Origin: Mycoplasmataceae bacterium
Lineage (GTDB): Bacteria; Bacillota_I; Bacilli_A; Mycoplasmatales; Mycoplasmoidaceae
DNA: 64,000 nt
NCBI GenBank assembly: GCA_031290395.1
Contig: JAITNN010000021.1
Coordinates: 124,001-188,000 of the forward strand
Direction of reading: 5' to 3'
Shown here: positions 1-64,000 of the stretch, piece by piece
Position numbering within the stretch: position 1 is the stretch's first letter
How the letters are laid out: the number at the start of each line of letters is the position of its first letter
Notes under the pieces: model-generated
Told to the model about the DNA's origin: nothing
Databases searched by the model: none
What the model saw: only the letters and a program-made list of their open reading frames with translations
Position numbers and translations under genes: made by a program

Positions 1-494
1 CATCATAGAGTTTCTTAAAAACTGTTTTTACTAACGTAGAAACATTGTCATCCAATGAATAAACTTCATTTTTATAAGATAGTGAAAATCCTAGTCGTGC
101 TCATTGCTGGCGAATGTATCCAGCTTGATCGGTTGATCATTTATACAATTGGTCAATAAACTCTTGATCAGACATTGAAAAACGGCTATTACCTTTTTCT
201 TTGAGAACTTTTTCAAACTTAGTTTGTGTCGCAATACCAGCATGGTCTGTTCCCGGAATTCAAATCGTTCTAAAACCTCTGAGCTTTTTGTAACGAATGA
301 TGGTGTCTTGCAGCGAGCCATCTCATGCATGTCCTAAATGCAAATGACCAGTGACGTTTGGTGGTGGTAAAATAATCGAAAAATTCTTGTTGTTCTTATT
401 TTTGGGGATCGGTTCAAAGAGATTATTAGTTTTCCAAAAGTCGTATAAATTGTTTTCGACAACTTTGTGGTCGTAGATTGTTATTTTAGACATG
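1..494 (-). CDS. valS: Valyl-tRNA synthetase, N-terminal part (runs off window start)
   Basis: Class I aminoacyl-tRNA synthetase that charges tRNA-Val in the cytoplasm. The N-terminus carries PPPNVTGHLHLGHAWDGSL, in which HLGHA is the HIGH ATP-binding signature in its ValS context, followed by a WIPGTDHAG motif typical of ValS/IleS. TGA codons (for example 323-325) must be read as Trp. I chose the ATG at 494 over one at 514 because TATAAT lies six bases before it, giving a leaderless transcript; the upstream ABC-like gene ends at 507. The C-terminal three quarters are outside the window. Confidence 0.93.
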
Positions 495-506
495 AAGTAA
501 TTATAC

Positions 507-2384
507 TTAATCAAAGTTTAATACATAATTGTTCTCAACAACATGTGGAATGAGATAATTTTTAATCCAAAGAAAGTTTTCTTTAGTGGTAAATCGAAAG
601 CAATCATCCAAGATAATTAATTTTTCTTTTAACAACAAGCAAGCCAAGACATTAATCAAGGTTTGCTGATAAACATTTGGCTCAATGTTAGAAGTAAGAT
701 TAACTTTAAATTTACCGATTGCCTCTACAAATATCTTATTGTTTTTATCAAAATGATCAATTATTCATTTTGCCGATACTTTAGTACTGCTATTAAACGT
801 AAATATTAATGATGTGTAACTTTCATAATCTAATTCCTTCACATTAATATCATTAATAAGTAACTGCTTATGGTCGTTTTCCACATCTAGGGTAATGGTG
901 TCAATATAATGATGAGCAAAGCGACTAAACCTTTGTCCGTTTGATAGCATTGTTTCTTTGCCATCGCTAATTAATTTAATGCTTCGAATATCTGTAGTAA
1001 CGATAGTTCCGTTACTAGTTGCATTGCCAATATTGATGAAATTTTGATAAATTTCTACCATTTGCTTGTATTCAATTTGCTTGATTACAAAACCACAAGT
1101 GTTGTTGAAGGAAGCAGACATCATTACCGATAAGCTTATTAAAAATATGAGTTGACCAATGTTTAGTGTCTGTTTTTCAACAATTAAATAACATCCAACC
1201 ATGACTAGAGCCATATAAAGAATGTTGACACCAATAGTTTCCAAAAATTCTAAGGCACTAATGAATTTGGTTTGGTCAATATAAATTCTTTGAAATTCGT
1301 GATAGTTGCTTTGCAATGCTTGTTTTATTTCAGACTTAATGGCGAAGTTAGTTTGAGTTTTCAAATACATAATATAAGCATTGCTAACACGGTTATTAAT
1401 CCTTTGATTTTGCAAACCAACTTTAAATAAATGTTTTCGATAATGGTATTGTGCAAAACAAAACCCAACTGATAAAATAGCTGAAATTAATCCAATAACT
1501 AAGAATCATCAACTAATTGTGCTAATAATTGCAACCGCTACGATGATTAAAAGTACATTGGCACAAAACGAAGAAATTTCTACCACAATGAAATTGGCAA
1601 TAGAATGCATGGCTGTGTCAATGATGTAAAAATAGTTAGCATCAACTTTGTTTAGGAATGATTTCTTTTTATGATTCAAAGCAACAATTAATTCGTTGGA
1701 TAAATATTGAAAATTGATTTTGAAATATTTACTAGTATATAAATTCAATAGATAATGCATTAACCCATTTAATAAATAAAAAATCCCAAAGATAGTAATA
1801 ATTAAAATGCCATTTTTTAATGAATTATTTACAATCACATGATTTATCATGATATTCATAAAATCAGCCGTAATTGCTCCCAATCCGACTATTAAAATTT
1901 GAATAAGCAAATTAACCAACAAATATTTAATATCTAAATGTTTAAATAAATCCATCTTCCCAATTTGTTGAACATTAATGCGAACTTGCGCTTTGGTAAT
2001 TAAGATAATGATTCCTGCAAAATTTTCATTAAAAACTTGATAGGAAGATTCGTAATGTCCAAGTTCTGAATCATAAACTTCAATGAATTGTTTGTGTTTT
2101 TTGATAATTACATAATGCAATCCACCATTCTTCTTAATTGGACAAACGAAGTAGTCAGTGTGCTTTAAATGATAGAACTCAGTTCACTCAAGTTGGTAAG
2201 TTTCAGCAAACAACCCAAACTTTTGTGATAGAACTTCGAAATTAAATATAGACAAACCATCTGAAGTTAGTTTGGCTTCGTTGAGAATTACATTTTTATC
2301 GTTATGATGATAGTAATGATCGACGAGGCTATTAATGGCACATATGCCACATTCATTGGGGTTAGTTTGTTTAGTAATTTGCAT
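507..2384 (-). CDS. C39 peptidase / ABC exporter-like protein with degenerate, P-loop-less ATPase domain
   Basis: About 625 residues. The N-terminal 130 residues look like a C39 (bacteriocin-leader) peptidase: ITKQTNPNECGICAI supplies the Gln and catalytic Cys, and GLHYVII...YDSELG the His and Asp. A membrane region of roughly five or six segments follows (about 170-450), as in peptidase-containing ABC transporters. The C-terminal part aligns by pattern with an ABC nucleotide-binding domain (LLINDINVKELDY resembles the post-P-loop strand; LIILDDCFRF resembles Walker B), but I see no Walker A GxxGxGKS and no LSGGQ. Start chosen at 2384, where AGGA precedes ATG. Substrate unknown; probably processes or exports a leader peptide, or acts only as a protease. 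Confidence 0.72.
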
Positions 2385-2452
2385 GGTTGTTCCTACACTA
2401 TGTAATATGCCGAAAATATTTTTTTTAATTATTATTTTCAATAAATCAAAAT

Positions 2453-2477
2453 AACCTATGTATTACATACATAGGTT
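2453..2477. terminator. 25-nt palindrome, copy 1
   Basis: Inverted repeat with AACCTATGTA / TACATAGGTT arms, 22 bases past the stop of the small gene at 2499 on the minus strand. It is probably a transcription terminator, although the following sequence is AT-rich rather than a clean T-run. It is embedded in a 43-nt segment repeated at 2832-2874, and the 25-mer core is the exact reverse complement of the other core. Confidence 0.5.
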
Positions 2478-2498
2478 AAATTTGAGGAAATTTTTAAT

Positions 2499-2771
2499 TT
2501 ATGGATGCAGCTTTATGTAATCACTGACATCTTGATTAATTGTTTTTTGGTTTATCATAAATTCTTTAACTTCTTGATTAAACACTTTTTGGTCTTTCAG
2601 CGTGACATCAATTGCATCAAGACGATCTTTAACTGATTTAAATTCAGTGTCAGACCATAATTTAAATCAAGCAGGCATACCTTTAGATTTAACAGGTTTC
2701 AAAACCAAGGTATCGCCAATTAAGTTTTTGTTTATATTTGCATTCATAACTGTGTATTCATTATAAGTCAT
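2499..2771 (-). CDS. Small charged hypothetical protein
   Basis: About 90 residues, starting MTYNEYTVMNANINKN and ending DVSDYIKLHP. I do not recognise it. The C-terminal half (VKDRLDAIDVTLKDQ, then FNQEVKEFMINQKTI) is rich in spaced hydrophobics and may form a short coiled coil. There is no signal peptide or membrane segment. TGA is read as Trp in MPAWFKLW. An internal ATG at 2747 is an alternative start. The gene is bracketed by two copies of the same palindrome-containing repeat (2435-2477 and 2832-2874), so gene and repeat may have moved or duplicated as a unit. Confidence 0.5.
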
Positions 2772-2849
2772 TAGTAAATTGCATCCCTCCAATATAGTAA
2801 TTGACCGAAAAAAAATAAAATTTTCCAAAAGTTTTCAATAAATCAAAAT

Positions 2850-2874
2850 AACCTATGTATGTAATACATAGGTT
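2850..2874. terminator. 25-nt palindrome, copy 2 (terminator of lepA?)
   Basis: Sits 30 bases beyond the lepA stop on the minus strand, with the same arms as copy 1 and the same 19-base flank on one side. Its loop orientation is reversed relative to copy 1. The position after a stop codon suggests terminator function. Confidence 0.5.
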
Positions 2875-2903
2875 AAAAATGATGTATTTTGCAAAAATGT
2901 CTT

Positions 2904-4697
2904 CTAGTCCTCTTTTAATAATTTAATAAATACATCTTGTGGGACAGACACATTACCAATCGCTTTTAATTTCTTCTTGCCTTCTTTTTGCTGCTCTAGA
3001 AGCTTCTTTTTACGAGAAACGTCTCCACCATAACATTTTGCCAAAACGTTCTTGTACATGGCCTTTATGGTCTCTCTAGCAATGATTTTGCCACCAATGG
3101 CTGCTTGAATGGGAACTTCAAACTGCTGTCGGGGAATTAATTCTTTGAGCTTAACACATAGTTTATTAGCTTTGGTGTAGGCAAAATCACGATGACTAAT
3201 AAAAGATAGTGCGTCCACACGTACATTATTAAGTAAAACATCTACTTTGACTAAATGCTGTGGTCGGTAATCTAACAAATCATAATCCATCGTTGCATAA
3301 CCACGAGAGATTGTTTTTAGATTATCAAAGAAGTTATAAATAATCTCTCCCAATGGTATTTCGTAAGTCAAACGATGGCGTCTTTCCAAATATTCAAGAT
3401 TTTTATATGTGCCCCTGTGTGACACACATAAATTCATAATGTCTCCCAAATATTCTTCGGGAGTCACAATGGATAATTTCACAAATGGTTCTTCAATTTG
3501 TTTAATAAAAGTTCGATCCACTAGTTTGGATGGGTTATCAATCATTTCAGTACTACCATCGGTTTTGACGACTTTGTACTTTACACTTGGAGTAGTCATA
3601 ATCAAGTCAATGTGATATTCTCTTGAGATTCGCTCGCGAATCACATCCATGTGCAAAAGTCCTAAGAATCCGCAACGGATGCCATAACCTAATGCTTGCG
3701 ATGTTTCGTATTCATAAGTTAGTGAAGAGTCACTTAGTGAAATTTTTTGCATAGCATCTTTTAGAGCATCAAATTGGGCATTATCAATTGGATAAATCCC
3801 ACAATATACCATTGGTAAAATCTTTTTATAACCAGGGAGCGGAGTTTGCGCACTATGTTCAAAATCAGTGACAGTATCACCAACGCTAATATCGTGTGCT
3901 GTTTTAATAGCAGCAGCAAATCAACCGACACTACCGCTCACGAGTCTATCTTGATTCACGATCTTAGGTGTACGCACGCCGACCTCTGTCACAATAAAGT
4001 CTTTATTAGTTGACATCATTTTAATGTGCTGACCAGCTTGAAGTACACCGTTTTTGATGCGAACTAAACAAATAACTCCTTTATACGCATCGTAATATGA
4101 ATCAAAGATTAGTGCCTGCAGTGGTGCATGATCATCTCCAATCGGTGCGGGTATATATTTAATAATCGCGTCTAAAACATCTTGAATATTAAGACCGGTT
4201 TTGGCAGAAATGGTAGGCGCATAGGATGTATCCATCCCAATCAGTTCTTCTATTTCTTTTCTAGTTTTGTCTACATCTGCTGATGGTAAATCAATCTTGT
4301 TGATCACAGGAATGATGGTTAAATCGTTCTCTAGGGCTAAATGCACATTTGACAAAGTTTGAGCTTCCACACCTTGTGTAGCATCTACAACTAATAATGC
4401 ACCCTCACACGCAGCTAAACTTCTTGATACCTCGTATGTGAAATCAATGTGTCCAGGTGTATCGATTAAATGCAATGTGTAATCTTGCCCATCCTTGGCA
4501 TGATAATTTAATTCGATTGCATTTAATTTAATCGTAATCCCACGTTCACGTTCTAAATCCATACTATCTAGTATTTGATCTTGCATTTCACGTTTACTAA
4601 TAGTGTTTGTAATCTCAATAAGTCGATCGCTAAGGGTAGATTTTCCGTGATCGATATGAGCAATAATGCTAAAGTTGCGCGTGTTTTGTTTATTCAT
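2904..4697 (-). CDS. lepA: Elongation factor 4 (back-translocating GTPase LepA)
   Basis: 597 residues, the usual LepA length. The translational GTPase signature is complete: [14 protein letters not shown] (G1), the switch region [26 protein letters not shown] (G3) and NKIDLP (G4). The C-terminal half has the LepA-specific GYKK...[15 protein letters not shown] region and ends with ...FIKLLKED. One TGA-coded Trp (3921-3923) interrupts the frame if the standard code is used. LepA binds ribosomes and promotes back-translocation of stalled complexes. It is divergent from the membrane-protein gene at 4778; TATAAT lies about 21 bases upstream of its ATG, without a clear ribosome binding site. Confidence 0.96.
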
Positions 4698-4777
4698 TAG
4701 TAAATATAAATTAACTTAATTATAGAGTATGTGTTTTCGTGTCATATATAATAATAAACATAATACGAGGTTTAACA

Positions 4778-5287
4778 ATGAGTAACAAAATTAACGATGA
4801 ACAAATATTAAATGATAAATCATTTACAAAAAAAATCAAAGATGATGTCAAGGTTCTTAAAGAAGGTATTGAAAAGAACACATCAGTAAAACTAATTGCA
4901 ATTTTAGCGTGTGTAGCTTCAGGCATCTGATTTCTTTCATGAAGTTTCTTTTTCACAACTACACTAACATTACACGCAATAAATTGTGTAACATTTATTG
5001 CAATCGCTGTTTTATTATTGGTATCTTGAATTAAGGTGCAAAAAAATACAACTATCAAATATAAAAAGTTGATCCAACCATTTTTATTAGTTGGTTGAAT
5101 TATTGCATTTGTATGTTTTGGCTTTGCTGTTGCATTTTCTATTGGATATTCAGGGGGTACTGTCGCATCTTGGATTTCATCCATTGCTTGATTACCAGAT
5201 ATGGTGGGTTCCATTGGATTAGGATTATCCGTTGCTGCCACCGTGTTATCATTCATTGCTTACTCCAAAGGACACCAACATGCCTAA
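4778..5287 (+). CDS. Small polytopic membrane protein, hypothetical
   Basis: 169 residues starting [19 protein letters not shown], with a charged cytoplasmic-looking N-terminus followed by four hydrophobic stretches (about 38-60, 65-85, 98-125, 135-160). Several Trp are encoded by TGA. No catalytic motif was recognised. TATAAT at about 4745-4750 and an AGG ten bases before the ATG support the start. Its last eight bases overlap the start of ppa, so the two are translationally coupled. Function unknown. Confidence 0.75.
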
Positions 5288-5837
5288 AGAATTAATATTA
5301 GATGTCACCATTGAAATCCCTAAGGATTCCAAAGTGAAATATGAATACGATCGTAAATCCAAACAAATCCGTGTGGACCGTATTTTATACGGTGCGAATG
5401 CTTACCCACAAAATTACGGTTTCATTCCCGAAGCTCTTGATTGAGACGGTGATGAATTAGATGTTTTAGTTTATGCACAACAAGATTTTGCTCCAGGTAC
5501 TGTCGTACCAACGCGAATTCTTGGCGCCATGGAAATGATTGACGATGGGGAAACGGATACAAAATTAATTGGTGTCATTGCAGTTGATCCAAGATTTTCA
5601 GAAAAAGCCACTATAAAAGATTTACCAGAACACACATTAAAGGAAATCAAAAATTTCTTTGAAACATATAAATTACTACAAAATAAGAAAGTAATTGTTA
5701 AAGGTTTCAAGGACACATCTTGGGCAATTAACGAATACAACGAATGTGTTTCATTAATGAAAAAGTATGGATCTTTATCTAAGGATGCATTCTTAAAAAA
5801 AATGATGAAAGAACACCCACAAAAATATAAGATATAA
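5280..5837 (+). CDS. ppa: Inorganic pyrophosphatase (family I)
   Basis: 185 residues. It hydrolyses PPi to phosphate and pulls biosynthetic reactions forward. Family I features: [13 protein letters not shown] near the N-terminus, [32 protein letters not shown] containing the metal-binding Asp cluster (DxDxxD), and [17 protein letters not shown]. The start at ATG 5280 has AGGA nine bases upstream and overlaps the previous gene. Trp in the DWDGDELD motif is encoded by TGA. Followed at nine bases by a small gene. Confidence 0.96.
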
Positions 5838-5845
5838 GGATTAAC

Positions 5846-6127
5846 ATGACAAACAAAAGAAAATTAACACCTCAAGAAATACGTAGTATGACCCCCGAAC
5901 AATGGCAAGAGTTTCGTGTAGAGTCTTGAAAGAAAAAACAAGAATACTATGCCAAACCGACTCCAGATTGATATTTAAAAAGCCGTGATTCGTATATTCA
6001 ATTCCTACAAAGACTAAATAAGAGAAAAGAATTTGTTGCAGCTGGAGGGCCATCCAAGCCAACATCATTAACTCAAAAAGTAGAACTACTTGCTGGTGAT
6101 GACCTAGACACATTTGCGGATGAATAG
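5846..6127 (+). CDS. Small hypothetical protein
   Basis: 93 residues, MTNKRKLTPQEIRSMTPEQW..., soluble and strongly charged. It lies between ppa and a membrane protein with one-base spacing to the latter. AAGGA precedes the ATG. No family recognised. Tight packing suggests one transcript with ppa and the gene at 6129. Confidence 0.7.
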
Positions 6128-6128
6128 A

Positions 6129-6686
6129 ATGAAAATAGAAGATAACCCTACAATTAATAACGTCACTCAAGTCGTTCATTTAAATGAAATCCCCCCCACT
6201 GTTGACCCAAGAAATGCAACATTTAAAAAGATTGTTATTATTTCTACTTTAATTTACACCATACTATTTGCTGCAATGTTTGTTGTATCCATCGTGTTGG
6301 ATTGAGTTAATCTAAGTGATATGAGTGAGACTTGATGAATTGTTTATGACATTGCATTCTTTATGTTAAAAATTATCACGATCGCATTTATATGTATTGT
6401 TATCGCACTTTTAACAAAATTAAAAATGCCACATACTAAGTCCGCGATTATTTGTTTAAGTTTCACAATAGTTTTAGTATTGGGTGTTGCAATTCTTCCG
6501 ATGATTGCAAACTATGGAATTGTAATTGATGGAATATCTCAAAACGAAATGTGAGTTAGTGCAATGTCTGCCATCGAGACCATTACCCTTTTATTTGTTG
6601 TTGCAAGTAGTTTATTAGTTTCCACATTATTTAGAACAACTCGTCCAACCAAAGCACCAGAGCCAACTCACGAACGTATTTTATAG
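6129..6686 (+). CDS. Four-helix membrane protein, hypothetical
   Basis: 185 residues with a soluble N-terminus of about 40 residues and four predicted membrane spans (about 40-60, 78-98, 104-125, 140-165). TGA encodes several Trp. It ends HERIL and overlaps by six bases the convergent rpe gene. No conserved motif was recognised; it may be a Mollicutes-specific membrane protein co-transcribed with ppa. Confidence 0.72.
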
Positions 6687-7328
6687 TTGTTTAACAAAAT
6701 TAAAGATTTCAGCTTTATTATTTTGTTTCATTAAAAAAGAACCTGTTACAAAATGATCAACATAATCGCTGGTTTTTTTCATGATTTCAGTAGTCACACC
6801 CCCATCAAGTTGAATAATTAATTTAGGATTAAATTGGTCTTTAATTTCTTTAACTTTTTTGAGGTTAATAAAAGCCTCTTCCATAAATGATTGACCACCT
6901 TTACCAGGTTCAACACTCATAACACAAACATAATCTGATTTGCTTAAAAGGTTTTTATATTTATTAGCATCAATATTTACTTTCAATGCCAATCCACATT
7001 TAACATGTCTACTATGCAAAAAATCAAAAGCAGTTAAGATTTGTGTTTCGTTATAAACTTCAGGATGAAATGTTAATGAATTCATGGGAAAATCAATAAA
7101 CTGTTTGATTCAAAGCATTGGATCCTGCACCATCATATGTACGTTTGCTTTTAAACCAATTTGGTTGATGTTAATTAGTTGTTGAGGACCGAATGCTTTG
7201 TTATTTACAAAAATACCATCCATTACATCATAATGAATATATTGAGCACCTGCTACTTTAACTTCTTTTAGTTGCTCATCCAAACGGTTGAGATCAAAAG
7301 CTAATAGTGAAGGCTCAACTATTTTCAT
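6681..7328 (-). CDS. rpe: Ribulose-phosphate 3-epimerase
   Basis: 215 residues, TIM barrel. It interconverts ribulose-5-P and xylulose-5-P in the pentose phosphate pathway. Motifs: EPSLLAFD at the N-terminus, HYDVMDGIFV (catalytic Asp, metal site), NVHMMVQDP, and SVEPGKGGQSFME, equivalent to the usual VxPGxGGQ loop, then QLDGGV. One TGA Trp follows QDPML. It starts three bases after the ktrA stop, so ktrA-rpe is an operon. Confidence 0.93.
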
Positions 7329-7331
7329 AAT

Positions 7332-8015
7332 TTATTTTGGATCAACACTATTATCACGAACAAAGAATTTTAAAATGTTGTTAATTTTAGAATCATGACA
7401 CATAAAAGTAACAACGTCACCTAATTCAAATTTTGTGTCATTTGTTGGTGGGAAAATCACTTGACCTTGTCTTTGAATCATCATGATTGTTGCGCCATAT
7501 TTATTACGAATATTAAGTTCAGCCAAAGATTTATTTAAAATAACTTTATTATTAACAGTAACTTTTACTCAAGAAAAACCACTACCGATATTCACAATAT
7601 CTACGCCAAGATTGAATAATGCTTGAAAAGCAATTCGATCGGCGATTTCAATTTCTGGAATCACAACACGAGTTACACCCATTGTTTTTAAAACACGCTT
7701 ATGAACACTATTAATTGCTTTGGCAATAATGTCTTTATGCCCTAATTCTCTTAAGTTCGCACAAATCATAATCGATGATTCGATGTTACTCACAGCCACA
7801 ATCACAGTATTCACACCAGTGATTCCAGTCTCAGCTAATGAGTTAAGGTCACTAGCGTCGCAAGCAATAGCTAATTCGTGAACCTTACTTGCTTTTTGAA
7901 TTAAATCAGTGTTTTTATCTAACACCATTACGTTTTTACCCATTTTATTTAATTGGTTAGCAACTTCGGAACCGAATCTTCCCAACCCTATCACACAATA
8001 ATCATTTTTTGCCAT
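7332..8015 (-). CDS. ktrA: K+ uptake regulatory subunit (RCK protein KtrA/TrkA type)
   Basis: 227 residues. N-terminal Rossmann RCK_N domain with CVIGLGRFGSEVA (nucleotide-binding glycines) and the Asp of VLDKNTD ending strand 2; C-terminal RCK_C domain (about 145-227). The protein forms a gating ring under KtrB, and in Firmicutes its RCK_C domain binds c-di-AMP. That is relevant because a diadenylate cyclase gene lies at 57530. It is divergent from ktrB across a 130-base promoter region; TATAAT lies upstream of its ATG. Confidence 0.93.
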
Positions 8016-8145
8016 TTTCTATTCTCGCTTATTCGTTAATTATACCACCTACCAACTATTCATGATAAATAGTAATAATATCCTACGGATAAATGGATAA
8101 TAGGTGTCACCCATATATATTAATACTATAATTACACCTATATTT
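8016..8145. promoter_or_regulatory. Divergent ktrA / ktrB promoter region
   Basis: 130-base spacer between divergent genes. On the plus strand TATAAT lies 13 bases before the ktrB ATG, giving only a very short leader. On the minus strand GGTATAAT lies about 28 bases before the ktrA ATG. No c-di-AMP riboswitch-like structure is evident to the eye. Confidence 0.6.
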
Positions 8146-9774
8146 ATGGCCCAAAAAAACCCTTTTGATCACGGCACAAAAACAGTCAGACCGAAATGAT
8201 GAATAGTTTTGATCCGCGTGATTTTGGGCAAAACAATCCCCCAAAGATTATTTAGGACATATTTGTTACTCATTATTGTTGGTTCTTTATTATTGTGAGC
8301 ACCAGTCTCACTACAAAATAATGGCTATATGTCTGTGATTGAAGCGGATGGAACTCTGCAATGAAATAATTATTATTTTTACGATGCATTATTCATAGCA
8401 TGTAGTGCGATTACCGATACAGGTTTGTCACCTGCTGTAATTAGTTATACATTCACAGGGTTCGGTCAAGCCGTCATTTTAATATTGATTGAAGTCGGTG
8501 GAATTGGTTTAATGACCATTATTTTCTTACTTTGACACATGATGCGACCAAAGAAAAATATTAATTTAAATCAAATCATTATGCTTCAAGCTGAGCGTGG
8601 TAATGAAAAAATTGCTGGAACATACAAGTCTTTAAAATATTCCGTTTTATTTATCATCATTCTTGAAATATTATTTGGGTTTTTAATGGCGTTTTGATTG
8701 TGTTGGATGCCTGTATATAACCAAGTATCATCTGGCAATGTTTATGGTCTTTCTCACGATAGTCTTATACATATCTCTGCTTATCACCAATTTTGAACAG
8801 CGTTGTGACAAGGAATGTTTACATCAGTGTCGGCTATTAATAATGCTGGGTACGATATTTTTACTGGTGGTTTTTCAATGGCATCATTGCGAAGTGATTG
8901 AAATGTTGTCTTCCAACTTTGGGTGATTATTGAATTCGTCATTGGCGGCATTGGTTTTCCTTTGATCTATGATTTAATTGAAAAAATAAAAGCTAAGCAT
9001 AAGGGCGTCAAATATCAACTTTCATTATTCACAAAGTTAGCACTTACTGGATATTTGGTAGTAACCATTGTAGGGCTTGCTTTCGCATACGGTTTTGAAT
9101 ATGGTTATACCGATCTCATTAGTGGTACCAATGCTTATGGCGGTGGTTATTTTGATGTTGCTCATTATCAAAGCGTACATGGTGAATTTGGTAAGAACGA
9201 GGAATTTAATAAAGTTTGAGCGATTTTCTTTAACACTATGTCTACTAGATCCGCAGGATTCTCGACAGTTAACCAAACAATTTTATCGCCTGGTAGCCAA
9301 TGGACGTTCATTATTTTAATGTTTGTCGGTGCTTCTCCTTCTTCAACTGCTGGTGGTATTCGCACCACTACATTAATGATTATTATTTGAACTGCAATAT
9401 CGAAAATTTCTGGCAAAGAAAATATTGTAATGTTTAATCGTAAAATACCAGACAAAAAAGTTCGTGATGCTTTATTAGTAACGGTGGTCGCAACAATTAT
9501 TGTGGCATTGTTCTCCATTATCGTATTTTATTGTGCACCAGACAATTCACAATATACTGTTTTACAATCGTTCTACGAAGTATCAAGTGCATTTGGAACT
9601 GTGGGGCTGTCAATGGGGTTCACTTCATCAATTAACGCTTATGGTTTATTCTTCCTAATCATTATTATGTTCGTTGGCCAACTTGGTGTTTCATCAACAT
9701 TATTGTCATGAACAAAGAAAAACCCCAAAGGTAATCTTGTTCATTACCCAGAAGAAGATGTGAGAATAGGTTAG
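8146..9774 (+). CDS. ktrB: K+ transporter membrane subunit
   Basis: 542 residues, four M1-P-M2 repeats of the TrkH/KtrB superfamily. The selectivity-filter segments are visible: AITDTGLSP, AINNAGYDIF, TRSAGFSTV and SAFGTVGLSMG, each with the key Gly. A Ser/Pro-rich GASPSSTAGGIRTTT segment matches the regulatory loop near M2C2. Many TGA Trp codons. It works with the divergently encoded KtrA. gmk follows four bases after the stop. Confidence 0.94.
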
Positions 9775-9777
9775 ATC

Positions 9778-10368
9778 ATGAAAAAGGGCTTATTGGTTAT
9801 TTTAAGTGGTCCAAGTGGTGTTGGTAAACACACACTATGATTACCGCTACTAGAAGACAAACAAGTAAACTTGGCTTATAGTATTTCTATGACCACAAGA
9901 CCAAAGCGTTTTGACGAAGAGCACGGGAAAGAATATTTCTTTGTAAGTACTCACGATTTTGAAAAAGCAATTAAAAATAATCAGATGTTGGAATATGCTC
10001 AATATTGTGGTAATTACTATGGAACACCTAAACAATATGTTGATGGTCTCCGTAATCAAGGTAAAAATGTTTTATTAGAAATTGATGCTCAAGGTGGTCT
10101 GCAATTAATTGCAGAAGCCAAAAAACATCATGATCTTGCTTTTATAAGCGTTTTTGTTTTACCACCATCTTTAGATGATTTAATCAAACGTTTACAGACG
10201 CGCGGTACAGAAACTATTGAAAAAATTGCTAATCGAGCCAAAGTTGCCACTTGAGAAGTCAATCAATCTAATAAATATCAATACAAAATTGTCAACCACA
10301 ATATTGATACAGCTAGGAAAGAATTGAAAGATATTTTATTAAATGAGATCACTAGGAATGACAAGTAA
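9778..10368 (+). CDS. gmk: Guanylate kinase
   Basis: 196 residues. It phosphorylates GMP/dGMP to GDP/dGDP. P-loop ILSGPSGVGKHTLW, then SMTTRP and DEEHGKEYFFVS (GMP binding) and the Y.GNYYGTP motif. The residue after the P-loop Lys is His where homologues usually have Gly or Ser (GKGT/GKST), a mild oddity that could be lineage-specific. The end overlaps rlmN. Co-transcribed with ktrB by position. Confidence 0.94.
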
Positions 10369-11398
10369 AATATCCATCTATGCTTTGACGCTTGATGAAT
10401 TAGTGAACGAAATTACAAAGCTTAGTTTAAAAAAGCATAATGCCATCCAAATATATCAGTGGTTGTACCAAAAAAATGTAAACCGTTTTGAGGAAATGAC
10501 TAACATCGCTAAGTCATCGGTAGACATATTAAAAAATCATTTTATTTTTAATAACTTAAAAATCATCAAACATCTATCGGATGAAAAAGACGAAACTATT
10601 AAATTTTTATTTGAGCTTCACGATGGTCAACTAATAGAAACTGTATTGATGAAGTTTGACTACGGTTATAGCATCTGTATCTCTAGTCAAGTCGGATGCA
10701 ATATGGGTTGCAAGTTTTGTGCATCAGGATTGCTAAAAAAAATTCGTGATTTGTCGGTTGATGAGATAATCATGCAGTACGTTGAAATGCAAAATTATTT
10801 AACGAAATTAAATGGCCAACGCATTAACAATATGGTTGTTATGGGTATTGGTGAACCGTTTGATAATTATGAGAATATTAAAAATGCGTTAACCATTTTC
10901 AATAATCACTATGGCATTGGCCTTGGCAATCGACACATTACTGTTTCTACATGTGGGATGGTACCAAAAATTGAACAATTTGCCAAAGACTTTCCACAAA
11001 TTAACCTAGCTATATCTTTGCACGCTGCAAATGATAAATTGCGTAGCGAGTTAATGCCGATCAATGAAGCATACAACCTTGATTTATTAATGAAATCTAT
11101 TAAAAATTATCTAGCATTAACAAATCGTCGAATTAGCTTCGAATATGTTTTATTAAAGGACGTTAACGATGGCGATGTAGATGCTGAGCAGCTAGGAAAA
11201 TTATTAAAAGGAATGCTTTGTTATGTCAATATCATTGTTTACAACAATATTAATGAACATGACTTCCAACCTTCAACACGCTATCAATCATTTATGAATG
11301 TTCTCAAGAAATATGGTGTAATGGCAACCAAACGTTTAGAGCGTGGCATTAAAATAAATGCGGCTTGTGGTCAACTTCGCGCAAAACAAATTAAGTAA
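10343..11398 (+). CDS. rlmN: 23S rRNA/tRNA adenine-C2 methyltransferase (radical SAM)
   Basis: 346-351 residues. Methylates A2503 of 23S rRNA and A37 of some tRNAs. Radical-SAM cluster CNMGCKFCASG (CxxxCxxC), GMGEP-like MGIGEPFDNY, and the C-terminal catalytic Cys in INAACGQLRA. The start is uncertain: ATG 10343, or ATG 10358 (MTSKISIYAL), which lies directly behind AGGA. Either way it overlaps the 3' end of gmk. Confidence 0.95.
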   Translation: MRSLGMTSKISIYALTLDELVNEITKLSLKKHNAIQIYQWLYQKNVNRFEEMTNIAKSSVDILKNHFIFNNLKIIKHLSDEKDETIKFLFELHDGQLIETVLMKFDYGYSICISSQVGCNMGCKFCASGLLKKIRDLSVDEIIMQYVEMQNYLTKLNGQRINNMVVMGIGEPFDNYENIKNALTIFNNHYGIGLGNRHITVSTCGMVPKIEQFAKDFPQINLAISLHAANDKLRSELMPINEAYNLDLLMKSIKNYLALTNRRISFEYVLLKDVNDGDVDAEQLGKLLKGMLCYVNIIVYNNINEHDFQPSTRYQSFMNVLKKYGVMATKRLERGIKINAACGQLRAKQIK

Positions 11399-11430
11399 TA
11401 ATTTTCGCAATAGTATAATTTATGGTAATA

Positions 11431-12222
11431 ATGTCACAAAATTTTAGATTCAATTATTCAACTGCTACTAATAAAGGTATCCGTCCTGTTAACGAAGATG
11501 CAAATTGGATTGGATTTAATAAAAACAACCAAGGATTAGTCGTCATTTGTGATGGTATTGGTTCTCAAGATGATAGTCAAATTGCTTCACTAATAGCGGT
11601 TGATGTGTTTAAAAAATCTTTTGAAAAACATTCTAAAATATTTAATATTGATCGTTTCTTTGCACGCAATCTTAAAATTGCATATAGTAAGATTACTAAA
11701 CAAGCCGAAGAAAAATTAAATGGTAAAAAAATTGGCACAACTTTAGTTGTAAGTTTTATCGACAAGGATACCGTTACCACTTTTAATCTTGGTGATTCGA
11801 GATTGTACCATTATTCATTTTTAGAAAATAGTTGAACGCAAATTACTAGAGATCATAACCTTTATAACTATTTTCTAGACTTGGCTGAGAAAGATAAGAA
11901 AATTGATATCAATCAACTTTGTATGCGACATAAGAGTCAATTACTTTCTTTAACTAAATGTTTGGAAAGTGGAAGTAATGCACATTATGACTATGATAAA
12001 TACGTTTTTAGTATTGCTTTAGGTGATGTATTATTTCAGGCCACTGATGGTGTTTATCATTATTTAAAACTTTCTGACATCAATGAGATAATGAAAACTA
12101 ATGCCGGAAATTTTGAAATCATCAGTACCAATTTAGTTAATTTGGCTTTAGAAAATCATAGTAACGATAACTTAACTTCTATCATCGTGGAGTGCACAAA
12201 TGCCAACTCAAAAGCAGAATAG
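11431..12222 (+). CDS. prpC: PP2C-type Ser/Thr protein phosphatase
   Basis: 263 residues, PPM family. Metal-site motifs occur in order: PVNEDANW, VVICDGIGS, GTTLVVSF, FNLGDSRLYHY, ITRDHNL, FQATDGVYHYL and NDNLTSIIV. It is the usual partner of the kinase that overlaps its 3' end by 23 bases. An ATG at 11422 lies only two bases after TATAAT (11414-11419), so the transcript must begin downstream of it; the ATG at 11431 gives an essentially leaderless mRNA and is preferred. Confidence 0.92.
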
Positions 12223-13396
12223 TACTACGGTTACTACATCACAACTTACTAAAATTGAATATCATACCAATGATTTAATTTTAAATAAATATCGTATTGT
12301 TAAACAACTTGGCACAGGAGGCATGTCTTCAATTGTGTATCAAGCTGAAGACACCACTATTAAAAACGATGAATTCATGGCTAATAAAGAAAAGATTGTT
12401 GCCATTAAAGTTGTAAACCGCGATCCTACTTGAACAGATGCAGATTGGACTAAAATTCATGATGAATGCGTTACTAGTCAACGAGCTACAAATAAGAAAA
12501 ATATTGTAAATACTTACGAAGTTTCTAAAATAAATAATGGTAACACCATTATTATTGTCATGGAATTCATTGATGGTATTTCCCTACATGAACATTTAGA
12601 AAAAATTGGCAACTTTAGTATTAAGGAGGCCGTTTACTACTTTAGACATATCCTAGAAGCAATTAAAGAATTACATAGCTTCAACGAAAAAATTATTCAC
12701 CGAGACTTAAAACCAGAAAACATTATGTTAACAAAAGATCTAATGAATATCAAAATTATTGATTTTGGTATTTCATCTGTCGTTGTGGAACTGGAACTAA
12801 CGAATGACAAAAAGGCCATTACAAGCGAAGAATCTTTATTTGGGACATTTCCGTATATTTCACCAGATTTATTGAAAATGAGGGGCAAGTCAGCCACTGA
12901 AAGACAGCAAATCATTAGTGAACAATTTGATTTTTTCTCATTAGGCGTGATCTTTTATGAAATGCTTATGGGTGAAAAACCGTTTAAAATCGCAGATGAA
13001 CATGACCAAAATGTAATTAAATTACCACTAACATACGATATGATGTGTATTAGTGATATCAATCCCACAATACCAGTGGCAATTGAAAATATTATCTTTC
13101 GTTGCCTTGCCTCTAAAGATAGCGATTTAAAATTTCGTTACCACTCAGTAAATGAAATTATGGATGATTTAAATAACTATAGTACGACTCCTGAAAAATC
13201 AACATTTAATAAATTATTAAAACCAAAAAATGAACGAACACTGCAGTTAACTAATACATTTAATGTTCAAGCACAAAAATTAAAAGAAAAGTTTTATGAG
13301 AAACCGTGGTTCTATTGGTTGCTATTTAGCATCGCAATCGTAATTGTGGTTGTCATTATTGTTTTGGTATCAGACCACATTATCAATTTTCCATAA
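12200..13396 (+). CDS. prkC: Membrane-anchored Ser/Thr protein kinase (PrkC/PknB type, no PASTA)
   Basis: 398 residues. Kinase domain about 28-330: glycine loop LGTGGMSSIVY, catalytic Lys in VAIKVV, HRDLKPENIM catalytic loop, DFGIS, and the APE-like region PYISPDLL. A single membrane segment lies close to the C-terminus (WFYWLLFSIAIVIVVVI) with only a few residues beyond it, so there are no extracellular PASTA repeats, consistent with a wall-less cell. Translationally coupled to the phosphatase. GGAG precedes the ATG. Confidence 0.93.
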
Positions 13397-13434
13397 TTAA
13401 TCATATTTCGCTAACTAATTTTATAATTACCACT

Positions 13435-14718
13435 ATGTTTAAACTAATTACCAAAAATATCAACAATAAAATCGACACTAAATTGATGAAGAAATATCAG
13501 ACTACTGTCAATCACCTTGTCCAACGAATCAACTTACGTCTTCTCGACGGAAGTGAAATGATGGGTTGGGTAGATTTAATTGAATCATATGATAATCGTG
13601 AAATATTAGCGATGCGAAATAAAGCTAATGAATGAAATCAAATGAAACTCAAATATATTTTAGTCGTTGGTATTGGTGGTTCATATGTTGGTGTTCGTGC
13701 CACGATTGATATGTGTTGCGGTGCATTTGATAAGCATGCACCTCAATTAATTTGGGTTCACAACATGTCACCATCTTATATTGTTGCATTAAAGAACAAA
13801 TTGGCTCGCGAAAAGTTCGGTATTATTGTAATTTCTAAATCTGGTACAACCTTGGAACCAGCCATTAACTTTCGAATTTTTAGAGAGTTATTACAAAAAA
13901 ATGTTGGGATCAGTAAATTACATAAATACATTGTAGCAATAACTGACAAAGAAAAGGGGACATTGCATGACTATGCAAAAAATCGACATATTCAAACTTT
14001 CGGTATCCCAAACAATATTGGTGGACGTTTTTCCACGTTAACACCAGTCGGTATGTTTGCAATGATTTTAAAAGGCTTAGATCCATTGCAAATATTGAAA
14101 GGTGCTAAGCAAGCATTAAAAGACACTGAGGATGATGATATTTTTAACAACACCGCTTATCAATATGCCTGTTACCGTCATTATCTACACGTAAGCAAAC
14201 ATTTGCAAATTGAAAACTTTATTGTTTATGACCCGACCTTACAATTCGTTGGAGAAATGTGAAGACAAATTTTTGGTGAATCAGAGGGGAAAGATGGTAA
14301 AGGTCTATTCCCATCAGTATCGCTATTCACAACAGATTTACATTCCATGGGTCAATATTTACAACAAGGTACGCGTAATTTTTTTGAAACAACTTTAGTT
14401 GTAGAAAAACCAAAATTAGATTTGAAATTAAAAATTATTGATAATAATGATAATATCAAATTTCTAAATAATAAATCGTTGCAATACATTAACGAAAAAG
14501 CTTTTGAAGGCACTGTTTTAGCACATACAAAAATTGGCAAGGTTGATAATATCATCCTCAAAATTGGCACTAACGATGAATACCATTTCGGTTATTTATT
14601 TATTTGATTTGCTGTCGCTGTAACACTTAGTGGTTATTTATTAAAAATAAATCCATTTGATCAACCAGGTGTTGAACAATATAAATCTAACATGTTTAAA
14701 TTGTTAGGCAAAAGATAA
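13435..14718 (+). CDS. pgi: Glucose-6-phosphate isomerase
   Basis: 427 residues, bacterial-type PGI of glycolysis. Motifs: [36 protein letters not shown] (phosphate-binding), [24 protein letters not shown], and a C-terminal catalytic-region [16 protein letters not shown] (13422-13427) ends seven bases before the ATG: leaderless. Convergent with the aldo-keto reductase, one base apart. Confidence 0.96.
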
Positions 14719-14719
14719 A

Positions 14720-15643
14720 TTAAGGTAATTTATGTTTAATAGCCGCTTGATGTAAGCGATATCATTCATAGTGATTTAACTTTACATTTAAGCCATCGCA
14801 CAATTCTTTTAAGTGGTTGGTTTTAGTGGTTCCACAAATCGGTTGCATATTGGCTGGATGCGTACAAATCCAACTAATAACAATCCCAGACTTAGTGATT
14901 TTATATTTCTTAGATAGTTCATCTAAAATATTGTTAAGTTCAGGATAGTCTTTATTTTCTAAAAAAGTGCCTTCTTCACGAGAAGCTTGCAAGATGGATC
15001 ATGGTTGGATAAGAATATTTTTTAGACGACAATATTCTAATAACGATCCGTCTCGCACTATGCCAAGAGACTCTTTAGTATTTACGAAAAGACCCGCGTT
15101 AACCATTTCAGAACGAACTGGATTAAATTGCATTTGGTTGAAAAGTATTTTTTGTTTTAATTTGGATTGCAATAATTTAATTTGCATAGAATTCATATTA
15201 GAGACACCAAAATATTTAACTTTTTTAGTTTTTACTAAGTAATTAAATGCTTCTGCCACTTCGTTTGGATCAAAAAGTGTATCAGGGCGATGTAATAAAA
15301 GTACATCTAAATATTTAGTTTGTAATCTTTTTAAACTGCCTTCAACTGATTCAATAATATGCTTCTTGGTAAAATCAAAATATGTTGGTCCAGCTTTCAC
15401 AATACCACATTTAGATTGGATGAACATACGTTTTCTTCATTCAGGATGTTTCTTTAGAACCTGGCCAAATAATTCTTCACATTTGCCGTCGCCATAGATA
15501 TCAGCGTGGTCAAAGAAATTAATACCCTGATCTAAAGCAAACTTCACAAATTTTTCAACTTCTTCCACGGTGGTATTGTTAAAACGCATACATCCTGCTG
15601 ATAACTGTGAGATTTTAAGATTATTAATTTTTAAATATTTCAT
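14720..15643 (-). CDS. Aldo/keto reductase
   Basis: 307 residues, AKR TIM barrel. FFDHADIYGDGKCEELFG contains the catalytic Asp/Tyr, MFIQSKCGI the Lys, and LLLHRPDTL the His; GVSNMN follows. The C-terminal ICGTTKTNHL matches the NADP-binding loop. It reduces carbonyls with NAD(P)H; substrate unknown. Three bases from aspS and probably co-transcribed with hisS-aspS. Confidence 0.9.
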
Positions 15644-15645
15644 AT

Positions 15646-17385
<1,740 letters not shown>

Positions 17386-17388
17386 GTA

Positions 17389-18657
17389 TTAATTTGCCTT
17401 TATGTATTCCACAATTTTATCAAGAGGAATTGTCTCTTGTTTCATTGTTTTTTGATTTTTAATTACAACTTTTTGTTCTTTCAATTCTTTCATACCTAAA
17501 ATCAATACAAAACGTGCATTTAACGATTCAGCATAATTGAAACTTTTGACTAATTTTGTTGCATCAAATTTGCAAACTGCACTAATCCCCGATGAGCGTA
17601 ACATTGCTAATGCAATAATTGCAGCTTGTTGTGAAATTTGTTCCTCAAAACAAGCGACAACGACATCGATTTTTGATGGTTCAACTAGTTTGATTTTTTC
17701 ATATTCTAAAGCCAATGATAATCGTTCAATCCCAAGAGCAAACCCAATGCAAGAACACTCTGGACCGCCAAGTTCTTTGACCAAGTTTGCGTAGCGTCCA
17801 CCACCAATCAATGTTGGTTGTCCTTCCAATCGCTTGTCAGTTGAATTGATTTCAAAAATAAAATTAGTGTAATAGTCTAATCCACGCACTAAAGTTTGAT
17901 CAATTTTATAATTTAAGTTAAGCGTTTTTAACGTATCGCAAATTAATTTAAAATCCGCTTTTTCTTTGTCACTTAAATATTTATCAATTTTTGGAGCATT
18001 TTTAACAAAATCTTTTTTGCCATCTTCTTTGTCATCAAGAATACGTAGTGGATTGGATTCAATTCTTGATTGCGATAATTCAGATAATTGATCTTTGTAT
18101 TGTTGAAAATAAGTTCTTAGCTCATTAATCCATTTATTTCTTGATGTAAAATCACCAATATTATTTATATTGATCTTATAGCTTTTAATACCCAACGTTA
18201 CCAAAATTGATGATGCTAACATTAAAGTGTCAATGTCGTCCATAATCGAATTAGTGTTAATGCATTCAATCCCAAATTGGTTAAATTGACGGAGACGACC
18301 GCTTTGTGGTCTTTCATAGCGAAACATAGGTCCGCTATAAGATAACTTGATTGGCGATGGAAGTTTGTTAATTAATTTTTCTTCAACAATCGCCCTAATG
18401 ACACCAGCCGTTCCCTCTGGACGAAGTACCATCTCACGATCACCTTTGTCTTTAAAAGAATAAAATTCTTTTTTGACAATGTCACTAGTTTCACCAACAG
18501 AACGAATGAATAGTTCACTACTCTCAAAAATTGGCGTCTTAATTTCACGATAGCCATTAATCTTGGCAATAAGAAAAAGTAAGTCAGTGAGGGCTCGATA
18601 GTTTTCACTAACTTCAGGTAATCAATCTTCTGTTCCACGGGGTTTGTTGTATTGCAT
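17389..18657 (-). CDS. hisS: Histidyl-tRNA synthetase
   Basis: 422 residues, class IIa. MQYNKPRGTEDWLPE start, motif 2 PMFRYERPQSGRLRQFNQFG, the HisA signature LVRGLDYYT, and ALGIERLSLAL (motif 3). TATAAT ends nine bases before the ATG. It is divergent from secDF, sharing a 62-base promoter region. Confidence 0.96.
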
Positions 18658-18719
18658 AATTAAATAATTATAATCATCGTTAATAATAACTATATAATAT
18701 TCTCCCATTTTTTATTAAC

Positions 18720-21710
18720 ATGAGTGCTTGACCTTTTAAACGAAAATCAAAAGTATCTTCATCAATTTCTGATGAAAATACCGTTTTTATCAAACCAAAA
18801 ACTCGTAAAGCTAGTAAAGCCGCAATTGCCGGTGGTTTCATTTGTGCATTTATTTCATTAGCGGCTGGAGCAACTGGTATTGGTATTTCTGCTTGAAAAT
18901 ATAGTGGTGGTAGTGAGTTTTCTAAATCTTACAACATTCGCTTTCAAGTTGAACAAAAAAGCGAAACACCATTTAATTCTAGAACCGAGCATCCAATTGA
19001 AGGAGATTTTCAAGATAACTTAAATAAAACTGCAGATGCATATTCTAAATTTTTAAATTCTAAAGGTATCAATAATGTTAATGTGTATCCCGAGTATGAT
19101 AAAGTAAAAGGCGAAGGTTTTATAAATGCCAATATACCTAACGAGCGTTATTACGACAATGTCGAAGAAAAATATGTGGATATGGATCCTACGACACTTT
19201 ATGAAGAAAGTATCAATTCGTCTAGGCTTTCATTAATTTTGAACATTGATAATGATGGTGTTTTCGCTACATCGGTTATTCCTTTGAACGATGGTGGAAC
19301 TAATGGCGCAAGTTTAATTGATCTTAGCAACACAAAAATTAATGGTACAAATAAAAATGAAATCGACATTAAACTTAGAGAAAGTCTAAGTGATGTCGTT
19401 GATAAATGTTTAAAAAATACAACCACATCCGGTGAACAAAAATCAGTTGGTGCTGATACAACAACAAACAATACGCAAGTCTATCTTGTTCGAGATTTTA
19501 ACGGCATGGTTAACTACATGAACTTTGTTCTTCAAGCATATTTTGAGGAAGACAAAGGGAAAAATAATACAAATATTACAAATAATTTTGCTCAGGAAGA
19601 ATCAAAATTTTATGATGATTTTAAAGCCACAGTATCTAGAGGCGGTGGGGACAGTTTCAAGTTAGATACAACAGCAAATTATTATGACTATGCTAATGGT
19701 GATAAGATTTCCATTACTGACGACACTCCAAAGTCTAAGACTAATGGTTCTAATGCACAATATTGATTTACAAAAAATAATGGTTCACCTAGCACTGACG
19801 GAACTAACAAAGCATTACAATACAAATTTTTGAGTCAATACGTAATTGGCTTAGGAGCTTATGACACCGAAGCTTCAACTGAGACAACTAGTTACACTAA
19901 TGTAATCCCTCACATTAATCCAAGCACTGGCAAGAGTGATGGCAAGTATCAATATGTGGTTGCAAAAATGCCAAATAGAAGTGATGCAAATGAATTACTA
20001 GACGGTATCCAAAACACCACATTCACATTACCATCGGTTGCCATCAATAATGCTGATTTATATTTTAACAATTCAGCCCTTACCGAAGACAAAGGCACAA
20101 TCGCAAACATGAGGAACCAAACAGTTGAGCAAGGTCAAACGCTACAACCAACAATTTTTGGATTCAGTCCACTCATTGGCATACTTATTAGTTTATGTTT
20201 CATCATTCTTGCAATTGGTATTTTAGTTTCCGTACTTTATCGAGGTCCTGGCGCTTTTGGATGTTTTGCGATGGTTGCATCATTTGGCGTGACGTTAATG
20301 ATCTTAATTTTGTCTAATTATGCTTTAAGTGTTGCTATGTTTATTGGGTTGTTTGTTGGAATACTTGGTAGTGTTCTTTCAATTTTTGGATTTAGTGAAC
20401 GCGTGAAAAAGATTCAAAAAACTGGTATTGCATTTGAGAGCGCCTTAAGAAAAGGATTAAAATCTGGCTTTTTACCAATGTTAGATATACACGCCATCAT
20501 GCTATTGATTGGTGTTGGTGTGGCTTACTTTGGTGGCGTGCAAATTGCTGTCTTTGGCACGACACTATTGCTCTATAGCATTATTTCCTTTGTGTTTGTT
20601 GGCGTTATTTGATTAGGCGCCACCATTTTATTACTCAACAATAAAATCGGTGTCAATAAACCTAATTGGTTCTTATGAAAACAAAAGAAACAAAAAAATA
20701 TGGTTAAATTGCTTGATGATAAAGTATATGAAACTACTTATTGTGGACAATTTGAACCAAAACGTTTCTCTGTTTTTGGTTGAAAACAAATTCTTTGCTC
20801 ATCTCTAGTTTTAGCCATTGGAATTGTGGGCATTATATTAATACTAGTGTTAGGTGTTCATAGTTCATATCTCTTCTACGGTGGTACACGAATCGTACTA
20901 CCAGTTGAACTATTTGATGCACATGTTGGTAGTTTCGGTAGTTGAAGCGAAAAAGTGGTCAGCAATAACATTGTTTATCTATATTATGATCATCCGTTTC
21001 CCCTTGATAGCGCTGGTTGGTGAACTCCTGGTTTTAATGATGGTGACAATTGAGTTTCCGTCCAATCCATTAATTCTGCAGGAGCTGTAGATTTTGCAAC
21101 TAAAACAATTTATGTGTTACTAATTTCCAGCGGTTTAATATCAGCATACACATTTGTAAGATTAAACTGAGTCAGTGTTATCCCAGCGTTCCTAGGAACG
21201 CTAGTTACACCATTATTAGCTGTTGGTGTAATTGCTGTTTGCCAAATTTACTTCGACCTATATATCATTATGGCAATTGTGGTTTTATATACCATCAATG
21301 CAATTCTCGTGATTAACTTTGTTGGCATACTTAATAACCAATGATTGCGCAAACAAATGTATTACAAACAAGATTTGAAAAAAATCATAAATGCTGAAAT
21401 TAAAAATGCTTTATTCTTTTATTTACGCTTCTATATTGTCATCATTGTTTCGCTTGGCATCTTTATGTTGTTTAATTCAACTGATCTAATTTGGTTCTTT
21501 CTCATTATTATTATTGGTGTTTTATGTTCGATTGCCATTCTTTATAGTATTGTCCCTATTTTCTTATATTTATTTATTAGAATACGTTACAAATATTTAT
21601 CAAGAGTAAGTAGTGTTGAAAATCCATTATTACGTAAAAACTATGACGAGATTGACGAACAATTGTTAGAAGGTATTAATAAATTCAAGAGAAAGAGACC
21701 AACGTTGTAA
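18720..21710 (+). CDS. secDF: Protein-export membrane protein SecDF
   Basis: 996 residues. A membrane anchor at about 38-60, then a large extracellular domain (to about 475) of low complexity and lineage-specific sequence. A SecD-type membrane bundle follows with YRGPGAFGCFAMVASFGVTL-like TM and the characteristic FSERVKKIQKTG...AFESALRKGLKSG loop. A second set of membrane spans (about 690-970) corresponds to SecF. It pulls translocated proteins out of the SecYEG channel using ion gradients. TATAAT at 18693-18698 serves this gene. The P1 domain is hard to recognise, so the split SecD/SecF boundary is approximate. Confidence 0.85.
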
Positions 21711-21716
21711 ATCGTT

Positions 21717-22928
21717 ATGAATTTCAACGCGCTTAGCTATGGCAATTACTTTCTTTTCGTCATCTTGGCAATTTTTATCGTAATTAGTTCATACTTAATC
21801 TCACACATAGTAGATGCTGTTGAAAAACGTACCCGTTTTTCTGGTGTTTTAGTCGCAGGTACCGTTGTCGCATTTGTCTCATCAATGCCGGAATTTACTA
21901 GTTCATTAGTTGGAATTTTTACCACTAATAACCCGTCAGTCGCTGCTGGCAACCTTTTGGGTGGAGAAATTTATCGAACTGCCATGTTGGCTTTTACATT
22001 ATTATTTTTTATTTTCTTAATTACTAAAGCAAAAACAACAATGGTACAAGTTTGCTTGACAGTCTCACAAATCGTGGTATTTGGCGTCTATTTCCTAGTA
22101 ATGTGATTGGCTAGAAACCAATTTAGCGAGAATGGTATAACCATTATTTTTACAGCAATCTCAGTTGGTGTTTTATTAATCTACGTATTTAACTTATGAG
22201 TAATGGTGAAGAAAAGCAAAACTGAAGAAAAGCAAGAATTGAAAGAATACAAGAACGACAAGCCTAAAGGTATAGAAGCAAAGTGTAAAGCACTTTTTAT
22301 GAAAATTAAGATCTGACAAATGCTGTTAGTTTTCATTGGTTGTTCAATTGTGATTATTGCAGCATCTTTTTGTATTGCTTTATCTACTGATTGAATTCTA
22401 TCATCGTGGGGTTGAGATTCTGATAGTCCACAAACTGGGTTTGGTTATTCCTTATTATTGGGTATCGTTACTTCCATACCGGAGACCATTACTGTAATAT
22501 CTCTATTAAAATTAAAAAACATTAATGCAGCCTTTGGCGATATTTTGGGTAGTAATATGTTTACTTGTTTAATTTTATCAATTGTGGATCTTGTCTATTG
22601 ACATGGTAACGATACACTATTCGGTAAGGGTAGCAGCGAAGCCTTATCCATTTCATTTTGGTGTTTTGTGTCTATGATATTTGTTGGGTTATTCTTGCTT
22701 GTAAATTGACTATATCGCAATAGTAGACATGGACAATTGTATTACGGTATTCAAATTTCACTTTTAGTCGCAATATCTTTAAGTTATATTGCTTATTTAA
22801 TATTGTCAGGAATGGGTATACAAATTTTCTCGCCAATTAATCCAGACCCCGGTCCGCCAGCAGTTACTTCAGGATGAAGCGATATGTGTAACATATTAGA
22901 TTTTTCTAAAGTATATTTAATGAGGTAA
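21717..22928 (+). CDS. Ca2+:cation antiporter family (NCX-like) membrane protein
   Basis: 403 residues, about ten membrane spans in two halves. Each half has an alpha-repeat: SSMPEFTSSLVG...SVAAGNLLGGEIYR in the first and TSIPETITVISLL...AAFGDILGSNMF in the second. Acidic residues after SxP are the ion-binding positions of the CaCA superfamily. It lies three bases upstream of a Ca2+ P-type ATPase gene, suggesting a calcium-export operon after secDF (six-base gap). Confidence 0.85.
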
Positions 22929-22931
22929 ATT

Positions 22932-25733
22932 ATGGAATTACTAGAAAAAGATTGATATTCTGTTGAACCAGAGGATACACTTCAAGCCTTTGATGTTACT
23001 CGTGATGGATTGAATGATGATGAAGTAAATAAGCGTCGTCAACAGTTCGGAACCAACGAATTACAGCAAAAAAAGAAACGAAGCATTTTGAAAATTGTTT
23101 TTGATCAGTTCAAAGACGTCATGATCCTTGTTTTAATTGCTGCTTCATTTTTGGCAATTATTTTCGGTGGTGTGGAATATGCCATGGGTACTTCAAGCTA
23201 TTACATTGAATTTATTAATGGAGGTGTGATTCTTTTCATTGTTGCTTTAAATGGCACAATTGGAGCGATTCAGGAAGTCAAAGCATCGAATGCTTTAGAC
23301 GCTTTAAAAAAGATTGGTGCACCAACTTCGCGAGTAATTCGTAGTGGTAAAACCATTATTATTCCAACATGTGAAATCGTTCTTGGCGATGTTGTATATA
23401 TAGAAGATGGTTCGATTGTGCCGGCGGACTTGCGTCTAATTGAATCAAGTAACTTAAAAATTCAAGAAGCTGCATTAACTGGAGAATCAGTACCAGTAGA
23501 TAAAAAAGCCACTATTACCTATGCTAAACAATTACCGATGGCTGATCGTAAGAACATTTGTTATAGCTCGTCCATTGTTACCTATGGTAATGGTGTCGGT
23601 GTTGTTGTTAGCATCGGTATGAAAACTGAAGTTGGTAAAATTGCCACCATGCTTAATGATCAAAAAGAAGAAGAATCACCAATTAAAAAGAAATTAAACA
23701 AGGTGGGCAAGATACTAACGATTGTTGGTGCAGTGGCTGCAGCGGTGATCTTAATTATTGGCTTTGCTACCATTGATTACAGTACAAACAAATCTGAATT
23801 ACTTCGTTTGTGCATTGAACCAGTGATGTTAGCAATCACATTAGCGGTGGCCGTTATTCCTGAAGGGTTACCAGCAATGGCAACGATCGTCATGGCCTTA
23901 GGTGTGCAACGTATGGCCAAGAAAAATGCTATTGTCCGTAAACTACCTGTGGTAGAAACACTGGGAAGTGCAACCGTAATTTGTAGTGATAAAACAGGTA
24001 CTCTTACACTTAATCGAATGACTGTGACCACTATTTTAACGAGTGACGATATTTTAAAAGATAAAGTGGTTACCATTGAAACAGCAGCAAAAGAAAGAGA
24101 TAAGTATCGCGACATTATTGATTGTGGTATTCTATGCAATAACGCACAACTAGATGAAAATGACCCCACCTTAACAGTTGGTGATCCAACCGAAGGTGCT
24201 TTGTTAAATTTGGGTGCTGCTTTTGAAATTAGTTATAAAGACTTACGTATAGAACATCCTCGTTTATTTGAACAACCATTTGATTCTAATCGTAAACGTA
24301 TGTCTAGCATGCACAAATTTAAAGATGGTCCATTTTTATTTACCAAGGGTGCGGCTGAAGAACTGTTACAAAAATGTACACATATTCAAACTAGCGAAGG
24401 CATTCGTGAAAAGTCTCGTGCCGATGTCATTGCCATTCATAAATTAATTCACGGTCTATCTGAACAAGCATTACGTGTTTTGGGATATGCGAAAACGAAA
24501 GTGGATGAAAATGTCAAAGTTGAAGATCTTGAACACGATTTAGTATTCATTGGCTTAGTTGGCATGATTGATCCACCACGCAAAGAGGTAATTAATGCTG
24601 TCAAAACTTGTCATGAAGCTGGCATTCGTACCATTATGATCACTGGTGATCATAAGATTACTGCTAAGGTCATCGCCACTGAACTTGGTATCTATGCTGA
24701 AGGTAATCTCGTTATCTCTGGAGATGAGTTAACTCAAATGGATGACAAAACATTAAATGAATCTGTTAGAACGGCTACAGTATTTGCTCGTGTCTCGCCT
24801 GCTGATAAATTAAGAATTGTAAAAGCCTTACAATCTAACAAAGAAATTGTTTCCATGACTGGTGATGGCGTAAATGATGCTCCAGCATTGAAATCTGCGG
24901 ACATTGGTGTCGCAATGGGCATTACTGGTACAGATGTAGCTAAAGATGCCTCTGATATGATTTTATTGGATGACAACTTTACTACAATTGAAAGCGCCAT
25001 CTTTGAAGGCCGTCGTATTTACCGCAATATTCAAAAAGTAATTCAATATTTATTAGCTGGTAATGTGGCAGAAATACTTTTAGTATTAGTAGTCTTTGTT
25101 GCCCATGCGATTGCCATTGCTTGTGGCAATAACAATCTCTTCCATGAAGCTTTAAATCCAATTCAACTATTGTGTATCAACCTATTAACGGAAACCATCC
25201 CATGTATTGCGTTGGGATTAGATCCTGCTGAAAAAGATATTATGAAGCAAAAAGCTCATGTTGGTGGGTCGCTATTTGAAAAAGGTCTTATTAGAAGAAC
25301 CATTTGACATGGCGCTTATTTATTTCTCATTTCATTAGGGGCGTATTGCTTAGGCGATTTTGTATTTGCACATCAAGGTTGGATTAATAGTACTGGTGAT
25401 TTAGAAAAATTAGATGGTATGACGTTGGCATTCTTAACAATTGCTATCTCTCAAGTTTTTCATTCTTTCAACCAACGTTCTGATAAATACTCCATCTTCT
25501 CTAGAAAGAATGAGAAGAACTTACTGTTACCTTTGTTAGCATCAGCCGCCATTGTAATTACCATCGGTTTGGCAATGATCAGCATGTATGCTGACGGTAA
25601 CAATACTACTCGTGTTGTTAATGAAGTTTTAGGGATGAATCAACTAACATGACAAGGGTGATTAATTACCATTGGAATTGCGGCTTCAGTCATTCCAGCT
25701 GTAGAGTTTGCGAAATTATTGAAAATTAATTAA
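22932..25733 (+). CDS. P2-type Ca2+-transporting ATPase
   Basis: 933 residues. Motifs: TGES in LTGESVPVD (actuator), PEGLPA in the M4 ion site, [11 protein letters not shown] (phosphorylation Asp), KGAAEELL (nucleotide), MITGDH, and [21 protein letters not shown]. The C-terminal region has several TGA Trp codons and the last membrane spans. SERCA/PMCA-like ATPases export Ca2+; M5/M6 residues [16 protein letters not shown] fit Ca2+ more than Na+/K+. Coupled with the upstream antiporter. Confidence 0.92.
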
Positions 25734-25773
25734 TAAACTCATTACAATATTTACATATCAAGAAAGCGATTTT

Positions 25774-26250
25774 ATGGAACAACAAAAAAGTTTAATTACC
25801 CAAGAAGGTAAAGAAAAATTAGAAAAAGAATTACGAGAATTAATTGACACGAAGCGTCCTGACATCATTAAATCGATTCAAGAAGCACGTGAACAAGGTG
25901 ACCTTAGTGAAAATGCCGACTACGATGCTGCGAAGAATCGTCAAGCTGAAATTGAAGGACGCATTAAAGAAATACAAAGTATTTTAGACCATGTTGAAAT
26001 TATTACGGAAGATGCCAAAGATGACCGTAAAGTCAAAGTTGGTAGTACGGTCACCATTTTAGATTTAAGTGAAAACAAAGATTACACTTACAACATTGTT
26101 GGTGAAGTAGAAGCAGATCCAAATGCTAATAAAATATCTAATTTATCGCCATTAGCAAAATCTATTTTAAATAAAACAGTTGGTACAACCGTAGAAGTCC
26201 ATGGTGTAGAAGACCCTTACAAAATCAAAATTAAAAAAATTGAAAATTAA
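25774..26250 (+). CDS. greA: Transcript cleavage factor GreA
   Basis: 158 residues. An N-terminal coiled coil with the acidic tip DLSENADYDAAKNRQAEIEG (the catalytic DxxE residues) and a C-terminal FKBP-like domain. It rescues backtracked RNA polymerase. No obvious ribosome binding site; AT-rich sequence upstream. Length is typical for the family. Confidence 0.97.
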   Translation: MEQQKSLITQEGKEKLEKELRELIDTKRPDIIKSIQEAREQGDLSENADYDAAKNRQAEIEGRIKEIQSILDHVEIITEDAKDDRKVKVGSTVTILDLSENKDYTYNIVGEVEADPNANKISNLSPLAKSILNKTVGTTVEVHGVEDPYKIKIKKIEN

Positions 26251-26261
26251 TTGGAGTCTTA

Positions 26262-27539
26262 ATGAGAATGCAAAAAAAACAACAGACTTTTCATAGCAAT
26301 AACAATGGTGTTTACAAAATGAGCAAAAAATCTGTATGGATTATTTGCGGCATTATTTTAGGATTATTATGTGTTTTAATGACGGTCGCCGCTTTTTACG
26401 ATTACCAAATTGATTGAATATTAGCTAGACCAGAATTACCTGCACCCGCTACTGGGTTTGTTTATACTAGCGATGTATTCGCTCGAATCATGGAAATCAT
26501 TGGTACAGGGCCTTGCATTCTTGCAACGATTTGTGCATTAGTAATATTCCACCAAAATGCTTACAAAATACAAAACAAGGGTTGACGTGGTGTGGTTCGT
26601 TGAGGAACAATGATTGTTGCGATTGGATGAGTTGTTTATTCTTGCTTCTTCCAATTCTTCCCATTAATGTTAGTCTCATTTGAAGGTGTAGACCGTTATG
26701 GACAAATTAGTCCATTAGACGCTTATGGTAATATTAAAACTCCGTTAACATTTTGGTGCTTTATTGGATTCGGACTAATATTTAGTTCATTCTTTATCGC
26801 TCCAATTTGATTAATATTTAGACGCATTGAAAAGCAAACAATGGCTGAATTATTAAGATACGCCTTTATCTTAACATCTGCAAGCGTTATTGCAATCTTG
26901 TTAGTGGAAATCGCTATTAAGCCCACTCTTCAAAGAGAAAGATTTAGATTCTTGATGTCAAATGGAGTTGTTGATCCAACTAATATGTGAGCAGTTCCTA
27001 CTTGAAAATCTGAGTTTGACCCTTCTTCATCTAAATGGATTCCATGATTTACACCAATTGGTGGCACAATCCCTGAGGGGAACGGTGCATTGTCTGGCAC
27101 TATTAATATGACAAATAACCCATCTAGTTATATTAACGATCCTAACGGTGGTTTCCATTCATGATTTGCGTTGCCTTATACTCCATATGGTTATGGTTCA
27201 ACTGGCAACTTGCCATTCATTAGTGAAGATGCTTCCAAATCATTCCCGAGTGGACACGAGACTATGGCCGCTGTTGGTTTCTATTCATTAGTTACATTAC
27301 CATTCACAGTTCGTAAATTAAACACAAAGAAAATTAGAATTTCATTATTCATCATTGCCGTTGCTGGAAGCGGTTTAGTCGCTTTTGGTAGATTATTAGC
27401 TGGTGCTCACTATTTAAGTGATGTAGTGATTGGCAGTTTAATTGCTATTGCTTTATTAACGATCTTCTTCTGCCAATATGTTTATGGTTCAAAACACTTA
27501 AATAAATGATGTAACTTACAAATTAGAAAGAGCTACTAG
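26262..27539 (+). CDS. PAP2-family membrane phosphatase
   Basis: 425 residues with six predicted membrane spans. PAP2 motifs are complete: KPTLQRERFRF (variant of KxxxxxxRP), SFPSGHETM (PSGH), and RLLAGAHYLSDVVIGS (SRxxxxxHxxxD). Likely dephosphorylates a lipid phosphate such as phosphatidylglycerophosphate or phosphatidic acid. GGAG precedes the ATG at 26262. After a TGA Trp the frame continues nine more residues to TAG at 27537. Confidence 0.9.
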
Positions 27540-27548
27540 GAGACAATT

Positions 27549-27764
27549 ATGTTAAATACTATATTAGCTTTATCAGAAACTGCTGCACAACATGTAAATT
27601 GGTTCTTAATCGTTGGTTTAACAATCATCATTGCGATTCCTTTTATTGCTTCATCAATCATTATTCCTATCTTGTTGAAATATTACAAAAATAAAGATAA
27701 ACATAAAGCAAGTGTGAAAAAATCTAATTTTAAATCCGCCAAAAAGAAAGCGGGGCAAAAATAA
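27549..27764 (+). CDS. Small single-span membrane protein with basic tail
   Basis: 71 residues: about 18 residues outside, one hydrophobic segment (FLIVGLTIIIAIPFIASSI), then a Lys-rich cytoplasmic tail ending SAKKKAGQK. AGGAG precedes the ATG. It lies between the PAP2 phosphatase and a lipoprotein, one base from the latter. Function unknown. Confidence 0.72.
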   Translation: MLNTILALSETAAQHVNWFLIVGLTIIIAIPFIASSIIIPILLKYYKNKDKHKASVKKSNFKSAKKKAGQK

Positions 27765-27765
27765 T

Positions 27766-28218
27766 ATGAAAAAGATAAAAATAATAGGATCAGTAATTGG
27801 GGGTGTGCTGGCAGTTGCTATTCCATTAACTATAACGAGTTGTGGCTATGTCCTTAAGGATACTTCCATTGAAGCTAGCTCATCAACGGCTGACGTTTCA
27901 CTTGGGGGTTCTAATGACTTTGTATTTAATTGCCATTATGGTCAATATGTTACAGTAACTAAAATAACGATTTCCACAGTTCACGACGGAAAAATTGATG
28001 ATCAAGATGCTTATGGAGTCTCTTTAAATTTTAACGGAACGTTAACAACTAATGTAAGCACTATAAATGCAACTATAAGCGCCGAAAATGATCCTAGCAT
28101 CGTTGGTATTCATAAAGGTCTTGTTTACCAATGATGCATGATTGGAACCGATGTTAATGGTCACTCAGCTACATCAAGTGGCAACGGTACATTAGATGTT
28201 AATGTTGCTACATCTTAA
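27766..28218 (+). CDS. Lipoprotein, hypothetical
   Basis: 150 residues. Lipoprotein signal peptide MKKIKIIGSVIGGVLAVAIP followed by TITSC, so Cys at about residue 26 would be lipid-modified and the mature protein surface-exposed. The rest is beta-rich, with many Ser/Thr/Asn and no catalytic motif. One TGA Trp near the end. Probably a surface antigen. Confidence 0.78.
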
Positions 28219-28307
28219 ATAATGACGATAATTTACTATAGATATAGTCGTTGGGCTCATTTTAATTACTAATATATTTTTTTAGTCATTATAATTACTA
28301 CCATTTT

Positions 28308-28392
28308 GGACGGGTAGCGAAGCGGCCAAACGCAGCTGACTGTAAATCAGCCACCTCCGGTTTCAGTGGTTCGAATCCACTCCCGTCCACCA
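28308..28392 (+). tRNA. tRNA-Tyr (GTA)
   Basis: Acceptor stem GGACGGG pairs with CCCGTCC, the anticodon loop contains GTA, a long variable arm and a T-loop GGTTCGAATCC are present, and CCA is encoded. First gene of a four-tRNA cluster. Confidence 0.97.
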
Positions 28393-28397
28393 GTAAT

Positions 28398-28472
28398 TGG
28401 GGTGTAGCCAAGCGGTAAGGCATCAGATTTTGATTCTGACACGCGGTGGTTCGAATCCACCCTCCCCAGCCA
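28398..28472 (+). tRNA. tRNA-Gln (TTG)
   Basis: Acceptor TGGGGTG... with ...CTCCCCA, anticodon loop TTTTGAT (TTG), T-arm GGTTCGAATCC, and CCA encoded. Five bases after tRNA-Tyr. Confidence 0.96.
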
Positions 28473-28474
28473 AT

Positions 28475-28549
28475 GACCCACTAGCTCAGCGGTAGAGCAT
28501 TTCACTTTTAATGAAGGGGTCCGGAGTTCGATTCTCCGGTGGGTCACCA
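28475..28549 (+). tRNA. tRNA-Lys (TTT)
   Basis: Acceptor GACCCAC pairs with GTGGGTC, anticodon loop CTTTTAA, T-arm GTTCGATTC, and CCA encoded. Confidence 0.96.
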
Positions 28550-28550
28550 T

Positions 28551-28636
28551 GCTGAAATGGCGGAACGGTAGACGCACAGGACTTAAAATCCTGTGATGGA
28601 AACATCGTGAGGGTTCAAGTCCCTCTTTCAGCACCA
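28551..28636 (+). tRNA. tRNA-Leu (TAA)
   Basis: Acceptor GCTGAAA with TTTCAGC, anticodon loop CTTAAAA (TAA), a long variable arm as expected for Leu, and CCA encoded. Last gene of the cluster. Confidence 0.96.
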
Positions 28637-28640
28637 AATA

Positions 28641-28677
28641 AAAAACGAACTAAACGTTAACGTAGTTCGTTTTTTTT
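28641..28677 (+). terminator. Terminator of the tRNA cluster
   Basis: Stem ACGAACTA / TAGTTCGT extended by A/T pairs, followed by an eight-T run. Strong rho-independent terminator directly after tRNA-Leu. Confidence 0.9.
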
Positions 28678-28706
28678 ATATTATGGCGAAATTAAATCTT
28701 GGTTTA

Positions 28707-29168
28707 TTAATAATATTTGTGGTAATCAATTTCCAATAGTAAACCAATTTGTTTTGCTAATTCTACTTTTGGGGTTCTTTCACCATTAATAATTTTGCTA
28801 ATATAACCTTCACTAATATCAAGAAACTTAGATAATTTATATTGCGATACATCTTTTTTCTTCAATTGCAGAGCAACTTCTTTAGCAAATTCTTTAGTCA
28901 CAAAGTGAGCAATTTTAGTATTTTGATTCGATTTTACCAATATGCGCATTTCATTCTTTTTACATTTAATATCATTTATTTTAGAAGGACTATGTAAATT
29001 ATTCAAGCCATCCAAATAAAGCGATAACGCATCAATTGCGTTTTCGTATGCATCTTCAATGGTTTTGCCAAATGTAAGACAATCTTCTAAATCTGGAAAG
29101 TAAATATTATATGTATTCTTTTCTTTATATATTATTGCTGGATATGTGTGTTGGGTCTTTTTATTCAT
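28707..29168 (-). CDS. hicB: HicB-family antitoxin with C-terminal HTH
   Basis: 153 residues from MNKKTQHTYPAIIY. The N-terminal partial RNase-H-like HicB fold shows YPAIIYKEKNTYNIYFPDLEDC and TFGKTIEDAYENAIDAL. The C-terminal helix-turn-helix is SQYKLSKFLDISEGYISKIINGER. It would neutralise HicA and repress the operon. It lies five bases after hicA, reading away from tRNA-Gly. Palindromes at 29391 and 29425 in the promoter are likely operators. Confidence 0.88.
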   Translation of the reverse strand: MNKKTQHTYPAIIYKEKNTYNIYFPDLEDCLTFGKTIEDAYENAIDALSLYLDGLNNLHSPSKINDIKCKKNEMRILVKSNQNTKIAHFVTKEFAKEVALQLKKKDVSQYKLSKFLDISEGYISKIINGERTPKVELAKQIGLLLEIDYHKYY

Positions 29169-29172
29169 AATG

Positions 29173-29366
29173 TTATTTGTTAATGCCTGCTTGTCTGTAA
29201 ATACTATGTTCTGTGCCTCTAGGCATGTCACCATGATGGATTGGTACAATTATCATTCTATTAGTTGCTATATTGAACATTTTAAGATGTGGATCCTGTT
29301 TGACTTTTTGGGATAAACCCGTGTTTTTTTTAATTTTTTAATCATTCTCTTAGCGGTGATAGGCAT
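29173..29366 (-). pseudogene. hicA: HicA mRNA-interferase toxin, frameshifted in an A8 tract
   Basis: AGGAG and ATG at 29366 start MPITAKRMIKKLKK. After an eight-A run (minus strand; 29324-29331) the frame leads to a short dead end of 32 residues. Adding one A (or removing two) would restore NTGLSQKVKQDPHLKMFN, with the conserved His, and IIVPIHHGDMPRGTEHSIYR, a clear HicA C-terminus ending at the TAA 29173-29175. The toxin is therefore off as sequenced. Either a real inactivation, slippage-based switching, or a homopolymer sequencing error. Confidence 0.8.
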
Positions 29367-29390
29367 TAAATTCTCCTCTAATAAAAATGT

Positions 29391-29447
29391 CTTAACATTG
29401 TTAAGCGTCATTGTTATATATAGTATACTTGACAAATTGTCAAGTAT
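29391..29447 (-). promoter_or_regulatory. hicAB promoter with two palindromic operators
   Basis: Minus-strand TTGACA (29438-29443) and TATATA (29415-29420) are 17 bases apart. A perfect 23-base palindrome (arms ATACTTGACAA) at 29425-29447 covers the -35 box, and a second one, CTTAACATTGTTAAG, lies at 29391-29405 just downstream. Likely HicB binding sites for autorepression. Confidence 0.75.
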
Positions 29448-29500
29448 TATTAATGATTAGTGTATTTTTATATTATTAATATAAAATTAATACTACAAAT

Positions 29501-29574
29501 GCGGGTATAGTTCAGTGGTAGAACTATAGCCTTCCAAGCTATTAATGTCGGTTCGATTCCGATTACCCGCTCCA
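29501..29574 (+). tRNA. tRNA-Gly (TCC), integration target
   Basis: Acceptor GCGGGTA with TACCCGC, anticodon loop CTTCCAA (TCC), T-arm GGTTCGATTCC, discriminator T, and CCA encoded. Its last 24 bases are the left attachment site of the integrated element. The tRNA is intact, so integration regenerated its 3' end. Confidence 0.97.
29551..29574 (+). repeat. attL: 3' end of tRNA-Gly
   Basis: 24 bases from GTTCGATTCC to CCCGCTCCA, identical to 52483-52506. Direct repeats of a tRNA 3' end flanking a tyrosine recombinase gene are the standard footprint of site-specific integration. Confidence 0.93.
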
Positions 29575-29578
29575 AAGC

Positions 29579-29734
29579 ATGAGGATTCAGAGTCCTCGTG
29601 ACCAACGAAAAAGATTAATCACGAATTTGACTAACGCCATAAAACTAGTCCAAGGTTGTGATAGTTTTGAATTACAAGCCATTTATGATGAACTAAGTTT
29701 TTCTTTGCAAGCAGTAAAGAAATATAAGACTTAG
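29579..29734 (+). pseudogene. 51-residue ORF resembling the C-terminal tail of MnmE
   Basis: MRIQSPRDQRKRLITNLTNA...CDSFELQAIYDELSFSLQAV then a stop. The spacing of RxxLI, LTNAI and ELxAIxxEL resembles the helical C-terminal part of the tRNA-modifying GTPase MnmE, without its final C-GK motif. It starts only five bases inside the element. Could be a decayed capture or chance; identification is weak. Confidence 0.3.
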
Positions 29735-30643
29735 TTTTTTAATTTGGTTAGTCCAAACGAACAATTTAAGAACACTTGATTCGTTTGAAAAATAAAGTAA
29801 TTCATTATTTGACCTGATTAGAATTCGAATCAACAGTTGTAAAACTAAGGTTCGCACGGCAATGTATAAAAATAAAAAAGAAGTCTATATTAACGACTTC
29901 CCATTTTTAATAATTTTCCAAACGAACAACTTAAGAACAACAATATTATACACGGTTTTAACGGTGTGTTAAAATATTTAAAAAATGATTCGCAAATCTT
30001 TGGAGTAAAAGTTAACATGATCGGTCGATGATTGGGCAAACAGGTTCCGACATGTATTTCCATAGAAAAGGTCTTTTGAGCATTTAACAAATGCACTGGG
30101 TAGCTAATGACTACTAACGGCGTAATGGAGTAGGTTGTAGCAGCATCAGCAACTGCAAATGCCGAAGTAAGGGGACTAAAAGAACCGCAAACAGTATTAA
30201 AAAGATGCCGACGCGATAAATCTGCAACTGATATAGTGCTGTATGACAACGATATAGCGAGCAGAATCTTAATTTAAGTGCAATGGTAGATTGTAGTTCG
30301 TTTGCTATGCAATCTCGCTCAAAATAGCTATTTGTGGTCATAAAATAAGCTAATTTTTTGGGGACTATAGGGGATAAAGAAAGTTTGCCTCTGCGATTAG
30401 CAGTTGTGAATGTTTGTGATTAATAATATTAATGTGTTCTTTCACAAATATGAACTAATGCTGATATTGAGATCGTAGATCTTCAATGTTCGCCATGCGT
30501 TTAAAAGTGATTTAGACAACATTTGCTTTTGAAATTACTCTTTTCTTAACCGAAAGAGAAATCAAGCAATTTGATGTGTTCTTGAAGGCGTAGTAGCGCA
30601 TTGCGCAAACTCTTTTTGCTTCTTTTTCTAAACAATTACTTTG
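29735..30643. other. Left-end region without recognisable intact genes
   Basis: I see no convincing gene. Contents: a 22-base direct repeat with one mismatch (29753-29774 and 29918-29939, beginning CCAAACGAACAA); a hairpin GAAGTC...GACTTC followed by T-rich sequence near 29880-29910; and open stretches in more than one plus-strand frame (for example a segment reading NNIIHGFNGVLKYLKN at about 29940-29985) that are interrupted and look like decayed coding sequence. The repeat could be an integrase arm site. Confidence 0.4.
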
Positions 30644-30991
30644 TTATTGTCCTATTAGATTATTTAATTCATTACCAGCTGATGGTAAGACACTTTGAAT
30701 TTCAACTAAAGATTTTTGTTCATTAACCGTATACAACAAAACATATTGTTTAGATTTACCAATCGGATAACATCTACAAGCATTATTTTGATAACTACAC
30801 TTTATTTGGTAGTTTAAAAAATGCATTGATAGATAATCAATAGCCGCATCAATGTCATTAATGAAAGTATTAACCAACTTCACACCAATATCTGGTTTGT
30901 TTTGGCTTTCTCAGTATGGGATCAACCCATCACATATTAGATTAAATCTTTGAAAAGCGTAGGGCGTTAACTTTACTTTGAATGTTTTCAT
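30644..30991 (-). CDS. RelE/ParE-superfamily toxin-like protein
   Basis: 115 residues starting MKTFKVKLTPYAFQRFN and ending with YVLLYTVNEQKSLVEIQSVL, the beta-strand pattern that closes ParE/RelE folds (YxLxYxVxxxxxxVxIxxV). One TGA Trp (PYWESQ). Upstream, overlapping by 50 bases, is a small helical protein in the antitoxin position. Catalytic residues are not obvious, as is usual for ParE-like toxins. A stabilisation module for the element is the simplest reading. Confidence 0.65.
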
Positions 30992-31130
30992 AAGCTAATT
31001 TTTTAAGGCGCAATTCATTGCGCTTCATTTTAACAAATTCTTGTGCGTCTATATTTTCAAAACCTAAGCCATACAAAACTTTATTTGTATTGATTGCTGT
31101 TTGGAATTCTTTTTGAATAAGATTTTTCAT
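30942..31130 (-). CDS. Putative antitoxin partner of the ParE-like toxin
   Basis: 62 residues, MKNLIQKEFQTAINTNKVLY..., highly charged and probably all-helical (KMKRNELRLKKLAYENIQSK). TATAAT (minus, 31140-31145) is preceded by AAAAAAGTGTGT, the half-site of the element's palindromic promoter, and ends nine bases before the ATG, so the message is nearly leaderless. Its last 50 bases overlap the toxin gene in another frame. Confidence 0.6.
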   Translation of the reverse strand: MKNLIQKEFQTAINTNKVLYGLGFENIDAQEFVKMKRNELRLKKLAYENIQSKVNALRFSKI

Positions 31131-31169
31131 AACGACTAGATTATACACACTTTTTTGAATATAATAATT

Positions 31170-31340
31170 CTTGTACTTGCGACTAAATGCATATTATGTA
31201 TCTGGGATATCCCGCTTCATTGCGGACCGGTCAAGTACAGGAGGACTATTGCTAAATTTGGCAGTAGTCGCCAGATATGCATCGCCACGAGAAATCGTGG
31301 TGTCAAATCGTTTAGAAGTACCGCCTCCGGCACAATAAAC
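31170..31340. ncRNA. Hairpin-rich noncoding segment beside the integrase
   Basis: More GC-rich than its surroundings, with several good stems: CCGCTTCATTGCGG (31212-31225), GACTATTGC/GCAGTAGTC (31244-31269), CCACGAGAAATCGTGG (31285-31300), and long-range TGTACTTG/CAAGTACA (31172-31179 with 31232-31239). An open frame of 86 codons crosses it but its translation looks non-protein. It could be an RNA, recombination-site DNA, or decayed sequence. Confidence 0.4.
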
Positions 31341-31396
31341 GACCAAGTAGTCCCAAGTATTAGAATGTCAAGATTATTATCTTGCATTCTTTTCTT

Positions 31397-32314
31397 TTAT
31401 TCTTTTGTTAAATAATTATTATTTAAGAATAAATTATTGAATTTTTTTACCGAACCGTTCATTAAACAATTGGCAATATCGCAAGCGTCAAAGTTTCTTG
31501 GTGAGCCTAAGATGTAATGATTCATACAAGTTCTAACAGTGTTTCCTAAAACTTGAGCTATTGATGGTACATCTACATTTACTTCATGCATCAAACTTGC
31601 TTTTGTCCTACGTAAACTATGTGCACTTCATTTAAATTCAAAATGAGCTCATTTTTTGAAAACACAGAATCCTTCAACAATTAATCCTTTTTTAAGTCTA
31701 TATCGAATGTGTTGACAAAATCATTCGTATATTAACTTTTCAATATAAATTTCTCGTTTCTTGCATGTCTTTTCTGTATTAATAATGATTTCAGCATATG
31801 CACGTTTGTCAATTTGACTGGTGATAAATCGACTGGCCGTATTCTTATATCATTTGATTGAACACAATTCACCAATTCGCATACCAGAATTCAGTAATGC
31901 TTTAAAAGCAAAATAAATTTTTGTTCTAGCTATTTTAGTATTTTCTTGAATTGGTGAGTTGTGTATATTTAAATTAATTCATTCTTGAAATTTTTTATTT
32001 ACATATTCAATTTGATTAACATCTAATCGTGTTGTTGTTTTAGAAATTTCACTAGAACGATGATGAATGTACTTTGGATTAAATGCCATCCCATAAAATA
32101 AATTGTATGCAAATTTAAATACGGTACAATAGGCATTAGCTGTATTGTTGTTGCTTGTTGAATCTATTAATTTATTTGCCAATCTAACATCAATTTTAAC
32201 ATCACCAGAAAAATACTCTTTAAATCTGGTGACGACAGCATAATATTTTAAGCTTTTCTTTTTCTTGCAAAAACTTACCAATTTATTAAAAGTTATTTCT
32301 TGAATTATTTTCAT
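31397..32314 (-). CDS. int: Tyrosine recombinase (integrase of the element)
   Basis: 305 residues. N-terminal SAM-like DNA-binding region and C-terminal catalytic domain: first Arg in SGMRIGEL (about 143), HxxR in AHSLRRTKASL (about 229), and Tyr in MNHYI (about 267). The usual LGH before the Tyr reads LGN here, so one of the conserved catalytic positions differs. Integrates/excises the element at tRNA-Gly by inference from the flanking repeats. The ATG lies in a 26-base palindrome and TACAAT ends seven bases before it. Confidence 0.9.
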
Positions 32315-32333
32315 ACAAAATATTGTATGAAAA
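32308..32333 (-). promoter_or_regulatory. Palindrome covering the integrase start and -10
   Basis: Arms TTTTCATACAA / TTGTATGAAAA separated by AATA. The right arm contains the TACAAT -10 box and the left arm the ATG. A repressor bound here would silence the leaderless integrase message. Confidence 0.6.
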
Positions 32334-32393
32334 TAAAGGATAAAAATATAAAGTCCAAAGTAACTTTAGTTAGCAAATATTTAATTATTAAAA

Positions 32394-32641
32394 CCTATTG
32401 TTTTTGGTCGCAACAGTGTACTTATGTGGATTAACCTCTTCGAATATAAACCATTCATAAATTAACTGTTCGCAACGAGTTACTTCTTGTCATATCCCTG
32501 TGTTAGTTTACATTTTTGTAGAGAGGCAAGCCTTTGCTTAAATGCTCTAACACATTCGCTGATCCATTAGCATAAAGCTAACTGAGAGTTTTATTAGTAA
32601 GTCTTATTGATAGCATCGACTATTGCGACCAAAATCAATAG
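32394..32641. ncRNA. 248-base structured element closed by 20-base inverted repeat
   Basis: Ends CCTATTGTTTTTGGTCGCAA and TTGCGACCAAAATCAATAGG pair with one mismatch. Inside are GTGTTAG/CTAACAC, TTAGC-ATAAA-GCTAA, TACA-TTTT-TGTA and AAGC-CTTT-GCTT stems. No coding frame. Reads as a folded RNA (either strand) or a miniature inverted-repeat element; I see no target-site duplication, which favours RNA. Confidence 0.5.
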
Positions 32642-32680
32642 GTGTCGATTGCTATTAACAAACGACAAAACATTATAACA

Positions 32681-32703
32681 CACTGTTGTAAAAGTGATAT
32701 AAT
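32681..32703 (+). promoter_or_regulatory. Promoter with CACTGT..AGTG operator upstream of the hairpin cluster
   Basis: CACTGTTGTAAAAGTGA followed immediately by TATAAT (32698-32703). It closely resembles the palindromic promoters of the two duplicated RNAs (34115-34138, 43905-43928). Confidence 0.5.
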
Positions 32704-32735
32704 GAGTGATATACAGAACAAGCATTTTTGTAAGT

Positions 32736-33068
32736 CCCCAACCACCACTAATTGCTCTCTATTTCGGGTGGGTAGTCACGGCTTTTTCAAAGCCGTGACT
32801 ACCCACCCTCAACCAATAATAATTATATGGAGAGAGGAAGGTGGTGGTTGGGGGTGGGGGAGCGGTCCTAAAAACAATCCAGACTTTGTTTTTAGGTCGA
32901 TTAAACTGTCATAACGGAACATATTTCGCCGTTTAATCGAGACCTTTGGTCACCGCTCCAGCTTTCGAAAACTTGAACAAAAAGTTTTCATTTTGACAAC
33001 TTTTTACCAATAAAGCACGTTCGTGGAAGTCGTCTAATCCGACTTCCCGTGCCAGCGAAGCTGCACGG
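32736..33068 (+). other. Dense hairpin cluster: candidate origin (oriT/ssDNA origin) or structured RNA
   Basis: Nested and serial stems: CCCCAACCACCAC (32736-32748) with GTGGTGGTTGGGG (32841-32853), enclosing a perfect 20-base-pair hairpin with arm GGGTGGGTAGTCACGGCTTT (32766-32808). Next GGAGCGGT/ACCGCTCC (32859-32866, 32952-32959) encloses CCTAAAAACAA/TTGTTTTTAGG and TCGATTAAAC/GTTTAATCGA. Then GAAAACTT/AAGTTTTC, GGAAGTCG/CGACTTCC and CCGTGC/GCACGG. Directly precedes a replication-relaxation-like gene. A 90-codon open frame over it is an artefact. Confidence 0.65.
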
Positions 33069-33144
33069 CTCCCTTATTTAAGAAGTGTCTGTCTTTCGGC
33101 CAGTCCAGATCGCTACGCTCAAATTAATTTGAAAAATACAAAAT

Positions 33145-33918
33145 ATGAAAAAGAAAAATGATTGAAAAATAGATATGTTAAAGTTCATTGCTAAATGAGG
33201 CTTTGTTGACATGAGATTCTTACAAGTTGAGTTCCCTTCTAAGTCACAGCCCAAATTGAATAAATGATTAAAATTTTATGAAAAAAATAGTTTTTTAAAA
33301 TGCATTCATATACCAATTATTGTAAATCACACTGGACACATAACAGCTATTTATTTTTTAAATAAAGAAGCCTACGATTCATTGGATGGTTTTACCGAAT
33401 GGGAAAAAATTGATGATAGTTATATTGCTTTAGATCATAATTTAGCCTGCTTAAAAATTATTAAAGCGCTATATGTTGGTAAATACAATTATTGAACTGC
33501 TAGACAAAATCAAGAATTGATTAAAAAGAATCGATATAAAGATTTGAATAAATTACTAACCAAAAGATTCAAGGAGTCTAAATCTGTTGATTTTATCTAT
33601 GATCGTGGTCAGGGAAGGATAGCTGCTGAATGTGAATTAACTATGAAGTCAAGTTCACGCTACCTATATTCTAAAGGCAAGAAATTATCGGTGATCAAAA
33701 AAATAAATCGAGATTTTGGTAGAGGTATGTTCAAAAAATTAGAATATTGGGTTCCTATGGATTTAAAAGATCGCATGGAAAGAATCCTAGCCAACAAAAC
33801 TCGTGGTGCCGATGTTCTAACTTGCCCATATGAAATTAAAGCGATAGAACAATTAATTCCTGGTTGAAAAAGAGATGATCGATATAAATTCATTTTAAGT
33901 AAAATGAAAAATGTATAA
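33145..33918 (+). CDS. Replication-relaxation-like protein
   Basis: 257 residues. The N-terminal winged-helix pattern MLKFIAKWGFVDMRFLQVEF and KLNKWLKFYEKNSFLKC is followed by a mobile-element-type strand (GHITAIYFLNKEAYDSL) and ALDHNLACLKIIKALYVG, matching by pattern the Replic_Relax family found on conjugative elements and plasmids. I see no HUH, so it is not itself a relaxase. TGA Trp codons throughout. It lies just after the hairpin cluster and before a terminator. Family assignment is tentative. Confidence 0.55.
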
Positions 33919-33920
33919 AG

Positions 33921-33952
33921 AAAAAAACAACTTCTTATGAAATTGTTTTTTT
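33921..33952 (+). terminator. Terminator after the replication-relaxation-like gene
   Basis: AAAAAAACAA pairs with TTGTTTTTTT around a 12-base loop, three bases past the stop codon. It may work in both directions. Confidence 0.8.
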
Positions 33953-33954
33953 GT

Positions 33955-34080
33955 CTTAACATTTGATTGGTTAAGGTATCTTAGACATATTTATTATACC
34001 GCACACCAAAGAAAAAAACCAACCGCTAAGCGATTGACTTTTTTATTTCTTATCAATTTGATTGATTAAGTTTCTTACCA
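33955..34080. repeat. CTTA(n)TAAG inverted-repeat motif, copies 1 and 2
   Basis: Motif 1 (33955-33984) has perfect arms CTTAAC/GTTAAG then GTATCTTA; motif 2 (34049-34080) has CTTATCAAT/ATTGATTAAG then TTTCTTACC. Each follows a terminator (the second one at 34012-34044, stem around CGCTAAGCG). Related copies occur at 43827-43859 and, in the RNA leaders, at 34147-34170 and 43938-43960. Confidence 0.55.
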
Positions 34081-34114
34081 AAAATATTATACAACATAAT
34101 ATCTATTTAAAAAC

Positions 34115-34138
34115 TCACTGTAATAACAGTGATATAAT
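34115..34138 (+). promoter_or_regulatory. Operator-promoter of structured RNA copy 1
   Basis: TCACTGT-AATA-ACAGTGA palindrome (34115-34132) runs straight into TATAAT (34133-34138). Transcription would begin about 34144, exactly at the first base pair of the RNA stem. No good -35 box, so an activator or weak promoter is possible. Confidence 0.65.
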
Positions 34139-34144
34139 AATAAT

Positions 34145-34366
34145 GCGGATTGGTTAAGGTTTCTTACCAATTCCGTAATGCAGTCCGCAGACCGGGGGAC
34201 CGCATCATGGACTATTTATTAGCCATAGTGATTATTCTGCTCATACTTCGTATGCGTAGGTAATTGCGAGGGATTAGAGCCTAAAGCTCTAGCTCCCTAT
34301 ATGGGGAGTAATCCTCGTGTATCTCTCGGTCATAAAGACGCAAGCTTATTAGCAAGCGTCTTTTTC
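34145..34366 (+). ncRNA. Structured RNA copy 1 with internal 18-codon ORF
   Basis: Leader stem GCGGATTG/CAGTCCGC (34145-34152, 34181-34188). Closing stem GACCG/CGGTC (34190-34194, 34327-34331) encloses the peptide ORF and a three-way junction: outer CGAGG(G)ATTA/TAATCCTCG, arms AGAGC/GCTCT and CTCCC/GGGAG. Ends at a terminator GACGC...GCGTC plus T-run. Copy 2 at 43935-44158 keeps every stem, with a compensatory change in the leader stem (T-G to C-G). Confidence 0.75.
34207..34263 (+). CDS. 18-residue hydrophobic peptide, copy 1
   Basis: MDYLLAIVIILLILRMRR, one hydrophobic helix with a basic tail, preceded by GGGGGA eight bases before the ATG. Identical peptide at 43998-44054. Size and composition recall type I toxins such as Ibs or Fst, but no antisense RNA has been identified. 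A regulatory leader peptide is an alternative. Confidence 0.6.
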   Translation: MDYLLAIVIILLILRMRR

Positions 34367-34376
34367 TTTCTTATTA

Positions 34377-34403
34377 ACACACTTTTATAAAAGTGTGTAT
34401 AAT
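34377..34403 (+). promoter_or_regulatory. 22-base palindromic promoter, copy 1
   Basis: Arms ACACACTTTT and AAAAGTGTGT around AT, with the last T starting TATAAT (34398-34403). Drives the ribbon-helix-helix gene at 34450. Exact copies at 37917-37943 and 44168-44194. Confidence 0.75.
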
Positions 34404-34406
34404 ATG

Positions 34407-34927
34407 GTAGACAAGATGGTCTACAACATGGTAGACAATAGAGAAAAATATGACATTAACACCCGAAGAACTTAAAATTAAGCAGCAATACGAAAAAATA
34501 ATGAAATTAAAACTCATTGAAAAAAATAGTTTCTTTTATAGACCAAGCACTAGACACGGTAAGCCTGTACTAGTTAAAGCAACTTTTAAGGATATGGAAT
34601 ATCAAGTTGATAAACAAATGTCAATTATGAATAATATTGTAGACCATGTGGTAGACAATAAGATTCTACAATCTAAAGATTGTAGACAAGATGGTCTACA
34701 ACATGGTAGACATTTATATAGACCCATTACTAAACCCGATACCTCTGAATCGTGGATTGTAATTTCAACAAAAATAAAAGCTACTGAGAAAAATAAATTT
34801 CAAAATTTAGTTACAAAGAATAATTTAACAATTGCACAAGCTCTTAAAGGGTATGTAGATCATATGGTAGACAGCAATGATAAATAACTCGAACTACAAT
34901 CTAAAGATTGTAGACAAGATGGTCTAC
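34407..34927. repeat. GTAGAC hexamer array, 12-bp phased
   Basis: Eleven GTAGAC or GTCTAC hexamers start at 34407, 34419 (inverted), 34431; 34639, 34651; 34682, 34694 (inverted), 34706; 34867; 34910, 34922 (inverted). Within each group the step is exactly 12 bases. Two groups are preceded by CTACAATCT-AA-AGATTGTAG. The array covers the promoter, body and end of the gene at 34450. Confidence 0.8.
34450..34887 (+). CDS. Probable ribbon-helix-helix DNA-binding protein
   Basis: 145 residues. The C-terminal segment WIVISTKIKATEKNKFQNLV followed by TIAQALKGYVDHMV fits the beta-helix-helix pattern of RHH proteins. The N-terminus is helical and charged. It is embedded in the GTAGAC array, which suggests it binds those sites and may autoregulate, partition, or mark an origin. 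Transcribed from the palindromic promoter at 34377 with a 45-base leader containing three hexamers. Confidence 0.55.
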   Translation: MTLTPEELKIKQQYEKIMKLKLIEKNSFFYRPSTRHGKPVLVKATFKDMEYQVDKQMSIMNNIVDHVVDNKILQSKDCRQDGLQHGRHLYRPITKPDTSESWIVISTKIKATEKNKFQNLVTKNNLTIAQALKGYVDHMVDSNDK

Positions 34928-35548
34928 AGTGTGGTTAACATACAAGATACTCATAACAATTTATATACCATCATTGCCGCTATATTTGTTGGAGTGGCTA
35001 TTGTAGTAGTTATTGTCTGTTGAATTAGATATAGAAGGAAACGAAAAAATATAATAGCTGCTCATAACGAGGAGCGAAATAAATTTAAAGCATCTAATAA
35101 AATCCCATTAACTTTTGATTCAGAATTTTCTCAAGCGTGGTTTAATAATTTAATCCAAAGTACTAGTTTGGTAAGTGCCGATGGGTGTTTACAAAATCTT
35201 AACAATTATCAATGGGTTAGTGGATGCTATATTATTTTTAACAAATCGGAACACGACAAAATTTATGTAGGGCAAAGCAAAAATTTAGCCTTACGAGTTC
35301 CACAGCATTTTTCAAACGAAGGACACGGCAATAAGCGTATTTATAATGACTATCGTGGCGGAGATAAATTTGAAATTAAAATCATCCCTTGAAAAAAAGA
35401 TATGCCAGATCTAAATAGATTAGAAGCTGGATTAATTAGAACACTTAAATCAGATAGTTACTATGGTTACAATCGTTCACTAGGTCGTGGTAGCAGCGAT
35501 AAAGAAATAATCGTCAAGAGAGATATACCGCATGAATGAGGTGGATAA
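34919..35548 (+). CDS. Membrane-anchored GIY-YIG nuclease
   Basis: 209 residues. An N-terminal membrane segment (IIAAIFVGVAIVVVIVCW) and basic stretch, then a GIY-YIG domain: GCYIIFNK (GIY-equivalent), IYVGQSKNLALRV (YIG with catalytic Arg), and a later Glu (RLEAGLIRTL) and Asn (YGYNRS). The membrane anchor is unusual for a nuclease and could place it at the transfer pore or defend against incoming DNA. The start at 34919 lies inside the last GTAGAC repeat; a GTG soon after is possible. Confidence 0.75.
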
Positions 35549-35777
35549 CATCATGTGTTTCAAGAAAAATAAAATAATCAAACCCAAATATGGGTTAACT
35601 AAAGATAAGATTCGGCAAGAGATTGATCATTATCATAAATGGTTACCGCAAGCCGTAACCCAATCTGAGAAAGAGCAGATTCAGTTCATGCTTGATAAAT
35701 ATCAAGGTTGATTAGACAACTTTGATGTGCTCGACACTAACCACGATGGCGCATTACAAGAAAGTGAGGTTAAATAG
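35532..35777 (+). CDS. Small protein with an EF-hand loop
   Basis: 81 residues (75 if the internal ATG at 35553 is used). The C-terminus reads FDVLDTNHDGALQESEVK: Asp1, Asn3, Asp5, Gly6, Leu8 and Glu12 of a canonical calcium-binding loop. The remainder is helical (IRQEIDHYHKWL...EKEQIQFMLDKYQG). A single EF-hand would need to dimerise. Overlaps the end of the GIY-YIG gene by 17 bases. Confidence 0.6.
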
Positions 35778-35779
35778 GT

Positions 35780-35908
35780 ATGAAAAATTGACAATATGAA
35801 AGCGAATTTCCAATTCATGAATTCAAAAGTTTTCCAGAGGCTAATAAATTTTATTTGGATCATCCAAATTTAATAGGCAAAGAAAGAGCTGTAGTGAAAG
35901 GTAAATAG
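35780..35908 (+). CDS. 42-residue hypothetical protein
   Basis: MKNWQYESEFPIHEFKSFPE..., soluble, ends AVVKGK. Two bases after the EF-hand gene and one base before the next. No recognised family; support comes from tight packing and consistent spacing. Confidence 0.5.
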
Positions 35909-35909
35909 A

Positions 35910-36026
35910 ATGAAATTAACGCAAGAACAGAAAATTAGATACGAAATTGTGCAACGGTATAAGGGGTATTATGCAGCACAAGAATATCTAAAAGAAATTA
36001 TGGAGAAAAAATGGAAAGGTAAATAA
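35910..36026 (+). CDS. 38-residue hypothetical protein
   Basis: MKLTQEQKIRYEIVQRYKGY..., helical and basic, ends KKWKGK. One base between it and both neighbours. No family recognised. Confidence 0.5.
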   Translation: MKLTQEQKIRYEIVQRYKGYYAAQEYLKEIMEKKWKGK

Positions 36027-36027
36027 C

Positions 36028-36249
36028 ATGAAAACAAAACTAAACAAATTTCAAACTGAATTGGTAGAACTTCACAACCTACTTCAAAAATACAAGAAAA
36101 CAAAAACGGGTAAGAAATATTTTGCATGCCCAATCTGCGGCTATGAGAAAGCTTATCAAATCTGCACGTGCGATGAACAACCAGAGATCTATTGTCCAAA
36201 GTGCAAGCAGACCAATGAGATCGATGCTGCAACAGGAGAACCTATTTAG
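36028..36249 (+). CDS. Zinc-ribbon protein
   Basis: 73 residues. Three cysteine pairs: FACPICGYEKAYQICTCDE and IYCPKCKQTNE. A helical, Lys-rich N-terminus precedes the ribbon. Probably binds nucleic acid or protein partners in the element's early operon (34450-36249). Confidence 0.65.
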   Translation: MKTKLNKFQTELVELHNLLQKYKKTKTGKKYFACPICGYEKAYQICTCDEQPEIYCPKCKQTNEIDAATGEPI

Positions 36250-36250
36250 A

Positions 36251-36325
36251 AGCTTTGTATGTCACAAGATGCCCGACAATTATGCATAAAGTCAAAGAGT
36301 TAGGGCATTGTAGAGGCGATTTAAA
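36251..36325. repeat. Inverted repeat, left copy (partner 43696-43770)
   Basis: About 75 bases nearly identical to the reverse complement of 43696-43770; the core CACAAGATG through GAGGCGATTT has few mismatches. Together the copies bracket the surface-protein block 36387-43452. Confidence 0.75.
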
Positions 36326-36386
36326 CAGGCAAAATGGGTCAAAACAAGCCTAAATTCAAAGAAAACGAAAAAGTCAAGAGGAACAC

Positions 36387-37052
36387 ATGAGAACAAAATT
36401 AACAAAAAATAGAAAAATATTACAGTTGGGTTTCATTTCTTTATTTTCAATTGCTGCATGTGTCGTGATCATTCCTTTGACTTCTTGCTTTGGCGGTAAT
36501 GACTACAAACCTATTCCAACAGATTTATTAGATATTAGAGAAGATGAATCTACTAACGAAATGACTTTATATGGTTTAAATACCAAAGGCGAAATTACTG
36601 ATTTTTCCAAATATGACACTTTGCTTATTCCTTCAAATGTAAAGGTAGTTGAGGACAATGCTTTTAACCAGGAGTTACACCCTAACGAATCCTTTAATAA
36701 ATATATTGAGAATATTGATTATGCCACGGACGCAATTTCTATTTGGTATAAAATTGGCGTTGGCGCTTTTGCAGGTATGAGTAATCTTGCCGATGCTACG
36801 CTTCCAAGATCATTTACTACCTTTTCGGCAAATTGTTTTCAAAATTGCATTGAATTCGCTTTTCTGGAAATTGACGCTTTACAAGTTATCCCATTTGTCA
36901 ATACAATGTTGGATAACACCAGTTTTAATGTTGATCCATCGTTAAATGATGCGGGATTTATTCTATGAACACAAAGCTTAGCTAATAGTTATGCTTCTGC
37001 TAGCGGATGGCAAGCTTATCCACATGATTGCTTTTTTTGGGTAGACGACTAA
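36387..37052 (+). CDS. Lipoprotein with BspA-type leucine-rich repeat
   Basis: 221 residues. Signal peptide with lipobox IPLTSC. Mature part includes YGLNTKGEITDFSKYDTLLI and a BspA-like LRR_5 stretch (VGAFAGMSNLADATLP, then ANCFQNCIEFAFLEI). Closely related in plan to the chromosomal lipoprotein at 52918. AGGA precedes the ATG. Probably exposed on the cell surface. Confidence 0.8.
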
Positions 37053-37061
37053 AAAAACTGC

Positions 37062-37090
37062 TTCAAAAAAAAAAAAAAAACAACTATAAA
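37062..37090 (+). promoter_or_regulatory. Promoter with 16-A spacer (phase-variation candidate)
   Basis: TTCAAA (37062-37067) and TATAAA (37085-37090) are 17 bases apart, and the spacer lies in a run of 16 A (37065-37080). The ATG is five bases after the -10 box. In M. hyorhinis vlp genes a poly-A tract in the same position switches expression by length change. Confidence 0.65.
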
Positions 37091-37095
37091 TTAAT

Positions 37096-37902
37096 ATGCT
37101 TAAAACAAAATCTAACAGCAAAAAGAAAAGAATCATCGTTCTATCGTGTTTATTTGGCGGCTTGACAATTGTTGGTGCAACAACATGTGGCATTATTTTC
37201 GGTTGCAAAAATGGTGGTGGCAATCCTCCCGGGCCGACTCCTCCAGTGGACGAAGGTTTTACCTTAACTAAAAGTAGTGATATTTATTTATGAGAAACTG
37301 AAACTATTACATTTACATTGACAGCTAAAGATAGTAAAACTTTGCCACTTGATATATATCCTTACTCACCAGATTATCCAAATTTTCCGAGTAGTTTTAC
37401 GGGCGATGATTATATTAGAACATGTTCTTTCTCATCTCATCACGAGCCACATAGGGATTACACATTAAGATTATCAAAAAGTGCTGTAACCCACGATCCT
37501 CGATATTTATACGATACTAAAATCAATTTTTCAATCGTTGATAGATTACCGAATAATAGTATTACTACCCATTTATATTTTTTGACTGGTGGAAATAATA
37601 ATGCTTCTCGAAGTTCCTCGTCTAATTTTAACGTCACACTTGAGTCTACTTCACCAGTTCCACTACCTTATATTGAATTCACATTTTACGACGATGTTCA
37701 TTCAATTGCTATCCCATCTAATCAAATTTCCATTGGGGCTTATGATACAAGCATTGCTAATGCTTCAATCTATTCGCCAGTTAGTGGCGTGGGTTGTTTA
37801 AACATATCCAAACGAAGTTCAAGTAGTAATGGTAATACAACTATTCCTATTAGCATAGGTGGAAATAACTGAAACTTCCAATTAACAGCTTCTTCTGAAT
37901 AG
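37096..37902 (+). CDS. Exported surface protein behind a poly-A promoter
   Basis: 268 residues. Hydrophobic signal segment IIVLSCLFGGLTIVGATTCG, then CKNGGGNPPGPTPPVDEG, a Gly/Pro linker typical of lipoproteins or anchored proteins, and a beta-rich Ser-rich ectodomain. The cleavage site is ambiguous (Cys in ATTCG or FGCK). One copy, with its own promoter. Probably a phase-variable surface antigen. Confidence 0.75.
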
Positions 37903-37916
37903 CTTTTTATTAATTA

Positions 37917-37943
37917 ACACACTTTTATAAAAGTGTGTATAAT
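37917..37943 (+). promoter_or_regulatory. 22-base palindromic promoter, copy 3
   Basis: Same arms ACACACTTTT/AAAAGTGTGT; TATAAT at 37938-37943, six bases before the ATG at 37950. Links surface-protein expression to the element's other two promoters of this type. Confidence 0.75.
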
Positions 37944-37949
37944 ATTTTT

Positions 37950-39971
37950 ATGAAATTCACCATAAAAATGTTTTTGAAATGGTCGCTGCCTATCTTGGGT
38001 ATAGGTTCTATTGTTGGCTGCACAATTCCTTTATTACTATCAAAACCAATTGAAGATGGAAATCAAACAAATTGGCCAAAACAGCTAAGTGTCAGTGGTG
38101 GAGTTGAAGAAATTAATGCCAAAACAAATACCAAGACTATTGCTAATAAGCCATTTATTATTAGCGTCGAGCCATCTAATGCCAGTCACACAGTCCGCTG
38201 AACTATTTCTGATAACTTTGGGAATGCCGCACCTGAACAAATCTATATCAATGAAGGTAATTATTTGGTGGTTGATAAAGGGGTTAGTCTAAGCTTAGAT
38301 GCCACTGAATACAATATTGTAGCCGCACCAAGGATAGATTTAGGCGGCACTAATGTTAGTAGTAGTCCAATAAAATTTATTTTGCATGTTATATATGAAC
38401 CTACCAATGTTATAGATATTAGATTTAGCGAGCAAGGTTCTACTCAATTTATTTCAAAAATTTCTCAAAAAACATATGCTGATAAGCCATATATTGCAGA
38501 AGTTCAGTCTAAATTGGGAATTTGAGAATTGGGGAAAGTCAATTACTCCATTTTTTCTATTGATGGCGAAGCTTCTACATTTTTAGCGGTAGATAACGAT
38601 GGGTATCTTTATTCAAATGGTGTTGCAACACATGGTCGTGATATGACTATACAGATTAAAGCTACGTCAATTGAAGATAATACATTTACTATTTTATCAA
38701 ATTCAATTCAAGTAATTTTTCAGGGCGATGATAGTTCTATTGCAAGTCTAAAATTTATCAATGGAGATGAAGATGTTGGTGTAAACTTCGGTACGCATAA
38801 AATTAGTGCTATGCCATACATAGTAAGCGCTTACGACCAATTTAACGTATTAATTCCAGAACCAAAAATTGCTTTTTATTTAATTGGAGCACCAAGCTTT
38901 GTCAATATTGACAGATATGGCTATTTGGATGTCAATGCAGTAAATATTAACTCATATGTCAATACGTCTTTTCAATTGATAGCAAGGAGTACATATAACT
39001 CTGATGTAACAATTTCTATGAATATTAATTTAGTAATCGCTGATTTTACTAGCAGTGAGTATTATAAATTTGACGCAAATACGGGAACATTGCTTGGGTT
39101 CCAGCCAAAATTCTATTCATATTTAGTTAACCAACAAGGCAACATCACATTACCATCAACCATAAACGACACATCTGTTGTAAAAATATCAGATAGTCTA
39201 TTTAAAGATATTAAGGAACTAAAAACCATTATTTTACCTAGTACGATTACTAGCATTGGTAATTTTTGTTTTCAAGATTGTTCTAATTTAACATCTATCA
39301 CTATCAATTCTAATCCAAGTGTGGGTGGTTCAGCATTCACCACAGGTGGAAGTACAACAATCGTTATCAACGATCAATCTTTTGTTACAACTTTGTCTGC
39401 TAAATTTTTACAAATGAACATCGTGACCGGAAGTTATTCTGTGTCTCTTGGTGGATCCTATCAAGTTTCTCACTCGTATGACTATATTTCTACCGTAAAC
39501 TTTTCTACAAGTGCTATATGATCTCCAACTAGTAAGAAAACAATCATTACATTTGGCGGGACTGCAACATTAGGCAATATTCAATCTCTAGCAAATAATG
39601 CTCCGCAATATTATTCGTCGTCAACTCAGCTAGCTTGAACCGTTGAATATAACGGTTTTGAAAGTGCGACATGGAATATATTTACAGGGTATCAAGTGCA
39701 GTATTGACGATATTATCGAGATATCAACTGAACAAAATATACATTGACAACATCATCTAGTACTCCAGTTTGTTATTCGTCAGTTTGAAATGGAACAACT
39801 CACGCGATGAATAACATTCAAAAAAATTATCCCACTGGTTCATGCACGATGGGTTTCGGTTATTTATTTTCCACGGGCGAACGTGGAAGATGAAAACAAT
39901 ACTATGTAGGATCTACGACTTGAACTAGCGGTAATTATATAGATGAATTTTGAGATTGGAATTGGTGATAA
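37950..39971 (+). CDS. Large lipoprotein with Ig-like modules and BspA LRR
   Basis: 673 residues. Lipobox region GIGSIVGC. Three repeated modules of about 95 residues (each with a KPFIISV/KPYIAEV/MPYIVSA-type strand and a YINEGNYL/VDNDGYLY/IDRYGYLD-type strand) followed by a BspA-like LRR segment (IILPSTITSIGNFCFQDCSN) and a Trp/Tyr-rich C-terminus (DEFWDWNWW). All but one of the tryptophans are TGA. Leaderless start. Likely adhesin. Confidence 0.8.
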
Positions 39972-39974
39972 TAA

Positions 39975-41924
39975 GTGAAATATAAAATTATTAATTCTTT
40001 GGTTGTATCAATAGGTCTATGTGGAGTGATGTCTGTAATTGAAACATCTAATAATATTAATTCAAATGTCATTAATAAAAACAATGTTACAACGTTGGGG
40101 CAACAGTACGACACTGCTACATACACATGAGGTTCCATCGTTATTAGTTCTATTAACGCTAACAATTGTTTTATTCAGTCTGATGGGTACAACTTTAAAA
40201 TATATGCCAATGGTTCTATTCATATTTTAATTGCAGGCAATGAGACATATACAATTAAATACATAACATTTGATGAAAAAGAACCATTGCCAATTGCCGC
40301 TAATGAATACCAAGAAGATATTGATGATGTGAATATGACTTCACACTGTACTTTAACAATTGAAGGAGGGAGTGTTAGTAGTGCGAATGGCGAATTTCAT
40401 ATCGTTACATTATTTGATAATAATATTCAAATCTTTTCTAATGATGGTGTCGAAGAAATTACTTGGTTATCAAAAGTACCTATCATCGGCGATGACAAGG
40501 TTTATAGAATATTTTATACTCGAGGAGATTTTTTGTTCACATGATCTGAACAAAAAGAACTATCTACAATAAAACTTTATGCTGCGAATGATGACTACAC
40601 TAAAGGTACATACATCAAAGATATTGTCTCAGGCGCGACTAAAACAATTCTTCCATCTGGTGTTTTTGAAACACATTACGTTTTGGAATTAACAAACACC
40701 GTTGGTGACATAGAAGATTGTATAGTTTGTGCACAAAATTTAAATTTAGGTGTCTTAAATAATCCATTTCGGAATTTCTGATACTCCTTTAACGGCGAGC
40801 AATATCCTATTAACGATCTCGATGGTGGAAAACTTTGATGCAAGCTAAGAGGTTATAACCCTTTAAAATACAATGATCTGTATTTGCAGCAACTTGATGA
40901 TCTTACAATTAATAAATTGATATTGCTATCAACTAATTGGCCTACACCAATAGTAAACCCTTCAAAAATTACCTTAACGGGTGGTAGCAGCGAAATTGAA
41001 ACAGCTTCTGGATATGCTGCTAGAGCCAATAATCCTTATTACATTGCCGCTGAGCCCATTGGTGCTGATACAACAGTCGAATATAAGATTTATTATTCTG
41101 GTGAAGGTAAACCTGCTCCTGACTTTCTTTATATCAATGCTGGTGGTTATTTTTGCATTAAAGCCAATACTTGAGAGGTTTATCCAGATGGTCGACTATT
41201 TGATGTTATTGCCTACTCGACCAAGAATAGTGTTGTTAGTGAAAATAAATTAATCATTAAAGTGATCATTACAGGGGAACCCACGCCCAGAATTACTGAT
41301 GTTGTTGTATCTAATATTCCAGAAACTATTGTTTTAAAACCGAATGAAACTTACCTATCTCCTAGTCCTGTTGCTGCAGTAGTAAATTCAGATGGTGGTA
41401 GCGTACCACAAGACATTACATATTCATTATCCAACGATAAAGAAATTCCAAATACTATTTCCATTAATCAAGAAGGGTATATTTTCATTGGAGAAAGTGA
41501 TTTAGATAATTACGAATTGCACATTAAAGTTATATGTACTTCTAACTACAATGATTCATATAGTGGCCAAAGTAGCATAATTAAAATTTATATAAACAAA
41601 GCAGGAGCCATCCCTGGTAAAAGTTGATTAAACATTGCAATTGTGGGTAGCGCAATCGGTGGTGTGTTAATTATGTGTGGAGGATTGTTGTGATGAAGAG
41701 ATTATGTATCTAAGAAGCGCAAGACAAAAGCATTAACTAGATACAATCAAAAATATGGTAATGAAAAATATGAACCAATAAAAGAACAAAAATCAAACAT
41801 CAAGATCAAGAATAATGCAAGGGATGATGGTCATGTATCTACATGGACTAAATTTAAAGATTGATTTACTATGAAAGATGTTCGATCAAAACCGAAGAAA
41901 GGAGAGAAAGATGGCAATAATTAA
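39975..41924 (+). CDS. Large surface protein with C-terminal membrane anchor
   Basis: About 649 residues from a GTG start at 39975 (GGTGAT six bases upstream; ATG 40029 is possible but would cut the signal peptide KYKIINSLVVSIGLCGV). A module at about 315-435 repeats the fold of the preceding protein (NPYYIAAEPIGADTTVEYKI, YINAGGYF). Near the C-terminus WLNIAIVGSAIGGVLIMCG is a membrane span followed by a basic cytoplasmic tail. Three bases from the previous gene, so co-expressed. Overlaps the next start. Confidence 0.72.
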
Positions 41925-42135
41925 AAAAGATGAAGGCAAAGATAACACAAGTTATTTAGTTATTATTGATAAAGAATTTAAAGCGACTAAAAGTGGTAAA
42001 GCTGTGGTAGCTGAAATTAAATTATGTTTTCCAAAAGAATTTGTAAAAACTTCTAAAGATGGTAAACATCAATATGTTTCAATTAATGCAGACAAAGTTT
42101 TAGATTTTGTTCTAATTGAAAAAGATGCAGCATAA
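41911..42135 (+). CDS. 74-residue hypothetical protein
   Basis: MAIIKKDEGKDNTSYLVIID..., beta-rich and charged, ending VLIEKDAA. GGAG precedes the ATG, and the start overlaps the upstream gene by 14 bases. No membrane segment. It might be an OB-like or accessory protein but no motif proves this. Confidence 0.6.
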   Translation: MAIIKKDEGKDNTSYLVIIDKEFKATKSGKAVVAEIKLCFPKEFVKTSKDGKHQYVSINADKVLDFVLIEKDAA

Positions 42136-42138
42136 ATA

Positions 42139-42179
42139 GCGAGTGTCATAACGAAAGTTATTTTATCCAAGACACTCGC
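42139..42179 (+). terminator. Hairpin after the 74-residue gene
   Basis: Perfect nine-base stem GCGAGTGTC/GACACTCGC with a 23-base loop, three bases after the stop. It lacks a T-run, so it may be processing or structural rather than a terminator. Confidence 0.5.
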
Positions 42180-42231
42180 CATGCCTGCAAGTTTGGCGTC
42201 AATTTGTTAACTTTGTGTTAATAAATTCGAG

Positions 42232-42274
42232 AAGAGCAGTAAACGGGTTGATCCCGTCACTTCGGCTCTTTTTT
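42232..42274 (+). terminator. Rho-independent terminator
   Basis: AAGAGC/GCTCTT with an internal CGGG/CCCG stem and a T6 run at the end. Terminates the surface-protein operon. Confidence 0.8.
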
Positions 42275-42482
42275 AATTAAAAATAAACTCATTAATTTTA
42301 TAGTGTGTCTTACAAGAACCAATTTTAATGATGTTATCTTCTAATTTATACACAAGGCGATTAATTTCATCAATCTTTCGGCTATAGTATCCATCAAGTT
42401 CTCGCTTTAATTTTTCAGGGGAACCTTTACCATTTTCGTTACCATTGACATCAATAATTCGTTACCATTGACATCAATAATT
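42273..42482 (-). pseudogene. yoeB: YoeB-type toxin remnant
   Basis: Minus-strand frame reads GKGSPEKLKRELDGYYSRKI and EINRLVYKLEDNIIKIGSC then KTHY, the C-terminal two thirds of YoeB (consensus GKPExLK...WSRRI...RLVY...I.SCxxHY). The upstream part is disrupted by a tandem 23-base duplication (42437-42459 and 42460-42482), and no start or antitoxin gene is present. Confidence 0.75.
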
Positions 42483-42625
42483 TTTGTGTTATAAATAAGT
42501 TGCAGGCAAATCGAATTTATTAACCACACGCTCCGTGTATTATTTTTGGTTTTTAGTAATGAAACTAATGGCAACGTTAGTTCTCAACTAACGACCAGTT
42601 CTGTTTAAAAACAGGAGGTAACATT
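42483..42625 (+). promoter_or_regulatory. Leader region before the 42626 gene
   Basis: Contains a CGTTAG/CTAACG hairpin near 42573-42591 and a perfect AGGAGGT ribosome binding site at 42612-42618. I see no clear TATAAT close to the start. Confidence 0.4.
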
Positions 42626-42955
42626 ATGTTGCCAAATTCAAATCACACGGCTGTGAATAAAAAGCTAACGAATGATAGTTCTTTGAAAAGTGAAAAATGA
42701 GTAGGTTCTGAGGTTTCAATCCCTGTCTACGAGATTAACATCTCAAATACAGTGTGAAAAGACATCTACGAAGAATTCAATGGCGACACCGAGAGCATTC
42801 TTAATGAACTTGAGACCGCTGGCGATCTTCCAGATGAATGTCGACTCTCTGATAGCAATTGAATGTATGATTACATTAAAAATTTAATCTACATCCTTGA
42901 CTGTGGTTGCTGCAAAGCTTATGCTTTACGCATTAATCAATTGGAGGTAGCATAG
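42626..42955 (+). CDS. 109-residue acidic hypothetical protein
   Basis: Starts MLPNSNHTAVNKKLTNDSSL, acidic middle (EEFNGDTESILNELETAGDL), and a CGCC motif in YILDCGCCKAYALRI. A strong AGGAGGT precedes the ATG. Two bases upstream of the next gene. No family recognised. Confidence 0.65.
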
Positions 42956-42956
42956 T

Positions 42957-43133
42957 ATGAAAAGTATTATTGATCATCCAAGCTACAAGGCACTTAAAGT
43001 TATCTATTTAACTAATCCTGAGATATTCGATATTGCATGCAAACGAGTGATTGCTGAAGGTGTTGATAAGACAATTATTAATACCATAAGAAGTTGCTTA
43101 TTGCTGCAATGCGACGTGTTAGGGGGCAAATAG
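42957..43133 (+). CDS. 58-residue hypothetical protein
   Basis: MKSIIDHPSYKALKVIYLTN..., helical, ends CDVLGGK. Packed between its neighbours with one-base gaps. No family recognised. Confidence 0.55.
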   Translation: MKSIIDHPSYKALKVIYLTNPEIFDIACKRVIAEGVDKTIINTIRSCLLLQCDVLGGK

Positions 43134-43134
43134 T

Positions 43135-43452
43135 ATGGCAAAGCCAGTTAAGTATCGTGTTATCTCGTTCGTAGATGATATAATCGTCTTAGAATGTATG
43201 ACAAGTGATAAACGAACACATAAGCCTAAAAGCCAACCATTACGAGAAATTGTAATTGAAGGTTTTAAAGCTGTTAATGGTCGTCTTGACAAAGTTGACA
43301 CTCGTCTAGACAACATTGCTACTGATGTCGCTGATCTAAAAGTCAGAATGACAAACGTGGAAACAAAAGTCGACAGTATTGATACTCGTTTAAGTACAGT
43401 AGAAACTACTCTAACAACAGTAATTAAACTTAACAATTTAAAAACTACTTAA
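43135..43452 (+). CDS. Coiled-coil protein
   Basis: 105 residues. A short beta-rich N-terminus (KYRVISFVDDIIVLECM) and a long heptad region with repeated Asp/Thr/Arg/Leu: GRLDKVDTRLDNIATDVADL, KVDSIDTRLSTVETTL. It resembles the repeat style of mycoplasma DUF16/UPF0134 proteins, which assemble into coiled coils. AGGGGG lies upstream of the ATG. Confidence 0.65.
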   Translation: MAKPVKYRVISFVDDIIVLECMTSDKRTHKPKSQPLREIVIEGFKAVNGRLDKVDTRLDNIATDVADLKVRMTNVETKVDSIDTRLSTVETTLTTVIKLNNLKTT

Positions 43453-43491
43453 TTCACTCAATTCAAAATTAATCTATCAAAACCCACAAAA

Positions 43492-43520
43492 GACGCAAGT
43501 TCATTAACGAGCGTCTTTTT
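43492..43520 (+). terminator. Terminator of the 42626-43452 operon
   Basis: GACGC...GCGTC stem and T-run; almost the same terminator as at the end of both structured RNAs. Confidence 0.75.
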
Positions 43521-43638
43521 CTTTGTAGTAATCTTAATATCTAACTGTTCTTAACTAAATAGTTACTATTCAAAAATAAATTATTAGATTTTGTTTTAAT
43601 CGATAAAGAAGAAATTCAGAGTACCAACGAATAAAATG

Positions 43639-43667
43639 ATCGGCTTCAATGGCCGATTTTTATTTTT
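43639..43667 (+). terminator. Rho-independent terminator-like hairpin
   Basis: ATCGGC/GCCGAT with a TTCAATG loop and T-rich tail in a gene-free stretch (43521-43690). Nothing else clear is seen there. Confidence 0.65.
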
Positions 43668-43695
43668 AAGTTTACTTTTAAGGAGGTTTGGTGGT

Positions 43696-43770
43696 CAAAA
43701 TCGCCTCTGCAATGTCCCAACTCTTTGACTTTATGCATAATTGTCGAGCATCTTGTGGTAAACAAAGATT
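43696..43770. repeat. Inverted repeat, right copy (partner 36251-36325)
   Basis: Reverse complement matches the left copy over about 75 bases. Together they could support inversion of the 7.4 kb between them. Confidence 0.75.
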
Positions 43771-43791
43771 TGAATCAAGTTAATTCACAAT

Positions 43792-43859
43792 AAAAAAGCA
43801 ATCCCATTACGAAATTGCCTTTTTGTCTTATCAGTTTGACTGATTAAGGTATCTTAACC
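43792..43859. terminator. Terminator plus CTTA(n)TAAG motif, copy 3
   Basis: AAAAAAGCAAT/ATTGCcTTTTT hairpin (43792-43825) followed by CTTATCAGT/ACTGATTAAG and GTATCTTAACC (43827-43859), the same arrangement as at 33921-34080. Confidence 0.6.
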
Positions 43860-43904
43860 TTCAATATTATACAGCATAATATCTATTCGTAACTATTCAA
43901 ATAC

Positions 43905-43928
43905 TCACTGTGATAACAGTGATATAAT
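43905..43928 (+). promoter_or_regulatory. Operator-promoter of structured RNA copy 2
   Basis: TCACTGT-GATA-ACAGTGA palindrome followed by TATAAT (43923-43928). Confidence 0.65.
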
Positions 43929-43934
43929 AATAAT

Positions 43935-44158
43935 GCGGACTGATTGAGGCATCTTAACCAGATCCGTAATGCAGTCCGCAGACCGGGGGACCGCATCATG
44001 GACTATTTATTAGCCATAGTGATTATTCTGCTCATACTTCGTATGCGTAGGTAATCGCGAGGGATTAGAGCCTAAAGCTCTAGCTCCCTATATGGGGAGT
44101 AATCCTCGTGTATCTCTCGGTCACAAAGACGCAAGCTTATTAGCAAGCGTCTTTTTCT
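43935..44158 (+). ncRNA. Structured RNA copy 2 with internal 18-codon ORF
   Basis: All stems of copy 1 are conserved: GCGGACTG/CAGTCCGC is fully Watson-Crick here, and GACCG/CGGTC plus the three-way junction and terminator are unchanged. The loop of the leader has diverged most, the peptide ORF not at all. Confidence 0.75.
43998..44054 (+). CDS. 18-residue hydrophobic peptide, copy 2
   Basis: MDYLLAIVIILLILRMRR, identical to copy 1, with the same GGGGGA upstream. Confidence 0.6.
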   Translation: MDYLLAIVIILLILRMRR

Positions 44159-44167
44159 TTCTTATTA

Positions 44168-44194
44168 ACACACTTTTATAAAAGTGTGTATAAT
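44168..44194 (+). promoter_or_regulatory. 22-base palindromic promoter, copy 2 (transfer operon)
   Basis: Arms ACACACTTTT/AAAAGTGTGT; TATAAT at 44189-44194 ends nine bases before the coupling-protein ATG. It is the only clear promoter for 44204-52056, so it should control transfer. Confidence 0.8.
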
Positions 44195-44203
44195 ATCACC
44201 ATA

Positions 44204-46651
44204 ATGGAACCAGTTACCAAATCTAGTAATTCAGACACATTCGATTTATTTGTTAAATGTCTTTTATATGTTGTCCTTTTCCCAAGCATCCTGGGACTAC
44301 TTTTTTCTAAATATTTAAATCGTTTGATTCAAAAAGCACAAATCAATTCAAAATACGGCATTAATGTTAGTGCTTTTAATAAATTTGCAATTTGTATTGC
44401 TATTTTACTTGAAGCTATTATATTAGCTGGCTTCAGTTATTGTATGTATGCTGTTTTTCAAACGCATATCGTTTGACAAACAATCATTTATGCTCTTGCT
44501 ATTAACATTTCAATAGTTGGTGCAGTTAGTTTTTTCATTATCTTGATCTACAATAATATTTTCATCAAAAAATATCTATCTGAATTTAAGCATCTCGACA
44601 TTGTTGAAATTAAAGATACACCAACCAAAAAACGAGATATGAAGAAATGAAACACATTCACATTCTTCATCACCAATAGAAATTTTATTAAAAAATATAT
44701 TACACAAATAGTTTCTCACAAAAATGAGAAATTGATTATTTCAGGTGACGCAGGAGTTATTTTAAATAAAGAGCGTGCCATTTGCATATCGCCATATGCT
44801 TTAAGTCGAGGCACTGTAGTTTTTGGTACAACAGGTTCAGGCAAAACAAATACATTGGAACTATTTATTGAGTACTCAATAAACCAGAAACAAAATGTAA
44901 TTTTTGTTAATGGCAAAGGTGACCAAGGATTAGTTAAAGATTTACAAATAATATGTAAAAATAATGACTATGATTTAAAAGTTTGATCACCAAATTTATT
45001 TCTTAAATCTGATAGCGAATTTATTTATAACCCTTTCAAAGATAAATCAGCAGCTTTCGTAACATCGATATTAATGGAAATTGGCCGCTATTCTACTTTG
45101 GAAGAGACTACTCCCGGAGCAATTTATTATAAAAATGATGAAATGGCTTGTATTTCGTTATTATGCAAATCATTATTATGAAAACAAAAACATAAATTAA
45201 TGGATGATAAACAAGATTATTCGATTTCTTTAGATACACTATTTCATTATTCCGATATTGAGCATTTAAGCTTATTATTGGATGGTGATTCTAAAAGAAT
45301 TCAGCTTAATGAAATTAGCCAAAACATTGAATTGTATAAACGGATTCGTAGTAAAGCTAAATTCAAAACAGATGATGATCTTAAAAATACTAGACAACAG
45401 TTGTGAGAAATAGAAAACTTAAACAAAGAAATACCAAGTGATTTTTTATCAACATCTGATAAAGTAACACAATACTTAACTAATGAAATCAATCATCTGT
45501 CAAAGGAATATCAAAAAATTAAAAGTACTCCACTAATTAGAAATGATCGTGACTTTGACAATATCTTTGAAGAGTTTGTTGATGTAAATAAAAACGATGA
45601 CAAATTAAAAGCAATGTCAAACATTAGAACTACCTTTAGAAATTTAAGAGATATAAGCGGTGATAAGCGTATTATCGATTCATCTGGTGAAACATTAGCT
45701 AACATTATTACCTCTAAAAGGCCAACAATATTGTTATTTAGTTTAGATACAAAGGCGATGAAGATCCAATCAGCGCAAGTGGCAAGAATGCTAATCGCTG
45801 ATTTAAAGCAAAACGATCGGATTATTCGTGAAAAAAATGAAAATGCTAAATTAATGTGCATCTTTGATGAATTTGGTTCATTTGCTACTGAAGACATAGT
45901 TGAGTTGCAAGAACAAGGTCGGTCATTTGGATTTGAAATTATTTATTCCATTCAAACACTTTCTAATTTAACCAAAATATCACAAGATTTTGCGACCCGA
46001 ATTATTGGTAATTGTTCTACTTATATTACTCATCGTACCAGAGACAATAAAGCGGCGGAAGAAATAGCTAATTTAATTGCGACTAATCCCGAGTTTGAAG
46101 GAACGATGCGACATAGTCAGGGTGAAGAAACCGGAGAGGAATCTGTTCGTGAAGTACAAGCATTTATTCATCATCCTAGAATGATCAAACAAATTCCAGA
46201 TCACCATGCTTTGGTTGTGACAATTCAAGAAGGTCAAGTTACCCCCATTAAGGACCCTGTCAAAATTGATTATGCAGATACCGAAAACTTTATAAGTAAT
46301 CAGAATGCTAAGCATTCAGCAATTGAAGAACTTACAGATTTTTTTAGAAGCGAAGGGCTATCAAATAAGGAAGCGGCAAAGTTAGCCTATGAAAAATCAT
46401 ATTCATTACCAATTTCACATATCAATACAATGTCAGAAAGGCCTGTTAAAGCTAAATTTTTAACAAAAGATGGTAATTCTAAAGTTCAGATCGAAATTAG
46501 TAAAATCCAGGCCATGAGCGATGTGGAGTGAGATGAATATAGAGCATCATTATTCAAAAAGTTATATCCAGATAAAGAAATGAATAATGGATGATTTAAA
46601 AATAAGCAAACTTATATTGAAAAGAAATTGTTGACCAAACCAACGTCATAA
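44204..46651 (+). CDS. traG: Conjugal coupling ATPase (TraG/TraD/VirD4 type)
   Basis: 815 residues. Two to three N-terminal membrane spans (about 10-110), Walker A VFGTTGSGKTN at about 207, and Walker B KLMCIFDEFGSF at about 550, followed by the VirD4-type IIYSIQTLSNLTKIS and a NCSTYITHRTRDNKAAEEIA motif. It connects the DNA substrate to the secretion channel and pumps DNA. Corresponds to the TraG gene (CDS5) of known mycoplasma ICEs. Many TGA Trp codons. First gene of the transfer operon. Confidence 0.93.
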
Positions 46652-46674
46652 AACTTATGGTAAAAAGGAAAAAT

Positions 46675-46899
46675 ATGAAATTAATTAAATTAACGATGGT
46701 TCATGGTCAAGGTTGACTTAAGACTAAGTGAATCGAAACAGAAATATATGTAAATCCAAATAATATTGATTACATATGGGACTGAACACAGAATGATACA
46801 GCGGAAGCACAAACAGTCCTACATATAAATGCAAAACGTATATATGTGAAGGAAAACTTTTCTGAAGTATTAAAAATGTTGAAAGAAGGAGGCAAATAA
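46675..46899 (+). CDS. 74-residue hypothetical protein
   Basis: MKLIKLTMVHGQGWLKTKWI..., beta-rich, five Trp (four TGA), ends LKMLKEGGK. AAGGA upstream of the ATG; one base before the pilin-like gene. No family recognised. Confidence 0.6.
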
Positions 46900-46900
46900 T

Positions 46901-47200
46901 ATGAACAGAATAATGTTAGCAATAAGCAATGCAATAGTAGGTGCTAGTGGTGGCACCTCAACGGATATTTCTACTATTTTATATTCAGTATTTGATTCAT
47001 TGTTACCGATTGGATTAATTTTAGTCGCAATCGGAGCTATTCGTGCTGGTATTGCTTTATCGCATGCGGAAGATGATATAGCTGGTGCAAGGCACAAGAA
47101 GCGTTTAGTGAATTGCATCATCGGTGCAGTAGTTATTAGCGTTGCGCTGGTAGCAGTGAATGTTTTGGCAGCAACCGCAAGTAGCTGGGTAGGATCTTAG
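46901..47200 (+). CDS. VirB2/TrbC-like pilin candidate
   Basis: 99 residues with a short N-terminal helix, then two hydrophobic segments (LPIGLILVAIGAIRAGIAL and CIIGAVVISVALVAVNVLA) joined by a basic loop HAEDDIAGARHKKRLV. Size, two-helix topology and position before a VirB6-like gene match conjugative pilin subunits. AGAAGGAGG ribosome binding site. No sequence signature proves it. Confidence 0.6.
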   Translation: MNRIMLAISNAIVGASGGTSTDISTILYSVFDSLLPIGLILVAIGAIRAGIALSHAEDDIAGARHKKRLVNCIIGAVVISVALVAVNVLAATASSWVGS

Positions 47201-47205
47201 CATTT

Positions 47206-48657
47206 GTGAAAACCAACAAAAACGGTTTTTATAACGAAGTTGAAGATAAATATCTAAGATGAAAGCTTCGCAAGGAAAAAATTTTCCGCATAGGTGGAAG
47301 GATTTTGTTCTGAGGTTTTCTTATTATCGTAGTTTTGTCAATTCTTATCGGAATAATAGTTGGTAGTCTTAACTATAAAAATTTTCTTCCTAAAGATGTG
47401 CAATCTTTTTTTCATTTACAAGTATTAAATGATCAAAAAGTAGGTGGTATATTGCAGGACATTATTAACGCTATTTTATCAGCAATCTTAATATTTTTAT
47501 GGCCAATCATTTGACTATTTGCAGCCCTAACATATGTAATGCAATTGATATTCAATTGAGCAGGTGGCGCTGGTTTAATTAATTTATTTTTAAAAAGCAC
47601 AGGCCTTGTAACCCAAATTTCCGTAGTAGCTGTAGCTTCCGTTGCCTTTTTAGCCATTTGTTTAGTAGTAAGAGCTGTAAAAATAGCTCACAATAAAGAA
47701 GGTGATATAGGTCACGCTATGGCTAAAGCTACACCTGGTATTGTGTTTGGAAGCATTACAGCTATTGTCTTAATTCCTGTGTTATTTTTATTCATCAACG
47801 GCGTCGTAATGACTATTCTAAGTGTCTTAATAAACAATGGTAATATGAATATGGCCACATTAGTTTGAAATGCAAGTTTCGGCGATGGTAGTCAACATCT
47901 CACGGAATTTGCTGATATTCCAACATCTGGTTTTACAGTTGTGAACTATATATGAAATAATGATTTCAATATCGGGATATGCTTGATTGGTTGAATCGGT
48001 ACGACCGTGCTAATGGGTATTTATACATGGTATGTTATTGGTTTAATTTTTAATATCATATTTTTATATGTTTTGCTTTTTCCTGCCGCAGCAAAATGAC
48101 CGAATGACGAAGGTGGTAGTGTTTATGCTGTGCGTGATGAAATAGTTGGAAATTTTGTCAATTTATTTTCCCTATATTTTATATTCACCTTATTTACCGT
48201 AATGATTGCTGGGATAAATGGTATTGAATTATCAATAAGTGGAACTGATCCTACTGGTCTTTTACCAGGTGTTATAGTCATAATTTTGTTGCTAAGTGGA
48301 GGCTTAGCCGCTTGGAAAATGCCCAAGAAAATTCCTGGTCTATTTGCCGCTAAGGGTGATACAAGTTATTACAAAAACGATTTACCAGGTTCTAAAGCAG
48401 CTCAGGAAAAAGCAAAAGATTTAAACTCAGAGAAAAATCCTTTAAGTAAAGAAAATCGTGAGGAACGCAAGGACTTTAAAGAATCACATGATGGGATGGA
48501 TAAAAAGGAGTGAGAAAAAAGCGATGGTGGTATTGCCGAAAAAGCCAAGGTTGATGCTAAGAAAGTGGCGGATTCAAAAATTGCAAGTGGAATTCGTTCA
48601 GGTAAATCACCTACTGAAGCTGTTAAATTGGGAAAACCAATTGGGAAGAAAAATTAA
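47206..48657 (+). CDS. Polytopic VirB6/TrbL-like transfer protein
   Basis: 483 residues from a GTG start (no ATG fits; AGGAT upstream). A basic N-terminus, about seven membrane segments, then a charged cytoplasmic C-terminus rich in Lys/Glu/Asp from about residue 385 onward. Location between pilin-like and VirB4 genes and this topology fit the inner-membrane channel subunit. TGA Trp codons are numerous. Confidence 0.65.
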
Positions 48658-48659
48658 TT

Positions 48660-51449
48660 ATGTCAGAGAAGAGTAAACGAGAAATTTTAATCACAAAACC
48701 TACCAAATATATTCGTGATATTTTTGCACATATGTTTGGAGGAATTGGTGGTATGGAACTAATTATTTTTTCCATTATTTTTGTAATCACTGCTGGACTA
48801 GTAGTATTAATTTTTTTTCTGACTAAAGGTGAATCTATCTATTTGCAAATTGGGTTATGCGCTGGTGTATTAATTTTAGGAATATTAATTTTGTTCTTTT
48901 TAATTCGAACAAAAGCAAATAAAGATAAAGAATGAAAATATTTGCACGATAAATATCGTTATGAATTTGATAATAATAAAAAAGAGTTAGACTCACCAGA
49001 TATATTTAATCTATTCAACATTGAATGTATCCATGATAATGGTGATATTGAATTCAATGTAAAATCCCCTAATAAAGGCGGATTAAAATCCGTTAATGAC
49101 AACCATTCTTTTAATAAAGATAATATGCACGGAGTATTATTTAAGCTATCGGGCGTCAATGTTGGTTTATTAACAAACGATGAGAGCAATCGCGTTATTG
49201 ATGCGATGGCTAATCCGTGACTAAAAATTGACTTGAATCATAAAATTATCATAGTTGATGAGGAAATCAATATTAAACCTATGAATGACTATTTGTATGG
49301 ATTAAAAGAGAAATACAAGAATGTTACAAACATTAAGATCGACGGCCCTACAGATGCAGATATTAAATTAAATCAAATTAATAACTACATAAATATTAAT
49401 GATGAAATTAAACAAAAGAATATTGTTAATAAAGGCATCTATATATTATTTTTTTATTATAAAGAATCAGACTTAGATAATGCTTGTGCTGAGATTGAGG
49501 GTGTTGGTAATTCAACCAAAACGTCTTTAACTCGAGTAGAAAATAAACAAACTGTGTGTAATATTTTAAATACTCTGTACGTGCCACTGTCAGACAAATG
49601 ATTTAATGGCAAATCTAAAATAGGCATTAACCAAAATTTAGGAAAAATAAAAATTTTTAAAGATTACATTCAACTAGGCAAAAAGCAATTTACAAAATTG
49701 ATTGAAATTAAGCAATGTCCTACATTAGTTACAGCAGGCTGATTGAGAAAAATTTCTACATATCGTAATATTCAAACTTTTATAACATTTGAAAAAACAG
49801 ATGCCGAAGTAATAAGACAAAATTTAGAGCGTTCTAAAAGAAAAATTAAATTGAACTGAGAATTTGTAAAATCTGAAGGCGAAGCGTTTAATCAAAAAGA
49901 ATATGTAGATGTTATGACAAATCTCATCCATGATTACGCCAAAGGTTATTCGCGCCCATGATATGTAAATATTACTTTTATCATAACGGCTTCGAGCAAA
50001 GATGAATTACTCGATCTAACTAAATCTTTTACTAAGGAATTAAAATCTGTCGATCGATTTCAATTTAATGAATTAAATTATTTTCAACACGATGCGTTAA
50101 TGCTAATGTGGTCGTTCCAGTACACAAAAAAGAAAAAATTGATGACTTATATGGAGTTAAGCAATGATGCTGTTGGAGCGATGTATCCGTTCGTTTCTAA
50201 TGCTTTAAAAGATACACAAGGCGTCCAATTAGGGTATGAAACATACTCTGGTGATCCATTTTGGTTCGATCTCAAGATGAAAGAAGGAAAACTACGTAAT
50301 TCTAACGTTTGTTTAGTTTGTGCAAAAACTGGTGGTGGTAAAACATATACCGTTAATAAAATATGCAATTGGTTTAAGAATACTTCGTTTAATAAAAATA
50401 TGCGCCAATATATAGTCGACCCATTAGGAGACTACTATGGATTGTTTGTAAATCATTACAACGTTTCTAAAATTGATATGACCGATGCAAGCAAGGGACT
50501 AATTAACCCATTGCAGATTTTAGATGAAGAAAAAGATCGAACAACACATGCGAACGAATTCATCGTCTGATTATCAATGATTGGACAAAAGAAATTTAGT
50601 GCTAAAATTGAAAAATTACTTATCGAAAACATCCTAGAACTCTACGAAAAATTTCATATTAGTGATGACTTCAATGAAATAAAAGATGATATTGGGGAAA
50701 CACATCATATTTACAAGTATAGTAAACTAGACAACAAAAAATGACCCACTACTGACGATTTATATGAATATCTATTGAAGAAGTTTAAAAATGTTAAATC
50801 TGAATCTCAAGAAGAGGAAATGATCCACATTGTTTGGAAAGTATCAGAACAAGGCAACTATGGTAGAACGTGGAATGGTTACACTACATTGAATGTGGAG
50901 CATGCAGATATCGTAATACTTGATACGCATAGCCTAGATCCTGATCGTGATCCAATATTATTTAAATGTCAAATGTATCTAATTTCAAGTTTTTTGAGAG
51001 GCGAAGCTTTGAAAAATCGTGATCGAAATTTAGGTATTACTAATGTAGATGATTTAAGATGAATAACCATTGTTGTGGACGAAGCGCATCGATGAGTAAA
51101 GAATAATCCGATTGCTCTTAAAACTCTTGAATTGTTAGCCCGCGAGATTCGACATCACAAAGGTGTTTTAATTTTATCTACGCAAAACATAGCCGATTTT
51201 AAAGGGGAACCAGAAGCCATTTTAAAACAAGCTCTTTATCAAATTGTTCTTAACATGACTCCTGCTGATGTTACGAGTTATGATGAATTATTAAAAGAAG
51301 CTGGTGGTCTAACTCAAAACGAAAAGGATTACATTATAAACGCCAGTATCGGTGAGGCTTTAATTTCTATTGGTCCAAAATATCGATGCTATGTGAAAAT
51401 TAAAGCTAATCAAATAGAAGAATATATGTGAATAAATGGAGCTAAATAA
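48660..51449 (+). CDS. traE: Conjugal transfer ATPase (TraE/VirB4 type)
   Basis: 929 residues. Two N-terminal membrane spans (about 35-90), then a long cytoplasmic domain with Walker A VCAKTGGGKTYTVNK at about 555, VDPLGDYYGLF, Walker B ITIVVDEAHRWV at about 803, and LILSTQNIADF, typical of VirB4. It powers pilus assembly and substrate transfer. Counterpart of TraE (CDS17) in known mycoplasma ICEs. Starts two bases after the previous stop; its stop overlaps the next start. Confidence 0.92.
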
Positions 51450-51898
51450 TGAAAAATCAAATTCTTGGATTAATTAAAATTTCAAAAAACATCAATTGAA
51501 AAAAGCAAAATTTTATTTCTAAAGTTAAAACAAACACTAAAAGATATGATTTGACAATTTATTTCCCAACGTTAGATTGATACACTAAGTTTAAAGATTT
51601 CTGCATTCAAAACAATACAACCGTTAGAAGAATGTTGAGATCTTTACTTATGAATATAGTTAGTGATAACATTATCTATCCAATGAAGCTTATATCTACA
51701 TACAAGGATTTAAAACTTGAGTTTATCCAATCAAAATATATTAAGATGACACTTGGTTTAAATAATAAAAATAACAAAGATAAATTTAAGCGTTTTTGTT
51801 TGACAAATAAAACTAACCAAAATCGGTTAATGTTACTTTTTGTATATGATATTATTAAAAATGGCCTTTATAATAAGAACCATATCAGGAGGATATAA
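51449..51898 (+). CDS. Tandem ribbon-helix-helix-like protein
   Basis: 149 residues. Two similar segments: DLTIYFPTLDWYTKFKDFCI (with TVRRMLRSLLMNIV after) and IKMTLGLNNKNNKDKFKRFC (with QNRLMLLFVYDII after). Each has the strand-helix-helix pattern of RHH domains. It overlaps the VirB4 stop. Possibly a DNA-binding regulator or relaxosome accessory. Confidence 0.5.
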
Positions 51899-52056
51899 TG
51901 CCTAAATTTAATGTTAATGCTACCATGAATACCATTTCTACGTTAAGTGTTGTTGTCGATGCAAATGATTTGAATGAAGCAACAATCATTGCTTTGCAAA
52001 ATGCAAAAAAACAAGATTGGAAATTGAAAAGAGAGTTAAAAACAAACACTAAATAA
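51898..52056 (+). CDS. 52-residue hypothetical protein
   Basis: MPKFNVNATMNTISTLSVVV..., a beta strand pattern then a charged helix. AGGAGG ribosome binding site; overlaps the preceding stop by one base. Last gene of the transfer operon. Confidence 0.6.
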   Translation: MPKFNVNATMNTISTLSVVVDANDLNEATIIALQNAKKQDWKLKRELKTNTK

Positions 52057-52057
52057 A

Positions 52058-52159
52058 TTATTTTTTATTCTTACCATAGCCAAGAGCTTCTCAATGAATC
52101 TCTTCGAAATAATTCATTCACTCTTTGGCATTGGCTGGTTTTTTAGTTGAGTTACTCAT
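52058..52159 (-). CDS. 33-residue ORF, possible small protein
   Basis: MSNSTKKPANAKEWMNYFEE... ending GKNKK, with two TGA Trp. Convergent with the transfer operon. No ribosome binding site recognised; could be chance. Confidence 0.35.
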
Positions 52160-52172
52160 AAAATGATTATAT

Positions 52173-52406
52173 CTACTTTAAATTATGTTGTTTTTTATAT
52201 TTTGTAATGTTATTTAATTCTTTCAATAAAATTTGATAATTTTTTTCAATGCTTATTAATAAATCTTGACGCATTAGCTTCTTTTTCCCATTCGTCATGT
52301 CAACACAAATGTAAAAACAGCCTTTTTTATTTTTATCCCATCCAGCATACTCAATAATGTGATATCTACCATATGTTTTGTTTTCTATCGATATTCGCTT
52401 GCTCAT
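52173..52406 (-). CDS. Small AP2-like DNA-binding protein (tentative)
   Basis: 77 residues. RYHIIEYAGWDKNKKGCFYI followed by CVDMTNGKKKLMRQDLL resembles the three-strand AP2/ERF-like domain seen in phage and mobile-element proteins; the C-terminus is helical. One TGA is not needed in the core. It lies at the right end of the element and is divergent from an outward promoter. Confidence 0.4.
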   Translation of the reverse strand: MSKRISIENKTYGRYHIIEYAGWDKNKKGCFYICVDMTNGKKKLMRQDLLISIEKNYQILLKELNNITKYKKQHNLK

Positions 52407-52434
52407 ATAAAAATAATTATAATTCAAGGTATTC

Positions 52435-52448
52435 AAAGTGTGTATAAT
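52435..52448 (+). promoter_or_regulatory. Outward-facing promoter at the right end
   Basis: AAAGTGTG followed by TATAAT (52443-52448), the half-site version of the palindromic promoter. It points across attR toward the chromosomal gene at 52557. Confidence 0.6.
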
Positions 52449-52482
52449 ATATAAATATGAAAGAACGAAGAGTAGATTTTAT

Positions 52483-52506
52483 GTTCGATTCCGATTACCC
52501 GCTCCA
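52483..52506 (+). repeat. attR
   Basis: 24-base exact copy of the tRNA-Gly 3' end (29551-29574), marking the right boundary of the element. Confidence 0.93.
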
Positions 52507-52556
52507 ATTACCCACTGAATCAATTGGGTGCCATATTTAATAACGTTAGGAGATAT

Positions 52557-52916
52557 ATGTCTAAAAAAGAAATTACGATTGGCTGCTGCTTATTAATTCT
52601 TGGAATTATTCCAGGGTTAATTGCTTTAAGCTATTGACACAACCACACTAGTATTGGTGCATTACAAGAAAAGATTGATAAAGGCCAAAAAATTATCACT
52701 GCCCGTGAGCGTAAACAACAACGAGAGATTGAAGTTATCGAATTCATGAAGGGCAAAGGGTATGGCGTTGTCAAACAGTCTCAACAAGTTACCACCAATA
52801 GTAATTCCACTGTCATTGGTGGTTCTAACCGTAATGGTCCTTACTCTGGTGGTATTAATATACCAACATCTACCACTCAAACAATTACACAAGTAATTAC
52901 TTTTGAAAAGAAATAA
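52557..52916 (+). CDS. Secreted or membrane-anchored hypothetical protein
   Basis: 119 residues. N-terminal hydrophobic segment (IGCCLLILGIIPGLIALSYW), a charged helix (KIDKGQKIITARERKQQREI), and a Gly/Ser/Asn-rich tail (NRNGPYSGGINIPTSTTQT). AGGAG upstream. First chromosomal gene after attR; convergent with the lipoprotein at 52918, one base apart. Confidence 0.7.
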
Positions 52917-52917
52917 A

Positions 52918-54162
52918 TTAGATCGCTGCAAAATTAACATCGGGTACATCAGTTCACGATGTCTTATATTGAGTTAATAACGAAGCTGGTACTTTAATTT
53001 GCCCGCTATTGGTTGTTAGTAGCGGAGTGTCGTATAAAAGCATAGTTGAATAAACCAATATTGTTGGTTTTTCAATTATCAATAATGTTAGTGCTCTATC
53101 GGCAGCAAATGCTACTTGGTCAACAAATAGATTAGAATAATTACCAAGACGGCATTCTCGGAGTTTGCTCATAGAACCTAAAGCTCCGTATCCAATAGAT
53201 CGTACACTATTAGGTAGTTCAAGTATTTCGACACCTGTGCATTCGCTAAAGCAATTTGTACCTAATGTTTGCAACTTGGCAGAATTTGAAAAAATAAAGC
53301 TTGGTATTTTTAAGCATGTTCGAAATGCATCCTCGCCAATCGATGTTACACTTGATGGAATGGAAATAGTATTTGTAATTTCTATGCAATTCACAAAAGC
53401 ACTTTTACCAATTGCGACCAGCTTATCACCAAGTGTCAAACTAGTCATCGCGCTTGAAAAAGCAAATGCAGCTTCATTGATAGTGGTAACTGTGTTGCCT
53501 ATAACAACTTCACTTAAAGTGTTTTTATAAAATGATTCTTTGCCAATAGATGTGCATAAAGAATTTTCATAGAAATCCAATTTGGTAATGTTAGATGGTA
53601 ATTTTTTATTAGCAGCATCACCATCAAATGCATTAGGAGCAATTGATTTCACTTTAGACGGAATCATTAATGTATCATAACTAGATAGGTCGCTTCCCAA
53701 AACATATCCGTTTAGAACACCACTACTACTATTAATGTTTAACATACTAATTGGAATTCAGTTATTTTGCCACGGTTGGTGCTCATTAACCAAAACCTTT
53801 GTAGTGGCTTTCTTTTCATGGTATGAAGCTACAACCGAAATGTTGAATTGAGATGTAGCGATATCTTTTGTCAACTCAATGGATAATCTATTATCAATTT
53901 TAACAAAAGTTAATAGGCCACTTGGAACTGTTGTTGGGAAGGAATAACTTCAATCAACTTTATCTTCAACAAGATTACCGTCTAAAAATATTTTAGCGTC
54001 AATATTACAAGCATTATTAGTTTGATCTAAAGCGCTTGCTGATTGAGTAAGGTTAATAGTGTAAACATTTACTGGTGGTTTGTCACCTCCACAGCTGGTA
54101 AATGCGAGCATGGAGCCTATCAGCACCAATGGACTTGAAACTTTGATAATAGTTTTAAGCAT
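52918..54162 (-). CDS. BspA-like leucine-rich-repeat lipoprotein
   Basis: 414 residues. Signal peptide with lipobox MLAFTSCGG, a beta domain, then about eight LRR_5 repeats of the BspA type (VKSIAPNAFDGD, LCTSIGKESFYKN, VTSIGEDAFRTC, LQTLGTNCFSEC, VRSIGYGALGSM). Such repeats mediate host-cell or matrix binding in BspA. TATAAT ends six bases before the ATG: leaderless. Related lipoproteins with the same SSYDTLMIPSKV-type start are on the integrated element (36387). Confidence 0.9.
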
Positions 54163-54223
54163 TGAGTAATTATATAAAAATTGTTACGCTAATTGTTGGA
54201 GCACGCACAACTCAACTAAAAGT

Positions 54224-56356
54224 TTAGTTTTTCTTTGCTTCCATTAGACTAATATGCTTGTTTTTATCTAAATAAACTTTGTATAGTTTATTTTTCTTAA
54301 CATTGTTTGTCATGATTTCATTGGCTAAATAATTCTCAATATGCTTCTGAATATAACGTTTAATTGGTCTAGCACCATACGATGGGTCATATCCCTCTTG
54401 ACGAATTTTAGTTAATAATGATTCATCAAAAATAACATTGATATCTTCACCTTTTAAACGCTCTGATAAATCATTTAATAATTTAATCACAATTTCATTA
54501 ATGATTTTTTCACTTAACGAATTGAAAATAACGATTTCATCAATTCGATTAATAAATTCAGGTTTTAAATATTTTTTTAATTCTTTTAATGCATTTTCTT
54601 TTTTATTATCCAAGATTTCTTGGTGTCCTAAATTAGTAGTCATAATAATTAATGTGTTTTTAAAATTCACTAATCGACCTTGTGAATCTTTTAATTGACC
54701 ATCATCTAAAACTTGTAACAAAATATTTAACACATCACTATGTGCTTTTTCAATTTCATCAAAAAGCACCACTGAATATGGTCGTCTACGTACAGCTTCG
54801 GTCAATGCGCCGGCTTGTTCATAACCCACATATCCTGGTGGTGCACCAATTAATTTAGAGACCGAATGTTTTTCCATATATTCACTCATATCAAAACGCA
54901 CCATAGATTTTTCACTATCAAATAATTCATAAGCTAAGGTTTTAGCCAATTCTGTTTTGCCAACACCAGTCGGTCCCATAAATAAGAAAGAACCAATGGG
55001 ACGATTAGGGTCGTTAATACCGGCACGTCCTCTTAATACGGCTTGAGCTACTAAGTCAATCGCTTCGTTTTGTCCTTTGACACGTTTACCAAGTTCAACA
55101 TTTAGTGACAATAATTTATTACGTTCTTCGTTTACTAGTTTATTTAAAGGAATACCAGTTGACTTGGAAATGACTTCTGCCACTTCAGCTGAGGTAACTG
55201 AATCACGGATTATAGATTTTTCCTCTAGAGAAATTTTTTTCTCATAATCTTTAATCTTTTTTTGGAGATCGGGGATAGTTACATAAAGTAATTTACTAGC
55301 TTTTTCAAATTCACCTTCAGCTTGGAGGCGATCAACCTTTTGCCTAGATGTTTCAAATTCCTTTTTAAAATTAATTAATTTTTGATGCTCATCTTTTTGC
55401 TTTTGTCAACTAGTTTTACGTTGTAATTGTTCTTCTTTAAGATCTATTAACTCTTTTTCAATTACTTTCAAACGAATCTTTGATTTATCATCGGTTTCAT
55501 TCAATAAAGCAGCACGTTCTGTCTCCACATGAATAATTTCACGATTAACTTGATCAAGTTCTGTTGGTAGTGAATGCATTTCAGTTTTCACACGAGCAGC
55601 TGCTTCGTCAATCAAATCAATGGCTTTATCTGGCAAGAAGTGATCAGAAATGTAACGATCTGACATATTGACGGCAGCAATTAATGCAGAGTCGTGAATT
55701 TTTACCTGATGAAACAATTCCCATCTTTCTTTTAAACCTCGCATGATTGTTAAGGCTTCTTGTTTGGATGGCTCTTTCACAAAAATTTTCTGCATACGTC
55801 TTTCCAATGCTGCATCTTTTTCAATGTATTGACGATATTCGTTTAAAGTTGTTGCACCAATAATCTTGACTTCCCCACGCGCCATCATTGGTTTAAAAAT
55901 ATTGGCTGCATCCATGGAACCACCGCTAGTTCTTCCAGTACCCACTAATTGGTGTAATTCGTCAATAAACAAAATGATTGAGCCATTAGATTCTTTCACT
56001 TGCTTAATTACATTATTCAAGCGTTCTTCAAATTGGCCTTGAAAAGATGCACCACTAATTAAAGCTGGTAAAGAAAGTTCATAAATCACTTTATTTTTCA
56101 AGCTATCAGGAATGTCGTTATTAACAATTCTCTGTGCTAATCCTTCAACAATGGCGGTTTTACCAACACCAGGTTCACCAATTAGTACAGGGTTATTTTT
56201 AGTTTTTCTAGAAATAATCTCAACAAGTCTGCGGATTTCTTCGTCACGACCAATAATAGGATCAATCTTATTATCAATTGCATCTTGGTTTAAATTACGA
56301 GCATATTTGCTTAATGGATTCTTATTATCTTCAGGTGGTGTGTAATTAAAGTTCAT
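54224..56356 (-). CDS. clpB: ATP-dependent disaggregase ClpB (short form)
   Basis: 710 residues. Lacks the N-terminal Clp_N domain, as in other mycoplasmas. AAA1: GEPGVGKT (about 60), [10 protein letters not shown]; the coiled-coil M-domain (about 290-390); AAA2: [20 protein letters not shown] (about 460), [11 protein letters not shown]; and a C-terminal D2-small domain. No IGF/IGL loop for ClpP, fitting ClpB. AAGGAG before the ATG; a CIRCE element and TATAAT upstream show HrcA heat-shock control. Confidence 0.96.
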
Positions 56357-56397
56357 AGCATAAACTCCTTAATAATGAAAACCATTATAGCATAAAA

Positions 56398-56424
56398 TTA
56401 GCACTCTCACCATTAAAGTGCTAA
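56398..56424 (-). promoter_or_regulatory. CIRCE operator of clpB
   Basis: TTAGCACTC-N9-AAGTGCTAA, one mismatch from the consensus TTAGCACTC-N9-GAGTGCTAA. Lies just upstream of the clpB -10 box (TATAAT, about 56383-56388 on the minus strand). Confidence 0.92.
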
Positions 56425-56502
56425 TATAACAATCCTGTGGAGTTTATAGTATAAACACTTTATTTATGTGTTAAGATATTAGCATATTAAAATGGAGATG
56501 AT

Positions 56503-57222
56503 ATGTCGTCAATTAAAATGGGTAAAATGTTATATGAAGGTAAGGCAAAACAACTATTTGCTACCAATAAGCCAAATGAAGTAATCGTTCACTATAAAGA
56601 TTCAGCTACAGCTGGTAATGGAGCTAAGAAAGCTGAAATTAGTGATAAAGGTGTTTTGAACAACGAGATTGTTTCTATTATCTACACTATGCTTAATAAA
56701 AAGCGTGTCCCTACGCATTTTATTAAGAAGTTGAATAATCGTGACCAATTATGCAAAAAAGTGAAAATTGTGCCCTTAGAAGTGATTATTCGCAATGTTG
56801 CTGCTGGTAGTATGGCTAAACGTTTAGGATTGAAGGAAGGCATGAAATTACAAAGAGCAGTTTTTGAGCTTTCCTACAAAGATGATGCTTTAGGCGATCC
56901 TTTAATCAATTGCGATCATGCAATTGCCATTGGAGCAACTAATGAAAAAGATTTAAAACAAATTCATGAATATGCTTTGAAAATCAACCAAATTTTAATT
57001 GAATTCTTTAAAAAGATGGGCATTAAACTTATTGATTTTAAATTAGAGTTTGGTAGAGATAGTTCTAATAAGATCATTCTTGCGGATGAGGTTTCTCCAG
57101 ATACTTGTAGGTTATGAGATATCAAGACTAATGAAAAATTGGACAAAGATGTTTTTCGTCGTGATTTAGGTGATTTAACCGCCACTTACCGTAAGCTTTT
57201 AAGTCGTGTTAAATCTAACTAG
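56503..57222 (+). CDS. purC: Phosphoribosylaminoimidazole-succinocarboxamide synthase
   Basis: 239 residues. SAICAR synthetase of de novo purine synthesis: [64 protein letters not shown] and DVFRRDLGD are all classical motifs. GGAG precedes the ATG. No other pur gene is in the window; most mycoplasmas lack this pathway. Confidence 0.95.
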
Positions 57223-57362
57223 TCACCTCTGACATTTTAGGAATAATTACCACAGTTGGTATCGTATTATTAGTTGGTGGTGTTACGGGAATTGTTCTTG
57301 ACGTAAGACATCATCGTAACAAAAAGAATAAAAACCTTAACAAGAATCACAAAAAATAATTA
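57223..57362 (+). other. Open frame without ATG (possible membrane peptide or remnant)
   Basis: Immediately after purC a frame reads ILGIITTVGIVLLVGGVTGI then VLDVRHHRNKKNKNLNKN and stops at 57359. It has the one-span-plus-basic-tail look of a real small protein, but there is no ATG or GTG start. Could be a fragment or use a rare start. Confidence 0.3.
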
Positions 57363-57374
57363 ACTATTTAAAAG

Positions 57375-57406
57375 AAAAATGAAGCTTTGATTAGCTTCAT
57401 TTTTTT
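57375..57406 (+). terminator. Terminator after purC
   Basis: AAAAATGAAGC/GCTTCATTTTT stem with an eight-base loop and a seven-T run. Confidence 0.88.
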
Positions 57407-57410
57407 CATC

Positions 57411-57499
57411 TGGCGGAGACGATGAGACTCGAACTCATGCGCCGCAGAACGGCCTAACACCTTAGCAGGGTGTCCTCTTAACCACTTGAGTACGTCTCC
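57411..57499 (-). tRNA. tRNA-Ser (GCT)
   Basis: Acceptor GGAGACG with CGTCTCC, anticodon loop CTGCTAA (GCT), long variable arm, and CCA encoded. Confidence 0.96.
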
Positions 57500-57529
57500 A
57501 AATGCTTTGTAAATTTTAGCACATCAATG

Positions 57530-58228
57530 CTATTTCTGACGAATTTGGTTAGTTTTATTGAATTCTTCAACTTGTGTCACGATATTAGTTTTACGTAAAG
57601 TTTTACGATTATTGAACATACCACTACTTGCAAAGATCTTGGCAATTTCAGCTGCTAACTTTTCGGGGGATTGACTTAAACGTTTGAACTCATCTAAGTG
57701 AACGACTGTAATATTACCATTAGTTTCACTAACAACAAAGGCAAAACAATCATATTTTTCACAAATACCAAAAGCAGCACGATGACGGGCACCGTATTCC
57801 ACATTGACAATTTTCTTAGTCATTGGTAAATAACTAGATAGGGAGGCAATCCTTCAATTACGAAGAATCATGGCGCCATCATGTAAAGCTGACTTATGGT
57901 TATAGAAAATACTTGTGACAAATTCTGGAAAGAAAGCTGAATCAACTTTATTACCAATGTTGATATATGAAGTTAAACTATCTTTATTCTCAATCACAAT
58001 TAGTGCACCAATTTTGTCAACAGACAATTTGATCAAAGTACTAGAGAGGTTATTAAAAAAATTTAATAAAAACTTCACATCATCATTTTGACTCTTTTTT
58101 GTAAAACGAAGCCGTGAAAAAAATGTTTTAATTTCCGAACCATAGATAGCAAAAAGGATTTGGATGATAATTAAAGCAACCAATAATAAAATGATGATGA
58201 TGGATAAAGTAATGACTGACTCTAGCAT
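57530..58228 (-). CDS. cdaA: Diadenylate cyclase (c-di-AMP synthase, single-span CdaA/CdaM type)
   Basis: 232 residues. One N-terminal membrane helix (ITLSIIIILLLVALIIIQIL) where CdaA of Bacillus has three; this matches CdaM of M. pneumoniae. DAC domain: LHDGAMILR (DGA) and EYGARHRAAFGI (RHR), both intact, and a SETNG loop. Makes c-di-AMP, the K+ homeostasis messenger; the KtrA/KtrB genes at 7332-9774 are the plausible targets. 29 bases downstream of the GGDEF/EAL-like gene. Confidence 0.93.
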
Positions 58229-58257
58229 AATATTTAATTAGTAATTATATGGGTTAA

Positions 58258-60060
58258 TTAATTAGCATAATACTTAACTTTTATTTTAGCCAATAACTTC
58301 GTCATCAATTTCTCGTATTCATGTTCTTTTGTTGTCAATTTTGCATATCTTTTATAAAATACAAAATATGGCTTAATGTCTCTAACAAAATCAATATTCT
58401 GAACCGTTACATTGGTGCATACGATACCAACACCTAATTTTTTTAAATTATTAATGTTATTAATAATAATGGCATGATTGGTTTGTAAATAATCTAAATT
58501 TAATAAAATTAAAATATTTTTTGGTGAAATGTTAAATTTAGTTAATTTACTATAAAACATTTGTGAAGAAAAGTTTTCATACATTAAACTTTCAATTGGA
58601 TATTTTATTAGCAACTTAGTGTTTATTTGATTCATTGTAGAAAATGATTGAATGGCCTTAGCAGATAAATGCTTTAGTAATATAGGCCTTAGATTAAACG
58701 GGACGGTCTCCATAATCTTCTGAGCATTAAAAGCCGCGAGATTAAAAGCAGAATATGTCGGAATAATGATTGTTTCATTATTGTAGTTGATTTCATGAAA
58801 TTGTAATTTAATAGTCTTTACATCAAAGATAGCGCATAGTTGTTGATATTGTGTCATATCTTGTAAACTAGAAAATTCTTTCATTGGATTAAAAATATGT
58901 ACAATGTTATCATTGACATTAGGTTCATATCAATCCATTAGCATTTCCACATTTTGAACTAGGTCGTGCAGATCGTTGTTATGGATTCCATAAATTCCAA
59001 TCATTAAATTAATTCGGGGTTTGATCTTGATGTCTAGAATTGAATGAGTTTGAATTTTTTTACCAAATTCCTGGAAAGTGTAAAAAACATCATCCTTATT
59101 GCGCTCGCAAGCATAATTGCCACGATAACTACCTGTCAAGTTCTTGGCAACTTGATTATTAGTTTTAATCATGGCAAATAAGTGACCTTCATCGCTTATA
59201 AAAAACAAAGCATCATCGGTGTGATATTTTTCATAAATAGCGTCTGCAATTTTCCATTTAATGGTGTTAACTGTGCGCTGACCAACATTGTATGAGGTGT
59301 TGGTAATGTTCTTTAAAGAAAAGCCAATAACATATGCGTATTGAACGTTGTGAACTTTAATAAATTCATTAATTGCATAATATGCATAATCAGCAACCAC
59401 AAAATTTTTAAAATCATGTGCGAGTTGAATGTTCATATTTTGAGTTTTTTTATAAATTTTATTAATGTAAATAAAAGTCACTCATGAAAGCAAAATAAAC
59501 ACTTGGACAATTGTGGTGCTCACCCACATTTCATCATGATTAAAATTCATATTGGACGCTAGCGTTAGAACCAATACTAAAGAAATTTGTAATAATAGAA
59601 ACAAACCGTGTGTGATTAATGTTTTAATTGATGACGATAGTTTTTTTAAAACATAATAATTAAAAATTGCACATAGCAAATAAAGACCATAACTGACCAA
59701 CAAATAAATCAAGATCGGTGTGGAAGGCATGTACATAAACGTTGGAATTAGTAATCCTGATATTCCCCCAAGTGCAAAATAAGGGCCAACAAACATGACA
59801 CCTGGTAAAATCACCATTAATACCATGATTCCATTAACGTCATAATTTGGCTGTGCCAAATAGAATGTCATTAAATATGAAGCACTTAATATCACCCCAA
59901 ATAATAAATCAACAATAATGGTCACTATTTTATATTTGGCAAGATGTTTTACATAGAAATTAGAATTCTTAAACGAAATGTTGATAATAAAAACCAAAAT
60001 AGCAAATAACATCGTTATTAGACTACATAAAAATAAATTACCAATGTATCCAGAATCCAT
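58258..60060 (-). CDS. Membrane protein with degenerate GGDEF and EAL-like domains
   Basis: 600 residues. Five or six membrane spans in the first 190 residues, then a cytoplasmic domain with the fold pattern of GGDEF (IADAIYEKYHTDDALFFISD then EGHLFAMI where the GGDEF motif would be), and a C-terminal EAL-like region (LIKYPIESLMYE; ILILLNLDYLQT; LKKLGVGIVCTN). The GGDEF signature reads SDEGH and the EAL metal residues are largely lost, so catalysis is doubtful. Same operon order as cdaA. It could sense nucleotides or phosphodiesterase products; GdpP-like DHH residues are absent. Confidence 0.7.
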
Positions 60061-60121
60061 TACTTACTATTATAGTTTTAATAAAACAATGACTATCGGT
60101 CATTTTTTCTATAATTAGTCT

Positions 60122-61672
60122 ATGAATAAAGTCAAGGCATTCCTAACTTTGCTCGTTAGTCTAGTAATTGCTGGGCTAATTGCAGCCTTTGTATTAATGA
60201 TTTATTATGACAGAGCCGTGTGAACCATTGCTTTCGTTATGGTATGCATCGTTGTGATTGATGCTTTTTTTGCAATTTATATTATGAACTCCAAACGACA
60301 CATGAACACGAAGGCTTGTTGATTATTGGCAATCGCCATCTTGCCGTTAGCTGGATGTTTATTTTTTGTAATATTTGGTACCATGCCAATGAATCGCAAA
60401 GATTGGCGATTGGCAATGATGAGTCAAGCTAAATATAATAAATTTGAAGATTACTCATTTTCTAAGTCTTTTGTTAAGAACAACACTGAATCTTCTAATT
60501 TATTTAGTTATTCATATCGCAACGAACTTAAACCCATTTACCATCGCAACCATGTTGAGGCCATACCATCAAATACAAAATCATACAGCGAAGTGATTCG
60601 TTTAATTAGAAGTGCTAAAGATTTTATCCATATGGAAACGTACATTCTTCGTGATGGCTTCTTTTTGCGCACTCTAATTGCTGAGCTAATTTTGAAAGCT
60701 AAGAGTGGTGTAAAGGTTCGCTTTCTATACGACTGATATGGCGGATGGCAAAAATTTAAACGCAAACAAGTTAATGACCTCAGAGAAGCTGGGGTGGAAG
60801 TTGGTGTTTTTAATCCACCTGGAATCAACATCTTTAAATCGGCAACTAACTATCGCTTGCATCGTAAGGCTATTATCATTGACAATAAATATGCTTTTTA
60901 TGGTGGCAGCAACATTGGTGATGAATATTTATCAATTGATCCAAAGAAATATTACTGACGTGATCAAAATTTTATTTTTGAAGGAGAAATAGTTAATAGT
61001 TTAAACATTGTTTTTATCAATGATTGACTTGATTTCACTGACGATACAGTAAAGCCTGAACTAAAACAGGAACTCTTATCAACCATTGATAAATACTTGA
61101 AAATTCATAAAGCATCTAAAACAGAGAACATGCAGTTATGTACAAATACTCCAAACTATGAAGAAAAAGGGATTATGAATTTAATGGCAATAATGATGCT
61201 CCGTGCAAAGAAATCCATTAAACTAGTCACTCCTTATTTTTTACCAACTGAACTTTGTTTATCAGCTTTAAAAATTGCAGCACGTAGTGGTGTCAATGTA
61301 CAAATCGTCTTACCGGGAAAGCGTGATAACAAAAGTTTTATTATGACGATGAATCGGGGTCAATACACAGAACTATTAAATGTTTGATGCAAAGTGTATG
61401 AATACGACGGCTTTATCCATTCCAAATATTTAATTGTTGATGATAAATATGTATTAACTACTAGTGCTAATTTTGATTTTAGGTCATTTTGAAGTGATTT
61501 TGAGGATGGTATTTTAGTTGATTCACCAAAGTTTAGTAGACAAATGAAGCAAATATTTCAAAATGAAGTTGCTAATTCCACATTAATTACCAAAGAGAAA
61601 TCAAAGCAATTGAATACATGATGAGCTAAATTTAGGCTTGCTCTATTAAACCTTTACAAACCATTACTATAA
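60122..61672 (+). CDS. cls: Cardiolipin synthase (phospholipase D family)
   Basis: 516 residues. Two N-terminal membrane spans, then two HKD motifs: HRKAIIIDNKYAFYGGSN and HSKYLIVDDKYVLTTSAN. It joins two phosphatidylglycerol molecules. The start is leaderless: TATAAT-TAGTCT-ATG. Divergent from the GGDEF/EAL-like gene, whose own TATAAT ends eight bases before its ATG. Confidence 0.93.
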
Positions 61673-61709
61673 TGGTGTTGGTTAGCTCTACCGTAATATA
61701 ATGTAATAC

Positions 61710-62069
61710 ATGAAATCAATTTTATTAGCGGCAAGTAGCGTAGATGAAGTCGGACAAACTGTTTTAATTATTGCGGGTTGTGTTGCCTTATTTGTTTTAC
61801 TATTCGCTTTAATTTACATGATCATTGCCTTTAGAAAAATCGGTATTGTAGCTAAGAAATTGGATTACCTAGTGGAAGATTTAACATATAAATTAGAAAT
61901 GTTAACACCAACTGTGGAAGCATTATCCAAAGTTTCAAACTACATTGATTTATTTGAATCAATTATTAATCAAAACGCCGATGCTTTAATGAATTACATT
62001 AATAAAAACAAAACATCAGCTACAAAATTTATTAGCAAACTTAAAGATATTGCTACAAAGGAAAAATAA
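61710..62069 (+). CDS. Small membrane-anchored protein (DUF948-like pattern)
   Basis: 119 residues. One membrane span (VLIIAGCVALFVLLFALIYM) and a helical cytoplasmic part (VAKKLDYLVEDLTYKLEMLT). The pattern resembles Firmicutes DUF948 stress proteins. TATAAT ends seven bases before the ATG. Two bases before the next gene. Confidence 0.65.
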   Translation: MKSILLAASSVDEVGQTVLIIAGCVALFVLLFALIYMIIAFRKIGIVAKKLDYLVEDLTYKLEMLTPTVEALSKVSNYIDLFESIINQNADALMNYINKNKTSATKFISKLKDIATKEK

Positions 62070-62071
62070 TC

Positions 62072-62416
62072 ATGGGTGCTGCTAAGAAAATTGCTTTTGC
62101 TGCGGTAATTTATGCGGGTTATCAACTCTTAACAAACAAAAAATACGCTGGATTAAGAAAACAGATTTTAGAAGGATATGAAGAGACACAACCATCGATT
62201 GTTCACGCCTTAGATGATATTCACACTTACTTATCTGTACCAAAAGATGTAAGCGATGAAACGATGCGTATAAAAATCGATGATGAGATTGAACAAATCA
62301 AAGCAAAGATTAAATCAATTGATAGTAAAAAAGCCGCTGAAAAGACTAACCAAATTATTAGTACGGCAATTGACTATGGTACAAAGTCAATCCACGCCAT
62401 AAAGCGAAAAAAATAA
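62072..62416 (+). CDS. YtxH-like small protein
   Basis: 114 residues. A short hydrophobic N-terminus (KKIAFAAVIYAGYQLL) followed by a charged helix (IEQIKAKIKSIDSKKAAEKT). Pairing with a DUF948-like gene is the usual arrangement of YtxH-type proteins. Function unknown. Confidence 0.6.
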   Translation: MGAAKKIAFAAVIYAGYQLLTNKKYAGLRKQILEGYEETQPSIVHALDDIHTYLSVPKDVSDETMRIKIDDEIEQIKAKIKSIDSKKAAEKTNQIISTAIDYGTKSIHAIKRKK

Positions 62417-62437
62417 CTATACTTATATCCACTAAAT

Positions 62438-62456
62438 AATAACCTTGTAGGTTATT
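62438..62456 (+). terminator. Hairpin before uvrA
   Basis: AATAACC-TTGTA-GGTTATT, seven base pairs, eight bases before the uvrA ATG. May be a weak terminator or act on uvrA translation. Confidence 0.45.
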
Positions 62457-62463
62457 AATCACT

Positions 62464-64000
62464 ATGAATGATCAGTTAATAATTAAAGGAGCAAGAGAAA
62501 ATAATCTTAAGAATATCGATGTCGAGATTCCTAAGAATAAGTTAGTCGTGATTACTGGACTATCTGGTAGTGGTAAATCTTCTTTGGCCTTTGATACTAT
62601 TTATGCTGAAGGCCAAAGAAGATATTTGGAATCATTATCTTCATATGCCAGACAATTTTTAGGTGGTAATGAAAAACCAGATGTTGACGTGATTGAAGGC
62701 CTTTCGCCATCAATTAGCATTGATCAAAAATCAACATCGCATAATCCTCGTTCAACTGTTGGTACCGTTACTGAAATATATGATTATTTAAGAGTCCTAT
62801 TTGCCCGTATCGGTTCACCTTATTGCCCCAATGGCCATGGTTTAATTGAAACTTTAACCACCAAACAAATCTTAGGAAAAATTACCGAAACCTTTAAAGA
62901 TGGTGATCATCTCCAAATCTTATCTCCTTTGGTTTACAAACAAAAGGGAACATTTAAAACTGAACTAGACAAATTGAAAACCGAAGGTTTTCTACGCATT
63001 CGTGTTGATGATAATAATTACTCGCTGGATGAGAAAATTGAAATTGAAAAAAATAAATTTCACAACATCGATATCATCATTGATCGGATCATTGCACATA
63101 ACGATAGTGAAACACGTTCCAGAATTAATGATGCATTAGAAACTGCTTTAAAATATGGCAATGGTAAGGTTGTTATTATTGATGAAGATAAAGAAGGCGT
63201 TTATTCACAATCACATTCTTGTAAGATTTGTGGATTTACAATCCCTGAAATGGAACCACGTTTATTTTCGTTCAATAACCCCGTGGGAGCTTGCCCTCAT
63301 TGCAAGGGTTTAGGTTTTACATATGAACCAGATGAAAATAAAATGATTCCAGATAAATCTTTGTCAATCAATATGGGTGGAATTGATTATTTTAAAAACA
63401 CTGTGAATACAACATCCATTGATTGACAAAGATTTAATATCATGCTCGAACACTACAAGATTGATAAAAATAAACCACTAGGCAAACTTACTAAAAAAGA
63501 AATTGATTTAATGATGTATGGTTCTGATGAACCACTAAATATTGAGCTACGTTCAAGTGGTGGAAATAGTTATAGCAAATATGACTATGTTGAAGGTATT
63601 ATGGAGTTGGTAAGGCGCCGTCATTTAGAAACATCTTCAGAAATGGCACGACAATATTATTCAAAATATATGTCTGAAAAAACATGCGAAGCATGTCATG
63701 GTAAGAAATTATCACCGGCTGCTTTATCAGTTAAAATTGGTGGTAAAGACATTATTGAAGTAACTGAACTATCTATTCGTGAATGCATCGACTTCTTGTT
63801 AAAGTTAGAATTGAGCGAGCAACAACAATTGATTGCAAAGCTTGCCTTAAAAGAAATTGTAGATCGTTTAACATTCCTAGATAATGTCGGACTTAATTAC
63901 TTAACTTTATCGAGAAGTGCGGCTACGTTAAGTGGTGGGGAAGCACAACGAATTAGACTAGCAACTCAAATTGGGTCACATTTAACTGGTGTGCTATATG
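62464..64000 (+). CDS. uvrA: Excinuclease ABC subunit A, N-terminal part (runs off window end)
   Basis: At least 512 residues present. ATPase I Walker [16 protein letters not shown], the UvrA signature [13 protein letters not shown], zinc sites CKIC...CPHC (about 254-285) and [11 protein letters not shown] (about 410-420), and the ABC signature [13 protein letters not shown] of domain I. UvrA is the damage-sensing ATPase of nucleotide-excision repair. The second half is outside the window. Confidence 0.97.

Follow-up and report, generated by a model that had tools for sequence, protein, structure and literature searches.

The DNA that we analyzed (64,000 nucleotides, the window) comes from a Mollicute that uses genetic code 4, with TGA read as tryptophan, and carries a Mollicutes integrative conjugative element (ICE) of ~23 kb. 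An exact 25-bp direct repeat that duplicates the 3′ end of tRNA-Gly(TCC) bounds the ICE; the left copy (29551–29575, + strand) overlaps the end of the tRNA-Gly gene at 29501–29574, and the right copy is found at 52483–52507 (+ strand). Between these attachment repeats lie genes for a tyrosine integrase, translated with code 4 (31397–32314, – strand; PF00589, E 6.7e-8, over the cut-off), a putative MOBC-like relaxase (33145–33918, + strand), a VirD4/TraG-type coupling protein (44186–46651, + strand; PF10412, E 3.1e-17), a pilin-like conjugal transfer protein of the Mbov_0395 family (46901–47200, + strand; NF045849, E 1e-5, under the cut-off), a VirB6-like membrane protein of the Mbov_0396 family (47206–48657, + strand; NF045889, E 3.2e-16, under the cut-off), and a VirB4-type ATPase of the Mbov_0397 family of mycoplasma ICEs (48660–51449, + strand; NF045975, E 2.2e-108, under the cut-off). 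The subject of this study is a hairpin-dense block at 32736–33068, located between the integrase and relaxase-like genes.

The VirB4, VirB6-like, and pilin-like genes are related to those of mycoplasma ICEs, such as ICEA of M. agalactiae and ICEB. ICEA integrates by means of a DDE transposase with no preferred site, whereas the element described here has a tyrosine integrase, occupies a tRNA-Gly gene, and encodes a MOBC-like relaxase. By comparison with MICE, transfer genes of that family are present, all scoring under the curated cut-offs, but DDE transposase-driven integration is not. The oriT of ICEA was treated as unidentified in a 2018 study of M. agalactiae, in which a candidate hairpin with 8-bp arms was mentioned (PMC6030558).

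Folded as RNA, positions 32736–33068 had a minimum free energy of –151.1 kcal/mol, compared with –85.6 ± 5.6 kcal/mol for dinucleotide shuffles (z –11.7), and folding with DNA parameters gave z scores of –14.5 for the + strand and –11.9 for the – strand. Local GC content is 0.41–0.44 in the block versus ~0.30 in its surroundings. A preliminary description of this DNA, made from the letters alone, had called such structure exceptional for an AT-rich genome and had described a perfect 20-bp hairpin nested in an outer stem, a multibranch structure, and further stems; our analysis bears out each of these points. H1 (32736–32853, + strand), the proposed oriT core, has an outer stem (32736–32759/32830–32853) composed of 14 bp, CCCCAACCACCACT, and a 6-bp GCTCTC segment, and this stem encloses the longest perfect stem of the window, an inner stem of 20 bp (GGGTGGGTAGTCACGGCTTT/AAAGCCGTGACTACCCACCC, 32766–32785/32789–32808) with a 3-nt loop. 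On the 3′ side, residues 32809–32829 (+ strand), which start with TCAACC, form an unpaired or weakly paired bulge. H2 (32858–32959, + strand) is a closed structure with three hairpin branches, and H3–H5 (32967–33067, + strand) are additional predicted stems at 32967–32989, 33015–33052, and ~33048–33067, between H2 and the relaxase-like gene. The entire block is single-copy in its own genome, lies where the local cumulative GC skew has a trough, and is separated by ~77 bp from the ATG at 33145, the first in frame for the relaxase-like gene. Elsewhere in the window, the stretch between the integrase gene and the block (32395–32640) has an imperfect inverted repeat, ATTGTTTTTGGTCGC ... GCGACCAAAATCAAT, at its edges and a weak folding signal, and a 19-bp perfect inverted repeat, TAAATCTTTGTCAATCAAT, at 63354–63436 within a uvrA-like coding sequence is probably a coincidence of codons.

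The gene directly after the block, which had been described as being of replication/relaxation type, is indeed predicted from profiles, alignment, and an AF2 model to encode a divergent MOBC-like (PD-(D/E)XK-type) putative relaxase with an N-terminal winged helix. Searched alone, the window protein had no meaningful Pfam match, no PF13814 match, and a weak match to NF041423 (MobC, replication-relaxation) of 14.9 bits versus a cut-off of 200. Relatives from two other genomes, G006 and G035, match NF041423 alone, weakly, and the MobC-like proteins of Spiroplasma and other Mollicutes also score below 200 bits. Because the score falls under the curated cut-off, we refer to the protein as MOBC-like and not as a certified member of the family. 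When the three ICE proteins were aligned with eight other Mollicutes MobC-like proteins, all 11 proteins matched NF041423, and the residues H103, D154, E167-x-E169, T171, and K173 were invariant, consistent with a PD-(D/E)XK-type motif with a conserved histidine. Profile–profile comparison gave an E value of 8.5e-6 and a probability of 83%. AF2 modeling from the 11-sequence alignment gave a pLDDT of 77 and a pTM of 0.78, as compared with a pLDDT of 35 from the three-sequence alignment, and residues ~1–90 of the model resemble the winged helices of MarR/HxlR proteins (Z 8–9 in a structure search). Among the Foldseek and VIA-align matches listed for the model, almost all were winged helices, and matches to restriction nucleases were weak, so the nuclease character of the C-terminal part is deduced from the motif and not from structure. 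MOBC relaxases are related to PD-(D/E)XK nucleases, and TraX of pAD1 has a winged helix (PMC12857230); the winged helix and nuclease-like motif of the window protein fit the MOBC layout given in this review.

The hairpin and the relaxase-like gene occupy an identical set of genomes. The gene was found in 3 of 320 genomes of the order, namely this one (G000), G006, and G035, and an independent search for the pattern GGTGGGTAGTCA-N10-40-TGACTACCCACC identified only these same three, with the hairpin directly upstream of the gene in each case. The preliminary description had held that absence of the block from mobile relatives would refute its reading; the block is present in both G006 and G035. 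In this window and in G006 the integrase gene flanks the block divergently on the other side, but in G035 the gene ahead of the block encodes VirB4, and thus the hairpin stays with the relaxase gene. All three genomes of this close-relative set are draft bins, and the G006 and G035 records comprise one Mycoplasmataceae MAG and one uncultured Mycoplasmatota MAG. No relatives of the relaxase were found in viral contigs or genome contigs when either the single protein or the three-protein alignment served as the query, and the pattern search found no copy of the hairpin in viral contigs. In plasmids, the G035 relaxase protein had no relative, and in the plasmid collection the block DNA had no match. 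In the G006 relative (L009, 12240–14694), the integrase end lies near tRNA-Ser(GCT) and beside a homolog of the window gene at 57530–58228; at the corresponding tRNA-Ser site in this genome there is no ICE. Related ICEs perhaps use different tRNA targets.

A three-way alignment of the blocks folds into one nested hairpin, in which 11 of 39 pairs show double compensatory changes. The inner stem (32766–32808, + strand), recovered by the pattern search, is near-identical in the three ICEs, with a core consisting of GGGTGGGTAGTCA, then C or G, then GG; one of the compensatory changes, from C-G to G-C, falls within this core, and all 61 of the 61 pairs in the three inner stems are Watson-Crick. The outer arms have diverged in sequence with pairing kept, and the bulged strand after the inner stem has invariant columns, YCWACC followed by ATA, in 3/3 ICEs. 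H2 recurs in form and not in sequence, with three hairpins in G006 and a reduced version in G035. Covariation among three sequences, taken alone, provides modest statistical support for the structure. As expected for an oriT, the block is non-coding, rich in inverted repeats, adjacent to a relaxase-like gene, and conserved together with it.

Additional MobC-like loci from other genera, with nested or long perfect hairpins upstream, were collected by an NF041423 search of the order. At 12 of 13 Mollicutes mobC loci a perfect stem of at least 16 bp was present within 600 bp upstream, and in 9 of these the GC content was at least 0.4; a GC-rich stem of at least 14 bp occurred in 1 of 167 control windows, with the two blocks set aside. 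One locus, L028, has a MobC-like gene without a hairpin and a transposase-like gene upstream. Loci L026, with a regulator-like ORF, and L016–L019, with weak N-terminal matches only, were excluded from the MobC count. We also dropped as evidence the likeness of a stem from the g5 genus, TGACCCCACCC, to the window stem, as the motif has the opposite orientation within the hairpin.

The Spiroplasma hairpins in this set correspond to a structure already on record: a 2008 paper described an inverted repeat region (IRR, IR1–IR6) before pF in plasmids pSci1–4 of S. citri and pSKU146 of S. kunkelii as a possible oriT, and recognized no relaxase on the pSci plasmids (PMC2386487). In our search, the gene that follows the IRR on pSci1 proved to be MobC-like (E 1.1e-7), though annotated as a BlaI/MecI regulator. 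Like the block, the Spiroplasma IRRs combine nested hairpins with abutting ones immediately ahead of a MobC-like gene, show compensatory changes (13 pairs with double changes and few G-U intermediates among 13 IRRs), precede regions of positive skew, and occur on elements with VirB4/VirD4 homologs. Differences are also evident. The IRRs are on plasmids, and have a conserved CAACG in the inner loop and a small hairpin in the 5′ bulge, whereas the ICE block shows conservation of the inner stem itself and has a longer conserved bulge, on the 3′ side. An IRR query of the plasmid collection matched 43 Spiroplasma records, none of which was matched by the window block. The sequence of the inner stem is not common to the Spiroplasma IRRs, and therefore it is only plan and gene neighborhood that link the two sets. 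On Spiroplasma plasmids, for example NC_007387.1 at 12172–12762 (L042, 2777–3367), MobC-like genes are listed under hypothetical proteins or under regulators of the BlaI/MecI/CopY type, and the PLSDB type is non-mobilizable.

Just upstream of the block, where the preliminary description had placed a promoter, we find a promoter-like site, ATAACA-17-TATAAT (32675–32703, + strand), which matches at 10 of 12 positions, has TG before the second hexamer, and overlaps an operator-like repeat, CACTGTTGTAAAAGTGATATAAT / CACTGTTGTAAAAGTG, at 32681–32703. This site reads into the block and is one of six promoter-like sites in the ICE, at 32681, 34116, 34380, 37920, 43906, and 44171 on the + strand, that have two operator-like palindromes in common, which suggests an element-specific regulon. 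Near-identical units of ~290 bp occur in the ICE at 34116–34404 and 43906–44195; each contains, in order, a promoter-like site with a palindromic operator, a structured segment that holds a very small hydrophobic ORF, MDYLLAIVIILLILRMRR, a terminator-like hairpin, and a second such site. These duplicated units are possibly type I toxin-like or leader regulatory units.

Taken as sequence evidence, these results make the block a candidate oriT for a MOBC-like system on the ICE, a role that we consider quite likely because its neighbor is MOBC-like, hairpin and gene are found in the same three of 320 genomes, similar hairpins precede other mobC loci, and the ICE is conjugative. They support the origin-of-transfer reading of the preliminary description, which had coupled it with a single-strand origin; for this block, the two are not separable.

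The same description offered a long structured RNA as its alternative. Transcription from the site at 32681 could produce a trans-acting small RNA or a 5′ leader of the relaxase mRNA, with a role in controlling relaxase expression or in mobilization, and two sisters of this site do precede small structured, terminator-ended units. A precedent is found in SGI1, whose sgm-sRNA is required for mobilization, and SGI1 also resembles the present system in having an inverted-repeat-rich oriT near mobilization genes and transcription across oriT, although its mobilization proteins are tyrosine recombinases, not MOBC, and the role of its RNA has been demonstrated by experiment, whereas here it is a rival reading (PMC9299015). 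By contrast, in neither G006 nor G035 was an equivalent promoter located next to the block, the + strand of the block has no T-tract terminator, and no Rfam family matched the block at gathering score; its weak matches, to IS102 RNA and to hairpins of miRNA type, score far under gathering. Moreover, the two strands of the block fold equally well, and G-U pairs make up 3–10% of the total versus 11–15% in shuffles; together with the purely Watson-Crick inner stems, these properties favor a hairpin or cruciform in DNA. Compensation in the Spiroplasma IRRs likewise consists mostly of double changes and not of G-U pairs. Thus, the upstream promoter-like site is real, but a structured RNA accounts for the block less well than an oriT does, and we judge it unlikely.

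Hairpin clusters are typical of rolling-circle replication origins, and the block might contain the double-strand and single-strand origins of the excised circle, with transfer starting elsewhere. Its position in a trough of cumulative GC skew and the positive skew after the Spiroplasma IRRs are in line with this idea, but skew also tracks gene orientation, no separate Rep gene was recognized near the block, and no candidate relaxase or initiator was found other than the adjacent gene. Such an origin with no part in initiating transfer seems rather improbable, and because oriT doubles as a replication origin in some ICEs, it may not be a distinct explanation. Hairpins can also occur in ordinary intergenic regions of Mollicutes, as terminators or decayed inverted-repeat elements that play no role in transfer. 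For a single-copy block with no T-tract after H1, conserved with compensatory changes in three diverged ICEs and strictly linked to the relaxase gene, we regard this origin as highly implausible, chiefly because of the co-occurrence and compensation.

If the block is an oriT, it would probably be processed as a cruciform or single-stranded hairpin, and we infer binding, nicking, the position of nic, strand polarity, and the roles of H2–H5 as follows. The tyrosine integrase would first excise the ICE. The MOBC-like protein would then bind H1 through its winged helix, with the conserved inner stem and conserved bulged strand serving as the site of recognition and processing. Its PD-(D/E)XK-like domain would nick one strand of H1, perhaps within or beside the bulged strand at 32809–32829, which is a candidate nic or recognition strand, and VirD4 and VirB4 would export the nicked strand. 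In the recipient, the hairpins would fold again, and H2–H5, as single-strand structures, might help to restart synthesis. The structured flank of H2–H5 probably aids melting or cruciform extrusion, or may be the start site for the complementary strand after transfer. CloDF13 (MobC) and pAD1 (TraX) are MOBC systems, and the MOBC-like protein here appears to share a PD-(D/E)XK-like motif with them and a winged helix with TraX; the sequence GGGTGGGTAGTC may resemble the CloDF13 nic region. In pAD1, TraX binds five direct repeats ~70–120 bp from nic, and a nested-hairpin plan is not described there (PMC12857230).

The oriT of a MOBC system is already known as a kind of element. In a partial literature search, we found no prior description of a nested hairpin with a conserved core on a tyrosine-integrase ICE of Mollicutes, or of IRRs joined with MobC-like genes across the class, and we make no first-report claim for either. 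More tentatively, MOBC-type relaxases of Mollicutes might recognize DNA shape, with an extruded cruciform or a single-strand nested hairpin as the substrate of a PD-(D/E)XK nicking enzyme, in a class-wide plan for oriT. We regard this generalization as possible but doubtful; if true, it would explain the IRRs of Spiroplasma plasmids and the ICE block alike. The presence of a relaxase-like gene under other names may explain why the matching Spiroplasma plasmids are typed as non-mobilizable in PLSDB. A hairpin cluster and a relaxase-like gene are now paired across several genera of Mollicutes, which makes the start of transfer in these wall-less bacteria accessible to testing with a single protein and a clone only a few hundred base pairs long.

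Follow-up and report, generated by a model that had tools for sequence, protein, structure and literature searches.

Phased hexamer arrays in and around an RHH-like gene of a mollicute ICE are probable operators of the encoded protein, and related genes carry private motifs in the same places

The window, by which we mean the whole stretch of 64,000 nucleotides that was analysed, belongs to the roughly 1.01-Mb genome of a mollicute, whose genes were read with genetic code 4. Eleven GTAGAC hexamers lie at 34407–34927 of the window, in and around a gene for a 145-aa protein (34450–34887, + strand), and six neighbouring pairs are spaced exactly 12 bp apart. The upstream array, GTAGAC-6-GTCTAC-6-GTAGAC at 34407–34436, comprises hexamers at 34407 (+), 34419 (−) and 34431 (+), and follows a predicted sigma-70-type promoter, TTAACA-18-TATAAT at 34374–34403 (+ strand), which agrees with the consensus at 11 of 12 positions and stops 3 nt before the first hexamer. 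An in-gene array at 34639–34711, in linker-coding DNA, contains two plus three hexamers (34639+ and 34651+; 34682+, 34694− and 34706+), which are read in two frames and in both orientations, and a downstream array at 34855–34927 consists of GTAGAT at 34855, GTAGAC at 34867 (+) and 34910 (+), and GTCTAC at 34922 (−).

The initial annotation had described eleven hexamers with exactly 12-base steps and alternating orientation, together with an extra palindrome shared by two groups. All eleven were recovered, and 1000 dinucleotide shuffles of 34380–34960 gave a mean of 0.23 sites, a maximum of 3 and no 12-bp pair; the palindrome, CTACAATCT-2-AGATTGTAG, is also present, at 34666–34685 within the in-gene array and at 34894–34913 within the downstream array. 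The phasing holds for the six neighbouring pairs but not for 34867, whose neighbour at 34855 reads GTAGAT and which is thus without an exact partner, and the orientation alternates in the upstream array, for example, but not at 34639 and 34651, which are both on the + strand. Across the whole window GTAGAC occurs 23 times against 11.1 expected, the cluster accounting for the excess. The whole genome contains no other GTAGAC-N6-GTCTAC with one mismatch allowed, and GTAGAC-N6-GTMKAC was found neither elsewhere in this genome nor in four other genomes searched.

The protein encoded among these sites is made up of an N-domain (aa 1–60; 34450–34629, + strand), a linker and an RHH-like C-terminal domain (aa 102–145; 34753–34884, + strand). 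An AlphaFold model built on a four-row alignment has a confident N-domain (pLDDT about 90 over most of the domain), disorder over aa 62–98 and helices at aa 111–123 and 128–142; in this monomer model the two helices of RHH size are present and the strand is not modelled. Residues 64–88, encoded by the in-gene array, fall within the predicted disordered linker. The protein has no match in Pfam (up to E 0.1) or PHROG, Foldseek of its N-domain against the PDB returned nothing below E 0.3, and the profile libraries supplied no RHH domain name for it; family members taken singly give weak matches to RHH_5, RHH_7 and similar profiles, and the window sequence gives none. A profile search of the PDB returned weak matches to HP0222 (E 0.07) and AvtR (E 0.11), both RHH proteins. 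Together, the family alignment, the helices and the weak profile matches make it likely that the C-terminal domain is an RHH domain.

The gene lies in an element of about 22.9 kb enclosed by 25-bp exact direct repeats (+ strand), the attL-like copy at 29551–29575, at the 3' end of tRNA-Gly (TCC; 29501–29574), and its exact attR-like partner at 52483–52507. The element encodes a tyrosine integrase (31397–32314, − strand, code 4; Phage_integrase PF00589, 6.7e-8) that is 48% identical to the integrase of a related element (L006), and, on the + strand, a coupling protein (44186–46651), a pilin-like protein (46901–47200), an Mbov_0396-like membrane protein (47206–48657) and a VirB4-like ATPase (48660–51449) of a T4SS. 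Since integrase, T4SS genes and bounding attachment repeats are all present, the element is an ICE, inserted in tRNA-Gly and distantly resembling the mycoplasma ICEs: its pilin-like and membrane proteins match the Mbov_0395 and Mbov_0396 NCBIfam models (1e-5 and 3e-16, both under the curated cut-offs), whereas its tyrosine integrase and tRNA-Gly site set it apart from them. Just outside the ICE, at 28707–29249, is a gene for a HicB-like antitoxin with HTH (PF15919, 4e-8; PF01381, 4e-8).

The gene before the array (33085–33918, + strand) has a weak MobC-type (replication-relaxation) likeness (NF041423, E 0.0095, far under the cut-off) and no Pfam match for its product; across the family, Pfam gave nothing useful on the relaxase-like neighbour proteins, and a structure model for the neighbour protein family had a mean pLDDT of only 36. 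The next ORF (34877–35548, + strand), whose 5' end is overlapped by the downstream array, encodes a membrane segment and a GIY-YIG nuclease domain (PF01541, 1.7e-11). Upstream of the array, an ORF at 34207–34263 encodes an 18-residue hydrophobic peptide, MDYLLAIVIILLILRMRR, that resembles a type I toxin peptide, and in Rfam positions 33961–34047 bear a weak, sub-threshold resemblance to the Streptococcus sRNA SpF25 (28.6 bits, against a gathering score of 48).

When 320 genomes of the order were searched with a profile, 17 had matches at E 0.01, and the family was read from 18 matched loci plus L005 (matched rows outside this reading were L030, at the same place as L011, and L032, L033, L034, L035, L037 and L046; L011, L013, L014 and L015 were inspected as ORFs only). 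Seven homologous genes, the window's included, share the arrangement of N-part, linker and RHH-like part, and come from five genomes of one mollicute genus: the window gene and L016 (G000), L005 and L017 (G038), L010 (G037), L008 (G044) and L028 (G054). These loci are a small sample from a single genus, mostly in draft assemblies, and the count leaves out L029, probably another member, truncated where its contig stops. Among 395 genomes drawn from the class no confirmed member was found outside the genus, L047 being unrelated and L048 lying outside the loci read; phage (DNA) and plasmid (protein) searches gave no match, on which a phage or plasmid origin was rejected, and viral contigs yielded no relative and a single lone pattern match (L059). 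Six of the seven pieces also have an integrase-like ORF near the gene (identified by Pfam in the window, by BLAST in L006 and by eye in the ORF lists of L052–L055).

The initial annotation had looked to related elements for the same phased array, and had named retention of the gene with loss of the array as an observation that would count against it. The letters themselves are not conserved, as arrays of GTAGAC occur in none of the other six genes, but each of the six has a phased motif of its own in the same places: GTTAAT in L005 (step 11–12), a TAATACA-type motif in L016, TATAGTGA in L017 (steps 12–13 and 25), TATAGATA in L010 (step 13–14), GTTTAC-3-GTAAAC in L008 (step 9) and GGTATACC-2-GGTATACC in L028 (step 10). 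The form GTnnAC is shared by three of the seven motifs. The common positions are before the start codon, in linker-coding DNA and on the 3' side, the last in six of the seven genes: L008 is without a clear 3' array, and the 3' copy of L016 lies more than 120 nt on, inside the following ORF. An eighth gene, L042, with a related RHH part and a different N-part, has no array, which counts against an operator function. In L056, GGTATACC-2-GGTATACC recurs at seven places between 6590 and 10918, mostly at gene borders of one run, and just one of these falls inside the RHH gene. The N-domain is found outside arrays as well: in L027, L031 and L036 it forms the C-terminal end of a long ORF that adjoins another ORF, and it is a separate mobile domain.

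Arrays of one locus match each other far better than they match arrays of other loci. The best upstream–linker match across the seven loci averaged 22.4 within a locus versus 9.4 between loci (highest 15), with corresponding values of 18.3 versus 8.9 for linker–downstream and 17.9 versus 8.6 for upstream–downstream; in each of these three comparisons the true pairing alone out of 5040 attains the observed sum, and control segments from the remainder of the gene carry no within-locus signal. Compared with shuffles, all seven loci pass for upstream–linker (each ≤1/100), while for linker–downstream five are clear, L008 is weak (3/100) and L016 fails (51/100, within 120 nt). In an unselected ranking of 175 ORFs, from the window plus seven related pieces, family genes took places 1–5, then 7 and 13, by upstream–interior match, and six of the seven came out on top by interior–downstream match, the sixth tied at 15 with a window gene. 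Among 29 matched loci compared (7 family, 1 without a start codon and 21 others, many of them other RHH genes), the 21 non-family genes reached at most 13 upstream–interior and 12 interior–downstream.

Synonymous recoding of the linker gave an equal upstream–linker match in 0/300 cases each for the window, L016 and L010, in 1/300 for L028 and 2/300 for L008, and in 21/300 for L017 and 27/300 for L005. Because recoded linkers so rarely regain the match, the constraint is at the DNA level, and it is clear in five loci and modest in two (L005 and L017). The suggestion in the initial annotation of a cis-acting array under selection, tolerated also within codons, is supported by the recoding result for the window and by the reading of its hexamer in two frames. 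We rejected a peptide repeat or simple tandem duplication as the source of the arrays: the two frames and both orientations of the hexamer, and the loss of the match on synonymous recoding, tell against both.

The private motifs follow the RHH-like domain. Over the 21 locus pairs, motif similarity correlates with RHH-domain similarity at r 0.80 (13/5040 permutations at least as high), or 0.655 after correction for composition (20/5040); the corresponding values for the N-domain are 0.08 and, corrected, 0.02. In a table drawn up by hand from the family alignment, the third presumed base-contact residue is lysine in all three GTnnAC members and serine in all four others, the presumed contact positions being taken from an alignment to CopG. 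This co-variation of motif and domain strongly suggests that the arrays are recognised by the RHH-like domain of the very gene in which they lie.

We therefore consider it probable, on sequence grounds, that the RHH-like protein uses the arrays in and around its gene as operators, most likely for autorepression and possibly also for relaxosome assembly. One RHH dimer would occupy each hexamer, itself a GTnnAC pseudo-palindrome, and adjacent dimers, 12 bp or about one helical turn apart, could bind cooperatively. The upstream array sits just behind the predicted −10 box, so that protein bound there should repress the gene. Through the linker and 3' arrays the nucleoprotein complex may reach across the gene and serve as a roadblock, a looping partner or a relaxosome platform, and an array within the gene would be tolerated there because the linker is predicted to be disordered. 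Every ICE would thus have a private motif read by its own RHH domain. Computation shows the arrays, where they lie, the constraint on their DNA and the co-variation of motif and RHH domain; from these we infer binding, autorepression and an involvement in processing DNA for conjugation. The last is plausible by analogy, as RHH proteins with private sites act in this way in staphylococcal plasmids (PMC8136818) and a single protein of RA3 has both roles (PMC4175270).

The order of these functions could be the reverse, with the arrays primarily accessory oriT sites and the protein mainly a relaxosome accessory factor that only secondarily represses, which we regard as possible, if on the unlikely side. 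Accessory factors of the RHH type whose cognate sites diverge are known, SmpO among them (PMC8136818), and MobC of RA3 both acts as a repressor of the operon that encodes it and promotes transfer (PMC4175270). Within the family, the RHH gene of L052 stands directly before a MobP3-type relaxase, 4 nt on (E 2.9e-10). However, Pfam and NCBIfam recognised no relaxase in the window ICE and no nic site was recognised there, the MobC-type likeness of the 33085 neighbour goes no further than the match given above, its relationship to the partner genes in other elements is unproven, and a primary role at oriT leaves the in-gene and 3' copies unexplained. Of the functions proposed in the initial annotation, iterons and a parS array fit the data less well than relaxosome sites, or than operators.

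Another reading takes the arrays as recombination joints that flank coding modules, so that cassettes of N-domain and RHH domain are exchanged or lost. N-domain and RHH-domain similarities are indeed uncorrelated (r 0.02): the window and L005 share 46% identity in the N-domain and 19% in the RHH part, for which the value between L005 and L016 is 48%. Tree tests conflict in the same sense, with the N data rejecting L005+L016 (p-AU 0.007) and the RHH data rejecting window+L005 (0.027), in alignments of 45–64 columns; as the tested groups were named post hoc and the RHH tree brings long branches together, we treat these trees as a lead only. A natural product of such an event is L040 (G038), a damaged copy of the L017 locus in which the upstream array is joined directly to the linker array, the N-domain part being gone. 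This junction within an array and the border positions in L056 indicate that the arrays mark module borders too. As an explanation of the arrays themselves, recombination is nevertheless improbable, since it accounts for shuffling but not for the phasing or for a motif that tracks the RHH domain, and array homology would be unusable for exchange between elements with different motifs.

The operator reading and the traces of exchange can be combined in a bolder proposal, which we hold to be doubtful: the RHH half-gene would be a self-addressed specificity cassette that moves with its own sites, so that DNA-binding specificity changes in one step. A recombined RHH half-gene would bring matching sites with it because its own arrays flank both its sides. 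If so, an element could switch specificity without a non-functional intermediate, and the window gene would be a chimera, its N-domain nearest that of L005 (46%; motif GTTAAT) and its RHH half nearer the GTnnAC class.

ICEs can replicate once excised, and the arrays might then be iterons, forming an in-gene replication origin at which the protein acts as initiator of the excised element, as in RepA_N plasmids. The Rep of pSK41 has the same layout, with its own binding sites in the part of the gene that encodes a dispensable linker (PMC5703833). We judge iterons distinctly unlikely here: the window protein has no RepA_N or other Rep domain (Pfam up to E 0.1), its DNA-binding part resembles RHH and no known initiator fold, the arrays lie also in the promoter and behind the gene (and in L056 at places mostly outside the RHH gene), and GC near the array is ordinary, at 0.29–0.36. 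In some plasmids the partition site typically has phased repeats beside an RHH gene, yet a parC/parS-like centromere bound by an RHH ParR-like protein is very improbable, as no ParA/ParM-like gene was seen in the ORF lists of the element or of the homolog neighbourhoods. The least credible reading, that the inverted hexamers form mRNA hairpins, draws on the good folding of the window arrays as RNA (z −2.5, −6.9 and −3.3), but hairpins were ruled out as a common feature because the linker array of L017, made of direct repeats, does not fold (minimum free energy 0), and the 3' array of that locus folds weakly.

Among known systems, pSK41 Rep (RepA_N) and pT181-type Rep are alike in placing sites within the binding protein's own gene, for pSK41 in linker-coding DNA (PMC5703833), and the window family shares this trait with sites that are presumably cognate. 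RepA_N sites are confined to the middle of rep, whereas those of the window family lie also in the promoter and behind the gene; RepA_N is moreover an initiator and not an RHH protein. In-linker sites of a protein's own are thus already known, and what appears new here is an RHH protein with co-diversifying arrays: our literature search found no report of RHH genes with in-gene sites or of an RHH protein with such arrays.

MobC of RA3, likewise of the RHH type, binds a palindrome to repress the promoter of its own gene and also assists transfer; unlike the window family it has a single operator, between −35 and −10, with none seen inside the gene in the accessible part of that report (PMC4175270). 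PcfF of pCF10 is likewise an RHH accessory factor, which binds oriT and recruits the relaxase; its RHH domain is N-terminal, and phased in-gene arrays are not mentioned in the portion available (PMC6514445). A parallel in specificity is SmpO with ossA–ossB of the pWBG749 family, an RHH protein of a conjugative element that binds short GNNNNC dyads, each subtype with a private site; it sets oriT specificity, and one residue can switch that specificity, while its sites lie in oriT and are not seen within its gene in the part of the source available, and its RHH domain is N-terminal where that of the window family is C-terminal (PMC8136818). In the window family, the arrays allow the motif that an uncharacterised RHH protein probably binds to be read from sequence alone, and natural exchanges of domains appear to have taken place. 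The SmpO study asks, for conjugative plasmids, how specificity shifts jointly in a DNA-binding protein and in its sites (PMC8136818), and in the present family element-specific sites form part of the DNA that codes for the protein's linker, which makes protein and site comparable pair by pair.
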